Source: Alistipes sp. (GTDB lineage: Bacteria; Bacteroidota; Bacteroidia; Bacteroidales; Rikenellaceae). Taken from it: 57,261 nt of DNA. The position numbers and the translations under genes were made by a program. The notes under the pieces were generated by a model. That model searched no databases, was not told the DNA's origin, and saw only the letters and a program-made list of their open reading frames with translations. The stretch spans positions 1 to 57,261 of the forward strand of contig JAGBWD010000030.1 of NCBI GenBank assembly GCA_017629985.1, in the 5' to 3' direction. This document shows, one piece after another, positions 1 to 57,261 of this stretch. How positions within the stretch are numbered: the first letter of the stretch is position 1; each line of letters starts with the position of its first letter.

Positions 1-626
<626 letters not shown>

Positions 627-692
627 TTATAATGTAAATGATTAAAAAGTTTATTTCACTGCATAGGACTTATATGTCCTTAAAATACTCTA

Positions 693-700
693 CAAAGATA
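693..700 (-). promoter_or_regulatory. Probable -7 box for gdhA
   Basis: TATCTTTG on the minus strand matches the Bacteroidetes -7 consensus TAnnTTTG. It lies 88 bases upstream of the gdhA ATG. No good TTTG -33 element is found at the usual 19-21 nt spacing, so this is only a moderate call. Confidence 0.5.
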
Positions 701-756
701 TGACAAATTTCGGAATTATATCCCTCTTTGTCAAAATTTTTCTCCTTTTTTATAAA

Positions 757-800
757 AATAGTGTTCGGCGCCTATGAAAAAGGCACCGAACGGCTATTTT
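757..800 (-). terminator. Terminator downstream of gcvT
   Basis: A 10-bp inverted repeat (763-772 with 782-791, one wobble) is flanked by a further pairing of aatag with ctatt. On the minus strand it is followed by a T-rich stretch, so it ends the gcvT transcript before gdhA. A run of T also follows on the plus strand. Confidence 0.8.
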
Positions 801-810
801 TTTATGTAGA

Positions 811-1905
811 TTATACGAATGGGAGACGGATTACCTCTGCCTTGAGCAAACGGCCACGTACAACAACTGCAATCTGTGTACCTACCTTCGCAAACTCTGG
901 CTTAACATAACCCATACCAATACCTACCTTCAAGCATGGAGACATGGTACCAGATGTCACATGGCCAATCTCGTTGCCCTCAAGGTCTGCAAGAGGATAC
1001 TCATGACGTGGCACACCACGGTCGATAAGTTTGAAACCTACCAACTTTCGAGATACGCCATTCTTCTTCTGATTCTCCATAAGCTCACGGTCGATAAATG
1101 GCTTGTTATCCACAAACTTGGTGAGCCAGTTTAGACCAGCCTCGATAGGAGATGTAGTATCGTCAATGTCGTTACCATAGAGGCAGAAGCCCTTTTCCAA
1201 GCGGAGAGTGTCGCGAGCGCCAAGACCGATATTCTTAAGGCCAAACTCCTCGCCTACCTTCCACATAGCCTCCCAGATAGTGTCGGCATCCTCGTTATAC
1301 ATGTAAATCTCGCAACCACCAGAGCCTGTGTAACCTGTAGTAGAGAGAATTACATCGCAACCAGCAACCTTGCAAAGCTTGAAGGTGTAGTACTCCATAT
1401 CTACCACCTGCTCCTCGGTCATCTTCTGCACAAGCTGCATAGCCAAAGGACCCTGAATAGCAAGCTGCGCGGTCTTATCTGAAGCATTCTCAAGCTCTTC
1501 GCCAGCCTTCATGCCATACTCCTCACCCTGCTTGCAGATGTGATTCCAATCCTTCTCGATATTTGCAGCATTAACACAGAGCATATACTTCTGCTCGTTG
1601 AGGCGGTAAACCAAGATATCATCTACGATACCACCCTTGCCATTAGGCATAGTAGTATACTGCACCTTACCATCAAATAGGTCACAAACGTTGTTTGTGG
1701 TGATGCGCTGCAAGAACTCTGTAGCACGTGGGCCCTTAACCCAAATCTCGCCCATGTGGCTAACATCAAATACACCACACTTCTCACGAACGTTGATATG
1801 CTCGTCATTGATACCCGAGAACTCAATAGGCATATTGTAGCCTGCGAACTCTGCCATCTTTGCACCATTAGCAATATGGTACTTTGTAAAAGCTGTTGTT
1901 TTCAT
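811..1905 (-). CDS. gcvT: Glycine cleavage system T protein (aminomethyltransferase)
   Basis: GcvT moves the methylene group from aminomethyl-lipoyl H-protein to tetrahydrofolate and releases ammonia, as part of glycine cleavage. At 364 residues it has the normal family length. Visible signatures are [11 protein letters not shown] (about 44-54), [11 protein letters not shown] in the middle, [19 protein letters not shown] (about 230-250) and the C-terminal [16 protein letters not shown]. It follows the GNAT-like gene by 37 bases and probably shares its transcript. The partner gcvP lies about 19 kb away on the other strand, and gcvH is not in the window. No glycine riboswitch-like structure was seen upstream. 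Confidence 0.96.
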
Positions 1906-1942
1906 TGGTTTTATATAGTTTTAAGTTATTGGTTTTATCCAC

Positions 1943-3169
1943 TTATTCTTGTTGTGCATCGCTCTTTGGGCGGGGCTTAAGGCCCACACGAGGGCAACGT
2001 GTAAACTCCTTGTTGCGATCGAAGAGATAGCGATATGTGGTGTGCATCTTATGCTTACGCGCACAGATATATCGCTCCACCATGCGGTTCATAACAGGGT
2101 TAAAGTCGCCAATCCACGCAAACTCAACACTCTTATATAGATTCTTATCGGTGCGGATGTAGTTGTCGAGCATAGCCTTCATAAATCCCGACTCAACACC
2201 CTTGCCCTGAAACTCGGGGGTGATGCCAAAGATTATCGCAAAGATTCTATCACATCTCTTGCGCACCTTCAAATCCCATAACATGCGAAGCTTATTGACG
2301 ATGCCAAACTTACCGTTATACTTACCTATCAGGCGGTTAAGGTCTGGAACCATAACAAAGAAGCCAATAGGCTCATCGTTAAAATAGGCAAACCAGATAA
2401 GGTTTCTATCAATAATCGGGCGCATAACATCTGCCATCTGATGAGCCTCCTCAACAGTCATAGGCTGAACTCCCGTAAAGAGCGACCACGCCTTGTTGTA
2501 TATCACGCGCAACTTCTCGACTGCAGAGTAGAGGCTCTCATTGCCAATGGATGCGAAACGATAACCTGGTGTGGACATCAAACGCTTGACGCGCTCATGA
2601 ACCACCTCATTTACATCATCGTCATAGATATTCCAAAGGTAGGTATTTTGGTTAAAGTAGTTCTGAAAGCCGTAATTCTCAAACAACGCCTTGTAGTATG
2701 GCAGATGATAGGGATTCTCAAAAAGGGGCTGATGCTCATAGCCCTCAACAAGAAGTCCCCACCACGCATCGCGCGAGCCAAAATTTATAGGGCCATCCAT
2801 AGCCTCCATACCTCGCTCTTTAAGCCAATCTCGCGAAGCATCAAACAGCACATTGGCAAGCTTCTGGTCATCTATAGCCTCAAAGAATCCACAACCTCCT
2901 GTAGGCTGCTCATATCCAAAGGCATGACCCTTATCGTAAAACGCCGCTATACGTCCTACACACTCTCCCTCTTCATTATAAGCGACCCAACGGATAGCCT
3001 CGCCATCCTTAAACAGCTTGTTTTTCGCAGGGTCAAAGACCGCTAAAATAGAGCTGTCGAAGGGGCATACCCAGTTAGGGTTACCCTTATATATATATTT
3101 GGGCAGATCAAGAAACTCGCGTTCTAGCCTCTTATCTCCACACTTTACCTCAACTAATCTATATTTCAT
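1943..3169 (-). CDS. GNAT-fold acetyltransferase-like protein, function unknown
   Basis: A 408-residue cytosolic protein without a signal peptide. It resembles a group of Bacteroidetes proteins annotated as GNAT-family or hypothetical. Suggestive features are RWVAYNEEGECVGRIAAFYD (about 60-79), typical of a GNAT beta-strand pair, and a C-terminal half with IGFFVMVPDLN and FQGKGVESGFMKAML, the latter resembling the acetyl-CoA pyrophosphate loop (Q/RxxGxG/A). The middle is rich in Trp, Tyr and Asn. It lies directly upstream of gcvT in the same direction, but no functional link can be read. The substrate is unknown. The start at 3169 is followed by a conserved-looking MKYRLVEVKC. Confidence 0.6.
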   Translation of the reverse strand: MKYRLVEVKCGDKRLEREFLDLPKYIYKGNPNWVCPFDSSILAVFDPAKNKLFKDGEAIRWVAYNEEGECVGRIAAFYDKGHAFGYEQPTGGCGFFEAIDDQKLANVLFDASRDWLKERGMEAMDGPINFGSRDAWWGLLVEGYEHQPLFENPYHLPYYKALFENYGFQNYFNQNTYLWNIYDDDVNEVVHERVKRLMSTPGYRFASIGNESLYSAVEKLRVIYNKAWSLFTGVQPMTVEEAHQMADVMRPIIDRNLIWFAYFNDEPIGFFVMVPDLNRLIGKYNGKFGIVNKLRMLWDLKVRKRCDRIFAIIFGITPEFQGKGVESGFMKAMLDNYIRTDKNLYKSVEFAWIGDFNPVMNRMVERYICARKHKMHTTYRYLFDRNKEFTRCPRVGLKPRPKSDAQQE

Positions 3170-3351
3170 ATTTGTATAATCTCCTATAAATTAGCAAATA
3201 ACCGTTTGCGTCACTTGGGCATTCCACCTTCGAAGTGTGTGAGCATACACAACAGCATAAAGCTAAAAACCACCTCGACTTACATTATACCCTGCCCATA
3301 CTACAAGTTAATAATACTGTTATTACACTATAGTATAGTCATACAAAGATA
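3170..3351 (-). promoter_or_regulatory. Promoter and about 165-nt leader of the GNAT-like/gcvT operon
   Basis: A TATCTTTG -7 box lies on the minus strand at 3344-3351, implying a leader of about 165 bases. The leader holds a motif GTGGAATGCCCA (minus strand, about 3217-3228) that recurs with one difference at a similar distance ahead of the alpha-oxoamine synthase gene. Tiny reading frames exist here but none is convincing. The rest of the gap up to 3464 is AT-rich with no gene seen. Confidence 0.45.
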
Positions 3352-3464
3352 TGAAAAAATTTGGAGATATGATGCTTTTAGATATTTTTTTTGAATAAAT
3401 GGAGCATTATGCACCTTTTATGTAAGAAAATTAACCCAAAAACTAATATTTTAGATTATTTTTC

Positions 3465-3495
3465 TTTGTAGTTTAAAAAAAATGCACAATATTTG
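3465..3495 (+). promoter_or_regulatory. Promoter of the PepSY-like pair
   Basis: TTTG at 3465-3468, a 19-nt spacer, then AATATTTG at 3488-3495 (one mismatch to TAnnTTTG). Spacing is right for the Bacteroidetes housekeeping sigma factor and it sits about 50 bases before the first ATG. Confidence 0.7.
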
Positions 3496-3547
3496 CAGAC
3501 GCAAAATAGAGATAAAATAAATAACTATAACTAAAAATATTACGAAT

Positions 3548-4003
3548 ATGAGAAAGGTTACCGCATTTATGCTATCAATAGTAATCACAGCAACTAGCGC
3601 TATTGCAGCAAGTTACAATATTTTTGATGATGACCGTCCGATAAACTACGTTGAACTTCCTGCAAATTCACAAGAATTTGTTGAGGAGTACTTCTCAAAG
3701 GATGATATATCGCACATCATCCTCGACAAGGAGCTACTAGGTGATGAGTATAAGGTTGTATTTACTAACGGCGACAAGATTGAGTTTGACAACAATGGCG
3801 AGTGGAAGGAGGTATCTTGCCGCTACAATGAGGTTCCAAAATCCCTTGTTCCCGACAAGATTCGCAACTACATCCACAAGAGCTACCCCGAGAAGAAGAT
3901 TACAGAGATCAAACGCAAGCATGGCAACTGGGAGGCTAAAATCACAGGCGGCCTAGAGCTTACGTTCAACAAGAGCTACCAGCTCATAGATATTGATGAT
4001 TAA
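3548..4003 (+). CDS. Exported PepSY-like protein
   Basis: A 151-residue protein with a Sec signal peptide (MRKVTAFMLSIVITATSAIA, cleavage near residue 20) and no lipobox, so probably periplasmic. The mature part has two half-repeats of the PepSY-like (DUF2874) type. The first has DELLGDEYKVVFTNGDKIEFDNNG-like features; the second has YPEKKITEIKRKHGNWEAKI followed by GLELTFNKSYQLIDID. The recurring pattern is a short helix ending in a Tyr-Pro or equivalent, then strands with 'G..i.fd..G.w'. Such proteins are common in Bacteroides as stand-alone secreted proteins of unknown role. It heads a two-gene unit with the related lipoprotein 21 bases downstream. Confidence 0.75.
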   Translation: MRKVTAFMLSIVITATSAIAASYNIFDDDRPINYVELPANSQEFVEEYFSKDDISHIILDKELLGDEYKVVFTNGDKIEFDNNGEWKEVSCRYNEVPKSLVPDKIRNYIHKSYPEKKITEIKRKHGNWEAKITGGLELTFNKSYQLIDIDD

Positions 4004-4024
4004 CAACTGACATTAAAGAGATTT

Positions 4025-4504
4025 ATGAAAGCAGTAAAATATCTTGTTTTGTCATTTGTAGCTGCAGCAACCCTCACAGCATGCGACAAGGAGTACAACG
4101 CTCCGGAGGCACTACGTAGCGACTTTGACAAGATGTACCCCACGGCGGTTGATGTGGAGTGGGAGAAAAGAGGAGAGTATGCCGTTGCAGAGTTTCACAT
4201 TCCTGGTGAGGGCGACTGCGAAGCATGGTACAAGAATGAGGTATGGGTAGCTTCAGAATATGACATACAATTCAAGAATCTCCCAGATGCCGTACAGAGT
4301 GCCTTCCTAACGGCGTATGGTGTAGAGACCCCTGTTGATGATGTCGATCGCCTGGAGCGACCAAACAAGGATGACGTATATTTTATTGAGGCAGAGATAT
4401 ATCTAAATGACAACATAGCTGATATATATCTAGACTACAACGCTAGCGGAGAGCTTCTTCGCAGCTCTGTAGAGGTAGAACCAACCATATACTACTATCT
4501 GTAG
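4025..4504 (+). CDS. PepSY-like lipoprotein
   Basis: A 159-residue lipoprotein. The signal peptide ends in LTAC with the lipidated Cys at about residue 20. The mature protein carries PepSY-like features: FDKMYPTAVDVEWEKRGEYA (about 34-53), then AWYKNEVWV, then a second unit with AYGVETPVDDVDR and a YLDYNASGELL strand pair. It is a paralogue-like partner of the preceding gene and ends just before a strong terminator. The function is unknown. Acidic composition and outer-membrane lipidation are expected for Bacteroidetes surface or periplasmic proteins. Confidence 0.75.
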   Translation: MKAVKYLVLSFVAAATLTACDKEYNAPEALRSDFDKMYPTAVDVEWEKRGEYAVAEFHIPGEGDCEAWYKNEVWVASEYDIQFKNLPDAVQSAFLTAYGVETPVDDVDRLERPNKDDVYFIEAEIYLNDNIADIYLDYNASGELLRSSVEVEPTIYYYL

Positions 4505-4526
4505 AGCAATTTATCTAATGAGTTTT

Positions 4527-4568
4527 TGGGAATGACATAAAGCAAAATTAGTCATTCCCATTTTTTTT
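4527..4568 (+). terminator. Terminator after the PepSY-like pair
   Basis: A perfect 10-bp stem (4527-4536 with 4551-4560, tgggaatgac/gtcattccca) is followed directly by eight T. This is a classic intrinsic terminator on the plus strand. Confidence 0.9.
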
Positions 4569-4583
4569 ACCCATAATTTTGCT

Positions 4584-4591
4584 TATCTTTG
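4584..4591 (+). promoter_or_regulatory. -7 box of the cdd operon
   Basis: TATCTTTG lies 29 bases upstream of the ATG at 4621. A -33 TTTG at normal spacing is not evident because the site overlaps the preceding terminator T-run. The box rules out an earlier in-frame start at 4579 for cdd. Confidence 0.6.
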
Positions 4592-4620
4592 CAGATAGTA
4601 TTAACCAAATGTTTTCTATC

Positions 4621-5076
4621 ATGAAACAGATTTTGGAGATATCATATAGCCACTACAGCTCTATCAAGGAGCTGGGAGAGGCTGATTACGCCCTAGTATG
4701 TGAAGCTATGGAGGCTACGAAGATGGCCAATGCCCCATACTCTCGTTTTCATGTTGGCGCTGCGGTACGTCTTAAGAGCGGACGCACGCTACATGCCGCA
4801 AATTTCGAGAGCGAGGTATACCCTGCAGGCCTCTGCGCCGAGCGCTCATTGCTCTTCTTCGTGGAGTCTAACTACGCAGATGACCCCATCGAGGCGCTTG
4901 CCATAGCCTCTAATCCTTCGGAGCGAGAGTGCTACCCATGTGGGCAGTGCCGCCAGGTAATTGTAGATGTAGAGCGCAGACAACACTCACCGATACGCGT
5001 GATAATGTCTGGCGCAGGAAGCGCCACAGTAGTAGACTCGGCAGAGAAGTTATTACCATTTACATTTAAGTTGTAA
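4621..5076 (+). CDS. cdd: Cytidine deaminase
   Basis: Deaminates cytidine or deoxycytidine to uridine forms in pyrimidine salvage. The ATG at 4621 is chosen because the -7 box lies between it and an upstream in-frame start; this gives 151 residues, usual for homotetrameric Cdd. Zinc and catalytic residues are visible: Cys72-Ala-Glu74 in YPAGLCAERS, and Cys107 and Cys110 in YPCGQCRQ, the three-cysteine ligand set of the tetrameric type. PYSRFHVGAAV (about 39-49) is the substrate-binding strand. It is the first gene of a compact five-gene operon; the next gene starts 1 base after its stop. Confidence 0.93.
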   Translation: MKQILEISYSHYSSIKELGEADYALVCEAMEATKMANAPYSRFHVGAAVRLKSGRTLHAANFESEVYPAGLCAERSLLFFVESNYADDPIEALAIASNPSERECYPCGQCRQVIVDVERRQHSPIRVIMSGAGSATVVDSAEKLLPFTFKL

Positions 5077-5077
5077 C

Positions 5078-5770
5078 ATGTTTACCATAAACGACATCCT
5101 ATACGAGGATAACCACCTATTGATAGTCAATAAGCATGCTGGAGACCTCGTACAAAGTGACCCCGATGGCACCGAGGCTATAGAGGATCAGATAAAGGCG
5201 ATGATAAAGATTCGCGACCATAAGCCTGGAGCGGTATTTCTAGGTGTTGTACACCGCATAGACCGCCCTGTGAGTGGTGCTGTGGTATTTGCAAAGAGCT
5301 CAAAGGCCCTAGCGCGCCTCAACGAGATGATTCGCAACCAGCAGATTAAGAAGACATACTGGGCAATCACCGAGAATCGTCCCAATGACGAGGAGGGAAC
5401 GCTACACCACTGGATAGTGCGCAACCCAAAGACTAACCGTTCACACGCACATCTACGCCCAAAGAGCGATGGCAAGGAGGCGATACTCGACTACTGCGTA
5501 CTTGGAGCATCCACAAACTACACCCTTGTAGAGGTAGACCTCAAGACGGGCCGTCACCATCAGATTCGCGCACAGCTCTCGGCTGTGGGATGCCCTATTA
5601 AGGGTGACCTTAAATATGGCGCAAAGCGCTCTAATAAGGATGGAGGTATCTCGTTGCACTCACGCAAGGTAACATTTGCGCACCCCGTAGGAGGAGCTAT
5701 GATATCTATAACAGCACCTGTGCCAAAGGGTGATAACCTTTGGACATTCTTTGAGGAGGCGCAGCAATGA
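5078..5770 (+). CDS. RluA-family RNA pseudouridine synthase
   Basis: Isomerises uridine to pseudouridine in rRNA or tRNA. At 230 residues it lacks the N-terminal S4 domain and is a catalytic domain only. The catalytic Asp62 lies in VHRIDRPVSGAVVFAKS, the RluA-type HRLDxxTSG motif in the HRxDRPVSG variant common in Bacteroidetes. Downstream are KTYWAI and GRHHQIRAQLSAVGCPI, both family motifs. The stop overlaps the start of dtd by 4 bases (ATGA), so translation is probably coupled. The target nucleotide cannot be assigned. Confidence 0.88.
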   Translation: MFTINDILYEDNHLLIVNKHAGDLVQSDPDGTEAIEDQIKAMIKIRDHKPGAVFLGVVHRIDRPVSGAVVFAKSSKALARLNEMIRNQQIKKTYWAITENRPNDEEGTLHHWIVRNPKTNRSHAHLRPKSDGKEAILDYCVLGASTNYTLVEVDLKTGRHHQIRAQLSAVGCPIKGDLKYGAKRSNKDGGISLHSRKVTFAHPVGGAMISITAPVPKGDNLWTFFEEAQQ

Positions 5771-6219
5771 GGTTGTTGATACAGCGCGTTACAGAGGCGC
5801 GATGCCATATTAACGGAGAGGTATTCTCACAGATAGGCAAGGGCCTTGTTGTACTTGTCGGCGTGGGTGTCGATGAGGGTGACGAAGATATAGCATGGCT
5901 CACGAAGAAGCTCATACAGCTACGAATTTTTGACGATGAGGCGGGGGTGATGAACCTCTCGGTGGAGGATATAAAGGGCGATATCATGATTGTCAGCCAA
6001 TTTACACTCCACGCCCTCACAAAAAAGGGAAACCGTCCCTCGTGGATAAAGGCTGCCCCAGAGGCGATATCCAAGCCACTCTATGAGGCCTTCGTTCGCA
6101 GCGTGAGGGAGGCACTAGGAAGAGATGTAGCCACGGGAGAGTTTGGAGCAGACATGAAGATAGAGCTTACAAATGATGGTCCCGTAACAATATGGATAGA
6201 TTCTAAAAACAGAGAATAA
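5767..6219 (+). CDS. dtd: D-aminoacyl-tRNA deacylase
   Basis: Hydrolyses D-aminoacyl-tRNA (and mischarged Gly-tRNA-Ala) as a proofreading enzyme. At 150 residues it matches the DTD1 family. The two active-site signatures of the dimer interface are present: SQFTLHA in the middle and NDGPVTIWID at the C terminus (the Gly-cisPro motif, NxGPVT). It starts with the usual MRLLIQRV. It overlaps the gene before it by 4 bases and the nuclease gene after it by 1 base. Confidence 0.95.
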   Translation: MRLLIQRVTEARCHINGEVFSQIGKGLVVLVGVGVDEGDEDIAWLTKKLIQLRIFDDEAGVMNLSVEDIKGDIMIVSQFTLHALTKKGNRPSWIKAAPEAISKPLYEAFVRSVREALGRDVATGEFGADMKIELTNDGPVTIWIDSKNRE

Positions 6220-7472
6220 TGAGATATTTATTAACAATTCTCTCCTCTATACTACTTATAGTAGCGTGTAAAGAGGAGGAGAAGAGCTTTGTATGCTCCA
6301 TTGTCAATACCGAGGTGGAGAGCCTAGGTGCCGACTTTGTGGAGCTTGCAGCAACCATCAATGCCTCGGACTTTGCAAGCATCGAGCGCATGGGATTCCA
6401 GCTAAAGAGCGCCACCTCGGAGTGGGAGATATTTCCCACAGAGATAAGCCGTGAGATATCGCTACGCATAGAGGGTCTCATGCCCGACACCCACTATGAG
6501 TACCTAACATTCGTAAACGCCAAGGGCAAAACATGGTCTATAGGTGAGGCATTTACAACCCTCTCGAGCGAGGAGCCTAATCCCGACCCCGAGCCTGAGC
6601 CTGAACCCGAACCCGAACCAGAGCCTACCGAAGGAGCGACCTATCGCAGAGGATGGTACGAGCTTCCTATAGAGTTTGACAGCAACAGCGACGGCCGTGA
6701 CGACAAGAATAGCTCGCTCTACTATGCTCATCACCTATGCGCTGGAGGCGAGAAAAATGCACAAAGGAGTGGCTCTGCACGAAACTTCACCGTATGTTTC
6801 TCGGCAGAGCATCACTGCCCAGTATGGGTAGCAGCACCACGACATACTAGCTACGAGTCAGGAGCCTCACGCACCGATGCCTATCGCCAAGACCCACAGA
6901 TACCATCCAACATCCAGTATAGCAGTAAGGCTACTGGAGGAGGATGCAACAAAGGCCACATGCTTGGCTCGGCAGAGCGTCTATCCTCTACAGCGACAAA
7001 CAAGCAGGTGTTCTACTACTCGAACATCGCACCACAATATTCCGATACATTCAACACCGGCGGTGGTGCATGGAACAACCTCGAGGACCATGTAGATAAC
7101 CTTGTATGTAACGACACGCTATATGTTGTCATTGGTGCATACTTCGACACCTACACCGATAAGTATGGCAACACGGGCCGCCCAGCAAAGATATCATTTG
7201 GTGGCCGCAATGACGTGTCGCGCCCCACAATGTTCTACTACGCCCTACTACGTACCAAGAGTGGTAATACGGGAAAGGCGGTGAAGGATTGCTCGGCATC
7301 GGAACTTAAGTGCGCCGCCTTTGTGATATGCCACGAGCAGGCGAAGGGCCATAAGCCACAGGCAAAGGATATGATATCGATAGAGGAGTTGGAGCAGCTG
7401 ACAGGCTTCACATATTTCAGCAACGTGCCTAACGCCCCAAAGAGTACATTTAACGCTAACGACTGGTTATAA
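6219..7472 (+). CDS. DNA/RNA non-specific endonuclease lipoprotein
   Basis: A 417-residue exported nuclease. The signal peptide ends in a lipobox (LLIVAC, Cys at about 17). It is followed by a fibronectin-type III-like domain (about 25-110, ending in YEYLTFVNAKGKTWSIGEAF), a linker of alternating Pro-Glu repeats (about 115-138), and a nuclease domain. The nuclease signature is CNKGHMLGSAER with the general-base His247 (the DRGH motif in an NKGH form), and a downstream NNLEDHV that supplies the metal-binding Asn. It probably degrades extracellular or periplasmic nucleic acid. Placement in an operon with cytidine deaminase suggests nucleoside salvage, which is inference. The ATG overlaps the dtd stop by one base. 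Confidence 0.88.
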   Translation: MRYLLTILSSILLIVACKEEEKSFVCSIVNTEVESLGADFVELAATINASDFASIERMGFQLKSATSEWEIFPTEISREISLRIEGLMPDTHYEYLTFVNAKGKTWSIGEAFTTLSSEEPNPDPEPEPEPEPEPEPTEGATYRRGWYELPIEFDSNSDGRDDKNSSLYYAHHLCAGGEKNAQRSGSARNFTVCFSAEHHCPVWVAAPRHTSYESGASRTDAYRQDPQIPSNIQYSSKATGGGCNKGHMLGSAERLSSTATNKQVFYYSNIAPQYSDTFNTGGGAWNNLEDHVDNLVCNDTLYVVIGAYFDTYTDKYGNTGRPAKISFGGRNDVSRPTMFYYALLRTKSGNTGKAVKDCSASELKCAAFVICHEQAKGHKPQAKDMISIEELEQLTGFTYFSNVPNAPKSTFNANDWL

Positions 7473-7473
7473 T

Positions 7474-8025
7474 ATGTTAATAGCACTACAGAAACGTAAG
7501 GAGAATATCGCCGAATATATACTCTACATTTGGCAGATTGAGGATTTGCTTCGTGCGCTACAGTTTAGCCCAGAGGCTATATATGCCACACTTGTTGCAA
7601 AGATAGAGGGGGCCGATGAGCAGCAGAAGGAGAATATCTTTAACTGGTATATGCAGATTGTTGAGCTTCTGCGCAAAGAGGGAAAGGAGAGCCAGGGACA
7701 TATAGAGCATACCCTACATCTCATTGCAGACCTCCACAACCTACATCTACAACTTATGAAGCTCCCCGTGGGAGAGCATTACCGCAATACCTATGCAGCT
7801 CTCACACCCGAGCTACCACGCCTCCGCACAATAATCGACAAGGAGGATATTAGCGATACCGAGCTTTGCTTCAAAGCGTTATATGCCGCACTGCTCTATC
7901 GCATAAAGGGAGGTGGCGAGAAGGCTATAGCCGACACCCTTGCCGTGATATCTCCAGCAATAGGCGAGCTTGCGGCGATATATGGCAAAGTGGAGCGCGG
8001 CGAGATTAACCTATTCGAAGATTAG
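7474..8025 (+). CDS. DUF4924-family protein
   Basis: A 183-residue, mostly helical cytosolic protein of the Bacteroidetes DUF4924 family. Typical is the start, MLIALQKRKENIAEYILYIW, followed by QIEDLLRALQF and a middle segment HLIADLHNLHLQLM. The C-terminal part reads FKALYAALLYRIKGG. There is no signal peptide or known catalytic motif, and the function is unknown. It follows the nuclease gene by one base and is the last gene of the cdd operon. No clear terminator was found between it and the rpmH promoter. Confidence 0.8.
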   Translation: MLIALQKRKENIAEYILYIWQIEDLLRALQFSPEAIYATLVAKIEGADEQQKENIFNWYMQIVELLRKEGKESQGHIEHTLHLIADLHNLHLQLMKLPVGEHYRNTYAALTPELPRLRTIIDKEDISDTELCFKALYAALLYRIKGGGEKAIADTLAVISPAIGELAAIYGKVERGEINLFED

Positions 8026-8088
8026 AGCCATGAAAATAGCTTTAGAGGAGAAAGTTACACCGAAAACTGCATTTTTTTTGAAGAATTA

Positions 8089-8119
8089 TTTGCAATTAAC
8101 AAAATTCATTGTACCTTTG
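8089..8119 (+). promoter_or_regulatory. Promoter of rpmH
   Basis: TTTG at 8089-8092, a 19-nt spacer, and TACCTTTG at 8112-8119 make a full Bacteroidetes consensus promoter. The resulting leader of about 80 bases can form either of two overlapping short hairpins (gctgt/acagc at 8144-8158, or gtcac/gtgac at 8147-8163). Confidence 0.85.
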
Positions 8120-8207
8120 CACCTCGCAAAAGAAGCGTTATAGGCTGTCACAAACAGCGTGACGTAATAAGAAAGCGGAACAAAAACAATAAAAAAACGA
8201 TACAACT

Positions 8208-8375
8208 ATGGCAATGAAAAGAACTTACCAGCCTTCTCGTCGCAAGAGAATTAACAAGCACGGTTTCCGTCAGAGAATGGCTACTGCCAATGGCCGTAAG
8301 GTATTGGCTGCACGTCGCGCAAAGGGTCGCAAGAAGTTGACTGTATCAGACGAGGCAACATTCAAGTACAACTAG
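8208..8375 (+). CDS. rpmH: 50S ribosomal protein L34
   Basis: A 55-residue, very basic ribosomal protein. It starts at the ATG at 8208 and reads [20 protein letters not shown], with the family signature KRTxQPSxRKRxxxHGFRxRM fully kept. The rest is rich in Arg and Lys, and ends in an acidic tail [11 protein letters not shown] as in other Bacteroidetes. It has its own consensus promoter and a strong terminator. It is not next to rnpA or dnaA here; the next gene is on the opposite strand. Confidence 0.97.
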
Positions 8376-8426
8376 TCTAATTGCACGATAGGTGCTGTTA
8401 GATTGAGTGTTGGCGTCTCGCGCCAA

Positions 8427-8466
8427 GAAGAATACGGATGGAGAGTTCTCCATCCGCTTCTTTTTA
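8427..8466 (+). terminator. Terminator of rpmH
   Basis: A perfect 9-bp stem with a 4-nt loop (8435-8443 with 8448-8456, cggatggag/ctccatccg) is followed by cttcttttt. Two smaller hairpins precede it in the 3' untranslated region (8376-8402 and 8410-8426). Confidence 0.9.
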
Positions 8467-8524
8467 TATCTATATGGTTATGACACAATGCCAAGACCTA
8501 CACAAACTATGAGGATATATAACA

Positions 8525-8562
8525 AATATGGCCTACCCAACAGATGTTGAGCAGGCCATATT
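8525..8562 (-). terminator. Terminator of the two-lipoprotein operon
   Basis: A 10-bp inverted repeat (aatatggcct at 8525-8534 with aggccatatt at 8553-8562) lies 18 bases beyond the minus-strand stop at 8581. T-rich sequence follows on the minus strand. Confidence 0.7.
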
Positions 8563-8580
8563 CATATAGGGTTAAACCCA

Positions 8581-10326
8581 CTACAGATGCAACGGCATAG
8601 CTACGATATGCGATGTAGAGGCCTCATGGTTATCTATCTTCTCGATAAGCTCCTCGATAGGTCGTGGCTCCATCTTACTCCAATCTAGCTCCTCGGAGCG
8701 CCACATAGGCGATACATTACCCTTATAATCATAGGCCGCAGCACATACATAGTATGGCATATAATCGTATATAACGGTTGTATACTCAAATGGCTCACAT
8801 GGATCGCACAACAGGTCGAAGAAGATAATCTCCTCGCCGTGATAGTCATAATCCTCCTTTGCGAATGGATATACAAAGATATCATCGGTAGGCTTGCTGG
8901 TCTGCACCTCCATAAATATTACGCACATACTAGTATCGTAGGTATAAGGAGGAGTATAATACTTGAAGCGCTCTGGGTCGTAGGCATACAACTCCGAAGG
9001 GGTATATGGGCCACCGATATTTACGCCAGTAACCTCCAGCTCACACTCACCCTCTGGCTCTGTTTTAAAGATCTTCTTGCAGATATCTGTGGTTATCACA
9101 CCGCCACTGTAGCCAAAGGCAACAATAAGATACTCGGTATCAGGATAGAGAGTGTTAAGATGTGAGGTCATCTCACCCTTAAAGGTGTAGGCAGCATAAG
9201 ACCACTCACCAAAAATAAGCTCTAGAAGATACTCATCGTCATACTCCTTGGGGAGGTATGCGGTCTGCGTGATGAGCATCAGATACTGCGTATCCGCCTC
9301 CGAAGGGGTAATGCGGATATCTGCAACACGAACATAACAGTTGGTAACCTCAATATCTATATCCATATCTGACTGTTGCACCTCCTCGGTAACAAAGTTT
9401 ATATATGTAGGCTTGGCAACAACCTGCACAAGGCCATCATACTCCTCAACAGGGTATACCAATGCCGAATAGAGAACGTATGACGCTAGCTCTGTCTCCA
9501 CACTCTGATTGCCCTTTAGACACACATTATCGAGAATATACTGCGAGTCATAGCCGTAACTTAAGTTACTGCTATAGACATTAACCCACTCATCAGCCAA
9601 GCTCTTCATATCCTCATCCGTGAAGTTTGACTCATCATCAACATACAATTCGCTATTAGCATCGACAAACTTTACAACATAGTGACCATCCCAATTTTCA
9701 GGTTCAATGTTTAGCACCACCTCGGCACCATTCACTTCGACATCGAGGTTAAAGTTTACATCCTTCAATGGTGCATACTCTGGCTCTATAACCTCCCATG
9801 TAATCTCTGTCACAGGCTCATACTCCGAGCCATCCTCGTTGAACTGAATACCATAGACATACAACACCGACTTAACACCAGGAAGCACACTGCCCCACTT
9901 CACACGCTTCGTACCCTGAAAAGCGATATTCGACTCAAGCAGATACTCCTTCAAGTTCTTCTTACTCTCGGCAGCGTTGCCCTCAAAGGCGAGATAGTCA
10001 TCCTCCCACAACGTCTCGGCGCTATCTATGCCAGCGCTCTGGAGATAGGATACCTCCTCGAGGTACATGATATAGTAGATTTGCTCATCCGATGGTGTAA
10101 CCTGTGTAATAGCAGATGAAGCATGAACCTCCTCAACGGTGATGACAAATTCCACGGTAGGGGTAGGATCCTCTTCTGGGTCCTCCTCTGGATCCTCTTC
10201 TGGGTCCTCGGGGTCCTCTGGCTGCTCCTCTGGCTGCTTTACAGGCTCTGTACTATCCTTGGCACATGCCACAAACAACAGCGCCATAACTATTACAGCG
10301 AATAGCTGCTTAAAAAACATCTTCAT
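8581..10326 (-). CDS. Surface lipoprotein with repeated fibronectin-like domains
   Basis: A 581-residue lipoprotein of unknown function. The signal peptide ends in a lipobox (LLFVAC, Cys at about 21). Next is an acidic Pro-Glu-Asp repeat linker (about 30-56, units PEEDP) that would hold the protein off the outer membrane. The rest reads as several beta-sandwich domains, each with a 'y.vtPSd.qy.Yimyl.e..yL' pattern: for example QVTPSDEQIYYIMYLEE near 80 and RITPSEADTQYLMLITQ near 340. The protein is strongly acidic and rich in Tyr. It follows the BACON lipoprotein by 20 bases in one operon. Such pairs occur in surface or vesicle lipoproteins of Bacteroidales; ligand unknown. Confidence 0.72.
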   Translation of the reverse strand: MKMFFKQLFAVIVMALLFVACAKDSTEPVKQPEEQPEDPEDPEEDPEEDPEEDPTPTVEFVITVEEVHASSAITQVTPSDEQIYYIMYLEEVSYLQSAGIDSAETLWEDDYLAFEGNAAESKKNLKEYLLESNIAFQGTKRVKWGSVLPGVKSVLYVYGIQFNEDGSEYEPVTEITWEVIEPEYAPLKDVNFNLDVEVNGAEVVLNIEPENWDGHYVVKFVDANSELYVDDESNFTDEDMKSLADEWVNVYSSNLSYGYDSQYILDNVCLKGNQSVETELASYVLYSALVYPVEEYDGLVQVVAKPTYINFVTEEVQQSDMDIDIEVTNCYVRVADIRITPSEADTQYLMLITQTAYLPKEYDDEYLLELIFGEWSYAAYTFKGEMTSHLNTLYPDTEYLIVAFGYSGGVITTDICKKIFKTEPEGECELEVTGVNIGGPYTPSELYAYDPERFKYYTPPYTYDTSMCVIFMEVQTSKPTDDIFVYPFAKEDYDYHGEEIIFFDLLCDPCEPFEYTTVIYDYMPYYVCAAAYDYKGNVSPMWRSEELDWSKMEPRPIEELIEKIDNHEASTSHIVAMPLHL

Positions 10327-10346
10327 ATCCTTAAAATTTATAATTA

Positions 10347-12284
10347 CTATTTAGACACTTCTGTAAATATCACACCTTCAAACTCAATAATACGTCCATC
10401 CAACGTCACAAAGCGAGCATCGTAGGTGAAGGTCAAATCTTGATTATCAACATACTCAAAGTGGTAGTCATCGGTGCTAATCTCTATGCGCTTACCCTGA
10501 TAGTTGATATATGGCATATAGATCTTACCATCGTCATAGTTGATGACTAACTCATTGTTATCATCATCGTAGAAGTAGAAATATATGCCCGCCATACCAG
10601 CATACGAAGCCTCAACGTATGTAGGCGTAAAGTTAAGCTTTGTTCCAGCTACATCCTCATAGTTATAACCCTCAACAGCACCTGTCCACTCCAACCAATA
10701 TGTTTGATTGTTACACTCCCACTCTATGCGGAACGTAGTACTCCTATCACCATTATTCTTTACCACAGCCTTCGCCGATGTCATCTTATCATAATCAGCG
10801 CCGTAACCATGGATGCAGTAGTTCAAGGACATAGTACCACTCTCCGTAGAGTAAGTTCCATTAGCTACAGGCTTTCCGACAGCTATATCACTAGCCTTGA
10901 AGTTAAACTTATGGCCCTCCAATTCGCTGTAGTAAAAGACTATCTCCTTCTCACCTGGCTTGTCGTAATATACCTCGGCACGGAGGATATCGTAAGGTAT
11001 GGCATCGCCACCACCAATATTTTCCTCATACTCAAAGCCCTCGACAGCACCTGTCCACTCGGCAATATATATCACATTGTCATACTTCCAAGATATATCG
11101 AAACGAGTTTGACCATCACGGGTAAGAGCATCAAGCGATGCATCTATCATCGCGCCATTCACACCCTCAACATCGTGTATACCATCTATTATCGTCTCTC
11201 CTATCATAGAGTAGTAACCATCCAAGATAACACCCTCGGCAAGCGTTGTTGCCACGTTGAAGAGATACCTCTTATCGTCATCGGCCGTAAAGATAAGCTC
11301 CACACTACCCTCTACACTACTACCTAGCGCCACAGAGGATATCACAAGGCTCTCCTCGCGAAGCTTCGCAAGCTGCGTTACAGAGATCTCGCGCGACACA
11401 TCTACATAATCTACATATAGGGTCGCTGTGCGTGACTCATAGGTAGGATTCTCATCTACCGATATGAGTATCTCTGTGTCAGAGACCGTAGCACGAAGCC
11501 ATGACTCCAAAGCTGTAATCTCTATCTCTGCCCCGGCCTGTGGATTATCAATGGTGTAGGCCACAGCGTAATCACCACCTGCTGATGCAGCCTCAACAGC
11601 ACTCTTATCGAGCGTAAGGTCTACCACAACGCCCGCCTGATTAATGGTTAGGCTACACTGCGCCTCCTCGCCATAGACAAAGCCTAGACTCTTGGTACGA
11701 CTATCTACATCAGTATTAGGAGCGATATCTATGATAATTGCATCCTCGGTAACCTCAAACGAGCCAAACCATCCATCATCTGTTCCTAAATATCCCAACT
11801 CAACGCCCTCGATAGGGTTCTCAATGGTGTATCCTATGCTGTAGCTACCACCCTCTGCAGGTACCTCAACAACACTCTTCTCAAGCACAATGACTGGGGC
11901 ATCAGGCTTCACTGCTGCAGCCTGCTCTACGGTTACCGTTGCCTCAAACCTATCGTATAGCAGAGTCACTGTAGCCTCACGAGCCTCATACGCGCTATTT
12001 TCAGCCGCCACATACACTATCTTCCCACTCTCGGCAACACCCTCCGAGAGCCACTCCGCGTTGTCCGATGACGACACCTCAACGCCCTGCAAAGGATTAG
12101 TTATCAAATAGGTTATAATAACCTCTCCACCTATAGAATCCACAGAGACCGCACTATCGGAGGTTAGCTCAAATTTAGTCTCTGGCTGCTGCGTAGTCTT
12201 GGCAGGCTCCTTCTCGCATGCAAAGAGCATAACAGAGATAAATAGGAGTGATAAAATCTTGGTAAAAGTCTTCATATTGTTCAT
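10347..12284 (-). CDS. BACON-domain lipoprotein with repeated C-terminal modules
   Basis: A 645-residue lipoprotein. The start is at 12284 or at the internal Met codon at 12275 (MKTFTKILSLLFI), which gives a more typical signal peptide. The lipobox is MLFAC. Three BACON-like beta-sandwich repeats follow (about 38-125, 130-220, 222-310), each with 'G..y.v.Ytidnp..g.e' and 'a.Yv.r.atv.l.y' and ending in 'v.v.Qa'. The C-terminal half has two related modules ending in EWTGAVEGFEYEE and EWTGAVEGYNYED, then a third, diverged one. This module recurs at the end of the giant lipoprotein ending at 43145. BACON domains are often linked to glycan or mucin binding in Bacteroidetes; here that is inference. 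Confidence 0.8.
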   Translation of the reverse strand: MNNMKTFTKILSLLFISVMLFACEKEPAKTTQQPETKFELTSDSAVSVDSIGGEVIITYLITNPLQGVEVSSSDNAEWLSEGVAESGKIVYVAAENSAYEAREATVTLLYDRFEATVTVEQAAAVKPDAPVIVLEKSVVEVPAEGGSYSIGYTIENPIEGVELGYLGTDDGWFGSFEVTEDAIIIDIAPNTDVDSRTKSLGFVYGEEAQCSLTINQAGVVVDLTLDKSAVEAASAGGDYAVAYTIDNPQAGAEIEITALESWLRATVSDTEILISVDENPTYESRTATLYVDYVDVSREISVTQLAKLREESLVISSVALGSSVEGSVELIFTADDDKRYLFNVATTLAEGVILDGYYSMIGETIIDGIHDVEGVNGAMIDASLDALTRDGQTRFDISWKYDNVIYIAEWTGAVEGFEYEENIGGGDAIPYDILRAEVYYDKPGEKEIVFYYSELEGHKFNFKASDIAVGKPVANGTYSTESGTMSLNYCIHGYGADYDKMTSAKAVVKNNGDRSTTFRIEWECNNQTYWLEWTGAVEGYNYEDVAGTKLNFTPTYVEASYAGMAGIYFYFYDDDNNELVINYDDGKIYMPYINYQGKRIEISTDDYHFEYVDNQDLTFTYDARFVTLDGRIIEFEGVIFTEVSK

Positions 12285-12309
12285 GATTAAAGAGTACTCT
12301 ATTGTATGA

Positions 12310-12340
12310 CAAATATAGAAAATTTTTATTACAGCACAAA
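12310..12340 (-). promoter_or_regulatory. Promoter of the BACON lipoprotein operon
   Basis: On the minus strand: TTTG (12340-12337), a 19-nt spacer, and TATATTTG (12317-12310). This is a perfect Bacteroidetes consensus 26 bases ahead of the first start codon. Confidence 0.85.
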
Positions 12341-12537
12341 ATTATAGCGATGTTTTAATCCTATTTTAGGGTTATTTGAGAGCGATAGGCTCGTTCACAT
12401 CATGAAAATCGAAACCACCACTTATGATTATGGGATAAAGTCCCACCCGCTGCAGCCACACATTTCATCTATCGGCGCGATATTTGTTTGGGTGGTAATG
12501 ACGAAAAATTAGTGTAAAACAATTAATGTTTTGACTT

Positions 12538-13749
12538 ATGAAAAAATTTTTACTTTGTCTATGTATGGCCACGATGACTATGGTGGCAATGGCACAGGAG
12601 AATTGGCAGCCTATGCGCTGGCAAGGCTTTGAGACCAATCGTTTCTGGGATAATTGGGAGGTATCGCTAGGTGGTGGTAACTCATTCCTACAGTTGTCGC
12701 AAAAGTGGGGCGAGGATCCTGGCTCATTCCTAGACCGCAATGGCTGGAATGTAAACGCAGGATTCTTGAAGTGGGTAGCGCCAACTATTGGTATGCGTCT
12801 ACAACTAGATGCTGGCGAGTTCCGTAACTACGCCTATGACTCATCACGTTTTGGCAACGGAGCCTTCAACACCCCCTACCTATTTGTGCATGGTGACATC
12901 ATGATTAACATGTCCAACTGGATAGGTGGATACAAGCCCGACAGAGTATACTATGCTATCTCCTACATGGGATTTGGATATACCGCAATGTCGTGGACAA
13001 AGGGGTCGGCAGGTTCCTATAATGGGGAGTTTGCCTTCACATCGGGACTCCTTAACAAGTTTCGCATCACGCCACAGTGGGATATAGAGCTAGACCTACG
13101 CTCATGGCTCTTCGCCGAGAGGTCTCTCCCCGAGCAGATACGCAGTGGCGGCCGTTATGCCTTTAGCGTATCAGCATCAATAGGTGTCGCCTATCGCTTC
13201 AATCAGCGCGACTGGGAGCCAGGATATCCCGAAGTGGAGGTGGATGGATACCTAGCTGCGATATTTGCCCTCGAGCAGCGTCTAGCAACACGTGACGAGG
13301 AGCTTATGGCGGCAACTGACGAGCTTGATAAACTCGCCACATCCAACAATGACCTTGCAATGGAGTTGGAACAGCTTAAGAGCGCAGCACCACAGCCTAT
13401 GGATATTCCATCGGTGGAGTCTATAGCATTCTTCACCATTGGTGATGCCACTATCGGCGATTACGCACAGGCGACACTCGAGAGCTACGTAAGCCAGGCC
13501 AAGCTCTCCTCTTGCCCAATATCTGTTGTTGGATATGCCGACAAGGAGACCGGTAGCGCCGAGCGTAATGAAGAGCTATCTATGGAGCGTGCCAAGGCTG
13601 TTACGGAGTGGCTCGTATCACATGGCATAGATGCTTCGCGCATCAGCACCTCATGGGTTGGTGATACAGAGGAGGCCTTCACAACCCCCGACACCCCTAT
13701 CGTAAATCGGTGCGTGATAATTAGAGAGGAGTGCATAGTGGCAAAATAG
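12538..13749 (+). CDS. OmpA-family outer membrane protein
   Basis: A 403-residue protein with a Sec signal peptide (MKKFLLCLCMATMTMVAMA). About residues 24-215 form an eight-strand-like beta barrel rich in Trp and Tyr with alternating hydrophobics, ending in ASIGVAYRFNQ. Residues about 240-285 look like a coiled coil (EQRLATRDEELMAATDELD and following). About 290-400 form an OmpA C-terminal peptidoglycan-binding domain, with VVGYADKETGSAERNEELS, then MERAKAVTEWLVSHGI. It would anchor the outer membrane to the cell wall. No good promoter was found, only a partial -7 match near 12484. It stands alone, with a bidirectional terminator after it. Confidence 0.87.
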   Translation: MKKFLLCLCMATMTMVAMAQENWQPMRWQGFETNRFWDNWEVSLGGGNSFLQLSQKWGEDPGSFLDRNGWNVNAGFLKWVAPTIGMRLQLDAGEFRNYAYDSSRFGNGAFNTPYLFVHGDIMINMSNWIGGYKPDRVYYAISYMGFGYTAMSWTKGSAGSYNGEFAFTSGLLNKFRITPQWDIELDLRSWLFAERSLPEQIRSGGRYAFSVSASIGVAYRFNQRDWEPGYPEVEVDGYLAAIFALEQRLATRDEELMAATDELDKLATSNNDLAMELEQLKSAAPQPMDIPSVESIAFFTIGDATIGDYAQATLESYVSQAKLSSCPISVVGYADKETGSAERNEELSMERAKAVTEWLVSHGIDASRISTSWVGDTEEAFTTPDTPIVNRCVIIREECIVAK

Positions 13750-13769
13750 GCTACAGCACCCCATAACAG

Positions 13770-13798
13770 AGGGCCTGCCCAAAATTTGGGCAGGCCCT
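13770..13798. terminator. Bidirectional terminator between ompA-like and alpha-oxoamine synthase genes
   Basis: A perfect 11-bp stem (agggcctgccc 13770-13780 with gggcaggccct 13788-13798) with a short AT loop lies between two convergent genes. Confidence 0.85.
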
Positions 13799-13819
13799 AT
13801 CACTATCGCCATTACTCTA

Positions 13820-15088
13820 CTAACGTACCTTAAACTCTGGATCAGCCTTATTTGGAATAGGCTTAATATACTCACCAGCCTCGAACTTTGCGCGTACAGC
13901 CTTGAAGGTATTAATAGTATACTCCACATCCTCCATGGTGTGTGCAGCAGTAGGGATAACACGAAGGATAATCTCACCCTTTGGTATCACAGGATAGATA
14001 ACAATAGAACAGAAGAGACCATAGTTCTCACGAAGATCTACAATAAGGTTAGTACCCTCCTCATTGCCACCCTTCATATATATAGGTGTAACAGGCGACT
14101 GCGTAACACCAATATCAAAGCCGTTATCGGTAAGACCCTTCTGGAGCGCACGAGTTATCTCCCAAAGCTTATCCTTATACTCGGGATGCTTACGAATAAG
14201 GTCGAGGCGCTTAAGCGCACCTAGCACCATAGGCATAGGGAGTGACTTGGCATAGAGCTGTGAGCGCATGTTATAGCGGAAGAGATTGATAAGCCAACGT
14301 GGGCCACACACAAAGGCTCCAATGCCTGCCATAGACTTTGCAAAGGTATTGAACAGCACATCTATCTCATCCTGAACGCCAAAGTGATCACCCGTGCCAC
14401 GACCATTCTCACCCATAGTACCAAAGCCATGAGCATCATCAACAAGAAGACGGAAGCTATACTCCTTCTTCATCTTCACGATGACATCGAGGAAGCCTAG
14501 GTCACCCTTCATGCCAAATACACCCTCGGTGATTACCAGAACACCACCACGCTGCTCCTCGGCAAGCTCCGTAGCATGCTTAAGCTGCAAGCGCAACGAC
14601 TCCTCGTCATTGTGAGCATATACGAAGCGCTTACCTGGGTGCATGCGCAAACCATCGATGATGCAGGCGTGACACTCCTTGTCGTAGACCACAACATCGC
14701 GAGGTGTAAGAAGACAGTCAATGATTGATATCATACCCTGATAGCCGAAGTTAAGAAGAAAGGCATCCTCCTTACCCACAAACTCGGCAAGCTCACGCTC
14801 CAGCTGCTCATGATACTTTGTCTGACCAGACATCATACGCGCACCCATAGGATATGCCATACCATAATCCTTTGCACCCTGGGCATCAGCCTCGCGCACC
14901 TCGGGGTGGTTTGCCAAACCAAGGTAGTTGTTCAAGCTCCAGTTAAGAACGGGTTTACCGCGAAACATCATGTGTGGGCCAAGCTCTCCCTCCAACTTTG
15001 GGAATGCAAAATAGCCATGTACAGCCGACATATATTGACCAATAGGGCCTCCGGCATTCTTCGATAAACGATCAAAAATATCTACCAT
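13820..15088 (-). CDS. Alpha-oxoamine synthase (serine palmitoyltransferase / KBL / cysteate acyltransferase type)
   Basis: A 422-residue PLP-dependent enzyme that condenses an amino acid with an acyl thioester. The PLP Schiff-base lysine is Lys251 in TFAKSMAGIGAF. Other motifs are NYLGLANHPEV (substrate loop), the H-bearing YDKECHACIIDG, and LLVDDAHGFGTMGENGRG (Asp and His that hold the cofactor). It is longer than KBL or BioF (about 400), and its start, FDRLSKNAGGPIGQYM, resembles a Bacteroidetes clade annotated as serine palmitoyltransferase. Sulfonolipid producers use a cysteate acyltransferase of the same family, so the substrate (serine, cysteate or glycine) is open. There are no biotin genes nearby, which argues weakly against BioF. 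The gene is monocistronic. Confidence 0.8.
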   Translation of the reverse strand: MVDIFDRLSKNAGGPIGQYMSAVHGYFAFPKLEGELGPHMMFRGKPVLNWSLNNYLGLANHPEVREADAQGAKDYGMAYPMGARMMSGQTKYHEQLERELAEFVGKEDAFLLNFGYQGMISIIDCLLTPRDVVVYDKECHACIIDGLRMHPGKRFVYAHNDEESLRLQLKHATELAEEQRGGVLVITEGVFGMKGDLGFLDVIVKMKKEYSFRLLVDDAHGFGTMGENGRGTGDHFGVQDEIDVLFNTFAKSMAGIGAFVCGPRWLINLFRYNMRSQLYAKSLPMPMVLGALKRLDLIRKHPEYKDKLWEITRALQKGLTDNGFDIGVTQSPVTPIYMKGGNEEGTNLIVDLRENYGLFCSIVIYPVIPKGEIILRVIPTAAHTMEDVEYTINTFKAVRAKFEAGEYIKPIPNKADPEFKVR

Positions 15089-15172
15089 CTCTATACTTTT
15101 TAGTTAATTTCTGTTGATAATCGTCACACACCACGTGGGCATGCCACACAATCATTACCAACTACAAAGGTA
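15089..15172 (-). promoter_or_regulatory. Promoter and leader of the alpha-oxoamine synthase gene
   Basis: TACCTTTG on the minus strand at 15172-15165 is a good -7 box; the -33 region is weak. The leader of about 70 bases contains the palindrome ccacgtgg (15131-15138) and the motif GTGGCATGCCCA (minus strand, about 15136-15147), which also occurs ahead of the GNAT-like gene. Confidence 0.5.
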
Positions 15173-15302
15173 ATATTTTTTCCCTTTACGCACCCTTAAA
15201 TATGGTAAAAAAGAGCTATATTAATCATTAAAATAGGTAAATATACTTACATCCTATGAAAACTAATTGGAGATTTTATTTTCATTATTTATTAAGATTA
15301 GC

Positions 15303-15397
15303 TATCTTTGGCCTCATGTGACACCTCTACCACAAGAGCCTCTTTGCAAAATAGAGGCTCGAATGTATTGGTATCTCAATACAATTTCCTATTTTTG
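15303..15397 (+). promoter_or_regulatory. Two tandem promoter boxes and two hairpins ahead of the GH20 gene
   Basis: There are two -7 boxes: TATCTTTG (15303-15310), and TATTTTTG (15390-15397) with a near -33 ATTG at 15367-15370 and a 19-nt spacer. Between them lie two inverted repeats: gagcctct/agaggctc (15336-15343 with 15353-15360), and gtattg/caatac (15365-15370 with 15377-15382) covering the downstream -33 element. This looks like an operator or leader control region. The proximal promoter leaves a leader of only about 15 bases. Confidence 0.5.
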
Positions 15398-15416
15398 TAG
15401 AAAATAATTTTGCGAT

Positions 15417-17489
15417 ATGAAACATCTAAGATTTACTCTTATAATAGCATTTTTTGCTATCGTTGGCCTCAACGAGGCGAGCGCACAGTATTCACAGATT
15501 ACTCCCGCACCTTATAGCATCGAGCGAAAAGATACAGACGATATGGCGACCTTCGATGCCACGCAGGAACTGAAGCTCTACATTGATGCCGACAGCAAGA
15601 CTGCAGAGCGTATTCGTGCGGCTATTGCTACTTCGGGGCTCAAGGTTAAGGAGGTTAATAAGCCTGCAAAAAAGGCGTTCTTAAACCTTGTGATAGACCC
15701 TGCGGCTGTAAAAGAGGCGGAGGGATATCATATAGCTACAACCCCTGAAGGCATCAACATTAAGGCACATAGTGGCGCAGGACTCTTCTACGCTATACAG
15801 TCTATTCGCCAGATGATGGAGGGTGAGTTGAAGGGCAGATGGCTCGAAGGTGAGATTTACGACTATCCACGCTTCGAGTATCGTGGCATATTGATAGATA
15901 TCTCGCGTCACTTCCGCTCTGTGGAGTTCCTCAAGCGTCAGATTGATATGATGGCACGCCTAAAGATGAACCGTCTACATCTGCACCTCACCGATGCTGC
16001 GGGCTGGCGCATAGAGATTGAGTCCTACCCACGTCTTACGGAGTATGCTGCGTGGCGCAAGCAAGCTACGTGGAAGGAGTGGGGATATGGCGAGCGTGGC
16101 CACGTTGAGATGGGCACCGAGGGTGCGTATGGCGGTTATCTCACAAAGGAGGATGCAAAGGAGTTAGTGCGCTATGCGGCAGAGAGATACATCACTATCA
16201 TCCCTGAGATTGAGATGCCTGGACACTCCGAGGAGGTTATCGCAGCATATCCCGAGTTGGCTTGCACACCACGTCCCGAGCGTCAGGAGGATTTGTGCAT
16301 CGGCAAGGAGGCAACATTCGAGATGATGCAGGCCATCCTTGACGAGATTATCGAGATATTCCCATCGGAGTATATACATATTGGTGGCGACGAGGCTACG
16401 AAGCGCAGCTGGGGCGAGTGCGAAGATTGCCAGCGCCGCATGAAGGAGGAGGGTCTTGAGAGCGTGGATGAACTGCAAAGCTACATGATTCACCGCATCG
16501 AGAAGTACCTCAATGCTCGTGGTCGTCAGATTATTGGCTGGGATGAGATTCTTGAGGGCGGCCTTGCCCCTAACGCAACGGTGATGTCGTGGCGTGGTGA
16601 GGAGGGCGGTCGCGCAGCTGCCGAGGCGGGACATAAGGTTGTTATGTCACCCCACGCCTACTGCTACATCGACGCGCCACAGGATGCGCCACCTACACAG
16701 CCTGAGGCTATTGGTGGCTACCTACCTTTGGAGAAGGTCTACTCCTACGACCCTACGCCAAAGGATATGCCCGAGGAGGTTAGCAAGTATATCCTCGGTG
16801 TTCAGGGCAACCTATGGGCAGAGTTTATACCTACGGACGAACACTACGAGATGATGCTCTGGCCACGCGCCATGGCCATTGCCGAGATAGGATGGTCACA
16901 ACAACAAAATAGAGAGTATAGCGACTTCAGACGCCGCGCCATAGAGATTGTAGAGCGCATGATGGAGGAGGGATACCACCCCTTTGACCTCAAGAATGAA
17001 ATTGGTGAGCGTCCAGAGTCACTGCAACCAATAAAGCATCTCGCCCTGGGAAAGAGCGTCACCTACAACCTCCCTTCGAGATACTATGCTCCACAATATG
17101 GTGCTGCAGGCGATGCTACGCTGACGGATGGCCTACGCGGTACGTGGACCTATGCCGATGGCCGATGGCAGGGATTCCTAGGACGCGGTGGCGTGGATGC
17201 TACAATAGATATGGGTGAGGTTATGGAGATTAGCTCCATCTCCGCAGACTTCATGCAGTACTGTGGCCCTGGAGTCTTTATGCCCTGCTTGGTGGAGATT
17301 GCCGTGTCGGAAGATGGAGAGAACTACACCAAGATTGCAGATATAGAGCATGAGGTTATGGTTGAGGATGTGCCATCGTTCAAGAACTTTGGCTGGGAGG
17401 GCAGTGTCAAGGCACGATATATCCGCTACAAGGCCCACCGCAGCAAATTCTCGGGATTCCTATTTATAGATGAGATTGTTGTAAGGTAG
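15417..17489 (+). CDS. Beta-N-acetylhexosaminidase (GH20)
   Basis: A 690-residue exported glycosidase that removes terminal beta-GlcNAc or GalNAc from glycans. The signal peptide ends in ASAQ (residues 1-23). Residues about 30-145 form the GH20b N-terminal domain. The catalytic TIM barrel (about 148-500) contains YRGILIDISRHFRSVEFLK, HLHLTDAAGWRIEI and the catalytic pair Asp325-Glu326 in IHIGGDEATKRSW, as required for substrate-assisted catalysis. A C-terminal region (about 560-690) looks like a discoidin-type beta-sandwich (WQGFLGRGGVDATIDMG...VEIAVSEDGENY). It probably acts in the periplasm on host or dietary glycan fragments. It is a single gene, convergent with rnhB, with only 12 bases between them. 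Confidence 0.93.
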   Translation: MKHLRFTLIIAFFAIVGLNEASAQYSQITPAPYSIERKDTDDMATFDATQELKLYIDADSKTAERIRAAIATSGLKVKEVNKPAKKAFLNLVIDPAAVKEAEGYHIATTPEGINIKAHSGAGLFYAIQSIRQMMEGELKGRWLEGEIYDYPRFEYRGILIDISRHFRSVEFLKRQIDMMARLKMNRLHLHLTDAAGWRIEIESYPRLTEYAAWRKQATWKEWGYGERGHVEMGTEGAYGGYLTKEDAKELVRYAAERYITIIPEIEMPGHSEEVIAAYPELACTPRPERQEDLCIGKEATFEMMQAILDEIIEIFPSEYIHIGGDEATKRSWGECEDCQRRMKEEGLESVDELQSYMIHRIEKYLNARGRQIIGWDEILEGGLAPNATVMSWRGEEGGRAAAEAGHKVVMSPHAYCYIDAPQDAPPTQPEAIGGYLPLEKVYSYDPTPKDMPEEVSKYILGVQGNLWAEFIPTDEHYEMMLWPRAMAIAEIGWSQQQNREYSDFRRRAIEIVERMMEEGYHPFDLKNEIGERPESLQPIKHLALGKSVTYNLPSRYYAPQYGAAGDATLTDGLRGTWTYADGRWQGFLGRGGVDATIDMGEVMEISSISADFMQYCGPGVFMPCLVEIAVSEDGENYTKIADIEHEVMVEDVPSFKNFGWEGSVKARYIRYKAHRSKFSGFLFIDEIVVR

Positions 17490-17501
17490 CACACAACAGG
17501 G

Positions 17502-18098
17502 CTAAAATAGCTCTAGCTGCTCGGGGGCGCTGTTGAAGGTCAGACGATGATACGGCGTTAGTCCATGCTCGCGTATCGCAAGACGATGCTCGCGCGTGGG
17601 GTAACCCTTATTCTTCGCCCAGCCATACATCGGATACTCCTCTGCAAGACGCATCATATATTCGTCACGGTGGGTCTTGGCAAGCACTGATGCAGCAGCA
17701 ATATTTGCATACTTACCATCACCCTTGACTATGGTGCGCCAAGGTATAGAGAGGTCGGTGTGAAAGCGGTTACCATCTATTACGGCAAACTCTGGGGGTG
17801 TAGCAAGAGCCTTGAGCGAGATATTCATACCCTCTATCGAGGCATTTAGGATATTTATCTGGTCGATACGCTCGGGACTAACCTCGGCAACATACCACGC
17901 CACTGCCTCCTGCTCTATAATCTTGCGAAGCTCATCTCTGCGGCGCTCGGTCATCTGCTTTGAGTCATTCAAATAGGGATGGTAAAAATCAGATGGGAGT
18001 ATCACGGCTGCAGCAAATACCGCACCTGCAAGACATCCACGGCCAGCCTCATCACATCCAGCCTCTATAAGCTCTTTTTGGTAACTAACCTCCAACAT
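17502..18098 (-). CDS. rnhB: Ribonuclease HII
   Basis: Cuts the RNA strand of RNA-DNA hybrids and single ribonucleotides in DNA. At 198 residues it is a normal length. The metal site is visible: Asp16-Glu17 in CDEAGRGCLAGAVFAAAVIL, the Asp in FAVIDGNRF (about 105), and the Asp in KGDGKYANIAAASVLAKTHRD (about 124). It starts 9 bases after the stop of the nucleotidase gene and is probably its operon partner. Only a weak 6-bp hairpin (about 17498-17514) separates it from the convergent GH20 gene. Confidence 0.95.
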   Translation of the reverse strand: MLEVSYQKELIEAGCDEAGRGCLAGAVFAAAVILPSDFYHPYLNDSKQMTERRRDELRKIIEQEAVAWYVAEVSPERIDQINILNASIEGMNISLKALATPPEFAVIDGNRFHTDLSIPWRTIVKGDGKYANIAAASVLAKTHRDEYMMRLAEEYPMYGWAKNKGYPTREHRLAIREHGLTPYHRLTFNSAPEQLELF

Positions 18099-18107
18099 AG
18101 CGAAACG

Positions 18108-19574
18108 TTATTTATGAATCTCCCTTTGACGGCACTCGTTATTAGGCACAAAACCCTCCGTGCCAAAGGAGCGAAGATGGTGTAACATTGCCTCACGCAC
18201 GGCAACTCCCGTGGGTCGTAACTGACGCGCCACAACAGCACTATCAATGTAGTTATCAGCAATATAATTACACATCGCAACTCGATACTCGCGCTCCTCC
18301 AGCTCAAATATAATATCCACAGCATCGGGGGCCTCGATAGGCTCATCACCAAGAAGTATGGTATATGAAGCATCGGAGCGGAAATAGGGGTAGTGCGACT
18401 CCTTATCGGGGCGCTCCGCATCTCCACTATTATACTTTGCAATTATAAAATCGCGCATCTGGTTGGGTGTTAGCACACCCACATAAATTGTCGAGTGGAA
18501 GGGGTCATTGTTGAGAACTTCAGCACGTTTTATATCACCCTCGGCAAAGCCATCGAGACGTATACCGCCATAGTGATAGAAGCTCACCTCGGGAGTAAAG
18601 CCATCTGCGTATGGATACTCTGCAAGGGAGGCTATGGTGAAATTTGCAACACCCTCTTTGGTCGCTGCAGCGACAGCCACACCCTCAACGACATTTAACC
18701 CTGGATCACTATTTTTAAGGGCCTCAACACGCTCCATTGTAGCACTTTCAACAGCCACATCACTCATATCAACCATGGTGTACTCTACGCTCAAAATCTC
18801 ACCGTCACAAACAGCGATATCTACCACCGTTGCATAGCGTATATTCTTGTTATTCTGCGTAATACGCACCCCATCAACCTCTCTATTTACTCTGTCGTGG
18901 CTATGTCCTCCTGCTATCCAGTGACATGCAGGGGAGCGCTTGGCAAGAAGCTCATCACTTTCGAGTCCCATGTGAGAAAGAAGCACCACGAAATCACACT
19001 CCGAAGCTATATCCTCACAAGCCTCGTATGCCGCAGCTATATCAGAGGTAAAACTGAAGTTTTGGTATGAGCTTTTGCCGCCCAACGGATATCCGCCATT
19101 AGAGGTATCCACCACCCCCACAAAGCCGATATCGAGGCCAGCAACCGATATTATTGTATAAGGCTCTATGGCTATCGTTCCATCCTTTGTCACCACATTT
19201 GCACACACCACCTCAAAGTCGGCAGCCTCAACCATGCCACGCAACGCCTCCGAGCCACGATCAAACTCATGATTTCCGAGTGTCACAACATCATAGCCCA
19301 CATCATTCATAAGTTCTATCATAGGCACTCCAGGCTCCAGAGAGTCATCCACATAGGCATTTCCCGATACCCTATCGCCCGAATCTACAACTACCACCTC
19401 ACCACGCTCCTCATACTCTGCAACAAGCGTTGCAAGGCGAGGCATAGCATCTATAGAGGCGTGCATATCGTTGGTTGAGATGATATAAATATGGTCTACG
19501 TCACCACCCGTTGAGCGACAACCAAGAAGTGCATAGAGGAGTATTATTGTTGAAAAAATTAGATATTTTCGCAT
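18108..19574 (-). CDS. 5'-nucleotidase / 2',3'-cyclic phosphodiesterase family lipoprotein
   Basis: A 488-residue exported metallophosphoesterase of the UshA/5'-nucleotidase family. The lipobox is ALLGC (Cys at about 19). The N-terminal metal-binding domain (about 28-270) shows STNDMHASIDAM, VVDSGDRVSGNAY, TLGNHEFDRGSEAL, LLSHMGLESDE and AGGHSHDRV, which give the two-metal ligands in order. The C-terminal domain (about 310-480) is the 5'-nucleotidase specificity domain, with VSFYHYGGIR and NNDPFHSTIYV. It probably releases nucleosides from nucleotides in the periplasm. It is divergent from the nucleoside kinase gene, which could use the product; that link is inference. Confidence 0.87.
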   Translation of the reverse strand: MRKYLIFSTIILLYALLGCRSTGGDVDHIYIISTNDMHASIDAMPRLATLVAEYEERGEVVVVDSGDRVSGNAYVDDSLEPGVPMIELMNDVGYDVVTLGNHEFDRGSEALRGMVEAADFEVVCANVVTKDGTIAIEPYTIISVAGLDIGFVGVVDTSNGGYPLGGKSSYQNFSFTSDIAAAYEACEDIASECDFVVLLSHMGLESDELLAKRSPACHWIAGGHSHDRVNREVDGVRITQNNKNIRYATVVDIAVCDGEILSVEYTMVDMSDVAVESATMERVEALKNSDPGLNVVEGVAVAAATKEGVANFTIASLAEYPYADGFTPEVSFYHYGGIRLDGFAEGDIKRAEVLNNDPFHSTIYVGVLTPNQMRDFIIAKYNSGDAERPDKESHYPYFRSDASYTILLGDEPIEAPDAVDIIFELEEREYRVAMCNYIADNYIDSAVVARQLRPTGVAVREAMLHHLRSFGTEGFVPNNECRQREIHK

Positions 19575-19595
19575 AAGTTGTTATGTTTTTCGTTA

Positions 19596-19603
19596 CAAAT
19601 TTA
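19596..19603 (-). promoter_or_regulatory. -7 box of the nucleotidase-rnhB operon
   Basis: TAAATTTG on the minus strand, 22 bases before the ATG at 19574. No clear -33 element. The divergent kinase gene has only a near match (TATCTTTA at 19615-19622). Confidence 0.5.
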
Positions 19604-19651
19604 CAAAAAATTACTATCTTTACACACCATTAATTTAAAAATATAGTAGAT

Positions 19652-21322
19652 ATGGCGCACACTATAGAACTTCGACTACTCAACAACTCATCACAACTGA
19701 ATGTTGAAGTAGGCAGCTCCCTGATGGAGGTTTTACAAAATAGTACTCTTGAGCAGCCATATCCATTTATTGCCGCGAGGGTGAATAACGTCTATAAGGG
19801 TCTGGGCTATCGCATCTACAAACCTGTCACTGTGGAGTATTTCGACCTGCGCGACTTTGAGGGTTATCGCGTATACCAGCGTACGCTCTCCTTTGTGTTG
19901 CAGAAAGCCTCTCATGATATATTCCCCGAGCGCAAGTTACGCATACGCCACTCTCTAGGCAACGGTTTCTACGCCGAGTATGAAGACCGAAAGCCTTTGT
20001 GCTACGAGGATGCCACACTCCTAAAACTACGCATGGAGGCCATTGTAGCAGAAAATATACCTATATCACACAGCAGACGTCTTGCCGAGGAGGTTGTGGC
20101 AGAGTACAAAGAGTATGGCTTTGATGACCGCATCGAACTACTCGACACACGCCCTCACCTATATCGCACGGTGAACCACCTTGGCGATATGCCTGGCTAC
20201 TTCTACGGAGTGCTAGCACCATCTACAGGGTATGTAAAGCGCTTCGATATTATACCCTACTACAACGGCTTTTACGTAGCTATCCCTGCTCGCACAAATC
20301 CCGAGGAGCTGACAACAATTATCCACCACGATAAGATGTTTGACATCTTCCACGAGTATCAGCAGTGGATAGATATCATGGGAGTACCTACGATTGGTGA
20401 CCTCAATCGCCGCGTGCTTGAGGGTGACGCCTCGGAGCTTATCAAGATTGCCGAAGCATTCCACGAACTAAAGATAGCAAGCATCGCCCGCTCCATTGCC
20501 GAGGCAAACTCCGAGCGTGGAGTACGCATGGTTCTCATATCGGGACCATCGTCTAGTGGCAAAACCACATTCTCGAAGCGTATAGGTGTGCAGCTCCGTG
20601 TTCGTGGCTACGACCCTGTGCTTATAGCCCTTGACGACTACTTTGTAGACCGCGATAAGACCCCTCTCGATGAGAGTGGAAAACCCGACTTTGAGGCTCT
20701 AGAGGCTATAGACCTAGTAACACTTAACGACCATCTAAAGCGTCTCACAGCTGGCGAGAGTGTCGAGATTCCACGTTACGACTTCATTACGGGTAAACGA
20801 CAGTGGCATGAGAAACCACTACAGCTCACCGACCGCTCGATACTTATCCTTGAGGGTATTCATGCTCTAAACCCACGCCTTACACAGAGCGTTCCCGATG
20901 GTCAGAAGTTTAAGATTTACATATCGTGCTTCACATCGGTATCCATGGATAACTCATCGCGTATACCTACAACGGATAACCGCCTGCTACGCCGCTCTAT
21001 CCGCGACAATGCCACACGTGGTCATAGCCTAATGCAAACATTTAGCATGTGGCCCTCGGTACGCCGTGGCGAGGAGAAGCATATATTCCCCTACCAGGAG
21101 AATGCAAACGTCATGTTTAACTCTTCGCTCTTCTACGAGATATCGGTGTTGAAGGCTATTGCCGAGCCACTCTTGCGCGAGGTGCCAGATACAGCACCCG
21201 AGCATGCCGAGGCGTGCCGCCTCCTAAAGCTACTAGAACATTTCGTGGCTATAGATCCCGATGAGATACCTCCAACATCGCTACTACGCGAGTTTATCGG
21301 AGGAAGCTCGTTTAAATATTAA
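19652..21322 (+). CDS. Nucleoside (uridine-type) kinase with N-terminal TGS/ThrRS-like domains
   Basis: A 556-residue fusion. Residues about 1-70 resemble a TGS domain, and about 70-270 resemble the editing-like second domain of threonyl-tRNA synthetase (HDIFPERKLRIRHSLGNGFY). Residues about 285-500 form a uridine-kinase/phosphoribulokinase-type P-loop domain: GPSSSGKTTFSKR with Gly298 and Lys304, then ALDDYFVDRDKTP, then ILEGIHALNP. This architecture is known in Bacteroidetes, Firmicutes and Thermotoga as 'nucleoside kinase'. It likely phosphorylates a nucleoside; the role of the ThrRS-like part is not known. It lies 46 bases upstream of gcvP in the same direction. Confidence 0.85.
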   Translation: MAHTIELRLLNNSSQLNVEVGSSLMEVLQNSTLEQPYPFIAARVNNVYKGLGYRIYKPVTVEYFDLRDFEGYRVYQRTLSFVLQKASHDIFPERKLRIRHSLGNGFYAEYEDRKPLCYEDATLLKLRMEAIVAENIPISHSRRLAEEVVAEYKEYGFDDRIELLDTRPHLYRTVNHLGDMPGYFYGVLAPSTGYVKRFDIIPYYNGFYVAIPARTNPEELTTIIHHDKMFDIFHEYQQWIDIMGVPTIGDLNRRVLEGDASELIKIAEAFHELKIASIARSIAEANSERGVRMVLISGPSSSGKTTFSKRIGVQLRVRGYDPVLIALDDYFVDRDKTPLDESGKPDFEALEAIDLVTLNDHLKRLTAGESVEIPRYDFITGKRQWHEKPLQLTDRSILILEGIHALNPRLTQSVPDGQKFKIYISCFTSVSMDNSSRIPTTDNRLLRRSIRDNATRGHSLMQTFSMWPSVRRGEEKHIFPYQENANVMFNSSLFYEISVLKAIAEPLLREVPDTAPEHAEACRLLKLLEHFVAIDPDEIPPTSLLREFIGGSSFKY

Positions 21323-21368
21323 CAATAATTATAATTACAAATACTAAAACTAAATAAACCTTTAAGAA

Positions 21369-24209
21369 ATGAAAATCTTTGATAGCTTTGTAGACCGCCA
21401 CACAGGTCTTAACTCAAAGGATGATTTGCAGCAGATGCTCTCAACTATTGGTGTAGCCTCTGTTGAGGAGTTGTTGCAGCAGGTTATCCCACAGAACATT
21501 CGTCTTAAGAAGGCTCTCGACCTACCAGAGGCTATGAGCGAGTATGAGTATGCTTGCCACATCGCAGATCTTGCAGCCAAGAACCGCACATATCGCTCAT
21601 TTATCGGTATGGGTTACTACCCTAACGTGGTGCCAGCTGTGGTAACACGCAACGTATTTGAGAATCCAGCATGGTATACCTCATATACTCCATATCAGGC
21701 CGAGATTTCACAGGGTCGTCTTGAGGCACTATTGAACTATCAGACTGCTATTCTCTCGCTTACAGGTATGGAGGTGGCTAACTGCTCACTCCTCGATGAG
21801 GCAACAGCAACAGCAGAGGCTATGCTTATGATGTATGCTTTGCGCTCTAGAGAGGCTGTAAAGCAGGGCCGTAACCAGCTCTTCGTAGATGAGAACATCT
21901 TCCCACAGACCTTCGATGTTCTTATCACCCGTTCGGAGCCTTTTGGCATTGAGATTATCCGCGATGACTTCTCGACATATCAGTTTACAGGTAAGGAGTT
22001 TGGTGCTATTCTTCAGTTCCCAGCCGCTAACGGTGAGGTTTGCAACTATGCAGACTTCGCAGCCAAGGCTCACGAGGCAGGTGTATTGGTAACTGCCGTT
22101 GCTGACCTTCTCTCATTGGCACTCTTTAAGTCTCCAGCAGATTGGGGTGCAGATATCGCAGTGGGAACTACACAGCGTCTTGGATGCCCTATGGGCTTTG
22201 GTGGCCCTTCAGCAGGTTACATGGCTACTCGCGATGCCTACAAGCGTAATATGCCTGGCCGTATCATCGGTGTCTCTGTAGACCGTCTAGGCAACAAGGC
22301 TCTCCGCATGTCATTGCAGATGCGCGAGCAGCATATCAAGCGTGAGAAGGCTACATCAAACATCTGTACAGCACAGGCATTGATGGCATCTATGGTAGGT
22401 TTCTACTGTATATATAATGGTAAGGAGGGTCTTCAGCGTGCTGCAATGGTGGCACACAGCGCTGCGGTGACTGTTAAGGAGGCTTTGGAGGCTATGGGTT
22501 ACAAGGTGCGCACCAAGGCTGTATTCGACACCCTTGAGGTGGAGGCCGAGGCTTCTGTAATTCAGGATATCGCCCTAGCACGCGAGATAAACATGTACTA
22601 CCCTAATGACGAGGCTGTACGTATCGCCTTTGATGAGGTTACTACAGATGCAGAGCTTCAGACCATCGTAGATATCTTTGCCGAGGCTCGTGGCAAGAAG
22701 GCAAAGGCTGTAAAGCGTGTTGAGGAGGCTGCTATAGCAGCAGAGGTGAAGCGTGAGAGCGACTTCTTCACCGAGCAGATCTTCAACGCATACCGCACCG
22801 AGACCGAGATGATGCGATATATCAAGCGCCTTGAGTTGCGCGACATCTCACTCATGAACTCTATGATATCTCTCGGTTCATGTACCATGAAGCTCAACGC
22901 TGCGCAGCTCATGCAGCCACTTTCATTGGCAGGCTTCCAGAATATACACCCATTTGCTCCAGAGGATCAGGCAGAGGGATACCGCGAGCTTATCACAAAC
23001 CTCGAGAGCTACCTCGCAACAATCACCGGCTTTGCAGGATGTACCGTGCAGCCAAACTCTGGTGCTGCAGGAGAGTATGCAGGTCTTATGATTATCCGTG
23101 CTTATCACCAGAGCCGCGGTCAGGGATATCGTAACATCATCCTCATCCCATCATCTGCACATGGCACTAACCCTGCTTCAGCAGCTATGGCAGGTATGAA
23201 GATTGTCACAGTGGCTTGTGACCAGAATGGTAATATCGATGTGGAGGATCTCAAGAAGAAGGCCGAGGAGCATGCTTCAGAGTTGTGCGGTTTGATGGTT
23301 ACATACCCATCTACACATGGCGTATTTGAGAGCCGCATCCGCGACATCGTTGATGCTGTTCACGATGCTGGTGGCCAGGTATATATGGATGGTGCAAACA
23401 TGAACGCACAGGTGGGTCTTACAAATCCTGGATATATTGGTGCTGACGTATGTCACCTCAACCTCCACAAGACCTTTGCAATGCCTCACGGTGGCGGTGG
23501 CCCTGGTGTAGGCCCTGTATGTGTTGCCGAGCATCTTGTGAAGTTCCTGCCAACACACTCATTGATGGAGACAGGTGGTGAGGAGGGTATCACAGCTGTA
23601 GCATCTTCACCATGGGGTTCAGCAATGTTGTTGCCTATCACCTACGGTTATATCCGTATGCTTGGCTTCGAGGGCTTGCGCCGCTCTACAGAGATGGCTA
23701 TTGTAAATGCTAACTACATGTCTTCAGCGTTGAAGGATGAGTATAAGACATACTACTCTGGTGAGACTGGCCGCGTAGGTCATGAGATGATTCTCGACCT
23801 CACACGTTTCAAGCACGACTACAATATCGACTGTGGTGATATCGCACACCGCCTTATGGACTACGGCTACCACGCTCCTACGCTCTCATTCCCTGTTCAC
23901 GAGACATTGATGGTGGAGCCTACAGAGTCAGAGTCAAAGGCCGAGATGGATCGCTTCATAGAGTCACTCATTCAGATTAAGCGTGAGTGCGAGGCGGCAG
24001 CGGCAGCAGGCAATGCTGACAACGTAGTAGTAAACGCTCCTCATACAGCTATGGAGCTTGCTGGAGAGTGGTCACACCCATACTCACGTCAGGAGGCAGC
24101 ATTCCCACTAGCTTGGGTGGCAGAGGGCAAGTTCTTCCCATACGTAACCAAGATTGACAATGGCTATGGTGACCGTAACCTAGTATGCCGTTGCATGGAT
24201 TGGAAGTAA
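21369..24209 (+). CDS. gcvP: Glycine dehydrogenase (decarboxylating), P protein
   Basis: The P protein of the glycine cleavage system. It decarboxylates glycine and passes the aminomethyl group to lipoyl-H protein. It is 946 residues long, the single-chain form with both homologous halves. The PLP lysine is Lys701 in HLNLHKTFAMPHGGGGPGVG; the glycine-rich loop next to it is intact. The N-terminal half has GMGYYPNVVPAVVTRNVFEN and YTPYQAEISQGRLEALLNYQ, and the middle has SMISLGSCTMKLNAAQLM. It is probably co-transcribed with the nucleoside kinase. gcvT is at the left end of the window on the other strand; no gcvH or lpd is present here. Confidence 0.97.
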   Translation: MKIFDSFVDRHTGLNSKDDLQQMLSTIGVASVEELLQQVIPQNIRLKKALDLPEAMSEYEYACHIADLAAKNRTYRSFIGMGYYPNVVPAVVTRNVFENPAWYTSYTPYQAEISQGRLEALLNYQTAILSLTGMEVANCSLLDEATATAEAMLMMYALRSREAVKQGRNQLFVDENIFPQTFDVLITRSEPFGIEIIRDDFSTYQFTGKEFGAILQFPAANGEVCNYADFAAKAHEAGVLVTAVADLLSLALFKSPADWGADIAVGTTQRLGCPMGFGGPSAGYMATRDAYKRNMPGRIIGVSVDRLGNKALRMSLQMREQHIKREKATSNICTAQALMASMVGFYCIYNGKEGLQRAAMVAHSAAVTVKEALEAMGYKVRTKAVFDTLEVEAEASVIQDIALAREINMYYPNDEAVRIAFDEVTTDAELQTIVDIFAEARGKKAKAVKRVEEAAIAAEVKRESDFFTEQIFNAYRTETEMMRYIKRLELRDISLMNSMISLGSCTMKLNAAQLMQPLSLAGFQNIHPFAPEDQAEGYRELITNLESYLATITGFAGCTVQPNSGAAGEYAGLMIIRAYHQSRGQGYRNIILIPSSAHGTNPASAAMAGMKIVTVACDQNGNIDVEDLKKKAEEHASELCGLMVTYPSTHGVFESRIRDIVDAVHDAGGQVYMDGANMNAQVGLTNPGYIGADVCHLNLHKTFAMPHGGGGPGVGPVCVAEHLVKFLPTHSLMETGGEEGITAVASSPWGSAMLLPITYGYIRMLGFEGLRRSTEMAIVNANYMSSALKDEYKTYYSGETGRVGHEMILDLTRFKHDYNIDCGDIAHRLMDYGYHAPTLSFPVHETLMVEPTESESKAEMDRFIESLIQIKRECEAAAAAGNADNVVVNAPHTAMELAGEWSHPYSRQEAAFPLAWVAEGKFFPYVTKIDNGYGDRNLVCRCMDWK

Positions 24210-24242
24210 TCTTCGGATAGCTACAGACTCGTAGCTTAAACA

Positions 24243-24282
24243 AAATATAGCCTGTTCAACGCTTGTTGAACAGGCTATATTT
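24243..24282. terminator. Bidirectional terminator between gcvP and the acyl-CoA synthetase gene
   Basis: A perfect 18-bp stem (24243-24260 with 24265-24282) with a 4-nt loop. The outer end is AT-rich, so a U-run is produced on either strand. It sits between convergent genes. Confidence 0.93.
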
Positions 24283-24308
24283 ATTAGCATTTACCTTGTA
24301 CGTGGCGA

Positions 24309-26222
24309 CTATCCTAGCAACTGCTTCAAAGCCTCGATGTTGCGAGCATTGTCGATAGCCTTACCCTCTGGGGTGTAGGCGTTAGCAATAGCATCTGCAA
24401 AGTGCTTCTCCACCTTGTTACGCACCACCTTCATAGTACTATTTACTAGGCCATTCTGCTCTGTAAAGGCCTCGTTTGCAAGCGCAATAACTGCAGGAAC
24501 CCAACGCTCGGGGAACTCATCGGCAAAGGCACCACCACGGCGATACTTTGCAATCTCCTCGCCAATGATTGCTGCGGCACGCTTATAACGCTCCTCACCC
24601 TTTACACCCTCCTCATCGAGCTTACGGTTAAGAGCCTCCTTCGAGCCTACGGCCAATGCTATGGTATATGGATTCTGGTTGTTATATACGATAACCTGGT
24701 CGATATATGGTGACTTATCAACGATAGCCTCCTCCATACCCTCTGGGCTATACTTCTCGCCATCTGAAGAGATTAGCAAGCTCTTGAAACGTCCCAAGAC
24801 ATAGAGGAAATTATCCTTACCCATATATCCCATATCGCCTGTATGCAACCAACCATTACGAACAGTATCTGCTGTAGAGTCTGGATTCTTCCAATATCCA
24901 GCCATCACATTCTCACCCTTGATGACAATCTCACCCTTCTGCCCTACGGGCAACTCACGACCCTCATCATCCAAAATCTTAATCTCTAGAGGCTGAACCA
25001 AGCGTCCAGAGGAGCCAAAGCGATGGTTACCCTTCGATGGCGCATTGGTAGAGATAACTGGTGTAGCCTCCGAAAGACCATAACCCTGGAACATAGGAAT
25101 ACCTATGGCGTAGAAGAAGCGCTGTAGCTCACTATCGAGGAGCGCACCACCACCAATAAAGAACTGCAACTCACCACCAAAGGCCTCGCGAACCTTCGAG
25201 TAGAGAATCTTATCGAAGAGCATCACCGCAGGCTTCAAGAGACAACGCCAACCACGACCCTTGGTATATCCATCTGCCTGGTAGGCATAAGAGGTCTTGA
25301 GGGCTAGGTTAAAGAGACGCTCTGTGGTCTTACCCTTCTTACGTATTGAGGTCTCGATGCTCTTGCGGAAGTTCTTGGCAAGGGCAGGTACAGACAACAA
25401 GAAGTGAGGACGCACCTCCTTGATATTGAGAGGAATATTCTTCAACGTCTCCATAGGTGTACGGCCCACCTCGGTAGTAGCTACCGAAGCACCACATGCA
25501 ATCATGATGTAGAAGCCTACAACATGTGCAAAGCAGTGGTCTAGAGGTAGGATGATTAGCGTACGCCAAGACGGAGGGATAGAGACAACCGACAACGCCT
25601 GCTCAACATTTGCAGTATAGTTGCGATGGGTAAGCACCACACCCTTTGGGTCGGCAGTTGTACCCGAGGTGTAGGTAATAGTTGCGATATCATCATTCTG
25701 AATAGACTCGCCAATGGCTACAAATGACTCACGATTAGCCGCAAGATAGTCGGCACCACGCGCCTCAACATCGGCAAGCGATATCTCACCATCACGCAAA
25801 CCACCATCTACATCGCCCCACACCACAATATGCTTCATCTCGGGAAGCTCCGCGATGATATTACGAATCTTCTTAAGCTGATGATTTGAGACAAAGACGA
25901 GCTTGGCGTCAGAGTGTTTCAGACGGAAAGTAAGGTCATTAGCCTCCTCAAGTTTTATAGATAGAGGCACACTGATAGCTCCAGCATAGAGAAGTCCCAA
26001 CTCCGAGATAATCCAGTTGTTGCAACCCTCGGCAAGAATAGAGACACGGTCGCCACGCTCAATGCCTAGCGTCACAAGTCCTGCACCGATATTTAGCGCA
26101 CGAAGCTTTGTCTCGTTATATGTCATTGGCTCGAAAGCGCCATTGTGCTTCTCGAGAAGAAACTCCTTACTGCCATATTTAGCAACCGAGCCTTCAAAAA
26201 GGTCGATAATAGTACGTTTCAT
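24309..26222 (-). CDS. Long-chain fatty acid-CoA ligase (AMP-forming)
   Basis: Activates fatty acids to acyl-CoA through an acyl-adenylate. The ATG at 26222 (MKRTIIDLFEGSVAKYG) gives 637 residues; an earlier in-frame start at 26291 lies upstream of the -7 box and is rejected. Adenylation motifs are in order: ITYTSGTTADPKGVVLTHRN (P-loop), FQGYGLSEATPVIS, GWLHTGDMGYMGKDNF, and the C-terminal KFKSLLISSDGEKYSP-type hinge (here GRFKSLLISSDGEKYSP). Sections such as LPLDHCFAHVVGFY fit Bacteroidetes FadD-like ligases. It is a single gene. Chain-length preference cannot be read. Confidence 0.92.
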   Translation of the reverse strand: MKRTIIDLFEGSVAKYGSKEFLLEKHNGAFEPMTYNETKLRALNIGAGLVTLGIERGDRVSILAEGCNNWIISELGLLYAGAISVPLSIKLEEANDLTFRLKHSDAKLVFVSNHQLKKIRNIIAELPEMKHIVVWGDVDGGLRDGEISLADVEARGADYLAANRESFVAIGESIQNDDIATITYTSGTTADPKGVVLTHRNYTANVEQALSVVSIPPSWRTLIILPLDHCFAHVVGFYIMIACGASVATTEVGRTPMETLKNIPLNIKEVRPHFLLSVPALAKNFRKSIETSIRKKGKTTERLFNLALKTSYAYQADGYTKGRGWRCLLKPAVMLFDKILYSKVREAFGGELQFFIGGGALLDSELQRFFYAIGIPMFQGYGLSEATPVISTNAPSKGNHRFGSSGRLVQPLEIKILDDEGRELPVGQKGEIVIKGENVMAGYWKNPDSTADTVRNGWLHTGDMGYMGKDNFLYVLGRFKSLLISSDGEKYSPEGMEEAIVDKSPYIDQVIVYNNQNPYTIALAVGSKEALNRKLDEEGVKGEERYKRAAAIIGEEIAKYRRGGAFADEFPERWVPAVIALANEAFTEQNGLVNSTMKVVRNKVEKHFADAIANAYTPEGKAIDNARNIEALKQLLG

Positions 26223-26249
26223 AATCACATTTATTTGGTTTTCAGCGAG

Positions 26250-26257
26250 CAAAGGTA
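26250..26257 (-). promoter_or_regulatory. -7 box of the acyl-CoA ligase gene
   Basis: TACCTTTG on the minus strand, 27 bases before the ATG at 26222. The -33 region is not consensus. The box decides the start codon. Confidence 0.55.
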
Positions 26258-26363
26258 GTAATAAATTCGGAATCCTATACAATATATGCAAATTTATTCA
26301 GAATTCGCGGAATAGGCATATATAAATATAGGTGTAACATATCGCTATCCACAAAATAAAGAT

Positions 26364-26392
26364 ACCCACTTAGGAACATCTCCTAGGTGGGT
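26364..26392 (-). terminator. Terminator of the glucan synthase/phosphorylase gene
   Basis: A 12-bp stem with one wobble (acccacttagga 26364-26375 with tcctaggtgggt 26381-26392) lies just past the stop at 26421. T-rich sequence follows on the minus strand. Confidence 0.8.
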
Positions 26393-26420
26393 AATCTTCT
26401 AGAAATAATCTTGACGTATG

Positions 26421-29400
26421 TTATGCCCACTTAACGAGAGCGAAGTCCATACGATGCTCCAAGTTTTCGTTATATGGGAAGACACGCAACGCCACATCGA
26501 ACATACCGGTATGCTCTGGAGTGTAGTCCAATGCAAGGGTCACGGTATTCTCATCCGATGCAACAACCTCAAGAGGGCGTGTAGCTACTACGTTTGCAGC
26601 CTGACCAGCCTCAATCTGTGTTGCTACAACAAGCTCGGCACCGATATCCTCCTTGCTCAAACCTGCAAGCGAGAGGGTAATCTCGAAGTGATACTTCTGA
26701 CCTACGAAGATAGCCTCGTTATCAATCTCGGCACGCTTAACATTGAGGATTGTAACATTATCCCACGCGGCAGAAACCTTACGCTTCCATGCTGCAATCT
26801 GACGAGCCATGAGGTAGTTCTTATCGAGCATAAGCTCCTTACGTACTGCAAGCTTGTTGTAGAAGCGCTCCTCGTAGTCGATGAGCATGCGGTTGGTTGT
26901 GAAGTTTGACGCGATATCAGCGATACAGCTCTTCACAGAGTTTACCCAACGGTGTGGCACACCATCCTCCGAACGATCGTAGTACAATGGAACAATCTGC
27001 TCCTCGATAGTGTTATAAATCATCTCGGCATCAAGCTCATCCTGGAAACGCTGATCGGCGTATGTGCGCTCCATAGGCAACATCCAACCAGCACCCTCCT
27101 TATAGCCCTCAACCCACCAGCCATCGAGAACAGAGAATTGCATTACACCATTCATAACACACTTCTCACCTGAAGTTCCTGATGCCTCCAATGGGCGTGT
27201 AGGAGTATTGAGCCATACATCGACACCCTGAACCATGCGGCGTGCAAGCTCCATGTCGTAGTTCTGCAAGAAGACAATCTTACCTACGAACTCTGGCATT
27301 GCTGACACCTCTACGATACGCTTGATGAGATCCTGACCTGGCTTATCGTTAGGGTGAGCCTTACCTGCGAAGATAAACTGCACAGGGCGCTCCTTGTTAT
27401 TCACAAGAGCCGAAAGACGCTCAAGGTTTGTAAAGAGCAAGTAAGCACGCTTATATGTTGCAAAGCGGCGTGCAAAACCGATGGTAAGAACATCTGGCTT
27501 GATGCTATCAACAACCTGAACCATCTGACGTGGTGACTGAAGACGTACCTGCGTAGGGTCGCTATAACGCTTGCGGATAGTCTTGATGAGGCGGTTCTTG
27601 AGGAACATACGCTCCTGCCACAACTCTGCATCATCAATCTTATGAACATTCTGCCACTCTGGGATGTTGTATGTATGACCCTCGAACGCCTTACCGAAGT
27701 ACTTTGAGTAGAGACGGCGAAGGTTTGACGCTACCCATGTTGGGAAGTGTACACCATTGGTTACATAACCGATGTGAAGCTCATTTTTGAAGTATCCTGG
27801 CCACATATTACCCAAGATCTCCTTTGACACCTCACCGTGCAACCATGATACACCATTAACCTCCTGCGATAGGTTACATGCAAGAACCGACATCGAGAAC
27901 TTCTCGCTAGGGTCGTTAGGATTTGTCTTACCCAAGTTGATGAACTGATCCCAAGTAAGGCCCAATACATCTGGATAGTGGGACATATACTGACGTATCA
28001 TGCTCTCTGGGAACGCATCGTGACCTGCTGGCACTGGAGTATGCGTAGTGAAGAGCGATGATGAACGGATAACCTCCAAAGCCTCCGAGAATGAGAGGTG
28101 CTTCTTTGCGATAAGGTTACGGATACGCTCAAGACCGATAAATGCTGCGTGACCCTCGTTGCAGTGGTATACCTGCTGCTTGATGCCCATCTTTACAAGG
28201 GCGCGGATACCACCAATACCAAGCAACATCTCCTGCTTTAGACGGTTCTCCCAATCGCCACCATATAGGTAGTAGGTGATCTGACGATCCTCCTCGAGGT
28301 TAGCCTCATAATCGGCATCCAACAAGTAGAGGTCGGTACGACCTACAGCGCACTTCCAAACACGTGCCGAGAGAGTACGGCCAGGAAGAGCAACCTGCGT
28401 TGTTACCCAGTTACCAAACTCATCACGTACAGGAGAGATAGGAAGCTTGAAGAAGTTCTGTGCCTCGTAAGTAGCCTCCTGCGCACCCTGTGCCGAGAGA
28501 CGCTGTGTGAAGTATCCATAGCGGTACAACAAACCTACAGCGACCATGCCTACGTTGCGGTCAGAAGCCTCCTTGAGGTAGTCACCAGCCAAGATACCAA
28601 GACCACCAGAGTAGATCTTCAACGATGAGTGCAAACCATACTCCATAGAGAAGTAAGCAACCTTTGCATGCTCTGGAGCTGGCTTCTCGTTCATATACTC
28701 GGTGAACTCCTCGTATACTGCATCCATACGCTTAAGGAACTCCTTATCGGCACACAACTCCTCACAACGTGATGCTGAAAGCTTATCCAACAACGCAATA
28801 GGATTACGATCTACCTTTACCCAAAGCTCCTCATCTACAGACTCAAACAAGTCGCGAGCTGCAACTGTCCAGCACCACCATAGGTTGCGTGAAAGCTCCT
28901 CAAGAGGCTTAAGACGCTCTGGGATGCTCTTCTCAACCATAAGACGATGCCATGAAGGACGATTTGAGGTAAGCTGCTGACGCACAAAGTTAATCTGCTC
29001 ACCACGGCTACCGCCATCGATAAGCACACGGTTTGTACGCGCAACAGAGTTATCCATAGCCTCCTCGTATGCCTGCTTGTACTCGTTAAAGAGCTTGCTC
29101 CAAAGTGCAGTGTTAGAGACCTCCATAGCCGATGCACGAGCCTTTGCCATAGCAGCAGCGTCCATATCCATATAACGCTTGATGACATCGGTAATGTGGA
29201 ACGCCACCTCACGCTCGTTGTAGTCATCACGGCGAATAATATCTACGCCCTCGTGGTTAGCCTGCTTTGCAACCCACATGCCGAAGCCTGCAAGAGTTGT
29301 TGTTACTGTAGGCACACCATAAGCTACAGACTCAAGTGGTGTGTAGCCCCATGGCTCATAGTATGATGCGAATACTGTGAGATCCACACCTGCCAACATC

Positions 29401-30665
29401 TCATAGTATGGGATATTGAATACACCATCATTGCCATTTAGGTATGTTGGAACGAAGAGAACCTTTACGCGTGACGCATTTGTAGAGAGGATGCTACCCT
29501 CGATGCTCTGTGATACCTGATCCCATGCCTCTGCCTCGAGGTAGTGTGTAAGGAATCGCTTCTGCGCTGGGTCAATAGCAACACTCTTATCTGCAAGGTG
29601 CTGCACAAGATCCTGACGTACGCCAGTGATGCCTGCAGGAACGGCAACGATAGCCAAAACATCGCGGTTGATGTTTGTTGCTGCGAGCTGCTTCAAAGAC
29701 TCTAGGAATACATCAATACCCTTGTTACGATACTCATAACGGCCGCTAGTACCTACGATAAGTGTATCTGGCTGGAAGTTATAGCCCCATGTTGCAGATG
29801 CAACCTCCAACATCTTTGCACGAGCTGTAGCACGCTGCGCATCAAGCTCCTTGCCTGATGGTACAAAGCCATTCTCAAAGCCATTAGGGGTGATACGTGT
29901 CACCTCGCGACCAAGCAAATACTTACACTCATTAGCAGTGATGTCGCTAACGGTGAGGAAAGCATCAGCATAGGTCGCTGCAGACTTCTCCAACGAGTGC
30001 TTTGCCATGACATGGAACTGACGAGCTAGCTCATCGGCATTAAACTTATGCAAGTCATTGTAGAGAGGAAGACGATTACCAGCTATGCAACGGCCCATTA
30101 CTGTTGCATGTGTAGAGAATACCGTAGCTACGTATGGAGCATGGTCACGCAAGTAGAGAGAGCCTGCTGCAGCCATCCACTCGTGGAAGTGAGCTACAAC
30201 CTTCTGATTCTCCGATGCGAACTGCTCTGCAAATGATGCGATAACAACACCTGCAGCGTGGCCAAACAATACTGGCTCTACATAATCCCACTGACCAGAG
30301 AGTGAATCTACATGATACGACTCCCACAAGCTCTTTAGGATATCATCCTTCTCGCGGATGAACGACTTAAAGTCGATAAGAATTGCAATAGGACTGCTCT
30401 CGATAGCCCAACGACCAATACGTACACGTACACCCTTGTTGTAAAGAGTCTCGCGCCAAGCAGCCAAAAGTGTGTTGTCCTCCTTAAATTCAGGACTTAC
30501 AGCGTCAAACGAAAAGTCGGGGCCGATAGTGATATACTTATCACCGAGCATACGCTTTACGGTTGGCGCCTTCGAGGCGATGACAGTGTGAATGCCACCC
30601 ACCTTGTTGCAGACCTCCCAGCTCACCTCAAATAGGTAGTCAGGAGTCAAATTTACGTTACTCAT
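26421..30665 (-). CDS. Fused glycogen synthase (GT3-like) and alpha-glucan phosphorylase (GT35)
   Basis: A 1414-residue two-enzyme protein. Residues about 1-555 are a glycogen-synthase-type glycosyltransferase: FEVSWEVCNKVGGIHTVIAS (the GGI/HT sugar-nucleotide loop), HFHEWMAAAGSLYL, FSTHATVMGRCIAG and, near 420, YYEPWGYTPLESVAYGVPTV (the E-x7-E catalytic motif). Residues about 576-1414 are an alpha-glucan phosphorylase: ELSRNLWWCWTVAARDLF, HCNEGHAAFIGLERIR, and the PLP lysine Lys1168 in EASGTSGEKCVMNG. In Bacteroides I recall these as separate neighbouring genes, so this is a true fusion in one frame. It would both extend and phosphorolyse glycogen. The promoter box lies at 30762-30769, with a hairpin in the leader. 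Confidence 0.93.
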   Translation of the reverse strand: MSNVNLTPDYLFEVSWEVCNKVGGIHTVIASKAPTVKRMLGDKYITIGPDFSFDAVSPEFKEDNTLLAAWRETLYNKGVRVRIGRWAIESSPIAILIDFKSFIREKDDILKSLWESYHVDSLSGQWDYVEPVLFGHAAGVVIASFAEQFASENQKVVAHFHEWMAAAGSLYLRDHAPYVATVFSTHATVMGRCIAGNRLPLYNDLHKFNADELARQFHVMAKHSLEKSAATYADAFLTVSDITANECKYLLGREVTRITPNGFENGFVPSGKELDAQRATARAKMLEVASATWGYNFQPDTLIVGTSGRYEYRNKGIDVFLESLKQLAATNINRDVLAIVAVPAGITGVRQDLVQHLADKSVAIDPAQKRFLTHYLEAEAWDQVSQSIEGSILSTNASRVKVLFVPTYLNGNDGVFNIPYYEMLAGVDLTVFASYYEPWGYTPLESVAYGVPTVTTTLAGFGMWVAKQANHEGVDIIRRDDYNEREVAFHITDVIKRYMDMDAAAMAKARASAMEVSNTALWSKLFNEYKQAYEEAMDNSVARTNRVLIDGGSRGEQINFVRQQLTSNRPSWHRLMVEKSIPERLKPLEELSRNLWWCWTVAARDLFESVDEELWVKVDRNPIALLDKLSASRCEELCADKEFLKRMDAVYEEFTEYMNEKPAPEHAKVAYFSMEYGLHSSLKIYSGGLGILAGDYLKEASDRNVGMVAVGLLYRYGYFTQRLSAQGAQEATYEAQNFFKLPISPVRDEFGNWVTTQVALPGRTLSARVWKCAVGRTDLYLLDADYEANLEEDRQITYYLYGGDWENRLKQEMLLGIGGIRALVKMGIKQQVYHCNEGHAAFIGLERIRNLIAKKHLSFSEALEVIRSSSLFTTHTPVPAGHDAFPESMIRQYMSHYPDVLGLTWDQFINLGKTNPNDPSEKFSMSVLACNLSQEVNGVSWLHGEVSKEILGNMWPGYFKNELHIGYVTNGVHFPTWVASNLRRLYSKYFGKAFEGHTYNIPEWQNVHKIDDAELWQERMFLKNRLIKTIRKRYSDPTQVRLQSPRQMVQVVDSIKPDVLTIGFARRFATYKRAYLLFTNLERLSALVNNKERPVQFIFAGKAHPNDKPGQDLIKRIVEVSAMPEFVGKIVFLQNYDMELARRMVQGVDVWLNTPTRPLEASGTSGEKCVMNGVMQFSVLDGWWVEGYKEGAGWMLPMERTYADQRFQDELDAEMIYNTIEEQIVPLYYDRSEDGVPHRWVNSVKSCIADIASNFTTNRMLIDYEERFYNKLAVRKELMLDKNYLMARQIAAWKRKVSAAWDNVTILNVKRAEIDNEAIFVGQKYHFEITLSLAGLSKEDIGAELVVATQIEAGQAANVVATRPLEVVASDENTVTLALDYTPEHTGMFDVALRVFPYNENLEHRMDFALVKWA

Positions 30666-30715
30666 ATTGTTTAGTTTGAATTATAGATTATTCATCTAAT
30701 AGTATGATAATATAT

Positions 30716-30769
30716 CCTTTTGAGCCACATCGTTCTCAAAAGGGAATAACATATCACGTTGCAAAGATA
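30716..30769 (-). promoter_or_regulatory. -7 box and leader hairpin of the glucan enzyme gene
   Basis: TATCTTTG (minus strand, 30769-30762) is the -7 box. Downstream in the leader a perfect 9-bp stem (ccttttgag 30716-30724 with ctcaaaagg 30735-30743) can form about 50 bases before the start codon. It has no U-run, so it is more likely a regulatory or stabilising structure than a terminator. Confidence 0.5.
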
Positions 30770-30831
30770 ATATAATTCTAGAATTACGAATAATTATTTT
30801 AAATTATTTTAAAAAATAGATGTAGAAAATT

Positions 30832-30933
30832 ACTGAATGGGCGTTTTTTTTAACTGAATGGTAGTTTTTATGGTTCAACACTCTGTACCTGTAGCACTGA
30901 TTAACAACGATATATATATGCTACTTACAGAGT
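30832..30933. promoter_or_regulatory. Operator-like direct and inverted repeats in the divergent gap
   Basis: ACTGAATGG occurs twice (30832-30840 and 30853-30861), exactly 21 bases apart, each followed by a GTTTTT-like tract. Next to it is an imperfect inverted repeat of about 15 bp (30880-30896 with 30919-30933). Both lie between the promoters of the glucan enzyme and MATE genes. No gene was seen in this gap of about 400 bases. Confidence 0.35.
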
Positions 30934-31072
30934 ATTATATCCTTTCTGCACGCAAATAGCCATAAAAGGGATTATGGAGGGGTATCTACGATTTTGGCGA
31001 GTTTTTCATGGATATCCTCCTACTATTTATATATCATCCTCGATATAAGATATCACATTGCCTCTTTCTTAC

Positions 31073-31080
31073 TATCTTTG
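31073..31080 (+). promoter_or_regulatory. -7 box of the MATE gene
   Basis: TATCTTTG ends only 4 bases before the ATG at 31085, so the transcript would start at or next to the start codon. No TTTG at -33. Confidence 0.5.
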
Positions 31081-31084
31081 TGGC

Positions 31085-32443
31085 ATGTTAAGTAGATTTT
31101 CCAAATATTATAAACAAATTTTAGCCCTAGCCCTGCCCGTAGTATTAGCACAGGCTGGGCAGCTTGCGACACAATTTGCCGATACAGCCATGGTGGGCAA
31201 CTACGGCGGCGAGGACCCTATACCTCTGGCTGCCGTATCGTTAGGAAGCTCCCTCTTTTTGCTCATATATCTTGCATCCCTAGGCTTGGCACTCTCCATC
31301 ACGCCACTTGTTGGCGAGCATTATGCACGAGGTGATAGGCGCGAGGTGGGACGCCTCTTTGAGAACAGCGTTCTTTACTGCACGATTATAGGTATTGTGG
31401 CTACGGGTGCGGCCATAGCGCTACGACCATTTATCGCAGTACTCGGAGAGTGGATGGGCGCCCCAGGACAAAATATTGAGTTGGTGGCAGAGATGGCGCT
31501 CCCCTACTACGATATGCTGGTGTGGAGCATCATACCTCTGATGCTATTTCTCGCAATCAAGCAGTTTCTCGAGGGCATCGGAAACACAAAAACCGCAATG
31601 TGGATTACCATAGGTGGCAATGCTCTTAACATCATACTCAACTACATCTTCATCTTCGGAGAGTATGGCATGGAGCCTATGGGTGCCGAGGGTGCGGGTC
31701 TAGCAACACTCATCTCGCGCGTAGCACAAACTATAGTCATAATCATCTATTACTACTCCTCACGCCGCCTGCGAATATACCGCGCCTTCTTTGAGCGACA
31801 GGCTGTAAGCTTGAGCTACCTTGGTGCGCTATTTAAGGTGGGCTTCCCCATCTCATTTCAGATGGTGCTGGAGTCTGCGGCATTTATCCTCACATCAATA
31901 CTTGCCCTATCGTTTGGTGAGGTGGCGGCTAGTTCGATGCAGGTGGCATTCAGCATCGCCAACACCGCATGGATGATTACCGTGGCGATAGGTTCGGCAT
32001 CTACCATAGTGGTATCACACCTATTTGGCTCGGGGCAGCATTCGGAGCTTCGAAACACCGTATCGGCAACCTACCATCTAGGAGTGGCATGGGGAGTCTT
32101 CATGGCTATCATCTTTGTAGTGTTTCGTGAGCCTTTGGCCGCTATATTCACCGACAACGCAGATATCATACTACTCACATCGCAGCTGATGATATTTATA
32201 GCCGTATACCAATTCTCGGATGCCATACAGGGACTATCGATAAGCATGCTCCGAGGATTGCAGGATGTGAAGGTCATCATGCCGATTGTGTTGTTGAGCT
32301 ACTTGGGTCTTAACATTCCTATAGGATGCTGGCTAGCTTATGGTATGGAGATGGAGTGTCACGGCCTTGTGATAGGACTCATCATAGGTCTCACCGCCGC
32401 AGCACTGATGACATTTATAAGGCTCAAAAAGCAGGTAAAGTAA
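31085..32443 (+). CDS. MATE-family efflux transporter
   Basis: An inner-membrane antiporter of the MATE family, which exports drugs or metabolites using Na+ or H+. The ATG at 31085 gives 452 residues; an earlier TTG at 31058 precedes the -7 box and is rejected. Twelve hydrophobic segments are arranged in two related halves. The family signature ALALPVVLAQAGQLATQFAD, then TAMVGNYGGEDPIPLAAVSLG, is at the N terminus; the second half repeats it as LFKVGFPISFQMVLESAAFI. GNTKTAMWITIGGNALNIIL follows segment 4. Substrate not predictable. The gene is single and ends at a bidirectional terminator. Confidence 0.92.
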   Translation: MLSRFSKYYKQILALALPVVLAQAGQLATQFADTAMVGNYGGEDPIPLAAVSLGSSLFLLIYLASLGLALSITPLVGEHYARGDRREVGRLFENSVLYCTIIGIVATGAAIALRPFIAVLGEWMGAPGQNIELVAEMALPYYDMLVWSIIPLMLFLAIKQFLEGIGNTKTAMWITIGGNALNIILNYIFIFGEYGMEPMGAEGAGLATLISRVAQTIVIIIYYYSSRRLRIYRAFFERQAVSLSYLGALFKVGFPISFQMVLESAAFILTSILALSFGEVAASSMQVAFSIANTAWMITVAIGSASTIVVSHLFGSGQHSELRNTVSATYHLGVAWGVFMAIIFVVFREPLAAIFTDNADIILLTSQLMIFIAVYQFSDAIQGLSISMLRGLQDVKVIMPIVLLSYLGLNIPIGCWLAYGMEMECHGLVIGLIIGLTAAALMTFIRLKKQVK

Positions 32444-32472
32444 AAGAGTGAAGGCCAACGCCTTCACTCTTT
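32443..32472. terminator. Bidirectional terminator between MATE and TonB receptor genes
   Basis: A perfect 12-bp stem (aaagagtgaagg 32443-32454 with ccttcactcttt 32461-32472) with a 6-nt loop between convergent genes. Confidence 0.9.
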
Positions 32473-32476
32473 AATT

Positions 32477-34816
32477 TTAGATATGTAACTTCACACCAAA
32501 AAAGTATGTTCGTGGCAACGATGGGCCATAGATATATGCCGAGTCACGACCAGAGCCTACATCTATATCTCGCTGATATGAGTCAAAGATATTCTTCACA
32601 CCAGCATTAATCTCCAGATTTATCAGCTTTGTGAGGCGGAATGTATATGCCACCTTCACACCAAAATCGAAGAACGAGGGTGTACGCACCTCGCTATCAG
32701 GAATAGGAGCGACATTTTCATCAGGCAATGTATGCTCGGCATGCTGAACAAGCATAGGCCCTGTAAAAGTACCAAAGAGCGATGCGCTCAACTGCTTTGT
32801 AATAAAGTAGTTTGCATTGAGATATCCATAATGGTCGGGCGATCGGAACATCTCTCGCTGTGGGGCAACACTATCGCTCCACCTCTCTGGCTCAACATAG
32901 TAACTCTTCTGGAAGGTATAACCAAGCTGCACATCAAAGATTGAGGGGATACCCACCTTAACCTCTGCCGTCAAACCTCCAATACGCGCCCCCGAGGCAT
33001 TGCGGCGCTCGTTGATAATCACACCGTTCTCCTCGCCTATCTTCTCAAGTGTAAAGACATCATTAAGAAGGGTGTAGAAGCCCTCAACCAAGATATTAGT
33101 CTGCAGGCGGCCAAAGTTATGGTAGTAGTCTGCCGAGAGGTTAAACGAGTGGGAGTACTCGGGACGCAAATCATCCGAGAGACGTATCACCGATACCGTA
33201 TTGTTAAGCGCGTCTATATGCAAATCCTCATTATAGGCCTGGGGAGCGCGATAGCCACTAGAGTAGCTAGCACGAAGTCCTAGCTCCGTAATAGGACTGT
33301 AGCGCAACGTGACACGTGGTGAGAAGATTGGCTTGCTAATCAGGTTATGCTTGTCAAGACGAAAGCCAACAAGAATGTTAATCATCTCGCTCTTCCACTC
33401 GTTCTGTGCAAAGAGACCATAGACTGATGTATACTGGTCTATGCGGCGATTCGTAGCTATATAGTAGTCGTTGAGAGCATTGTAGTTATACTCGACACCT
33501 GCTGTAAACTCCGAGGGAAGACCCGCCTTATAGTTAAGCGTATACTGTCCGCCACCAACAATCGTCAAGTCTTGTGTTGTGCCGTATGCATTGGGGTCGT
33601 TATTTGCGCCAAAATAGCTCGAACGATTGATATTCTGTGCCGAGATATAGGCATTAGCACGGTGCTTAACATTTGGGAAGTAGCTAAAGCTGATGCTTCC
33701 ACCATCGATACTATGGTCTACCTGCTCGCACAACGACGCCATATGGGGAGCCCTATCGAGGTTATCACCACCACGTCTAAAGTCGTGAATATGATGATAC
33801 TCCGCATTAAGACGCGAGTGCGCCGAGGTCTTATAATAGCCTCTGAATCCTACGGTCTCCGATTGTAGCTTGGTGATATCCGTAAATCCATCGTCATTAC
33901 GGTCGTAGCCGCCACGGCTCTTTACCTGACCAAAGATGTAGGTACCTAGCTTATAGTCATCCGACACAAAGGCTCCGCCCAACGAGGTGTTGATATCGGG
34001 CGTGCCATCCTCCATGAAGTTTGTGGTATTGGATAGCGTAACGGTGTTTCGCACAGGGTCTTTAGTGATGATGTTTACCACGCCACCAATAGCACTAGAG
34101 CCAAAGAGCGCCGAGCCACCGCCACGGATAACCTCAACACGCTCAACCATCGCAACAGGGAGCAAATCGAGGCCATATACACCTGCCAACGATGAGAATA
34201 TAGCACGGCTGTCTAGCAGAATCTGTGAATACTGTCCCTCAAGGCCATTGATTCGTAGCTGCGGCGCACCACAGTTACCACATGTATTCTCTACGCGAAG
34301 ACCCGACTGGAAGTTCATAGCCTCCGAGAGGTTTGACGATGCAGTAGCCTCAAAGAGCTTCGTAGAGGCTACATTCACCACCGTAGCTGTTTGGCGGCGG
34401 TTAGTCTCGTTACGTGTTGCCGACACCACAACCTGATCAACCATAGTTGTAGACTCGGCAAGCGAGAAGTTTAGCTCCTCGGAGGTACGAGGTACGGCCC
34501 TAAAGCTAACCTCCTTGGTCTCATAGCCTATGGCCGACACAACAATAGTATGCTCTCCAACAGGAATATTATTAATGGTATAGTGTCCTGTGCCATTTGC
34601 AGCACAGCCAATAGTAGTACCCTTGAGGGTGATTGTAGCAAAGGGGAGATGCTCACCTGTATTTGCCGACAACACATGACCAAAGATGTTGGCGTCACTC
34701 GCCTTACGAGGGTTCTCGTTATGTACCGTTACAAGGGGAGTTTGCGGATTATCGGGGTGAGCAATAACAAATAGTGGGAATAGTAATAATGTAAGTGTAA
34801 TAATTGTTTTCTTCAT
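32477..34816 (-). CDS. TonB-dependent receptor with carboxypeptidase-like N-terminal domain
   Basis: A 779-residue outer-membrane receptor that imports a ligand using TonB energy. The start at 34816 (MKKTIITLTLLLFPLFVIA) gives a clean signal peptide. Residues about 40-125 are a CarboxypepD_reg-like domain (FGHVLSANTGEHLPFATITL). The plug follows (about 130-245), with VVVSATRNETNRRQTATVV, NGLEGQYSQILLDSR and RVEVIRGGGSALFGSSAIGG. The rest is the barrel, ending in RTYFFGVKLHI with the aromatic pattern typical of BamA-inserted proteins. A Cys pair (CGNCGAPQLRIN) in the plug is notable. It lies downstream of a His-rich exported protein, which suggests a metal or metal-complex ligand; this is inference. 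There is no SusD partner. Confidence 0.9.
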   Translation of the reverse strand: MKKTIITLTLLLFPLFVIAHPDNPQTPLVTVHNENPRKASDANIFGHVLSANTGEHLPFATITLKGTTIGCAANGTGHYTINNIPVGEHTIVVSAIGYETKEVSFRAVPRTSEELNFSLAESTTMVDQVVVSATRNETNRRQTATVVNVASTKLFEATASSNLSEAMNFQSGLRVENTCGNCGAPQLRINGLEGQYSQILLDSRAIFSSLAGVYGLDLLPVAMVERVEVIRGGGSALFGSSAIGGVVNIITKDPVRNTVTLSNTTNFMEDGTPDINTSLGGAFVSDDYKLGTYIFGQVKSRGGYDRNDDGFTDITKLQSETVGFRGYYKTSAHSRLNAEYHHIHDFRRGGDNLDRAPHMASLCEQVDHSIDGGSISFSYFPNVKHRANAYISAQNINRSSYFGANNDPNAYGTTQDLTIVGGGQYTLNYKAGLPSEFTAGVEYNYNALNDYYIATNRRIDQYTSVYGLFAQNEWKSEMINILVGFRLDKHNLISKPIFSPRVTLRYSPITELGLRASYSSGYRAPQAYNEDLHIDALNNTVSVIRLSDDLRPEYSHSFNLSADYYHNFGRLQTNILVEGFYTLLNDVFTLEKIGEENGVIINERRNASGARIGGLTAEVKVGIPSIFDVQLGYTFQKSYYVEPERWSDSVAPQREMFRSPDHYGYLNANYFITKQLSASLFGTFTGPMLVQHAEHTLPDENVAPIPDSEVRTPSFFDFGVKVAYTFRLTKLINLEINAGVKNIFDSYQRDIDVGSGRDSAYIYGPSLPRTYFFGVKLHI

Positions 34817-34912
34817 AGTCCGTGTGATAAGTATATACAACAATAGAGATAAATGAACTCGGATAGCGACATAGTCTCTACCTCAATCATTTACCTAATT
34901 AAAAATGCTGAA

Positions 34913-35251
34913 TTAACCTATCACCGGAGGGGCGCGTAGTGGACTATATGCCGTAGGGGCGCCACAAAGAATATATACATGTGAGGAGTTCTGCTCCTCG
35001 ATAGTGAACTCTGAAGAATGAGATAGTGTAACACGCTCTGCGACAACACCATCCATATTCGAGAGTCGAAGGATGGTATCTACAGAGGAGTTGCCGTGAG
35101 AGTGCGATGACGGATTACCGCTAAAGGGGTGGGAGTGAACTACGCTAACACCCTCAATGGTATGGCTATGGATAAATAGTGTGCTACCGCCCAAATAGAA
35201 ACCTATTAAGAGCAGTAGTACAAAACTAATTATCTTATGCCTCTGTTGCAT
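34913..35251 (-). CDS. Small His-rich exported protein next to a TonB receptor
   Basis: A 112-residue protein with an N-terminal hydrophobic segment (about 8-27, FVLLLLIGFYLGGSTLFI) that is either a signal peptide or a membrane anchor. Right after it come paired histidines: His28/30 (HSH), His39/41 (HSH) and His50/52 (HSHG), a spacing suited to binding Zn, Cu, Ni or Co. A single Cys lies near the C terminus (ILCGAPTAY). I do not recognise a named family. The gene starts 6 bases after the prfC stop, and the TonB receptor start lies 96 bases downstream. Together they look like a metal uptake or sensing unit, but there is no direct proof. Confidence 0.62.
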   Translation of the reverse strand: MQQRHKIISFVLLLLIGFYLGGSTLFIHSHTIEGVSVVHSHPFSGNPSSHSHGNSSVDTILRLSNMDGVVAERVTLSHSSEFTIEEQNSSHVYILCGAPTAYSPLRAPPVIG

Positions 35252-35257
35252 GCGCTA

Positions 35258-36841
35258 TTACACCTCGGATGTAAACTTAAAGCGAATATCCTTGAAGTTC
35301 TCCTGCGCTATGGCCAAAGCGTAGCTAGTATCGGCCAAGAATACATCGCGGCCATGCTTATCAACAGCCATATTTGTATGCTTACGGCGCTTGAAGTCTG
35401 CCAGCTGCGCCTCATTATCCGACTCTATCCAACAAGCCTTGTGGATAGATATAGGCTCCCAGCGACACTTCGCACCGTACTCATGCTCCAAGCGATACTG
35501 AATAACCTCAAACTGAAGCGCTCCCACAGTACCAATAATCTTTCGACCATTGAGCGATGATGTGAATAGCTGTGCCACACCCTCATCCATAAGCTGGTCA
35601 ATACCCTTCGCCAACTGCTTGAACTTCATAGGATCGGCATTCTCAATATATCGGAAATGCTCTGGTGAGAAGGATGGGATACCCGTGAACTTTAGCTTCT
35701 CACCCTCTGTGAAGGTGTCACCAATCATGAAGGTACCTGTGTCATGAAGACCTACGATATCTCCTGGGAACGCCTCATCAATAACCGACTTCTTCTCGGC
35801 CATGAAGGCTGTAGGTGAGGAGAACTTCATCTGCTTACCACTACGTACATGGAGGTAGTTCTTGTTACGCTCAAAGCGTCCAGAGCATATCTTCATGAAG
35901 GCGATACGGTCGCGGTGGTTAGGGTCCATATTGGCGTGTATCTTGAAGATGAAGCCCGACAGCTTACCCTCCGAAGGCTCCACAAGACGTGTCTCCGTAG
36001 TGGCATTACGTGGCGAAGGGGCGATACGAATGAAGCAATCCAACAACTCACGAACACCAAAGTTGTTTACCGCAGAGCCAAAGAAGACCGGAGCAACCTC
36101 TCCTGCAAGATAGGCCTCACGATCGAAGGCATCGTAGATACCCTCCACAATCTCGATATTCTCACGAAGCTGATTAGCAAACTTATCACCAATATACTTA
36201 TCTACCTCCGAAGATGCAAGGTCGGCGATATCCACAGTCTCGGCATCAGCGGTCTGACGCTCATCACTAGTAAAGAGCGACAGGTTATGCTCATAGATGT
36301 TGTACACGCCCTTGAAGGTGTCACCCGAAGAGATAGGGAAGGCTAGAGGACGCACACGAATCTTAAGCTCCTTCTCCACCTCGTCAAGTAGGTCAAATGG
36401 ATCTTTTGATGGGCGGTCCATCTTATTAACAAAGACAATAACAGGGGTCTTACGCATACGACATACATCCATCAAGCGGCGAGTCTGGGTCTCAACACCC
36501 TTTGCACCATCTATTACGATGATTACCGAGTCTACAGCCGTAAGCGTGCGGTAGGTATCCTCCGCAAAGTCCTCGTGACCAGGGGTATCAAGGATATTAA
36601 TCTTGGTATCCTTATACTCAAAACCCATTACAGAGGTAGCAACCGAGATACCACGCTGGCGCTCAATCTCCATAAAGTCGGATGTAGCACCCTTCTTAAT
36701 CTTATTGCTCTTCACAGCACCTGCAACATGGATAGCACCACCAAAGAGGAGGAGCTTCTCGGTAAGCGTTGTCTTACCAGCATCAGGGTGTGCAATAACC
36801 GCAAAGGTACGTCTTCGTGTAATCTCGTCAATAAGCGCCAT
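35258..36841 (-). CDS. prfC: Peptide chain release factor 3
   Basis: A 527-residue translational GTPase that removes RF1/RF2 from the ribosome after termination. G motifs are in order: AHPDAGKTTLTEKLL (about 17-31), the switch with KKGATSDFMEIERQRGISV, DTPGHEDFAEDTYRTL, and NKMDRPSKDPFDLLD. The length equals E. coli RF3. Its -7 box TATCTTTG lies at 36876-36869. The His-rich protein follows after 6 bases, so prfC probably heads a three-gene transcript that includes the TonB receptor. Confidence 0.97.
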   Translation of the reverse strand: MALIDEITRRRTFAVIAHPDAGKTTLTEKLLLFGGAIHVAGAVKSNKIKKGATSDFMEIERQRGISVATSVMGFEYKDTKINILDTPGHEDFAEDTYRTLTAVDSVIIVIDGAKGVETQTRRLMDVCRMRKTPVIVFVNKMDRPSKDPFDLLDEVEKELKIRVRPLAFPISSGDTFKGVYNIYEHNLSLFTSDERQTADAETVDIADLASSEVDKYIGDKFANQLRENIEIVEGIYDAFDREAYLAGEVAPVFFGSAVNNFGVRELLDCFIRIAPSPRNATTETRLVEPSEGKLSGFIFKIHANMDPNHRDRIAFMKICSGRFERNKNYLHVRSGKQMKFSSPTAFMAEKKSVIDEAFPGDIVGLHDTGTFMIGDTFTEGEKLKFTGIPSFSPEHFRYIENADPMKFKQLAKGIDQLMDEGVAQLFTSSLNGRKIIGTVGALQFEVIQYRLEHEYGAKCRWEPISIHKACWIESDNEAQLADFKRRKHTNMAVDKHGRDVFLADTSYALAIAQENFKDIRFKFTSEV

Positions 36842-36868
36842 AGTATTGTCTGTTTGTTAATTAGGGCG

Positions 36869-36876
36869 CAAAGATA
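36869..36876 (-). promoter_or_regulatory. -7 box of prfC
   Basis: TATCTTTG on the minus strand, 27 bases before the prfC ATG. The region upstream is occupied by the radical SAM gene terminator. Confidence 0.55.
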
Positions 36877-36886
36877 CAAATAAAAA

Positions 36887-36917
36887 GTGAAAGGTGAAAG
36901 ATATATTCACCCTTCAC
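36887..36917 (-). terminator. Terminator of the radical SAM operon
   Basis: A 12-bp stem with one wobble on the minus strand (36887-36898 with 36906-36917), followed there by ttttta. It abuts the prfC promoter. Confidence 0.7.
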
Positions 36918-36942
36918 CCTCACATTTTCCAGCGAAATATAG

Positions 36943-38019
36943 TTATTTCAGCATATTATAGTGGCAATACATCAGCTTACCATCATCATCGCGCAGGTGC
37001 ATACCTCCGCCGCGGCAAAACTCCCACACCCTACACTTGGCACACTCATCACACTTTGTCCACTCGCGGTTACGGAACTTCTCAAAGCGATTTTGCCACA
37101 CATCCCAGAATCTATCGCGATATATATTTCCTTGTGTGTAGTTTGCACGAACACTCGTACATCCCGAAATGTCGCCATTGACACGTATCGAGGCTACATT
37201 GACACCAGCACTACACATATAGAAGTGGTCGCGCACCTCACTCTCATATCCTCCCAAGAAGCCCTCGCAAGCGTAGTTTAGGTGTATGCGGTTCTCCTTA
37301 CGTGTAGCACTCACAAACTCCATAAGATGGCGAAACTGCTCTGGATTAAGGTGTAACGTCTCATCGCGTTTTGCGCGACCTGCAGGGAAGATAGAGAATA
37401 TACGCCAGCGTGTGATACCCTCCGAAATAAGAAACTCCTTCCACTCCTCCAGGCGGTCGAGGATAGCTGGAGTAACACAGGTGATAACGTCATACATAAG
37501 ACCCTCAACCTCACGAATATAGCCTATGGCCTTACGCGCACGCTCAAAGCTCTCGGGGTTTTGGCGAATATCATTATGTATCTCTGCAAAGCCATCGAAG
37601 CTCACCGAGACACTACGAAGACCCGAATCGACAAGCGAATGTAAGCGCTCACGGGTGAGGCTCATGCCATTGGTCACCATGCCCCACATATATCCTCGCT
37701 TGGTAACCTCACGTCCTGCCTGCTCCAAGTCGCGGCGCACCAACACCTCTCCTCCCGAGAATATTATAAGAACCTTGCCTGGTTCTACATTTGGCGTAAC
37801 CTCCTCATCCAGAACACGTAAAAAATCCTCCAAGGGCATGTCGCGCTCTAGGACATCGGTGCGACAGTCGCTGCCACAGTGACGACAGTGGAGGTTACAA
37901 CGAAGCGTACACTCCCAAAAGAGTGTACGCAACGTATGACGCTCTACAACGCCATCATATATACCTTTGAAGAGTTTAAGGCCTAGATACTTGCGAAGAC
38001 CTAGTCGTTTCCCTTTCAA
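36943..38019 (-). CDS. Radical SAM/SPASM enzyme of the rSAM/lipoprotein type
   Basis: A 358-residue radical SAM enzyme. The SAM cluster motif is CNLHCRHC (Cys41, Cys45, Cys48), preceded by FWECTLR. IIFSGGEVLVRRDLE is the SAM-binding GGE motif. The C-terminal about 90 residues are a SPASM domain with the cysteine series YMCSAGVN, SGCTSV, KCDECAKCRVWEFCRGG and YCHY, which would hold two further 4Fe-4S clusters, as in peptide-modifying enzymes. It begins 15 bases after the stop of a small lipoprotein gene. From memory, this matches a Bacteroidetes family described as 'radical SAM enzyme, rSAM/lipoprotein system'. The reaction is unknown; modification of the lipoprotein is the working idea. Confidence 0.85.
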   Translation of the reverse strand: MKGKRLGLRKYLGLKLFKGIYDGVVERHTLRTLFWECTLRCNLHCRHCGSDCRTDVLERDMPLEDFLRVLDEEVTPNVEPGKVLIIFSGGEVLVRRDLEQAGREVTKRGYMWGMVTNGMSLTRERLHSLVDSGLRSVSVSFDGFAEIHNDIRQNPESFERARKAIGYIREVEGLMYDVITCVTPAILDRLEEWKEFLISEGITRWRIFSIFPAGRAKRDETLHLNPEQFRHLMEFVSATRKENRIHLNYACEGFLGGYESEVRDHFYMCSAGVNVASIRVNGDISGCTSVRANYTQGNIYRDRFWDVWQNRFEKFRNREWTKCDECAKCRVWEFCRGGGMHLRDDDGKLMYCHYNMLK

Positions 38020-38034
38020 AATAGCTATATTATA

Positions 38035-38373
38035 TTACTCGTTACTCTGCTGTGCTTTAGCCTCCTTCTCTGCCTTAATAGCATCGAGAATCTGCTGGGC
38101 CTGCTCATCGGTTACTGGCTTTGCCACACCGCCATCGGGGAACTTCGCCGCATTATCCTCTGCTACAGGATTGCCATTCTCATCTATAGGACGTACCACG
38201 CGGCCATCAGGTGATGGAACGCCATACATAAGCATAATACGTGGATCCTCCTGCTCGTTTACTATCTGCTGCGGCTGGCCATCATCACTCTTCGTAGCCT
38301 TCTTCGTATTGCAGCATGCTGCAGTTGAGAATCCTAGGAGTGTCAATAGGGCTATCTTCCACTTTGTATTCAT
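38035..38373 (-). CDS. Small lipoprotein partner of the radical SAM enzyme
   Basis: A 112-residue lipoprotein and the first gene of the operon. The signal peptide is followed by a double Cys at 20-21 (FSTAACC), either of which could be lipidated. The mature part is low-complexity, rich in Lys, Asp, Gln and Glu, with a short core RIMLMYGVPSPDGRV at about 45-59. This core resembles the conserved 'MYG.P' segment I recall in lipoproteins paired with this radical SAM family. Unlike longer relatives it has no following beta-sandwich (CnaB-like) domain, and ends in a charged helix DEQAQQILDAIKAEKEAKA. It is a candidate substrate for the enzyme. Confidence 0.72.
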   Translation of the reverse strand: MNTKWKIALLTLLGFSTAACCNTKKATKSDDGQPQQIVNEQEDPRIMLMYGVPSPDGRVVRPIDENGNPVAEDNAAKFPDGGVAKPVTDEQAQQILDAIKAEKEAKAQQSNE

Positions 38374-38411
38374 AGTAATAGTTTTTATTGATATTTACGT
38401 AATTATCTCCA

Positions 38412-38443
38412 CAAATATAGAGTATTTTATCCTATTGTACAAA
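38412..38443 (-). promoter_or_regulatory. Promoter of the lipoprotein/radical SAM operon
   Basis: On the minus strand: TTTG (38443-38440), a 20-nt spacer and TATATTTG (38419-38412), a full consensus. The start codon is at 38373. Confidence 0.85.
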
Positions 38444-38470
38444 TATAACGCAAAAAAATGGTATTTCGGT

Positions 38471-38501
38471 ATTGCAGCAAATGAGAAAATTTGTAACTTT
38501 G
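38471..38501 (+). promoter_or_regulatory. Promoter of the cold-shock gene
   Basis: ATTG (38471-38474, one mismatch), a 19-nt spacer and TAACTTTG (38494-38501). The ATG is at 38527, so an upstream TTG at 38512 is unlikely to be the start. Confidence 0.65.
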
Positions 38502-38526
38502 AACTACGAAATTGAGCATAGTACTT

Positions 38527-38730
38527 ATGGAAGGACGAGTAAAATGGTTCGATGACAAGCGTGGCTACGGCTTCATCACGGGTGATGATGGCGTGGATAC
38601 ATACGTACACTACACCGCTATTGCGAATGATGGTTACCGCACCCTGAAGCATAACTGGCGTGTTACGTATGATGTCGTGGAGAGCCAAAAAGGCCATAAG
38701 GAGGCGCGCAATGTTGTTGTGATACGCTAA
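38527..38730 (+). CDS. Cold-shock domain protein
   Basis: A 67-residue single-domain RNA/DNA-binding protein of the CspA family. It starts at the ATG at 38527 with MEGRVKWFDDKRGYGFITGD; KRGYGFI is RNP1, and DTYVHYTAI is RNP2 (VFVHxxxI in CspA, here TYVHY). The C-terminal strand is VTYDVVESQKGHKEARNVVVI. It likely melts RNA structure. It lies just upstream of the met leader in the same direction; no terminator was seen between them, but the met operon has its own promoter. Confidence 0.93.
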   Translation: MEGRVKWFDDKRGYGFITGDDGVDTYVHYTAIANDGYRTLKHNWRVTYDVVESQKGHKEARNVVVIR

Positions 38731-38757
38731 TCACAAACTACATCAAGGGGATAAAAA

Positions 38758-38788
38758 TTTGCATTATTAAAAATTTTTACTACCTTTG
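38758..38788 (+). promoter_or_regulatory. Promoter of the met leader-metY-metX-hom operon
   Basis: TTTG (38758-38761), a 19-nt spacer and TACCTTTG (38781-38788), a perfect consensus. Transcription should start near 38795, about 14 bases before the leader ORF. Confidence 0.88.
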
Positions 38789-38808
38789 TATAACCTACTA
38801 ACCTAACG

Positions 38809-38892
38809 ATGACCAACTTAAAGCATAGATACACCCTTTGTGATGCTGCTATCATGGCAGCCTCTGCTATCTCTATGCGAATGTGCCGCTAG
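38809..38892 (+). CDS. Putative 27-residue leader peptide of the met operon
   Basis: A short reading frame from the ATG at 38809 to the TAG at 38890-38892, placed right after the operon promoter. It reads MTNLKHRYTLC at the start and AIMAASAISMRMCR at the end. Met codons cluster at positions 16, 23 and 25, with Cys at 26 and the stop directly after Arg27. The last codons and the stop sit in a small hairpin (gtgcc 38883-38887 with ggcac 38892-38896). This arrangement fits an attenuator peptide that senses Met (or Cys) charged tRNA. It has no signal peptide or domain. It is a prediction only. Confidence 0.6.
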   Translation: MTNLKHRYTLCDAAIMAASAISMRMCR

Positions 38893-39009
38893 GCACTATT
38901 ATACTATATGTGTAGTTACGTGCTACACTCCTCCCCAACCAACCTTACAACTTCGACTCCGCCATTTATAGTGGCGACATTTCATGTTACATATATTAAT
39001 TAATATACT
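38893..39009 (+). promoter_or_regulatory. Structured leader between the leader ORF and metY
   Basis: Two further hairpins lie between the leader ORF and metY: gtgtag/ctacac (38910-38915 with 38923-38928), and cgccat/gtggcg (38960-38965 with 38971-38976). A short acat/atgt pair follows. None has a U-run, so control by Rho or by ribosome access is as likely as an intrinsic terminator. I found no match to a SAM-II or other SAM riboswitch I could defend. Confidence 0.45.
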
Positions 39010-40293
39010 ATGTCTGATAATAAACTACATTTTGAGACCCTGCAGATACATGGTGGTTACAATGTTGATGAGTCTAATGCTCGAGGCATCGCCATACACC
39101 CTACTGCAGCATACCACTTCCCTTCGTGCGACTACGCCGCAAACCTTTTCACGTTGAGCGAGCCAGGATATATCTATACACGTCTTCACAACCCTACAAC
39201 CGCAGCATACGAGGAGCGTATCGCAGCCCTCTATGGTGGTGTAGGAGCTTTGGCCACAGCATCGGGCATGTCGGCAATACTGCTTACAGTAACAGCACTT
39301 GCCAAGGCTGGGGAGAATATCGTAGCCTCGCCATACCTCTATGGAGGCACACATAATCAGTTTGTCATCTCGTTGCGCAATGTTGGCATAGAGTGTCGTC
39401 TTGCCGCTAGCGACTCTGCGGAGGATATCGAGGCACTCATAGATGAAAATACACGTGCCGTATTTGCCGAGTCGATGGGTAACCCTACATGCCGTGTTGT
39501 AGATATCGAGGCCGTTGCAGATGTTGCTCACCGCCATAACATTCCGCTTATTATAGACAATACGTTTGGTGCTGGTGGCTACCTATGTAACCCCTTTGAG
39601 TGGGGTGCAGATATTATCACCGACTCTGCCACAAAGTGGATAAATGGCCATGGAACAGCCATGGGAGGTATCATCGTTGATAGCGGTAAGTTTGATTGGC
39701 GTGGCTCGGGTAAGTTCCCACAGATAGATGGCCCTTCGGAGGGATACCATGGTCTTAACCTTTGTGACGCCTTTGGTAATATGGCCTTCATAGTGAAGTG
39801 CCGCGTGGATGGCATGCGTGATTTCGGCTGCTGCCCTTCGCCCTTCGATGCCTACCTGATGCTTCTTGGCCTGGAGACCTTGTCGCTACGCGTGAAGCAC
39901 GAGGTGGAGTCTACATATAGGCTTGCGGAGTTCTGCCGCCAGCATCCCAAGGTGGAGCGTGTGAGCTTCGTAGGTTTTGAGGATCACCCCTCACATGCCT
40001 TGGCACAGAAGTACTATCGCTTTGGTGCATCGGCAGTTATGACCATAGAGCTTAAGGGTAACCTAGACTCTACAGTTAAGTTTGTTGAGAGCCTCAAGCT
40101 CTCGGGCAATATGACCATGATTGGTGACTCTATATCTGTTGTCACACACCCTGCCTCGACCACACATAAGCAGCTCTCGGAGGAGGCAAAGCGTGCGGCG
40201 GGCATCACACCTACGCTTCTACGCATCTCCCTCGGCTTGGAGAATGTGGAGGATATCATTGCCGACTACGAGCAGGCCTTGTCGAATATTTAA
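39010..40293 (+). CDS. metY: O-acetylhomoserine sulfhydrylase
   Basis: Makes homocysteine from O-acetylhomoserine and sulfide, with PLP. It has 427 residues, the normal length for MetY. The PLP lysine is Lys209 in DSATKWINGHGTAMGG. Other family motifs are LHIHGGYNVDESNARGIAIHPT-like features at the start (here LQIHGGYNVDESNARGIAIH), YTRLHNPTTAAYEERIAAL, ASGMSAILLT and IIDNTFGAGGYLCNPFEWGAD. It is the first structural gene after the leader; metX follows 10 bases after its stop. The long insertion after the active site (SEGYHGLNLCDAFG) fits MetY rather than MetB or MetC. Confidence 0.95.
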   Translation: MSDNKLHFETLQIHGGYNVDESNARGIAIHPTAAYHFPSCDYAANLFTLSEPGYIYTRLHNPTTAAYEERIAALYGGVGALATASGMSAILLTVTALAKAGENIVASPYLYGGTHNQFVISLRNVGIECRLAASDSAEDIEALIDENTRAVFAESMGNPTCRVVDIEAVADVAHRHNIPLIIDNTFGAGGYLCNPFEWGADIITDSATKWINGHGTAMGGIIVDSGKFDWRGSGKFPQIDGPSEGYHGLNLCDAFGNMAFIVKCRVDGMRDFGCCPSPFDAYLMLLGLETLSLRVKHEVESTYRLAEFCRQHPKVERVSFVGFEDHPSHALAQKYYRFGASAVMTIELKGNLDSTVKFVESLKLSGNMTMIGDSISVVTHPASTTHKQLSEEAKRAAGITPTLLRISLGLENVEDIIADYEQALSNI

Positions 40294-40303
40294 TCTTCGG
40301 ATA

Positions 40304-41326
40304 ATGAGCCACGTATACAACCATACAGAGCCTGTAACACTGGAGTCTGGAGCCATACTTCCCGAGGTAAGCATCACCTACGACACCTTCGGAGAGCTAA
40401 ATGCCGCAAGGGACAACGTGATATGGGTATGTCACGCCCTCACGGCCAACTCCGATGTTGCAGATTGGTGGCCTCACACCGTTGAGGAGGGTCGCTTCCT
40501 CGACCCTACGCGCTACTTCATTGTCTGCGCCAACTTCCTAGGCTCACACTATGGCACCACCTCACCGCTATCGGTAAACCCTGCAACGGGAGAGAAGTAT
40601 TACTACGACTTTCCACAGATTACGGTACGCGACATGGTTCATTGCCATCAGCTTCTTGCTCGTCACCTGGGTATCGAGCGTGTTAAGATGCTTATAGGAA
40701 GCTCCATAGGTGGTTTTCAGTGCATGGAGTGGGCGATTATGGAGCCACACTTTATGGAGAACCTAACTCTCATAGCTACCACCACATGTTCCGAGCCATG
40801 GGCTGCAGCATTCAACGAGTCGCAACGCATGGCGATACGCCTAGATAAGACATGGGGTGAGCGCAGAGATGATGCTGGCATAGATGGCATGGCCGTAGCA
40901 CGCTCCATAGCGCTAATCAGCTACCGCGGAGGTGCAGCATATAACGCCACACAGCAGGAGAGTGAGCCTCTGAACGAGGTCTCCTTCACACGCCGCGCAC
41001 ACAGCTACCAGCAGTATCAGGGCGAGAAGCTACGCCGTAGGTTTAACGCCATGTCATACTACCGCCTATCGGAGGCCGTAGACTCACATAACATTGCACG
41101 AGATAGGGGTAGCATCGCCGAGGCACTGCGACATATCGAGGCACGCACACTTGTTGTTGCTATAAGCTCCGATATTCTCTTTCCTCCCGAGGCGCACACG
41201 CCACTACGCGAGCATATCGCCAATGTGGAGTACCACCTCATAGAGTCGGAGTTTGGCCACGATGGCTTCCTCGTAGAGCATGATAAACTAAACAGGATTA
41301 TTAATAACTTTTTAAATACTAGATAA
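40304..41326 (+). CDS. metX: Homoserine O-acetyltransferase
   Basis: Transfers an acetyl group from acetyl-CoA to homoserine. The ATG at 40304 (MSHVYNHTEPVTLESGAILP) gives 340 residues. A longer frame that begins inside metY is rejected. The alpha/beta-hydrolase triad is visible: nucleophile Ser in LIGSSIGGFQCMEWA, Asp in AISSDILFPPEA, and His in SEFGHDGFLVEHD. VCHALTANSDVADWW is the oxyanion-side motif. It follows metY by 10 bases and precedes hom by 2 bases. Acetyl rather than succinyl use is inferred from the family and from its linkage to metY. Confidence 0.95.
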   Translation: MSHVYNHTEPVTLESGAILPEVSITYDTFGELNAARDNVIWVCHALTANSDVADWWPHTVEEGRFLDPTRYFIVCANFLGSHYGTTSPLSVNPATGEKYYYDFPQITVRDMVHCHQLLARHLGIERVKMLIGSSIGGFQCMEWAIMEPHFMENLTLIATTTCSEPWAAAFNESQRMAIRLDKTWGERRDDAGIDGMAVARSIALISYRGGAAYNATQQESEPLNEVSFTRRAHSYQQYQGEKLRRRFNAMSYYRLSEAVDSHNIARDRGSIAEALRHIEARTLVVAISSDILFPPEAHTPLREHIANVEYHLIESEFGHDGFLVEHDKLNRIINNFLNTR

Positions 41327-41328
41327 TT

Positions 41329-42510
41329 ATGAAAAACCTAAACATAGGACTTTTTGGTTTTGGTAATGTTGGCCGAGGCCTTTACGATGTTTTGCAGCGC
41401 ATAGAGTCAAACAACGTACATATAAAGCGCATCTGTGTTCGTGACTTGCAGAAGGAGCGTGGCGTGAAGGCTGAGTTCACCAACAATGCCGAGGATATCT
41501 TTAGTGACAGCGACATTAACCTTATTGTGGAGGTTATAGATGATGCAGAGGCTGCATACGAAATTGTTAAGCGTGCGTTGAAGGCGCGTATTCCTGTTGT
41601 GTCGGGCAACAAGAAGATGCTAGGTCACCACATCCTAGAGCTTATAGACCTTCAGGAGCAGTATAACACACCGCTGCTCTACGATGCTTCAGCATGTGGC
41701 TCTATACCTGTTATCCGCAACCTCGAGGAGTACTATGACAACGACCTTCTCACCTCTGTTAAGGGTATCCTCAACGGATCATCAAACTTCATTCTGTCGA
41801 AGATATTTAACGAACACATGAGCTACGATGCTGCCCTGAAGCTAGCGCAGGATTTAGGCTTTGCCGAGAGCAACCCTACTCTCGACATTGATGGCTGGGA
41901 CTCGCTCTATAAGCTGATAATCATCACCGTACACGCCTTTGGAGTATATGTAGCCCCAGAGAATATCCTCACCTATGGTATCTCTACGATGAATGACTCC
42001 GATATCCGCTTTGCACAGGAGAAGGATCGCCGTATAAAGCTTGTGGCACATGTGGAGAAGATTGACGACCGTCTTATTATGTGTGTACTTCCACAGCTTA
42101 TCTCACGCAACAAGTATATCTATAGTGTTGAGGATGAGTTTAATGGCGTAGTCATCAAGGGATTGTTCTACGACAAGCAGTTTATGTTTGGCCGTGGTGC
42201 TGGCGGTCACCCTACAGGCTCTGCAGTGTTGAGCGACATCACAGCCTGCAGCTATAACTACCGCTACGAGTATAAAAAGCGTAACGACTCTGTACTACCA
42301 CAGTATACCACCGACCACACCTTCCGCGTATACTTCCGTTATAAGAGTGCCGAGCAGCGCAACCTCCTCAACTTCACAAAGATTCGTGAGCAGTATACAT
42401 CAGATGAGTATAACTATATCGTTGGTGATGTTACCATCGCGAACCTCAAGGCACACCAGGAGGAGCTTCGCATTGGCGATTGCTTCGTAGCTGCATACCC
42501 TATCGACTAA
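41329..42510 (+). CDS. hom: Homoserine dehydrogenase (monofunctional)
   Basis: Reduces aspartate semialdehyde to homoserine. It has 393 residues and no aspartokinase domain. The N-terminal NAD(P) fold has GLFGFGNVGRGLYDVL (about 7-22). The catalytic region shows VSGNKKMLGHH, YDASACGSIPVIRNLEEYY, KGILNGSSNFILSKIF and GLFYDKQFMFGRGAGGHPTG. The last about 75 residues are less typical and may be a small regulatory tail. It begins 2 bases after metX, so the operon supplies its own homoserine for methionine. Downstream begins the tandem repeat block, with no clear classical terminator. Confidence 0.93.
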   Translation: MKNLNIGLFGFGNVGRGLYDVLQRIESNNVHIKRICVRDLQKERGVKAEFTNNAEDIFSDSDINLIVEVIDDAEAAYEIVKRALKARIPVVSGNKKMLGHHILELIDLQEQYNTPLLYDASACGSIPVIRNLEEYYDNDLLTSVKGILNGSSNFILSKIFNEHMSYDAALKLAQDLGFAESNPTLDIDGWDSLYKLIIITVHAFGVYVAPENILTYGISTMNDSDIRFAQEKDRRIKLVAHVEKIDDRLIMCVLPQLISRNKYIYSVEDEFNGVVIKGLFYDKQFMFGRGAGGHPTGSAVLSDITACSYNYRYEYKKRNDSVLPQYTTDHTFRVYFRYKSAEQRNLLNFTKIREQYTSDEYNYIVGDVTIANLKAHQEELRIGDCFVAAYPID

Positions 42511-42516
42511 AGGGGT

Positions 42517-42713
42517 AATCTAACTAGAAATAGGGAGTTTAAGGAGTTTAGGGATTAGAGTTGGCGGCGTGCTGTTCTCTCCCTAAATTCCCTAATTTCC
42601 CTATATTCCCTATCAATACTTCTCCGTAGAGGGACAGATTCCCACGTCACTGCGTTCCTCGGAATGACGGGGTGGAACATCATAGTCATTGCGAGAGCCG
42701 TTAGGCTCGTGGC
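42517..42713. repeat. Composite tandem repeat, copy 1 (197 bp)
   Basis: First of three tandem units. Each has (a) an AGGGAGTTTAGGGA-type tract and its inverted partner ccctaaattccct, which can form a long hairpin, and (b) two facing palindromic arms (here 42636-42668 and 42685-42718) with the shared frame GTCATT.CGAG ... CGTGG.AATCT. Confidence 0.9.
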
Positions 42714-42901
42714 AATCTAACTAGAAATAAGGAGTTTAGGGATTAGAGTTGGCGGCGTGCTGTTCTCTCCCTAAATTCCCTAATTTCCCTAAATTCCCTA
42801 TCAATGCTCCTCCGTAGAGCGACAGATTCCCACGTCACTGCGTTCCTCGGAATGACGGGGTGGAACATCACCGTCATTGCGAGAGCCGCTAGGCTCGTGG
42901 C
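42714..42901. repeat. Composite tandem repeat, copy 2 (188 bp)
   Basis: Second tandem unit, nearly identical to copy 1 but lacking about 9 bases in the first AGGGAG tract. Both facing arms are present. Confidence 0.9.
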
Positions 42902-43046
42902 AATCTAACTAGAAATAGGGAGGTTAGGGAGTTTAGGGATTAGGGGTGGCGGCGTGCTGCTCTCTCCCTAAATTCCCTAAATTCCCTATCTATGCTTCTC
43001 CGTAGAGTGACAGATTCCCACGTCACTGCGTTCCTCGGAATGACGG
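42902..43046. repeat. Composite tandem repeat, copy 3 (truncated, 145 bp)
   Basis: Third unit. It has the AGGGAG/CCCTAAA hairpin and the first arm, ending at ggaatgacgg. The second arm and the spacer are missing, so the array ends on a half element. Confidence 0.9.
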
Positions 43047-43070
43047 CTTATTATAACACAATAACAATAT

Positions 43071-43105
43071 AAAAAAATCGGAGCCTCCCGATTGGGAAGC
43101 TCCGA
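43071..43105 (-). terminator. Terminator of the giant lipoprotein gene
   Basis: A 12-bp stem with one wobble (43078-43089 with 43094-43105) is followed on the minus strand by an unbroken run of seven T (43077-43071). Confidence 0.9.
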
Positions 43106-43144
43106 AAGAGTTATTTGGTCAAACAACCAAACTTATGCTACAGA

Positions 43145-46100
43145 CTACTGTGGGAAAGCACCTGTGTAAACAAATGCATACTTCTGACCGCTGTGAGAGA
43201 ACTTAGCATCGTAAGTGTAAGTACCATCACCGTTATCGGTTACAACTACCACAATGTCAGACATTCCGCCGTTTGTTGTACCATAGTCAAAGATACAGTA
43301 GTTAGCATCGATTGTGTAGTCTTCTGAAGAGTATGTACCAGCTGCTAGTGGCTGACCTGGATTACAGCTATTAAAGCCCTTGAAATCGATTACGTGAGCA
43401 TTTGTAGCTGAATACCAGAACTGCAACTCCTTCTCACCTGGCTGATCGTAACCTACAGATAGATCCTGAATGGTAACATTAATTACATCACCACCCTCTG
43501 GATTCTCTGGCTCCTTTGGCTCAAGACAGTCGCAAGCCTCTGGAGCGTTCAAGCCCTCAATAGCACCTGTATAAGTGTACTCGAGAGTTGCATAATTAGT
43601 ATACTCGAATACAGACATTGTTACAGTGTAAGCATCGTTCTCGTAAGCTACATTGCAAGCAGTTGCAGTAGCCATCTCACCATTATACTTAACCTGGCTG
43701 ATGTAGTGAGGATCCTGCCATGCGTCTGTCTGCCATGCACCCAAATGGAGGTACTGGTTACCGCTAGTGTTGAAGCGAATCTCAACCTTATCACCTGTAG
43801 CGAATGTGAATGTTACGTCATAAGGATTGAAACCACCGAAAGTAGTGTCAGTTACCAAAGTTGCTGAAGCTGAAGGCTCAATTGGCTCTGGCTCTGGCTC
43901 AACATTACCAGCACCATTGTATACATAGTTATTAACGCCGTCAGCACCGATGTAATCAACCTCTGTAGTTGCGATCTGTGTCTCGGTAATAACTGGAGTG
44001 CCATCGTTAAGAGTAGCTACACATACGTAGTACTTCTCACCTGCTGCACAGTTATAATCGCTAGGTCTCTGTGACTTCAAGCTCTGGTGACCCTCAACAA
44101 CAGTGCCATCAACCTTGTAAAGCTTTGACTCATAAGAGTAGCTCCAATCTGAATTTACGCAATAGTGAACAACAACCTCAAGGCAGTTACCCTCTGCATC
44201 GTACAACCAGTAACCATACTCTGAATCGTTACCATTTACTGCGTAGCCATCCAAGTATAGATCCAACTCTGCGCGAACTGGAGCAAATACGTTATCTGGA
44301 AGTGGATACTCATACTCACCCCACATTGGAGCAGATACTGTACCATCAGCGAACTGAACACCAACAGCGATGTTATATGTAGTACCATAAGTGAACTCAT
44401 ACTTGTAGTCAGCAGTCTGTGTTGCTACGATAGGGTTAGAAGTTGTAGACTTGTACATCCAGTTGTTACCGTAAGCGATATCCTGAAGCTCCTCCTGTGA
44501 AAGGAAGTAGTAAGAGTTAGCAGTCGCTGTAACGATGTAGTACTTAATGTCGCTTACCTCAAGACCCTCAAGACCTGAAAGCTTGATAGTTGCGCTTGTA
44601 GGAGCGAACTCTACGCTCTCGATAGCTACAACAGCATCGTTAAGAACAACCTCCTTTGACTTAACAACCTCGTAAGCAATAGTATACTCACCCTCTGCAT
44701 TAACGATCAATGCGTAGAAGTGCTTCTCCTGACCTGCAAGTGCAGTCTCCTGTGTTGCATAGAATGCTTTGTTCTCGTTGTTCTCATCGAAATCATCAGC
44801 GTCCTTCTCGTAACCCATGTCGATAAGTTCAGCTACAAGAACATCCTCCTCAAGCTGCTCCTCATCATAGAATCTGTAGTATGCGCGAGCTGTGCTAGCT
44901 GGAACTGTTACATCAAGAGCGATGCGTGTGTAATCATGATCCTCCTCGTTGTAAGCAACAGTATACTCTGCTGCCTCCTCAGCTGGTGTAAGAGCTGCTG
45001 TAGAGTAGTATACAAACTTGATATCATCGATAGTGTAATCTGTACGACCCTCCTCCTCAGCGAAGATAGCCATGATATAGTCTGTATCAGGAGCGATATC
45101 GATATATGCGTAATCCGAAGTGTAACCAAGAAGATCGAGAAGTGCGATATTGCTCTCCTTAACATCAGCCTCAACCTTCAAACCGAACTGTGAGTACTGT
45201 GGCTGTGCAATGTACTGCTCCAAAGCCGATGCGAAGAACTCCTCGTATGAAGCGTAGTAACCATTCTCAATGTAGTAATCAAGCTCCTTAAGTGCGTATG
45301 GATATAGGTTGTAGCATACACCACCACGGAGAGTAGCATCGAAGTATACGTTGAAGCTCTCCTCCTTTACAACCTTAACATCTACGTTAAGCTGCTTGAA
45401 AGGAACTGCGATAGCCTGATCCAAAAGAAGAGAACCACCATTCTCAACATCAGTAGGAACTACCAATACCATGAATGAGTTACCCTCGTATGACAACATA
45501 CCATACCAATCAAGGTAATCAATAAGCTCCTCAACAGTTACATCAAATACAAACTCCTCGTTCTCACCCTCAACGTATGTGAACTCCTCGTAAGAGTTAC
45601 GCTCATTAACGTTCATGAAGAAGTTGCTTACCCAACCACCTGCACATGGAACTTCGAACTCGCCCCAGTTTGCGTTGTAGATAGACTCAAGATCCTCAGT
45701 GTAGTCATCAAGGTTGATAACTGCTACATAGTAGTTGTTGAACTCCTGGATGAACTCCTCACCGTACCAATCAACCTGTACGTAAGAATCAACAAGTGAG
45801 TTAGAGATGTACATGTGACCTGTACGATCCATCTCAACAGAGATCTCTGCAAGGTTTACATCAAGCTTAAGAACCTTACATGCACCAGCTGCAGTGTTGA
45901 AGTGTACTGAAACAACACCCTCCTTATCTGCGATACCAGCCTCAACAAGATCAAACTTTGGACCAGTAACATTCAAAAGATAGTTCTTACCACCAACAGC
46001 CAAAACACCTGCCTGTGGCTCTGCCTCCTCAACTACCTCCTCAACTGTAGCCTTCCAACCCAATGGCTGGTTCATTACGTTGATATCAACAACTGCATCG

Positions 46101-46711
46101 TTGATAGAGAAAGCAATACCCTTGGTCTCACCTGCCTTAACGTAAGCCTGACCACGTGTAGCTGCAATCTCGATAAGCTCTGCAACAGCTGTTGTAAACT
46201 CCTGACCATCAGCCAACTTAACAGTAGCTGTGCCATCCTCGTTGATAATAACGTCAGCGACAACACACTCAGGAGCTACGCCATTGATAGCAACCCAGTT
46301 CACGCCATCAGCGCTAACCTCCAAAACGCCATCAACAACACGGTACTCGAGTGGATCGCACTCACATGGTGTGCACTTGTGATCGCATGGTACATACTTA
46401 CACTCTGTTGGAGCCAACACAGTGATAGTCTCACCATTTGACAACTTGATAATCTGGTTACCCTCGGTGTCAGTCTCAACACCTACGATAACTGTCTTAC
46501 CATCGATAAGTGACTGCAATGCAGCAACCTCTGTCTGAAGCTTTGCCTCCAAATCAGCAACACGCTTCTGAAGATCTGCCAAACCAGTCTCAACATTCGC
46601 AATGCGATCTGTCAATGCTGTATCATCATAAGAACATGATACAGACAAAGTCATAGCTGAAATAAGAGCTACAGCTACAACAGACTTGAGGGTTGTAAAA
46701 AATTTCCTCAT
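43145..46711 (-). CDS. Giant DUF4988-type lipoprotein
   Basis: A 1188-residue, very acidic lipoprotein. The signal peptide is MRKFFTTLKSVVAVALISAM followed by TLSVSC, with lipidation at about Cys26. Residues about 32-72 form a coiled coil (DRIANVETGLADLQKRVADL and following), then a DUF4988-like region with ITVLAPTECKYVPCDHKCTPCECDPLEYRV (Cys-rich) features. A long series of beta-sandwich domains follows, rich in Tyr, Asp and Glu, with repeated 'dY...a..Y.v.a.n..' patterns. The last about 230 residues hold two modules ending in YTYTGAIEGL and FVYTGAFPQ. The last one aligns by eye with a module of the BACON lipoprotein ending at 10347 (DxPGEKE...GTYSxE...NYCI). It is probably surface-exposed; ligand unknown. 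Confidence 0.78.
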   Translation of the reverse strand: MRKFFTTLKSVVAVALISAMTLSVSCSYDDTALTDRIANVETGLADLQKRVADLEAKLQTEVAALQSLIDGKTVIVGVETDTEGNQIIKLSNGETITVLAPTECKYVPCDHKCTPCECDPLEYRVVDGVLEVSADGVNWVAINGVAPECVVADVIINEDGTATVKLADGQEFTTAVAELIEIAATRGQAYVKAGETKGIAFSINDAVVDINVMNQPLGWKATVEEVVEEAEPQAGVLAVGGKNYLLNVTGPKFDLVEAGIADKEGVVSVHFNTAAGACKVLKLDVNLAEISVEMDRTGHMYISNSLVDSYVQVDWYGEEFIQEFNNYYVAVINLDDYTEDLESIYNANWGEFEVPCAGGWVSNFFMNVNERNSYEEFTYVEGENEEFVFDVTVEELIDYLDWYGMLSYEGNSFMVLVVPTDVENGGSLLLDQAIAVPFKQLNVDVKVVKEESFNVYFDATLRGGVCYNLYPYALKELDYYIENGYYASYEEFFASALEQYIAQPQYSQFGLKVEADVKESNIALLDLLGYTSDYAYIDIAPDTDYIMAIFAEEEGRTDYTIDDIKFVYYSTAALTPAEEAAEYTVAYNEEDHDYTRIALDVTVPASTARAYYRFYDEEQLEEDVLVAELIDMGYEKDADDFDENNENKAFYATQETALAGQEKHFYALIVNAEGEYTIAYEVVKSKEVVLNDAVVAIESVEFAPTSATIKLSGLEGLEVSDIKYYIVTATANSYYFLSQEELQDIAYGNNWMYKSTTSNPIVATQTADYKYEFTYGTTYNIAVGVQFADGTVSAPMWGEYEYPLPDNVFAPVRAELDLYLDGYAVNGNDSEYGYWLYDAEGNCLEVVVHYCVNSDWSYSYESKLYKVDGTVVEGHQSLKSQRPSDYNCAAGEKYYVCVATLNDGTPVITETQIATTEVDYIGADGVNNYVYNGAGNVEPEPEPIEPSASATLVTDTTFGGFNPYDVTFTFATGDKVEIRFNTSGNQYLHLGAWQTDAWQDPHYISQVKYNGEMATATACNVAYENDAYTVTMSVFEYTNYATLEYTYTGAIEGLNAPEACDCLEPKEPENPEGGDVINVTIQDLSVGYDQPGEKELQFWYSATNAHVIDFKGFNSCNPGQPLAAGTYSSEDYTIDANYCIFDYGTTNGGMSDIVVVVTDNGDGTYTYDAKFSHSGQKYAFVYTGAFPQ

Positions 46712-46797
46712 AGTGTTAATAATTAATTGTTAATAAAATTTTTAAATAAGTGTCCTTCTTAAAACAGATACAGATAGTATCTTGACAATTAGTAATG

Positions 46798-46830
46798 CAA
46801 ATATATATATTTTTTTTGTAATTATCCAAA
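46798..46830 (-). promoter_or_regulatory. Promoter of the giant lipoprotein gene
   Basis: On the minus strand: TTTG (46830-46827), a 21-nt spacer and TATATTTG (46805-46798). The leader is about 80 bases and AT-rich. Confidence 0.78.
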
Positions 46831-46905
46831 AAAATGTAAATATTTTAGACTAATAATTGCATAATAGGCATAAATAACCAAAAGAAAATACTCAATAAGT
46901 TACAT

Positions 46906-46935
46906 AAAAAATCGGGAGAGCAGATGCCCTCCCGA
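46906..46935 (-). terminator. Terminator of the ribosomal protein/RNA polymerase operon
   Basis: A 7-bp GC-rich stem (tcgggag 46912-46918 with ctcccga 46929-46935) is followed on the minus strand by attttttat. It lies 20 bases past the rpoC stop. Confidence 0.85.
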
Positions 46936-46955
46936 CTCTAAAATATAGCTAAAGG

Positions 46956-49900
46956 TTACTCTAGACCAACCTCCGAAGCAAGACCTACGATCAAATCCTC
47001 GTAGTCGCGGAGACCTGTACCACCAGGGATTGGGTTACCTGTGATAACATTCTCCTTGAGGTTCACCAAGTCATCGCTCTTCGCCTGGATAGCGGCCTCG
47101 TTAAGAACCTTGGTAGTCTCCTGGAACGACGCTGCAGAGATGAAGCTTGATGTCTGCAATGCAGCACGTGTGATACCCTGAAGAACCTGGTTAGAGGTAG
47201 CAGCAACGATAGGACGTACCTCGATGAGATCCATGTCGCGGCGCTTGAGAGCAGAGTTCTCATCACGCAACTTGCGGAGCGAGATAATCTGTCCTGGCTG
47301 AACATTCTGTGAGCCACCAGCAGCTGTAACAACAACCTTATCGTATAGCTCATCATTAACATCCATGAACTCCCACTTATCGACAACCTGATCCTCGAAG
47401 AAGCGAGTATCACCTGGATCCTCAATCTTAACCTTCGACATCATCTGGCGTACGATAACCTCAAAGTGCTTATCGTTAATCTTCACACCCTGCATACGGT
47501 ATACCTCCTGAACCTCGTTCACGATATACTCCTGAACACGGGTAGGACCAAGGATGCGGAGAATATCACCTGGGGTGATAGCACCATCAGACAACGCCAT
47601 ACCTGCACGTACGTAGTCGTTCTCCTGAACGATAATCTGACGTGACAATGGCACAAGGTACTTACGCTGCTCGCCATCCTTCGATGTGATGATAATCTCA
47701 CGATTACCACGCTTAATCTTACCGAATGATACCTCACCGTCAATCTCCGATACGATAGCTGGGTTAGATGGGTTACGGGCCTCGAACAACTCGGTTACTC
47801 GAGGCAAACCACCGGTGATATCACCACCAGTCTTACCTACAGCACGTGGGATCTTGATAAGGATATCGCCAGCCTGAATCTTCGCGTTATTCTTAACCAT
47901 GATGTGGGCTGTAACAGGCAAGTTGTAAGCCTTAACCTCGTCACCATCCTTATTAACAATCTTGATAACAGGGTTCTTGGTCTTATCCTTCGACTCGATA
48001 ACTACACGCTCCGAAAGACCTGTCTGCTCATCGCGCTCCTCACGGTATGTAACACCCTCGATGATGCTCTCGTAGAGAATCTTACCATCGGTCTCGGCGA
48101 TAATTACCGCGTTATATGGATCCCACTCACAGATCATATCGCCCTTCTTAACCTCGGCACCATCACGCATGAAGAGCGTAGCACCGTAAGGCAAAGCGTG
48201 AGTATAGAGTGTAATTTCTGTCTTTGGATCTACGATGCGGAACTCCGACTGACGTGACATAACGATATCGATAGCCTCACCCGCAGAGTTCTTACCCTTA
48301 ATAGTGCGCAAATCATCAATCTCCAAGCGACCCTCATACTTCGAAACTACATTAGTCTCAACTGTAGAACCGCCCGCAACACCACCGACGTGGAACGTAC
48401 GAAGTGTAAGCTGTGTACCTGGCTCACCGATAGACTGTGCGGCGATAACACCTACAACCTCACCCTTCTGAACCATGCGTGCTGTAGCAAGGTTACGGCC
48501 GTAACACTTGGCACAAACACCACGGCGTGCCTCACATGTGAGTACAGAGCGAATCTCAACAGACTCCAATGGTGACTTGTCAATAGCCTCGGCGATATCC
48601 TCGGTAATCTCCTCACCAGCGCGGCAGATGATATCGCCTGTAGTTGGGTGGATAATATCGTTCAACGCCGTACGACCCAAGATGCGATCATACAATGTCT
48701 GAACGACATCCTCGTTACGCTTGATAGCCGTTGCAGTAAGACCACGCAATGTGCCACAATCCTCCTCGTTGATGATAACATCCTGTGCTACATCAACCAA
48801 ACGGCGGGTCAAGTAACCAGCATCCGCAGTCTTCAACGCGGTATCCGCAAGACCCTTACGCGCACCGTGGGTAGAGATAAAGTACTCCAACACCGAAAGA
48901 CCCTCCTTAAAGTTTGACAAGATAGGGTTCTCGATAACCTGCTGACCACCCTCAACACCAGACTTCTGTGGCTTGGCCATAAGACCACGCATACCAGAGA
49001 GCTGACGAATCTGCTCCTTCGAACCACGCGCTCCAGAGTCAAGCATCATATACACAGGGTTGAAACCATCCTGGTCACTCTTCAAAGTGTTGATTACCTG
49101 GCTTGTAAGACGGTTATTGATAGTTGTCCAAATATCGACAATCTGGTTATAACGCTCGTTGTTGGTGATAAGACCCATGTTATAGTCCTCGACAACAGCA
49201 TCAGCAGCGGCATAACCCTCGTTGATAAGCTCCTGCTTGTTATCTGGGATAACCACAGCATCGAGGTTAAACGATAGACCACCCTGGAATGCCATGCGGT
49301 AACCCATATTCTTGATATCATCCAAGAACTTGGCAACCTTATCAGCACCAGCCTTCTTCATCACAACAGCGATGATATCACGCAAAGAACGCTTGGTCAA
49401 GATCTCATTGATGTAACCTACCTCGGCAGGAACATACTGGTTGAACAAGATACGACCAATAGTAGTATCCTTCAATACATATACCTCGTTGCCATTCTCA
49501 TCGATATCTCTTACGCGGCACTTAACCTCGGCATGGAGTGCTGCACGCTTCTCGTTGTAAGCGATGATAGCCTCCTCGGGACCGTAGAACTTAAGGCCTG
49601 TACCCTTAACACCTGGACGTGGCTTGGTGATATAGTAAAGACCAAGAACCATATCCTGTGATGGCACGGTGATAGGCGCACCATTGGCAGGGTTGAGGAC
49701 GTTATGAGAACCAAGCATAAGAATCTGTGCCTCAAGGATTGCAGCATTGCCAAGTGGCAAGTGTACCGCCATCTGGTCACCATCAAAGTCGGCGTTAAAC
49801 GCTGTACATGATAGTGGGTGAAGCTGCATTGCCTTACCCTCGATGAGCTTTGGCTGGAAGGCCTGGATACCCAAACGGTGAAGGGTCGGAGCTCGGTTCA

Positions 49901-51203
49901 TCAATACTGGGTGACCCTTGATAACATTCTCCAAGATACCCCAGATAACTGGATCCTTGCGGTCGATAATCTTCTTCGCGGACTTAACAGTCTTAACGAT
50001 ACCACGCTCGATGAGCTTACGGATGACAAATGGCTTGTAAAGCTCTGCTGCCATATCCTTTGGAATACCCATCTCGTGCATCTTAAGCTCTGGACCAACA
50101 ACGATAACCGAACGTGCAGAGTAGTCTACACGCTTACCGAGCAAGTTCTGACGGAAACGACCCTGCTTACCCTTCAAAGAGTCTGACAAAGACTTCAATG
50201 GACGGTTAGACTCGTTCTTAACAGCGTTGCTCTTACGTGAGTTATCGAACAACGAGTCTACAGCCTCCTGCAACATACGCTTCTCATTACGCAAGATAAC
50301 CTCTGGAGCCTTAATCTCGATAAGACGCTTTAGACGGTTGTTACGAATGATAACACGGCGATACAAGTCGTTCAAATCCGAAGTCGCAAAACGACCACCA
50401 TCGAGTGGTACCAAAGGACGCAACTCTGGTGGAATAACAGGGATATCAGTGAGTACCATCCACTCTGGGCGGTTCTTACCATTTGAAGCACGGAATGACT
50501 CGATAACATTCAAACACTTCAAAGCCTCGGTCTTACGCTGCTGTGAGGTCTCCTTTGAGGCACGGTCACGCAAAGCATAAGACATAGAGTCGAGATCAAC
50601 CTGCTTGAGGAGTGTGAGGATAGCCTCACCACCCATATCTGCTACGAACTTCTCGGGATCGTCATTATCAAGAGCCTGGTTGCCCTTTGGCAATGCTGCC
50701 AAAACATCGAGATACTCCTTCTCCGAGAGTGTCTGCAAACGCTCAATACCCTGCTCCTTCGCAGCACCTGCGTTGATAACCACATAACGCTCGTAGTAGA
50801 TAATAGCCTCGAGCTTCTTTGATGGGATACCCAACAAGTAACCGATCTTCGAAGGAAGAGAACGGAAGTACCAAATGTGAACTACAGGAACCACCAATGA
50901 GATGTGACCCATACGCTCACGGCGTACCTTCTTCTCGGTAACCTCCACACCGCATCGGTCGCAGACGATACCCTTATAGCGAATTCGCTTATACTTACCG
51001 CAGTGGCACTCATAATCCTTTACAGGACCAAAGATACGCTCACAGAACAAACCATCACGCTCGGGCTTGTAGGTACGGTAGTTAATGGTTTCGGGTTTGA
51101 GAACCTCACCGCTCGACTGGGCGCGGATCTCCTCTGGAGATGCCAAACCAATCGAAATGCGGCTATAGCTGCTCATTCTATTATTATCTTTATTAAATGA
51201 CAT
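46956..51203 (-). CDS. rpoC: DNA-directed RNA polymerase subunit beta'
   Basis: Catalytic large subunit of RNA polymerase. The start at 51203 ([20 protein letters not shown]) is chosen by likeness to other Bacteroidetes RpoC, giving 1415 residues; an ATG 9 bases earlier is possible. The N-terminal zinc ribbon is present (DYECHCGKY and VCDRCGVEV). The catalytic Mg2+ site [12 protein letters not shown] has its aspartates in residues 470-476. The bridge-helix and trigger-loop region contains [20 protein letters not shown] and [18 protein letters not shown]. The second zinc site is [13 protein letters not shown]. It is the last gene of the operon, 23 bases after rpoB, and ends at a strong terminator. 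Confidence 0.98.
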
Positions 51204-51226
51204 AGTGTCCAAGTTTTAAAGTTCGC

Positions 51227-54200
51227 TTACTCAAGTTTTACCGACAGTGCCAAACCACGCAACTCGTGCAAAAGCACATTCATTGCCTCAGGAACACCTG
51301 GGCGTGGGAGATTGTCACCCTTGACAATAGCCTCGTAGGCTTTAGCACGACCGACAACATCGTCTGACTTGATAGTAAGAATCTCCTGGAGAATGTTGGC
51401 AGCACCGAAGCCCTCCAATGCCCAAACCTCCATCTCTCCGAAACGCTGACCACCAAACTGTGCCTTACCACCAAGTGGCTGCTGTGTAATGAGCGAGTAT
51501 GGACCAATAGAACGAGCGTGCATCTTATCATCGATCATGTGACCGAGCTTAAGCATATAGATAACACCTACGGTAGCTGGCTGGTCGAAGCGCTCGCCGG
51601 TACCACCATCGTAGAGGTATGTACGACCGCTACGTGGAACACCTGCCTGGGCTGTGTAGTCGTTAATCTGCTCCAATGACGCACCATCAAAAATAGGCGT
51701 TGCGAACTTCAAACCAAGCTCTCTACCTGCCCAACCAAGAACAGTCTCGTAGATCTGTCCAAGGTTCATTCGTGAAGGCACACCAAGTGGGTTCAAGCAG
51801 ATATCCACAATAGTACCATCCTCCAAGAATGGCATATCCTCATCGCGGACTACCTTGGCTACGATACCCTTGTTACCGTGACGTCCCGCCATCTTATCAC
51901 CTACCTTAAGCTTACGCTTCTTGGCAATGTAAACCTTTGCCATCTGGATTACGCCCGATGTAGGAATCTCATCACCATTTGTAAGGTTATACTTCTCGCG
52001 GTTAATAGCTGCAGCAACCTTCTTACACTCGATAATATAGTTGTTGATAGTGAGCGAGATAAGAGCGTCATCATGCTCATCTCCTGTCCAACGTGTCTGA
52101 CCCAATGACATATAACCATTAGCTACATGTGTCTTGCTGTCTACACTTGTTGACGCGATGCTCTCCAACATCTTAACTGTGAACTTCTCACCTGGAGCAA
52201 ACAACTCTACGTTGTAGTAGTCGTAGATACCTGTGGTAGTCTTGCCCTCGAGCAAGCGCCATAGCTTATCTACAAGAATCTTTGTAAGCTCCGAAATCTG
52301 CGATGCATACTCTGCATCGAGCTGCTCCATCTGTGCCTTCTCCTGTGCGCGGTTACGCTTACCCTCCTTCTGTGTATGGCTATAGAGCTTTGTGTCGATA
52401 ACCACACCATGTAGAGATGGCTGCGCCTTGAGTGATGCATCCTTAACATCACCAGCCTTATCACCGAAGATAGCTCTCAAGAGCTTCTCCTCTGGAGATG
52501 GATCGCTCTCACCCTTTGGAGTAATCTTACCGATAAGGATATCACCTGGAGTAACCTTGGCACCGATGCGAATGATACCATTTGCATCCAAATCCTTGGT
52601 TGCATCCTCCGATACGTTTGGAATATCTGAAGTAAGCTCCTCGACACCACGCTTGGTATCGCGAACCTCCATAATATACTCGTCTACGTGTACAGAGGTG
52701 AAGATATCCTCGCGCTGGATACGCTCCGAGATAACGATAGCATCCTCGAAGTTATAACCCTTCCATGGCATGAACGCCACCTTAAGGTTACGACCCAATG
52801 CCAACTCACCCTTCTCGGTAGAGTAACCCTCGGTCAAAATCTGACCCTTTGTAACCTTCTCACCAGTCAATACTGTAGGCTTCAATGTCACAGTAGTATT
52901 CTGGTTGGTACGGCGGTAACGTGGCAAAGTATATACTGTAACCTCTGGTGCGAATGTAGCAATCTGCTCATCCTCGGTGCGGTCATAACGTACCTCGATA
53001 CGTGTAGCATCTGCAAATACCACCTCACCATCACGCTCGGCAACAACCTGGATACGGCTGTCTACAATCATATCCTTCTCGATACCTGTACCTACGATAG
53101 GAGCCTCTGGACGTACCAAAGGTACTGCCTGTCGCATCATGTTTGATCCCATCAACGCACGGTTAGCATCATCATGCTCCAAGAATGGGATAAGGCTCGC
53201 AGCGATAGATGCTACCTGGTTAGGAGCAACGTCTACGAGGTCTACCTCTGTGTCGTGAACAACAGGGAAGTCAGCGCCCAAACGTGCCTTGATACGATCA
53301 GTGTTGATGAAGTGACCATCATCAGTGAGCTGCTCGTTAGACTGTGCTACGGTCTGACCCTCCTCCTCCTCGGCAGAGTAGTAGCGAATATTGTCGTTGT
53401 TGAGATCTACGACACCCTCATTAACCTTACGGTATGGAGTCTCGATGAATCCCATGTCTGAAATCTTCGCGTATACACACAATGAAGAGATAAGACCAAT
53501 GTTAGGACCCTCGGGAGACTCAATAGGACACAAACGACCATAGTGCGTATAGTGTACATCTCGAACCTCGAAGCCTGCACGATCACGTGACAAACCACCA
53601 GGACCCAACGCTGACAAACGGCGCTTATGTGTAATCTCGGCAAGTGGGTTAATCTGATCCATGAACTGCGACAACTGGCTAGTTCCAAAGAATGAATTAA
53701 CTACGCTTGCAAGAGTCTTTGCGTTAATCAAATCCTCGGGCGTAAACACCTCATTATCACGTACGTTCATACGCTCACGGATAGTACGTGCAATACGTAC
53801 CAAACCTACAGAGAACTGGTTAGCAAGCTGCTCGCCAACAGTACGAACACGGCGATTTGACAAGTGGTCGATATCATCGACATCCGCCTTCGAATTGATA
53901 AGCTGAATCAAGTACTTGATGATCTCTATAATATCCTCGCGAGTAAGAGTACGGATCGCAGGATCTATAGACAACTCCAACTTCTTGTTTATACGGAAAC
54001 GACCTACATCGCCCAAATCGTAACGCTTATCCGAGAAGAACAACTTCTCGATAACGTCACGCGCGGTAGCCTCATCTGGTGGCTCCGAAGCACGCAACTG
54101 CCTGTAGATGTATACCACGGCCTCCTTCTCGGAGTTACATGGGTCCTTATGTAGGGTGTTATAAATGATTGAGAAGTCCACACCTGAAGGATTCTCGTTG

Positions 54201-55084
54201 TGGAAGAGAATAGTCTTGGTGCCTGACTCGATAATCTCGTCAATATGCTCCTCCTGAAGCTCTACCTCACGCTCAACGATAACCTTGTGACGCTCGATAG
54301 ATACAACCTCACCAGTATCCTCATCTACGAAGTCCTCGACCCATGTAGAGAGAACACGTGCTGCAAGCTTGCGACCAACGTTCTTCTTCAAGTTAGCCTT
54401 GGTAACCTTAACCTCATCTGCAAGGTCAAAGATCTCCAAGATCTGCTGATCGGTCTCGTAACCAATAGCACGCAAAAGAGTTGTTACAGGCAACTTCTTC
54501 TTACGATCGATGTAGGCATACATCACGTTGTTGATGTCTGTCGCAAACTCAATCCATGAACCCTTGAATGGGATGATACGAGCCGAGTATAGCTTCGTGC
54601 CGTTGGTGTGCATGCTCTGACCGAAGAACACACCTGGCGAACGGTGAAGCTGCGATACTACTACACGCTCGGCACCGTTGAAGATGAAGGTACCACGCTC
54701 GGTCATGTAAGGGATAAGACCAAAGTATACATCCTGTACAACCTCGTCAAAATCCTCATGCTCCGTGTCGGTGCAGTAGAGCTTAAGCTTCGCCTTTAGA
54801 GGTACACTATACGTCAAACCACGCTCCAAACACTCCTCAATAGTGTAACGAGGCTGGTCGATGTAATAGTCGATAAACTCCAGAACGAAATTATTTCTGG
54901 TGTCTGTGATTGGGAAATTCTCGTTGAATACACGGTAGAGACCCTCATTCTTGCGGTTCTCGGCCGTAGTATCAAGCTGGAAAAAATCACGGAATGATTT
55001 AAGCTGAATCTCCAACAAATCAGGATATGGAACCCTGTTTTTGATGGTAGAGAAGCTTATTCGTTGTTGTTGTGTTGTGGACAT
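51227..55084 (-). CDS. rpoB: DNA-directed RNA polymerase subunit beta
   Basis: The beta subunit of RNA polymerase. The start at 55084 ([20 protein letters not shown]) fits other Bacteroidetes RpoB and gives 1285 residues; an ATG at 55093 is possible. The rifampicin pocket reads [20 protein letters not shown], then [19 protein letters not shown], with the usual contact residues (Q, D, H, R, S) in place, so no resistance change is seen. The C terminus has [17 protein letters not shown] and [20 protein letters not shown], as required for catalysis and beta' contact. It is separated from rplL by an unusually long gap of 423 bases. Confidence 0.98.
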
Positions 55085-55507
55085 ATAATCCAAATGTTTT
55101 AGTGAATTTTACACCTATTGTGTGACCTATGACCGACCGTTAGACATCCGGTATCGCATCGTCTTAAGAGCGTAACCCCAAAAAATCTCCCTAGATGACG
55201 ACATCACCAAAGAAAACAGCTCGAGGAGTAGACCCACTTCTCTAACATTACGGCAAGACGACACAACATCCGTCTCGCTAGCATCAAGAAGCAACGATAT
55301 GGGTATAAGCCTTGAAATATGCAGGGACTTTATCCTGCTAATGCCCTCTGTGTCAAACATGTAGACACAAAGAGCATAGACATTGCTAATATTTGGGCAC
55401 AGCTCATTTGGCACTCCCAGACTATTAGACCACAAAAGGCATAGAGCTTACTTTTACGTAAACCCTACACCTTAAAGGTTAGTGAGAGATTAATAATCCC
55501 TTAAGAA
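55085..55507 (-). other. Long structured gap between rplL and rpoB
   Basis: 423 bases without a recognised gene inside a core operon. On the minus strand a 13-bp hairpin (55342-55354 with 55364-55376, two wobbles) and a smaller one (gcagg/cctgc, 55321-55338) can form. A reading frame of 102 codons (55435-55127) exists, but it has no recognisable domain and is rich in rare-looking residue mixes. The gap could hold a processing site, attenuator or small RNA. Confidence 0.4.
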
Positions 55508-55885
55508 TTACTTAAGCTCAACCTCTGCACCTGCCTCCTCAAGTGAAGACTTGATAGACTCAGCCTCCTCCTTTGAGATACCCTCCTTAATTGCCTTTGG
55601 AGCGCCATCAACCAATGCCTTAGCATCACCCAATGACAAACCAGCAAGCTCCTTAACAACCTTGATAACCTGAAGCTTTGCCTGACCAGCGCTCTTCAAG
55701 ATTACATCGAAAGTTGACTTCTCAGCAGGAGCAGCCTCACCTGCACCAGCAGCAGGAGCAGCAACTGCAACAGCTGCAGCAGCAGGCTCAATACCGTACT
55801 CCTCCTTGAGGATAGTAGCCAATTCGTTTACCTCCTTAACAGTCAAGTTAACCAACTCTTCTGCCAAAACCTTGATATCTGCCAT
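55508..55885 (-). CDS. rplL: 50S ribosomal protein L7/L12
   Basis: The 125-residue stalk protein that recruits translation GTPases. The N-terminal dimerisation helices read [20 protein letters not shown]. The flexible hinge (about 40-55) is Ala/Gly/Pro-rich. The C-terminal domain contains [20 protein letters not shown] and [20 protein letters not shown], the EF-G/EF-Tu contact region. It follows rplJ by 41 bases. Confidence 0.98.
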
Positions 55886-55926
55886 AGTTGTATAATTTTA
55901 TTAAATTTTTGTTTTTGTTCTTATTA

Positions 55927-56451
55927 TTAGTTATTTCTCTCCTCGAGGGCCTTAACAAGACCCGCGATCTTCTGACCTGCATTAGACTGCAGTGCAGAGA
56001 TGACATTCTTCGCAGGTGACTGCAAGAGCAATACGATATCGGCGATAAGCTCCTCGCGGCTCTTGATGTTGCAAAGTGTGTCAAGCTGGTTGTCGCCAAC
56101 GTAAACGCAACCCTCAACATAGGCTGCCTTCAACACAGGCTTCTCGCACTTCTTGCGGAACTCCTTGATGAGCTGCGCAGGTGCCTTACCTGTCTCGGCG
56201 AACATAATAGATGTAGAGCCCTTCAATGTAGCGACCAACTCTGCGTCAGCCTTACCAACATTCTCCAAAGCCTTGCAAAGCAATGTGTTCTTAACAACAA
56301 CAAGCTTTACCTTCTTCTCGAAGCACTGACGACGCAACTGTGCAGTCTGCTCGGCGTTCAAAGCCTCGATGTCAGCCAAATAGAAGTGAGGGTAGGCGTT
56401 AAGCTGCTCGGTAAGACCATTGATAACGGCCATCTTTTCTTGCTTTGTCAT
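55927..56451 (-). CDS. rplJ: 50S ribosomal protein L10
   Basis: The 174-residue base of the L7/L12 stalk. It begins MTKQEKMAVINGLTEQLNAY and has the family core YLADIEALNAEQTAQLRRQC, then VKLVVVKNTLLCKALENV. The C-terminal helix (about 140-174) binds L12 dimers. Only 19 bases separate it from rplA, too short for the L10-binding leader found at this position in E. coli; autoregulation, if any, must use another site. Confidence 0.97.
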   Translation of the reverse strand: MTKQEKMAVINGLTEQLNAYPHFYLADIEALNAEQTAQLRRQCFEKKVKLVVVKNTLLCKALENVGKADAELVATLKGSTSIMFAETGKAPAQLIKEFRKKCEKPVLKAAYVEGCVYVGDNQLDTLCNIKSREELIADIVLLLQSPAKNVISALQSNAGQKIAGLVKALEERNN

Positions 56452-56470
56452 AAATTCTATCCTCCTTCAA

Positions 56471-57166
56471 TTATTTGTTCTCTACAGATTTTGGATCAAC
56501 CTCAATACCTGGGCTCATTGTAGTAGAGATGAAAATGCTCTTTACATATGTACCCTTGGCAGCTGATGGCTTGAGCTTAATAATTGTGCTCATAACCTCC
56601 TGTGCATTCTCCACGATCTGCTCTGGGGTGAATGATACCTTACCAATAGCTGTGTGGATAATACCATACTTATCTACCTTGAAGTCAATCTTACCAGCCT
56701 TAACCTCCTGAACAGCCTTTGCTACGTCCATTGTAACAGTACCTGTCTTTGGGTTAGGCATCAAGCCACGTGGACCCAAAATACGACCCAATGCACCTAC
56801 CTTACCCATCACGTTAGGGGTAGTGATGATTACGTCTACATCTGTCCAACCGCCCTTGATCTTCTCAATGTACTCGTCAAGACCTACGTAGTCTGCGCCA
56901 GCTGCCTGTGCCTCTGCCTCCTTATCTGGAGTACAAAGAACCAAAACACGTACAGTCTTACCTGTACCGTGTGGCAATGTCACAACGCCACGAACCATCT
57001 GGTTAGCCTTACGAGGATCAACGCCCAAACGGACATCGATGTCTACCGAGGCATCAAATTTCGTAAAGGTAATTTCCTTCAGAAGAGCTGCAGCCTCAGA
57101 AAGCTTGTACGCCTTGTCCTCGACCTTAGCGTATGCGATCTTTTGATTTTTTGTCAACTTACTCAT
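56471..57166 (-). CDS. rplA: 50S ribosomal protein L1
   Basis: The 231-residue L1 stalk protein. It starts [20 protein letters not shown]. Family signatures are [20 protein letters not shown] and [15 protein letters not shown] at the centre of domain I, and [20 protein letters not shown] in domain II. The C-terminal [20 protein letters not shown] is typical. It lies 14 bases after rplK. Confidence 0.98.
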
Positions 57167-57180
57167 TCTTGTAATTTTCG

Positions 57181-57261
57181 TTACATGTTAGGAAATTCAC
57201 CGACTACGTTGATACCCATACTGCGAGCAGTACCTGCAACCATACGCATAGCAGCCTCAAT
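57181..57261 (-). CDS. rplK: 50S ribosomal protein L11, C-terminal end (runs off the right edge)
   Basis: The last 26 codons and stop of L11. The visible end reads [20 protein letters not shown] followed by GEFPNM; the AxxMR/GTARSMG pattern is the 23S rRNA-binding C-terminal helix of Bacteroidetes L11. The rest lies past base 57261. It is the first visible gene of the rplKAJL-rpoBC operon. Confidence 0.95.

Follow-up and report, generated by a model that had tools for sequence, protein, structure and literature searches.

The metY-metX-hom operon in a genome of Alistipes sp. starts with a leader that carries a Met-rich 27-codon ORF (38809-38892), separated from metY by 117 nt. With a probability of about 0.78, this region is a translated Met-rich leader that would control metY-metX-hom by translation-coupled mRNA fate, i.e. 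by attenuation. Probably, the leader is a switch that turns the operon on when methionine is short. At low levels of Met-tRNA, ribosomes would stall on the Met codons of the leader and the operon would be expressed. When methionine is plentiful, the ribosome would reach the UAG located inside hairpin H1 and leave, and expression would end early. All positions refer to the window, i.e. the complete stretch of 57,261 nt that was analysed and whose source genome is incomplete (83.81%). A preliminary description had read the layout of a translation-coupled Met attenuator from this DNA. This is supported by the frame statistics, the linkage to metY and a terminator-type attenuator in a sister group. 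New compared to that description are the proof of the reading frame, the nearly invariant core, the covariation of hairpin H2, the sister design with a terminator and the SAM-II riboswitch at metK.

Promoter, leader ORF and operon genes

The promoter (38758-38788, + strand) is composed of TTTG (38758-38761), a 19-nt spacer and TACCTTTG (38781-38788). TTTG-N19-TACCTTTG corresponds to a promoter of the Bacteroidota type. A generic sigma-70 scan did not report it at 38758-38788. Upstream of 64 non-redundant homologous leaders, TAnnTTTG is present in 60 cases compared to 5.0 in shuffles, and 31 cases have the complete form with both boxes (0.16 in shuffles). This enrichment places the promoter far beyond chance, so that the promoter assumed earlier was borne out both by the window itself and by its recurrence upstream of homologues. 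A 67-codon gene for a cold-shock-domain protein is located directly 5' of the leader (window 38527-38730).

The leader ORF (38809-38892, +) comprises 27 codons plus stop, MTNLKHRYTLCDAAIMAASAISMRMCR, with ATG at 38809 and a TAG that ends at 38892. As noted before, it terminates with ...ISMRMCR-stop and has three Met and one Cys among its last twelve residues. It is followed on the same strand by metY (39010-40293) encoding O-acetylhomoserine aminocarboxypropyltransferase (TIGR01326, 561 bits, above cut-off), metX (40310-41326) for homoserine O-acetyltransferase (best match TIGR01392 with 343 bits, below the cut-off of 500) and hom (41329-42510) for homoserine dehydrogenase (NF004976, 303 bits, above cut-off). 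The predicted fold of 38797-39012 has -48.2 kcal/mol compared to a shuffled mean of -34.4 (z -3.97), and none of 200 shuffles was as good. All three hairpins described at first sight, one comprising the final codons and the stop (H1) and two more before metY (H2 and H3), are predicted.

Linkage to metY and distribution

A pattern search for the core at the end of the ORF (see below) yielded 67 matches in 66 of 250 Rikenellaceae genomes, and the control with the reversed pattern gave 0 in every genome. Downstream of all 67 matches, metY is found at a distance of 93-244 nt. In addition, metX and hom are present at all 33 loci with at least 4 kb of downstream sequence, out of 70 loci with a metY match. 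Comparison across these genomes assigns the leader to the metY-metX-hom operon. A covariance model detected the leader in 73 of the 250 family genomes at E ≤0.1 and in 70 at ≤1e-5. The 71 model matches at ≤1e-5 comprise the 67 pattern matches and four variants. As all of them precede metY, matches at this level reveal no other gene under the same core in the family.

A metY match (1e-60) is found in 202 of the 250 genomes and lacking in 48, and of 60 metY upstream regions that do not contain the exact core, 48 are also devoid of a Met-rich sORF. Hence, not every member of the family has the leader. The exact core was rejected as an order-wide element: the pattern occurs in three of 393 genomes drawn, one of them the window's own, which makes it mainly an element of the Rikenellaceae. 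Visual inspection of the class-wide matches among 395 genomes (G407, G586 and G379) revealed no leader layout. When 251 genomes from the family of a Prevotella match were scanned under strict filters, the model was found in one, that genome itself.

Most of the named core loci come from MAGs listed as Alistipes sp. or Rikenellaceae, many of which derive from the guts of ruminants, and some belong to Tidjanibacter. Other carriers are Prevotella brunnea, P. ihumii, P. corporis, one Muribaculaceae MAG and one Bacteroidales MAG. A pattern that leaves the H1 loop free found 86 stretches, for which about 7 or 8 chance matches are expected in a rough estimate with uniform bases. Among the 80 listed, 69 have metY in reach. 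Two of the 11 listed matches without metY (L183 and L198) are cut by contig ends, and a third (L202) is a Prevotella leader. This leader of P. corporis (L202:6806-6827) is almost letter-identical to those of P. brunnea and P. ihumii and is followed by a different frame instead of metY, possibly due to a rearrangement. In the MAG with the label Muribaculaceae, the leader (L199, minus strand near 3116) is accompanied by a metY 86% identical to that of the window, which may reflect transfer or a binning error. The core ATGCGAATGTGCCNNNNGGCAC is also present in a Cys/Met-rich sORF of a Phocaeicola MAG (L203:5475-5497, MRRYTLNRCSEWQKRCCCCLDMRMCLPARCMD) at a contig end and in a likewise Cys/Met-rich sORF of Parabacteroides massiliensis (L220, minus strand near 6032), both with no link to metY. 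For the first 86 residues of the protein behind the P. massiliensis sORF, no family match was obtained. These two cores may be due to chance or indicate a wider leader family.

Translation of the leader peptide

Frame statistics were calculated for 64 non-redundant leaders out of 80 distinct ones that had been found by their core. In the 15 codons 5' of MRMC, ATG occurs 160 times in frame vs. 3 and 0 times in the other frames, and stop codons are found 0 times in frame vs. 73 and 29 times. Met accounts for 16.7% of the 15 residues that precede the core. By comparison of relatives, the leader ORF is translated and its Met codons are selected; translation follows from the excess of ATG and the absence of stops in frame. 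Among the 60 leaders for which a promoter was recognised, peptide sequences are highly diverse and lengths range from 13 to 43 residues (median 28). Their start codons are ATG (51), TTG (5) and GTG (4), and most are located about 20 nt 3' of the promoter element. In 37 of these 60 peptides, residues 4-12 close to the N terminus contain a weak [NDE]I motif. Some distant leaders (L079, L081-L083 and L201) contain few Met residues outside the core. In the preliminary description, a lack of conservation of the ORF or of its Met/Cys codons in relatives was considered one refuting outcome. Both proved to be conserved.

The nearly invariant core and hairpin H1

The ORF ends in a nearly invariant core, ATGCGAATGTGCCGCTAGGCAC (38875-38896, +), which was detected by pattern searches in relatives and comprises the codons for MRMCR, the stop codon and GCAC. 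In homologues, the core ATGCGAATGTGCCGNTAGGCAC, with H1 across the stop codon, is almost invariant. H1 (38883-38896, +; GUGCC-GCUA-GGCAC) is a predicted hairpin whose 3' side is kept in the pattern matches. It extends from the final bases of the last Met codon across the Cys and Arg codons to beyond the stop. Since the retrieval patterns fix most of the core, its invariance in the 80 distinct leaders and that of H1 in the alignment are there by construction. Fair tests are provided by a pattern with CGN, TGY and a free 3' arm, by the loop-free pattern and by regions chosen because they lack the core. With the first pattern, CGA and TGC were found in 67 of 67 matches although CGN and TGY were permitted; in six genes of the window, CGA accounts for 9 of 151 Arg codons. 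The free 3' arm reads GGCAC in 62 matches and GGCGC, which allows a U-G pair, in three (L046, L056 and L067, outside the set of 80), and in the remaining two the loop is one base longer. The last Arg codon varies freely at its third base, which lies in the H1 loop (A in 16, T in 41, C in 7 and G in 3 cases). With the loop-free pattern, UAG is kept in 68 of the 69 metY-linked matches listed. In L070, L076 and L093 the loop is altered, yet an in-frame stop codon is retained. RMC-(R/L/Q)-stop is found in 63 of the 64 leaders, which were retrieved by a pattern that fixes the RMC bases. Leu and Gln are thus accepted at the last position, and in L124 the leader continues past the stop.

The predicted probability of H1 formation is 0.94 on average, with 0.00 in L076 and 0.17 in L042. 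H1 is conserved but displays no compensatory change: it hardly varies, so that covariation speaks neither for nor against it. The 3' arm of H1 has no conserved alternative partner, as the re-pairing probability exceeds 0.5 in only 24 of 64 leaders. Likewise, readthrough of the stop codon into metY was discarded, because in 49 of 63 leaders the frame 3' of the stop closes ahead of metY, and in 14 it is open.

The invariance of CGA and TGC exceeds what a simple counter of Met codons needs, and codon counting leaves the nearly invariant core unexplained. According to another reading, the leader encodes a termination-arrest peptide: ...MRMC(R), with UAG in the A site, would sense free Met, SAM or a related metabolite, the arrested ribosome would decide the fate of H1 and H2, and the upstream Met richness would be secondary. 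TnaC and SpeFL are termination-arrest peptides that sense a metabolite. The part common to all leaders is indeed formed by the last codons and the stop at a fixed distance from H2, and even the shortest leaders keep these last codons and the stop. However, an arrest peptide would account for invariant residues, whereas here the codons themselves do not change, the last residue is variable, one leader runs on beyond its stop, and other parts of the peptide are under strong selection for in-frame Met. Arrest is thus regarded as unlikely. A combined version is also conceivable, but speculative: the core CGAAUGUGCCGNUAGGCAC would be read twice, as codons and as a hairpin, and Met- or SAM-dependent arrest at UAG after the rare CGA would feed a terminator-less switch, such that one 27-codon gene senses both charged Met-tRNA, by its Met-rich stretch, and a free metabolite, by the core.

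Hairpin H2 and the downstream region

H2 (38910-38928, +) has a stem of 7 pairs and the loop UACGU. It was analysed in an alignment of 53 of the 64 leaders; 11 were omitted, most of them for odd loops or spacing (L199, L091, L093, L076, L070, L055, L180, L201, L124, L126 and L079). The compensating changes in the hairpins that had been proposed as a check are found in H2, where 75 cells are changed on both sides vs. 30.2 in shuffles. The covariation score of H2 is 0.300 vs. 0.153 in shuffles. Neither value was reached by any of 500 shuffles. Changes on both sides affect all 7 pairs, which was equally reached by 124 of 500 shuffles. In total, 79% of the H2 cells are paired; the outermost pair is weak, with 23 of 49 unpaired. 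Among the 53 aligned loops, position 2 is A in 49 and position 4 is G in 50. By this comparison, H2 is a conserved RNA hairpin. The distance between H1 and H2 is 12 nt in 36, 13 nt in 15 and 11 nt in two of the 53 leaders. A kissing interaction between both loops was considered, too. It has no support, because the third base of the H2 loop varies (C in 39, U in 9, A in 4 and G in one of the 53) while the H1 loop stays the same.

H2 is followed by a C-rich, G-poor and unstructured stretch (38929-38959, +), a candidate Rho loading site. In the group closest to the window, a 40-nt segment at and behind the 3' end of H2 has mean C and G fractions of 0.29 and 0.11 compared to 0.14 and 0.18 upstream. 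The same stretch has 0.21 C and 0.11 G in the second group and 0.28 C and 0.12 G in the remaining leaders. Hairpin H3 (38960-38976, +) is predicted, varies in relatives and has no U-run behind it. In the 64 window-type leaders, a search for a consistent intrinsic terminator was negative: two have a terminator-like run of at least 6 T and eight a run of 5 T. Both counts are above those expected from shuffles (0.3 and 0.7, respectively), so that a few members may have a terminator.

Absence of a SAM riboswitch from the metY leader

An Rfam scan at gathering scores gave no match in the window, seven related loci were negative as well, and a scan of 38600-39100 up to E 10 reported only two unrelated families. 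Owing to this lack of a covariance-model match, a SAM riboswitch was ruled out for the metY leader. The preliminary description, which had recognised none there and named such a match as its refutation, was correct in this point. However, a SAM-II riboswitch (RF01726, 63.2 bits) is located directly 5' of metK in the window's genome (L270:1505-1565, contig 35). The statement therefore holds for the metY operon and not for the genome. SAM-I (RF00162) was found in none of 37 genomes of the same genus, the window's own included, and in 9 of 24 others of the order. Sub-threshold SAM_alpha matches occur in five other genomes of the same genus, and a metK-like protein was seen by eye in the three that were opened.

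The core, H1 and H2 could also be an unrecognised aptamer or protein-binding site that acts as RNA only, with an incidental ORF. The near-perfect nucleotide conservation of the core, the GNUA loop of H1, the A/G constraint in the loop of H2 and the covariation of its stem would agree with such an element. By contrast, the frame statistics are not expected without translation, and Rfam recognises nothing in the window or the seven related loci. Such an element is very improbable.

A sister-group leader with a terminator

Sixty metY upstream regions that lack the exact core were searched for Met-rich sORFs. Twelve of them contain one vs. 0.4 in shuffled sequences and two on the reverse strand. 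Three of the 12 are variants of the window type, and nine represent another type. A fourth window-type variant (L126) has too few Met residues to be counted. All nine sister-type leaders contain 4-9 Met codons, and ATG occurs 43, 0 and 1 times in the three frames (135 codons each). The peptide has a Met run, e.g. MMMVMCMCSRICRV. All nine have a hairpin whose U-run begins 41-55 nt away from the stop codon. At the ORF end, CCGGG is able to pair with the 5' arm of this terminator; in nine of nine leaders, it lies exactly 17 nt downstream of the position where the last Met codon starts. The pairing between CCGGG and the terminator is better than in most shuffles, of which 0 to 24 out of 200 were equally good (L146 and L121 are weakest). 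According to the part of PMC4833913 that was available, the mRNA is covered for up to about 12 nt in front of a ribosome. With the 17-nt spacing, a ribosome that awaits Met would leave CCGGG free, and a ribosome that finishes the peptide would cover it. The nine leaders were first chosen by eye and the terminator script sought a CCGG hairpin before a U-run; a separate scan for Met-rich sORFs alone recovered the same nine. By its textbook layout, the sister-type leader is an ordinary and complete transcription attenuator at metY. It is the strongest support for the function proposed for the leader of the window.

Proposed mode of action

In the attenuation model, the off-switch of the sister group would be the intrinsic terminator. 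In the group of the window, its role would most likely be taken by Rho at the C-rich stretch, and control of translation or of mRNA decay are alternatives. Rho is the first guess because of the C-rich, G-poor composition and the analogy with the Cys leaders of Mycobacterium (see below). That the leader ORF is an antenna boosting metY translation by reinitiation, as proposed for leader genes near a main gene in the available text of PMC4833913, can practically be dismissed: the stop codon is 93-244 nt away from metY, far above the peak of 11-14 bp given there for Bacteroidetes, and an antenna would not select Met codons.

If attenuation applies, methionine control in gut relatives of Alistipes would combine a Met leader on metY-metX-hom with SAM-II on metK. 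The two leader designs at metY, with and without terminator, would constitute a natural test of terminator-less attenuation, and the invariant core poses a specific puzzle that can be tested.

Comparison with known systems

In the literature searched, mostly outside subscription journals, no report of a Met leader peptide in Bacteroidota was found. For B. thetaiotaomicron, sORFs in 5' UTRs reminiscent of leader peptides have been described, with no Met case in the part of the paper available (PMC7366714). The accessible part of PMC6892785 contains nothing on Met leaders. SAM-II (RF01726) serves Met metabolism and occurs in the same genome at metK, but it involves no peptide and does not match the metY leader. 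The metXZ element of beta-proteobacteria is likewise a conserved leader RNA before metX or metZ. In contrast to the leader studied here, it is modelled as a pseudoknot with terminators, the text at hand mentions no leader peptide, and it belongs to another phylum (PMC4239095).

Two parallels come from Actinobacteria. As far as the available text of PMC1262725 goes, the leaders of Mycobacterium cys operons also have regulatory codons near the stop and no terminator, and Rho was proposed as a possibility based on pyrimidine-rich stretches. They differ by runs of Cys instead of Met codons, and no conserved hairpins are reported there. In Streptomyces lividans, metL has been proposed as a Met leader (...RCMCRRMCAF) before metNIQ. 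According to the excerpt available, hairpins follow the peptide and a typical Rho-independent terminator is lacking (PMC8079986). However, metL is from another phylum, precedes a transporter operon and is leaderless.

The classical trp, his, leu and thr attenuators share with the window a short translated ORF rich in codons for the product before a biosynthetic operon, and the sister-group leaders resemble them also in terminator and antiterminator. By contrast, a consistent intrinsic terminator is missing from the window type, whose last codons together with the stop make up a nearly invariant hairpin core. The best reading of the window's leader is therefore a variant of the Met-leader attenuator, apparently new, with an unexplained invariant core.
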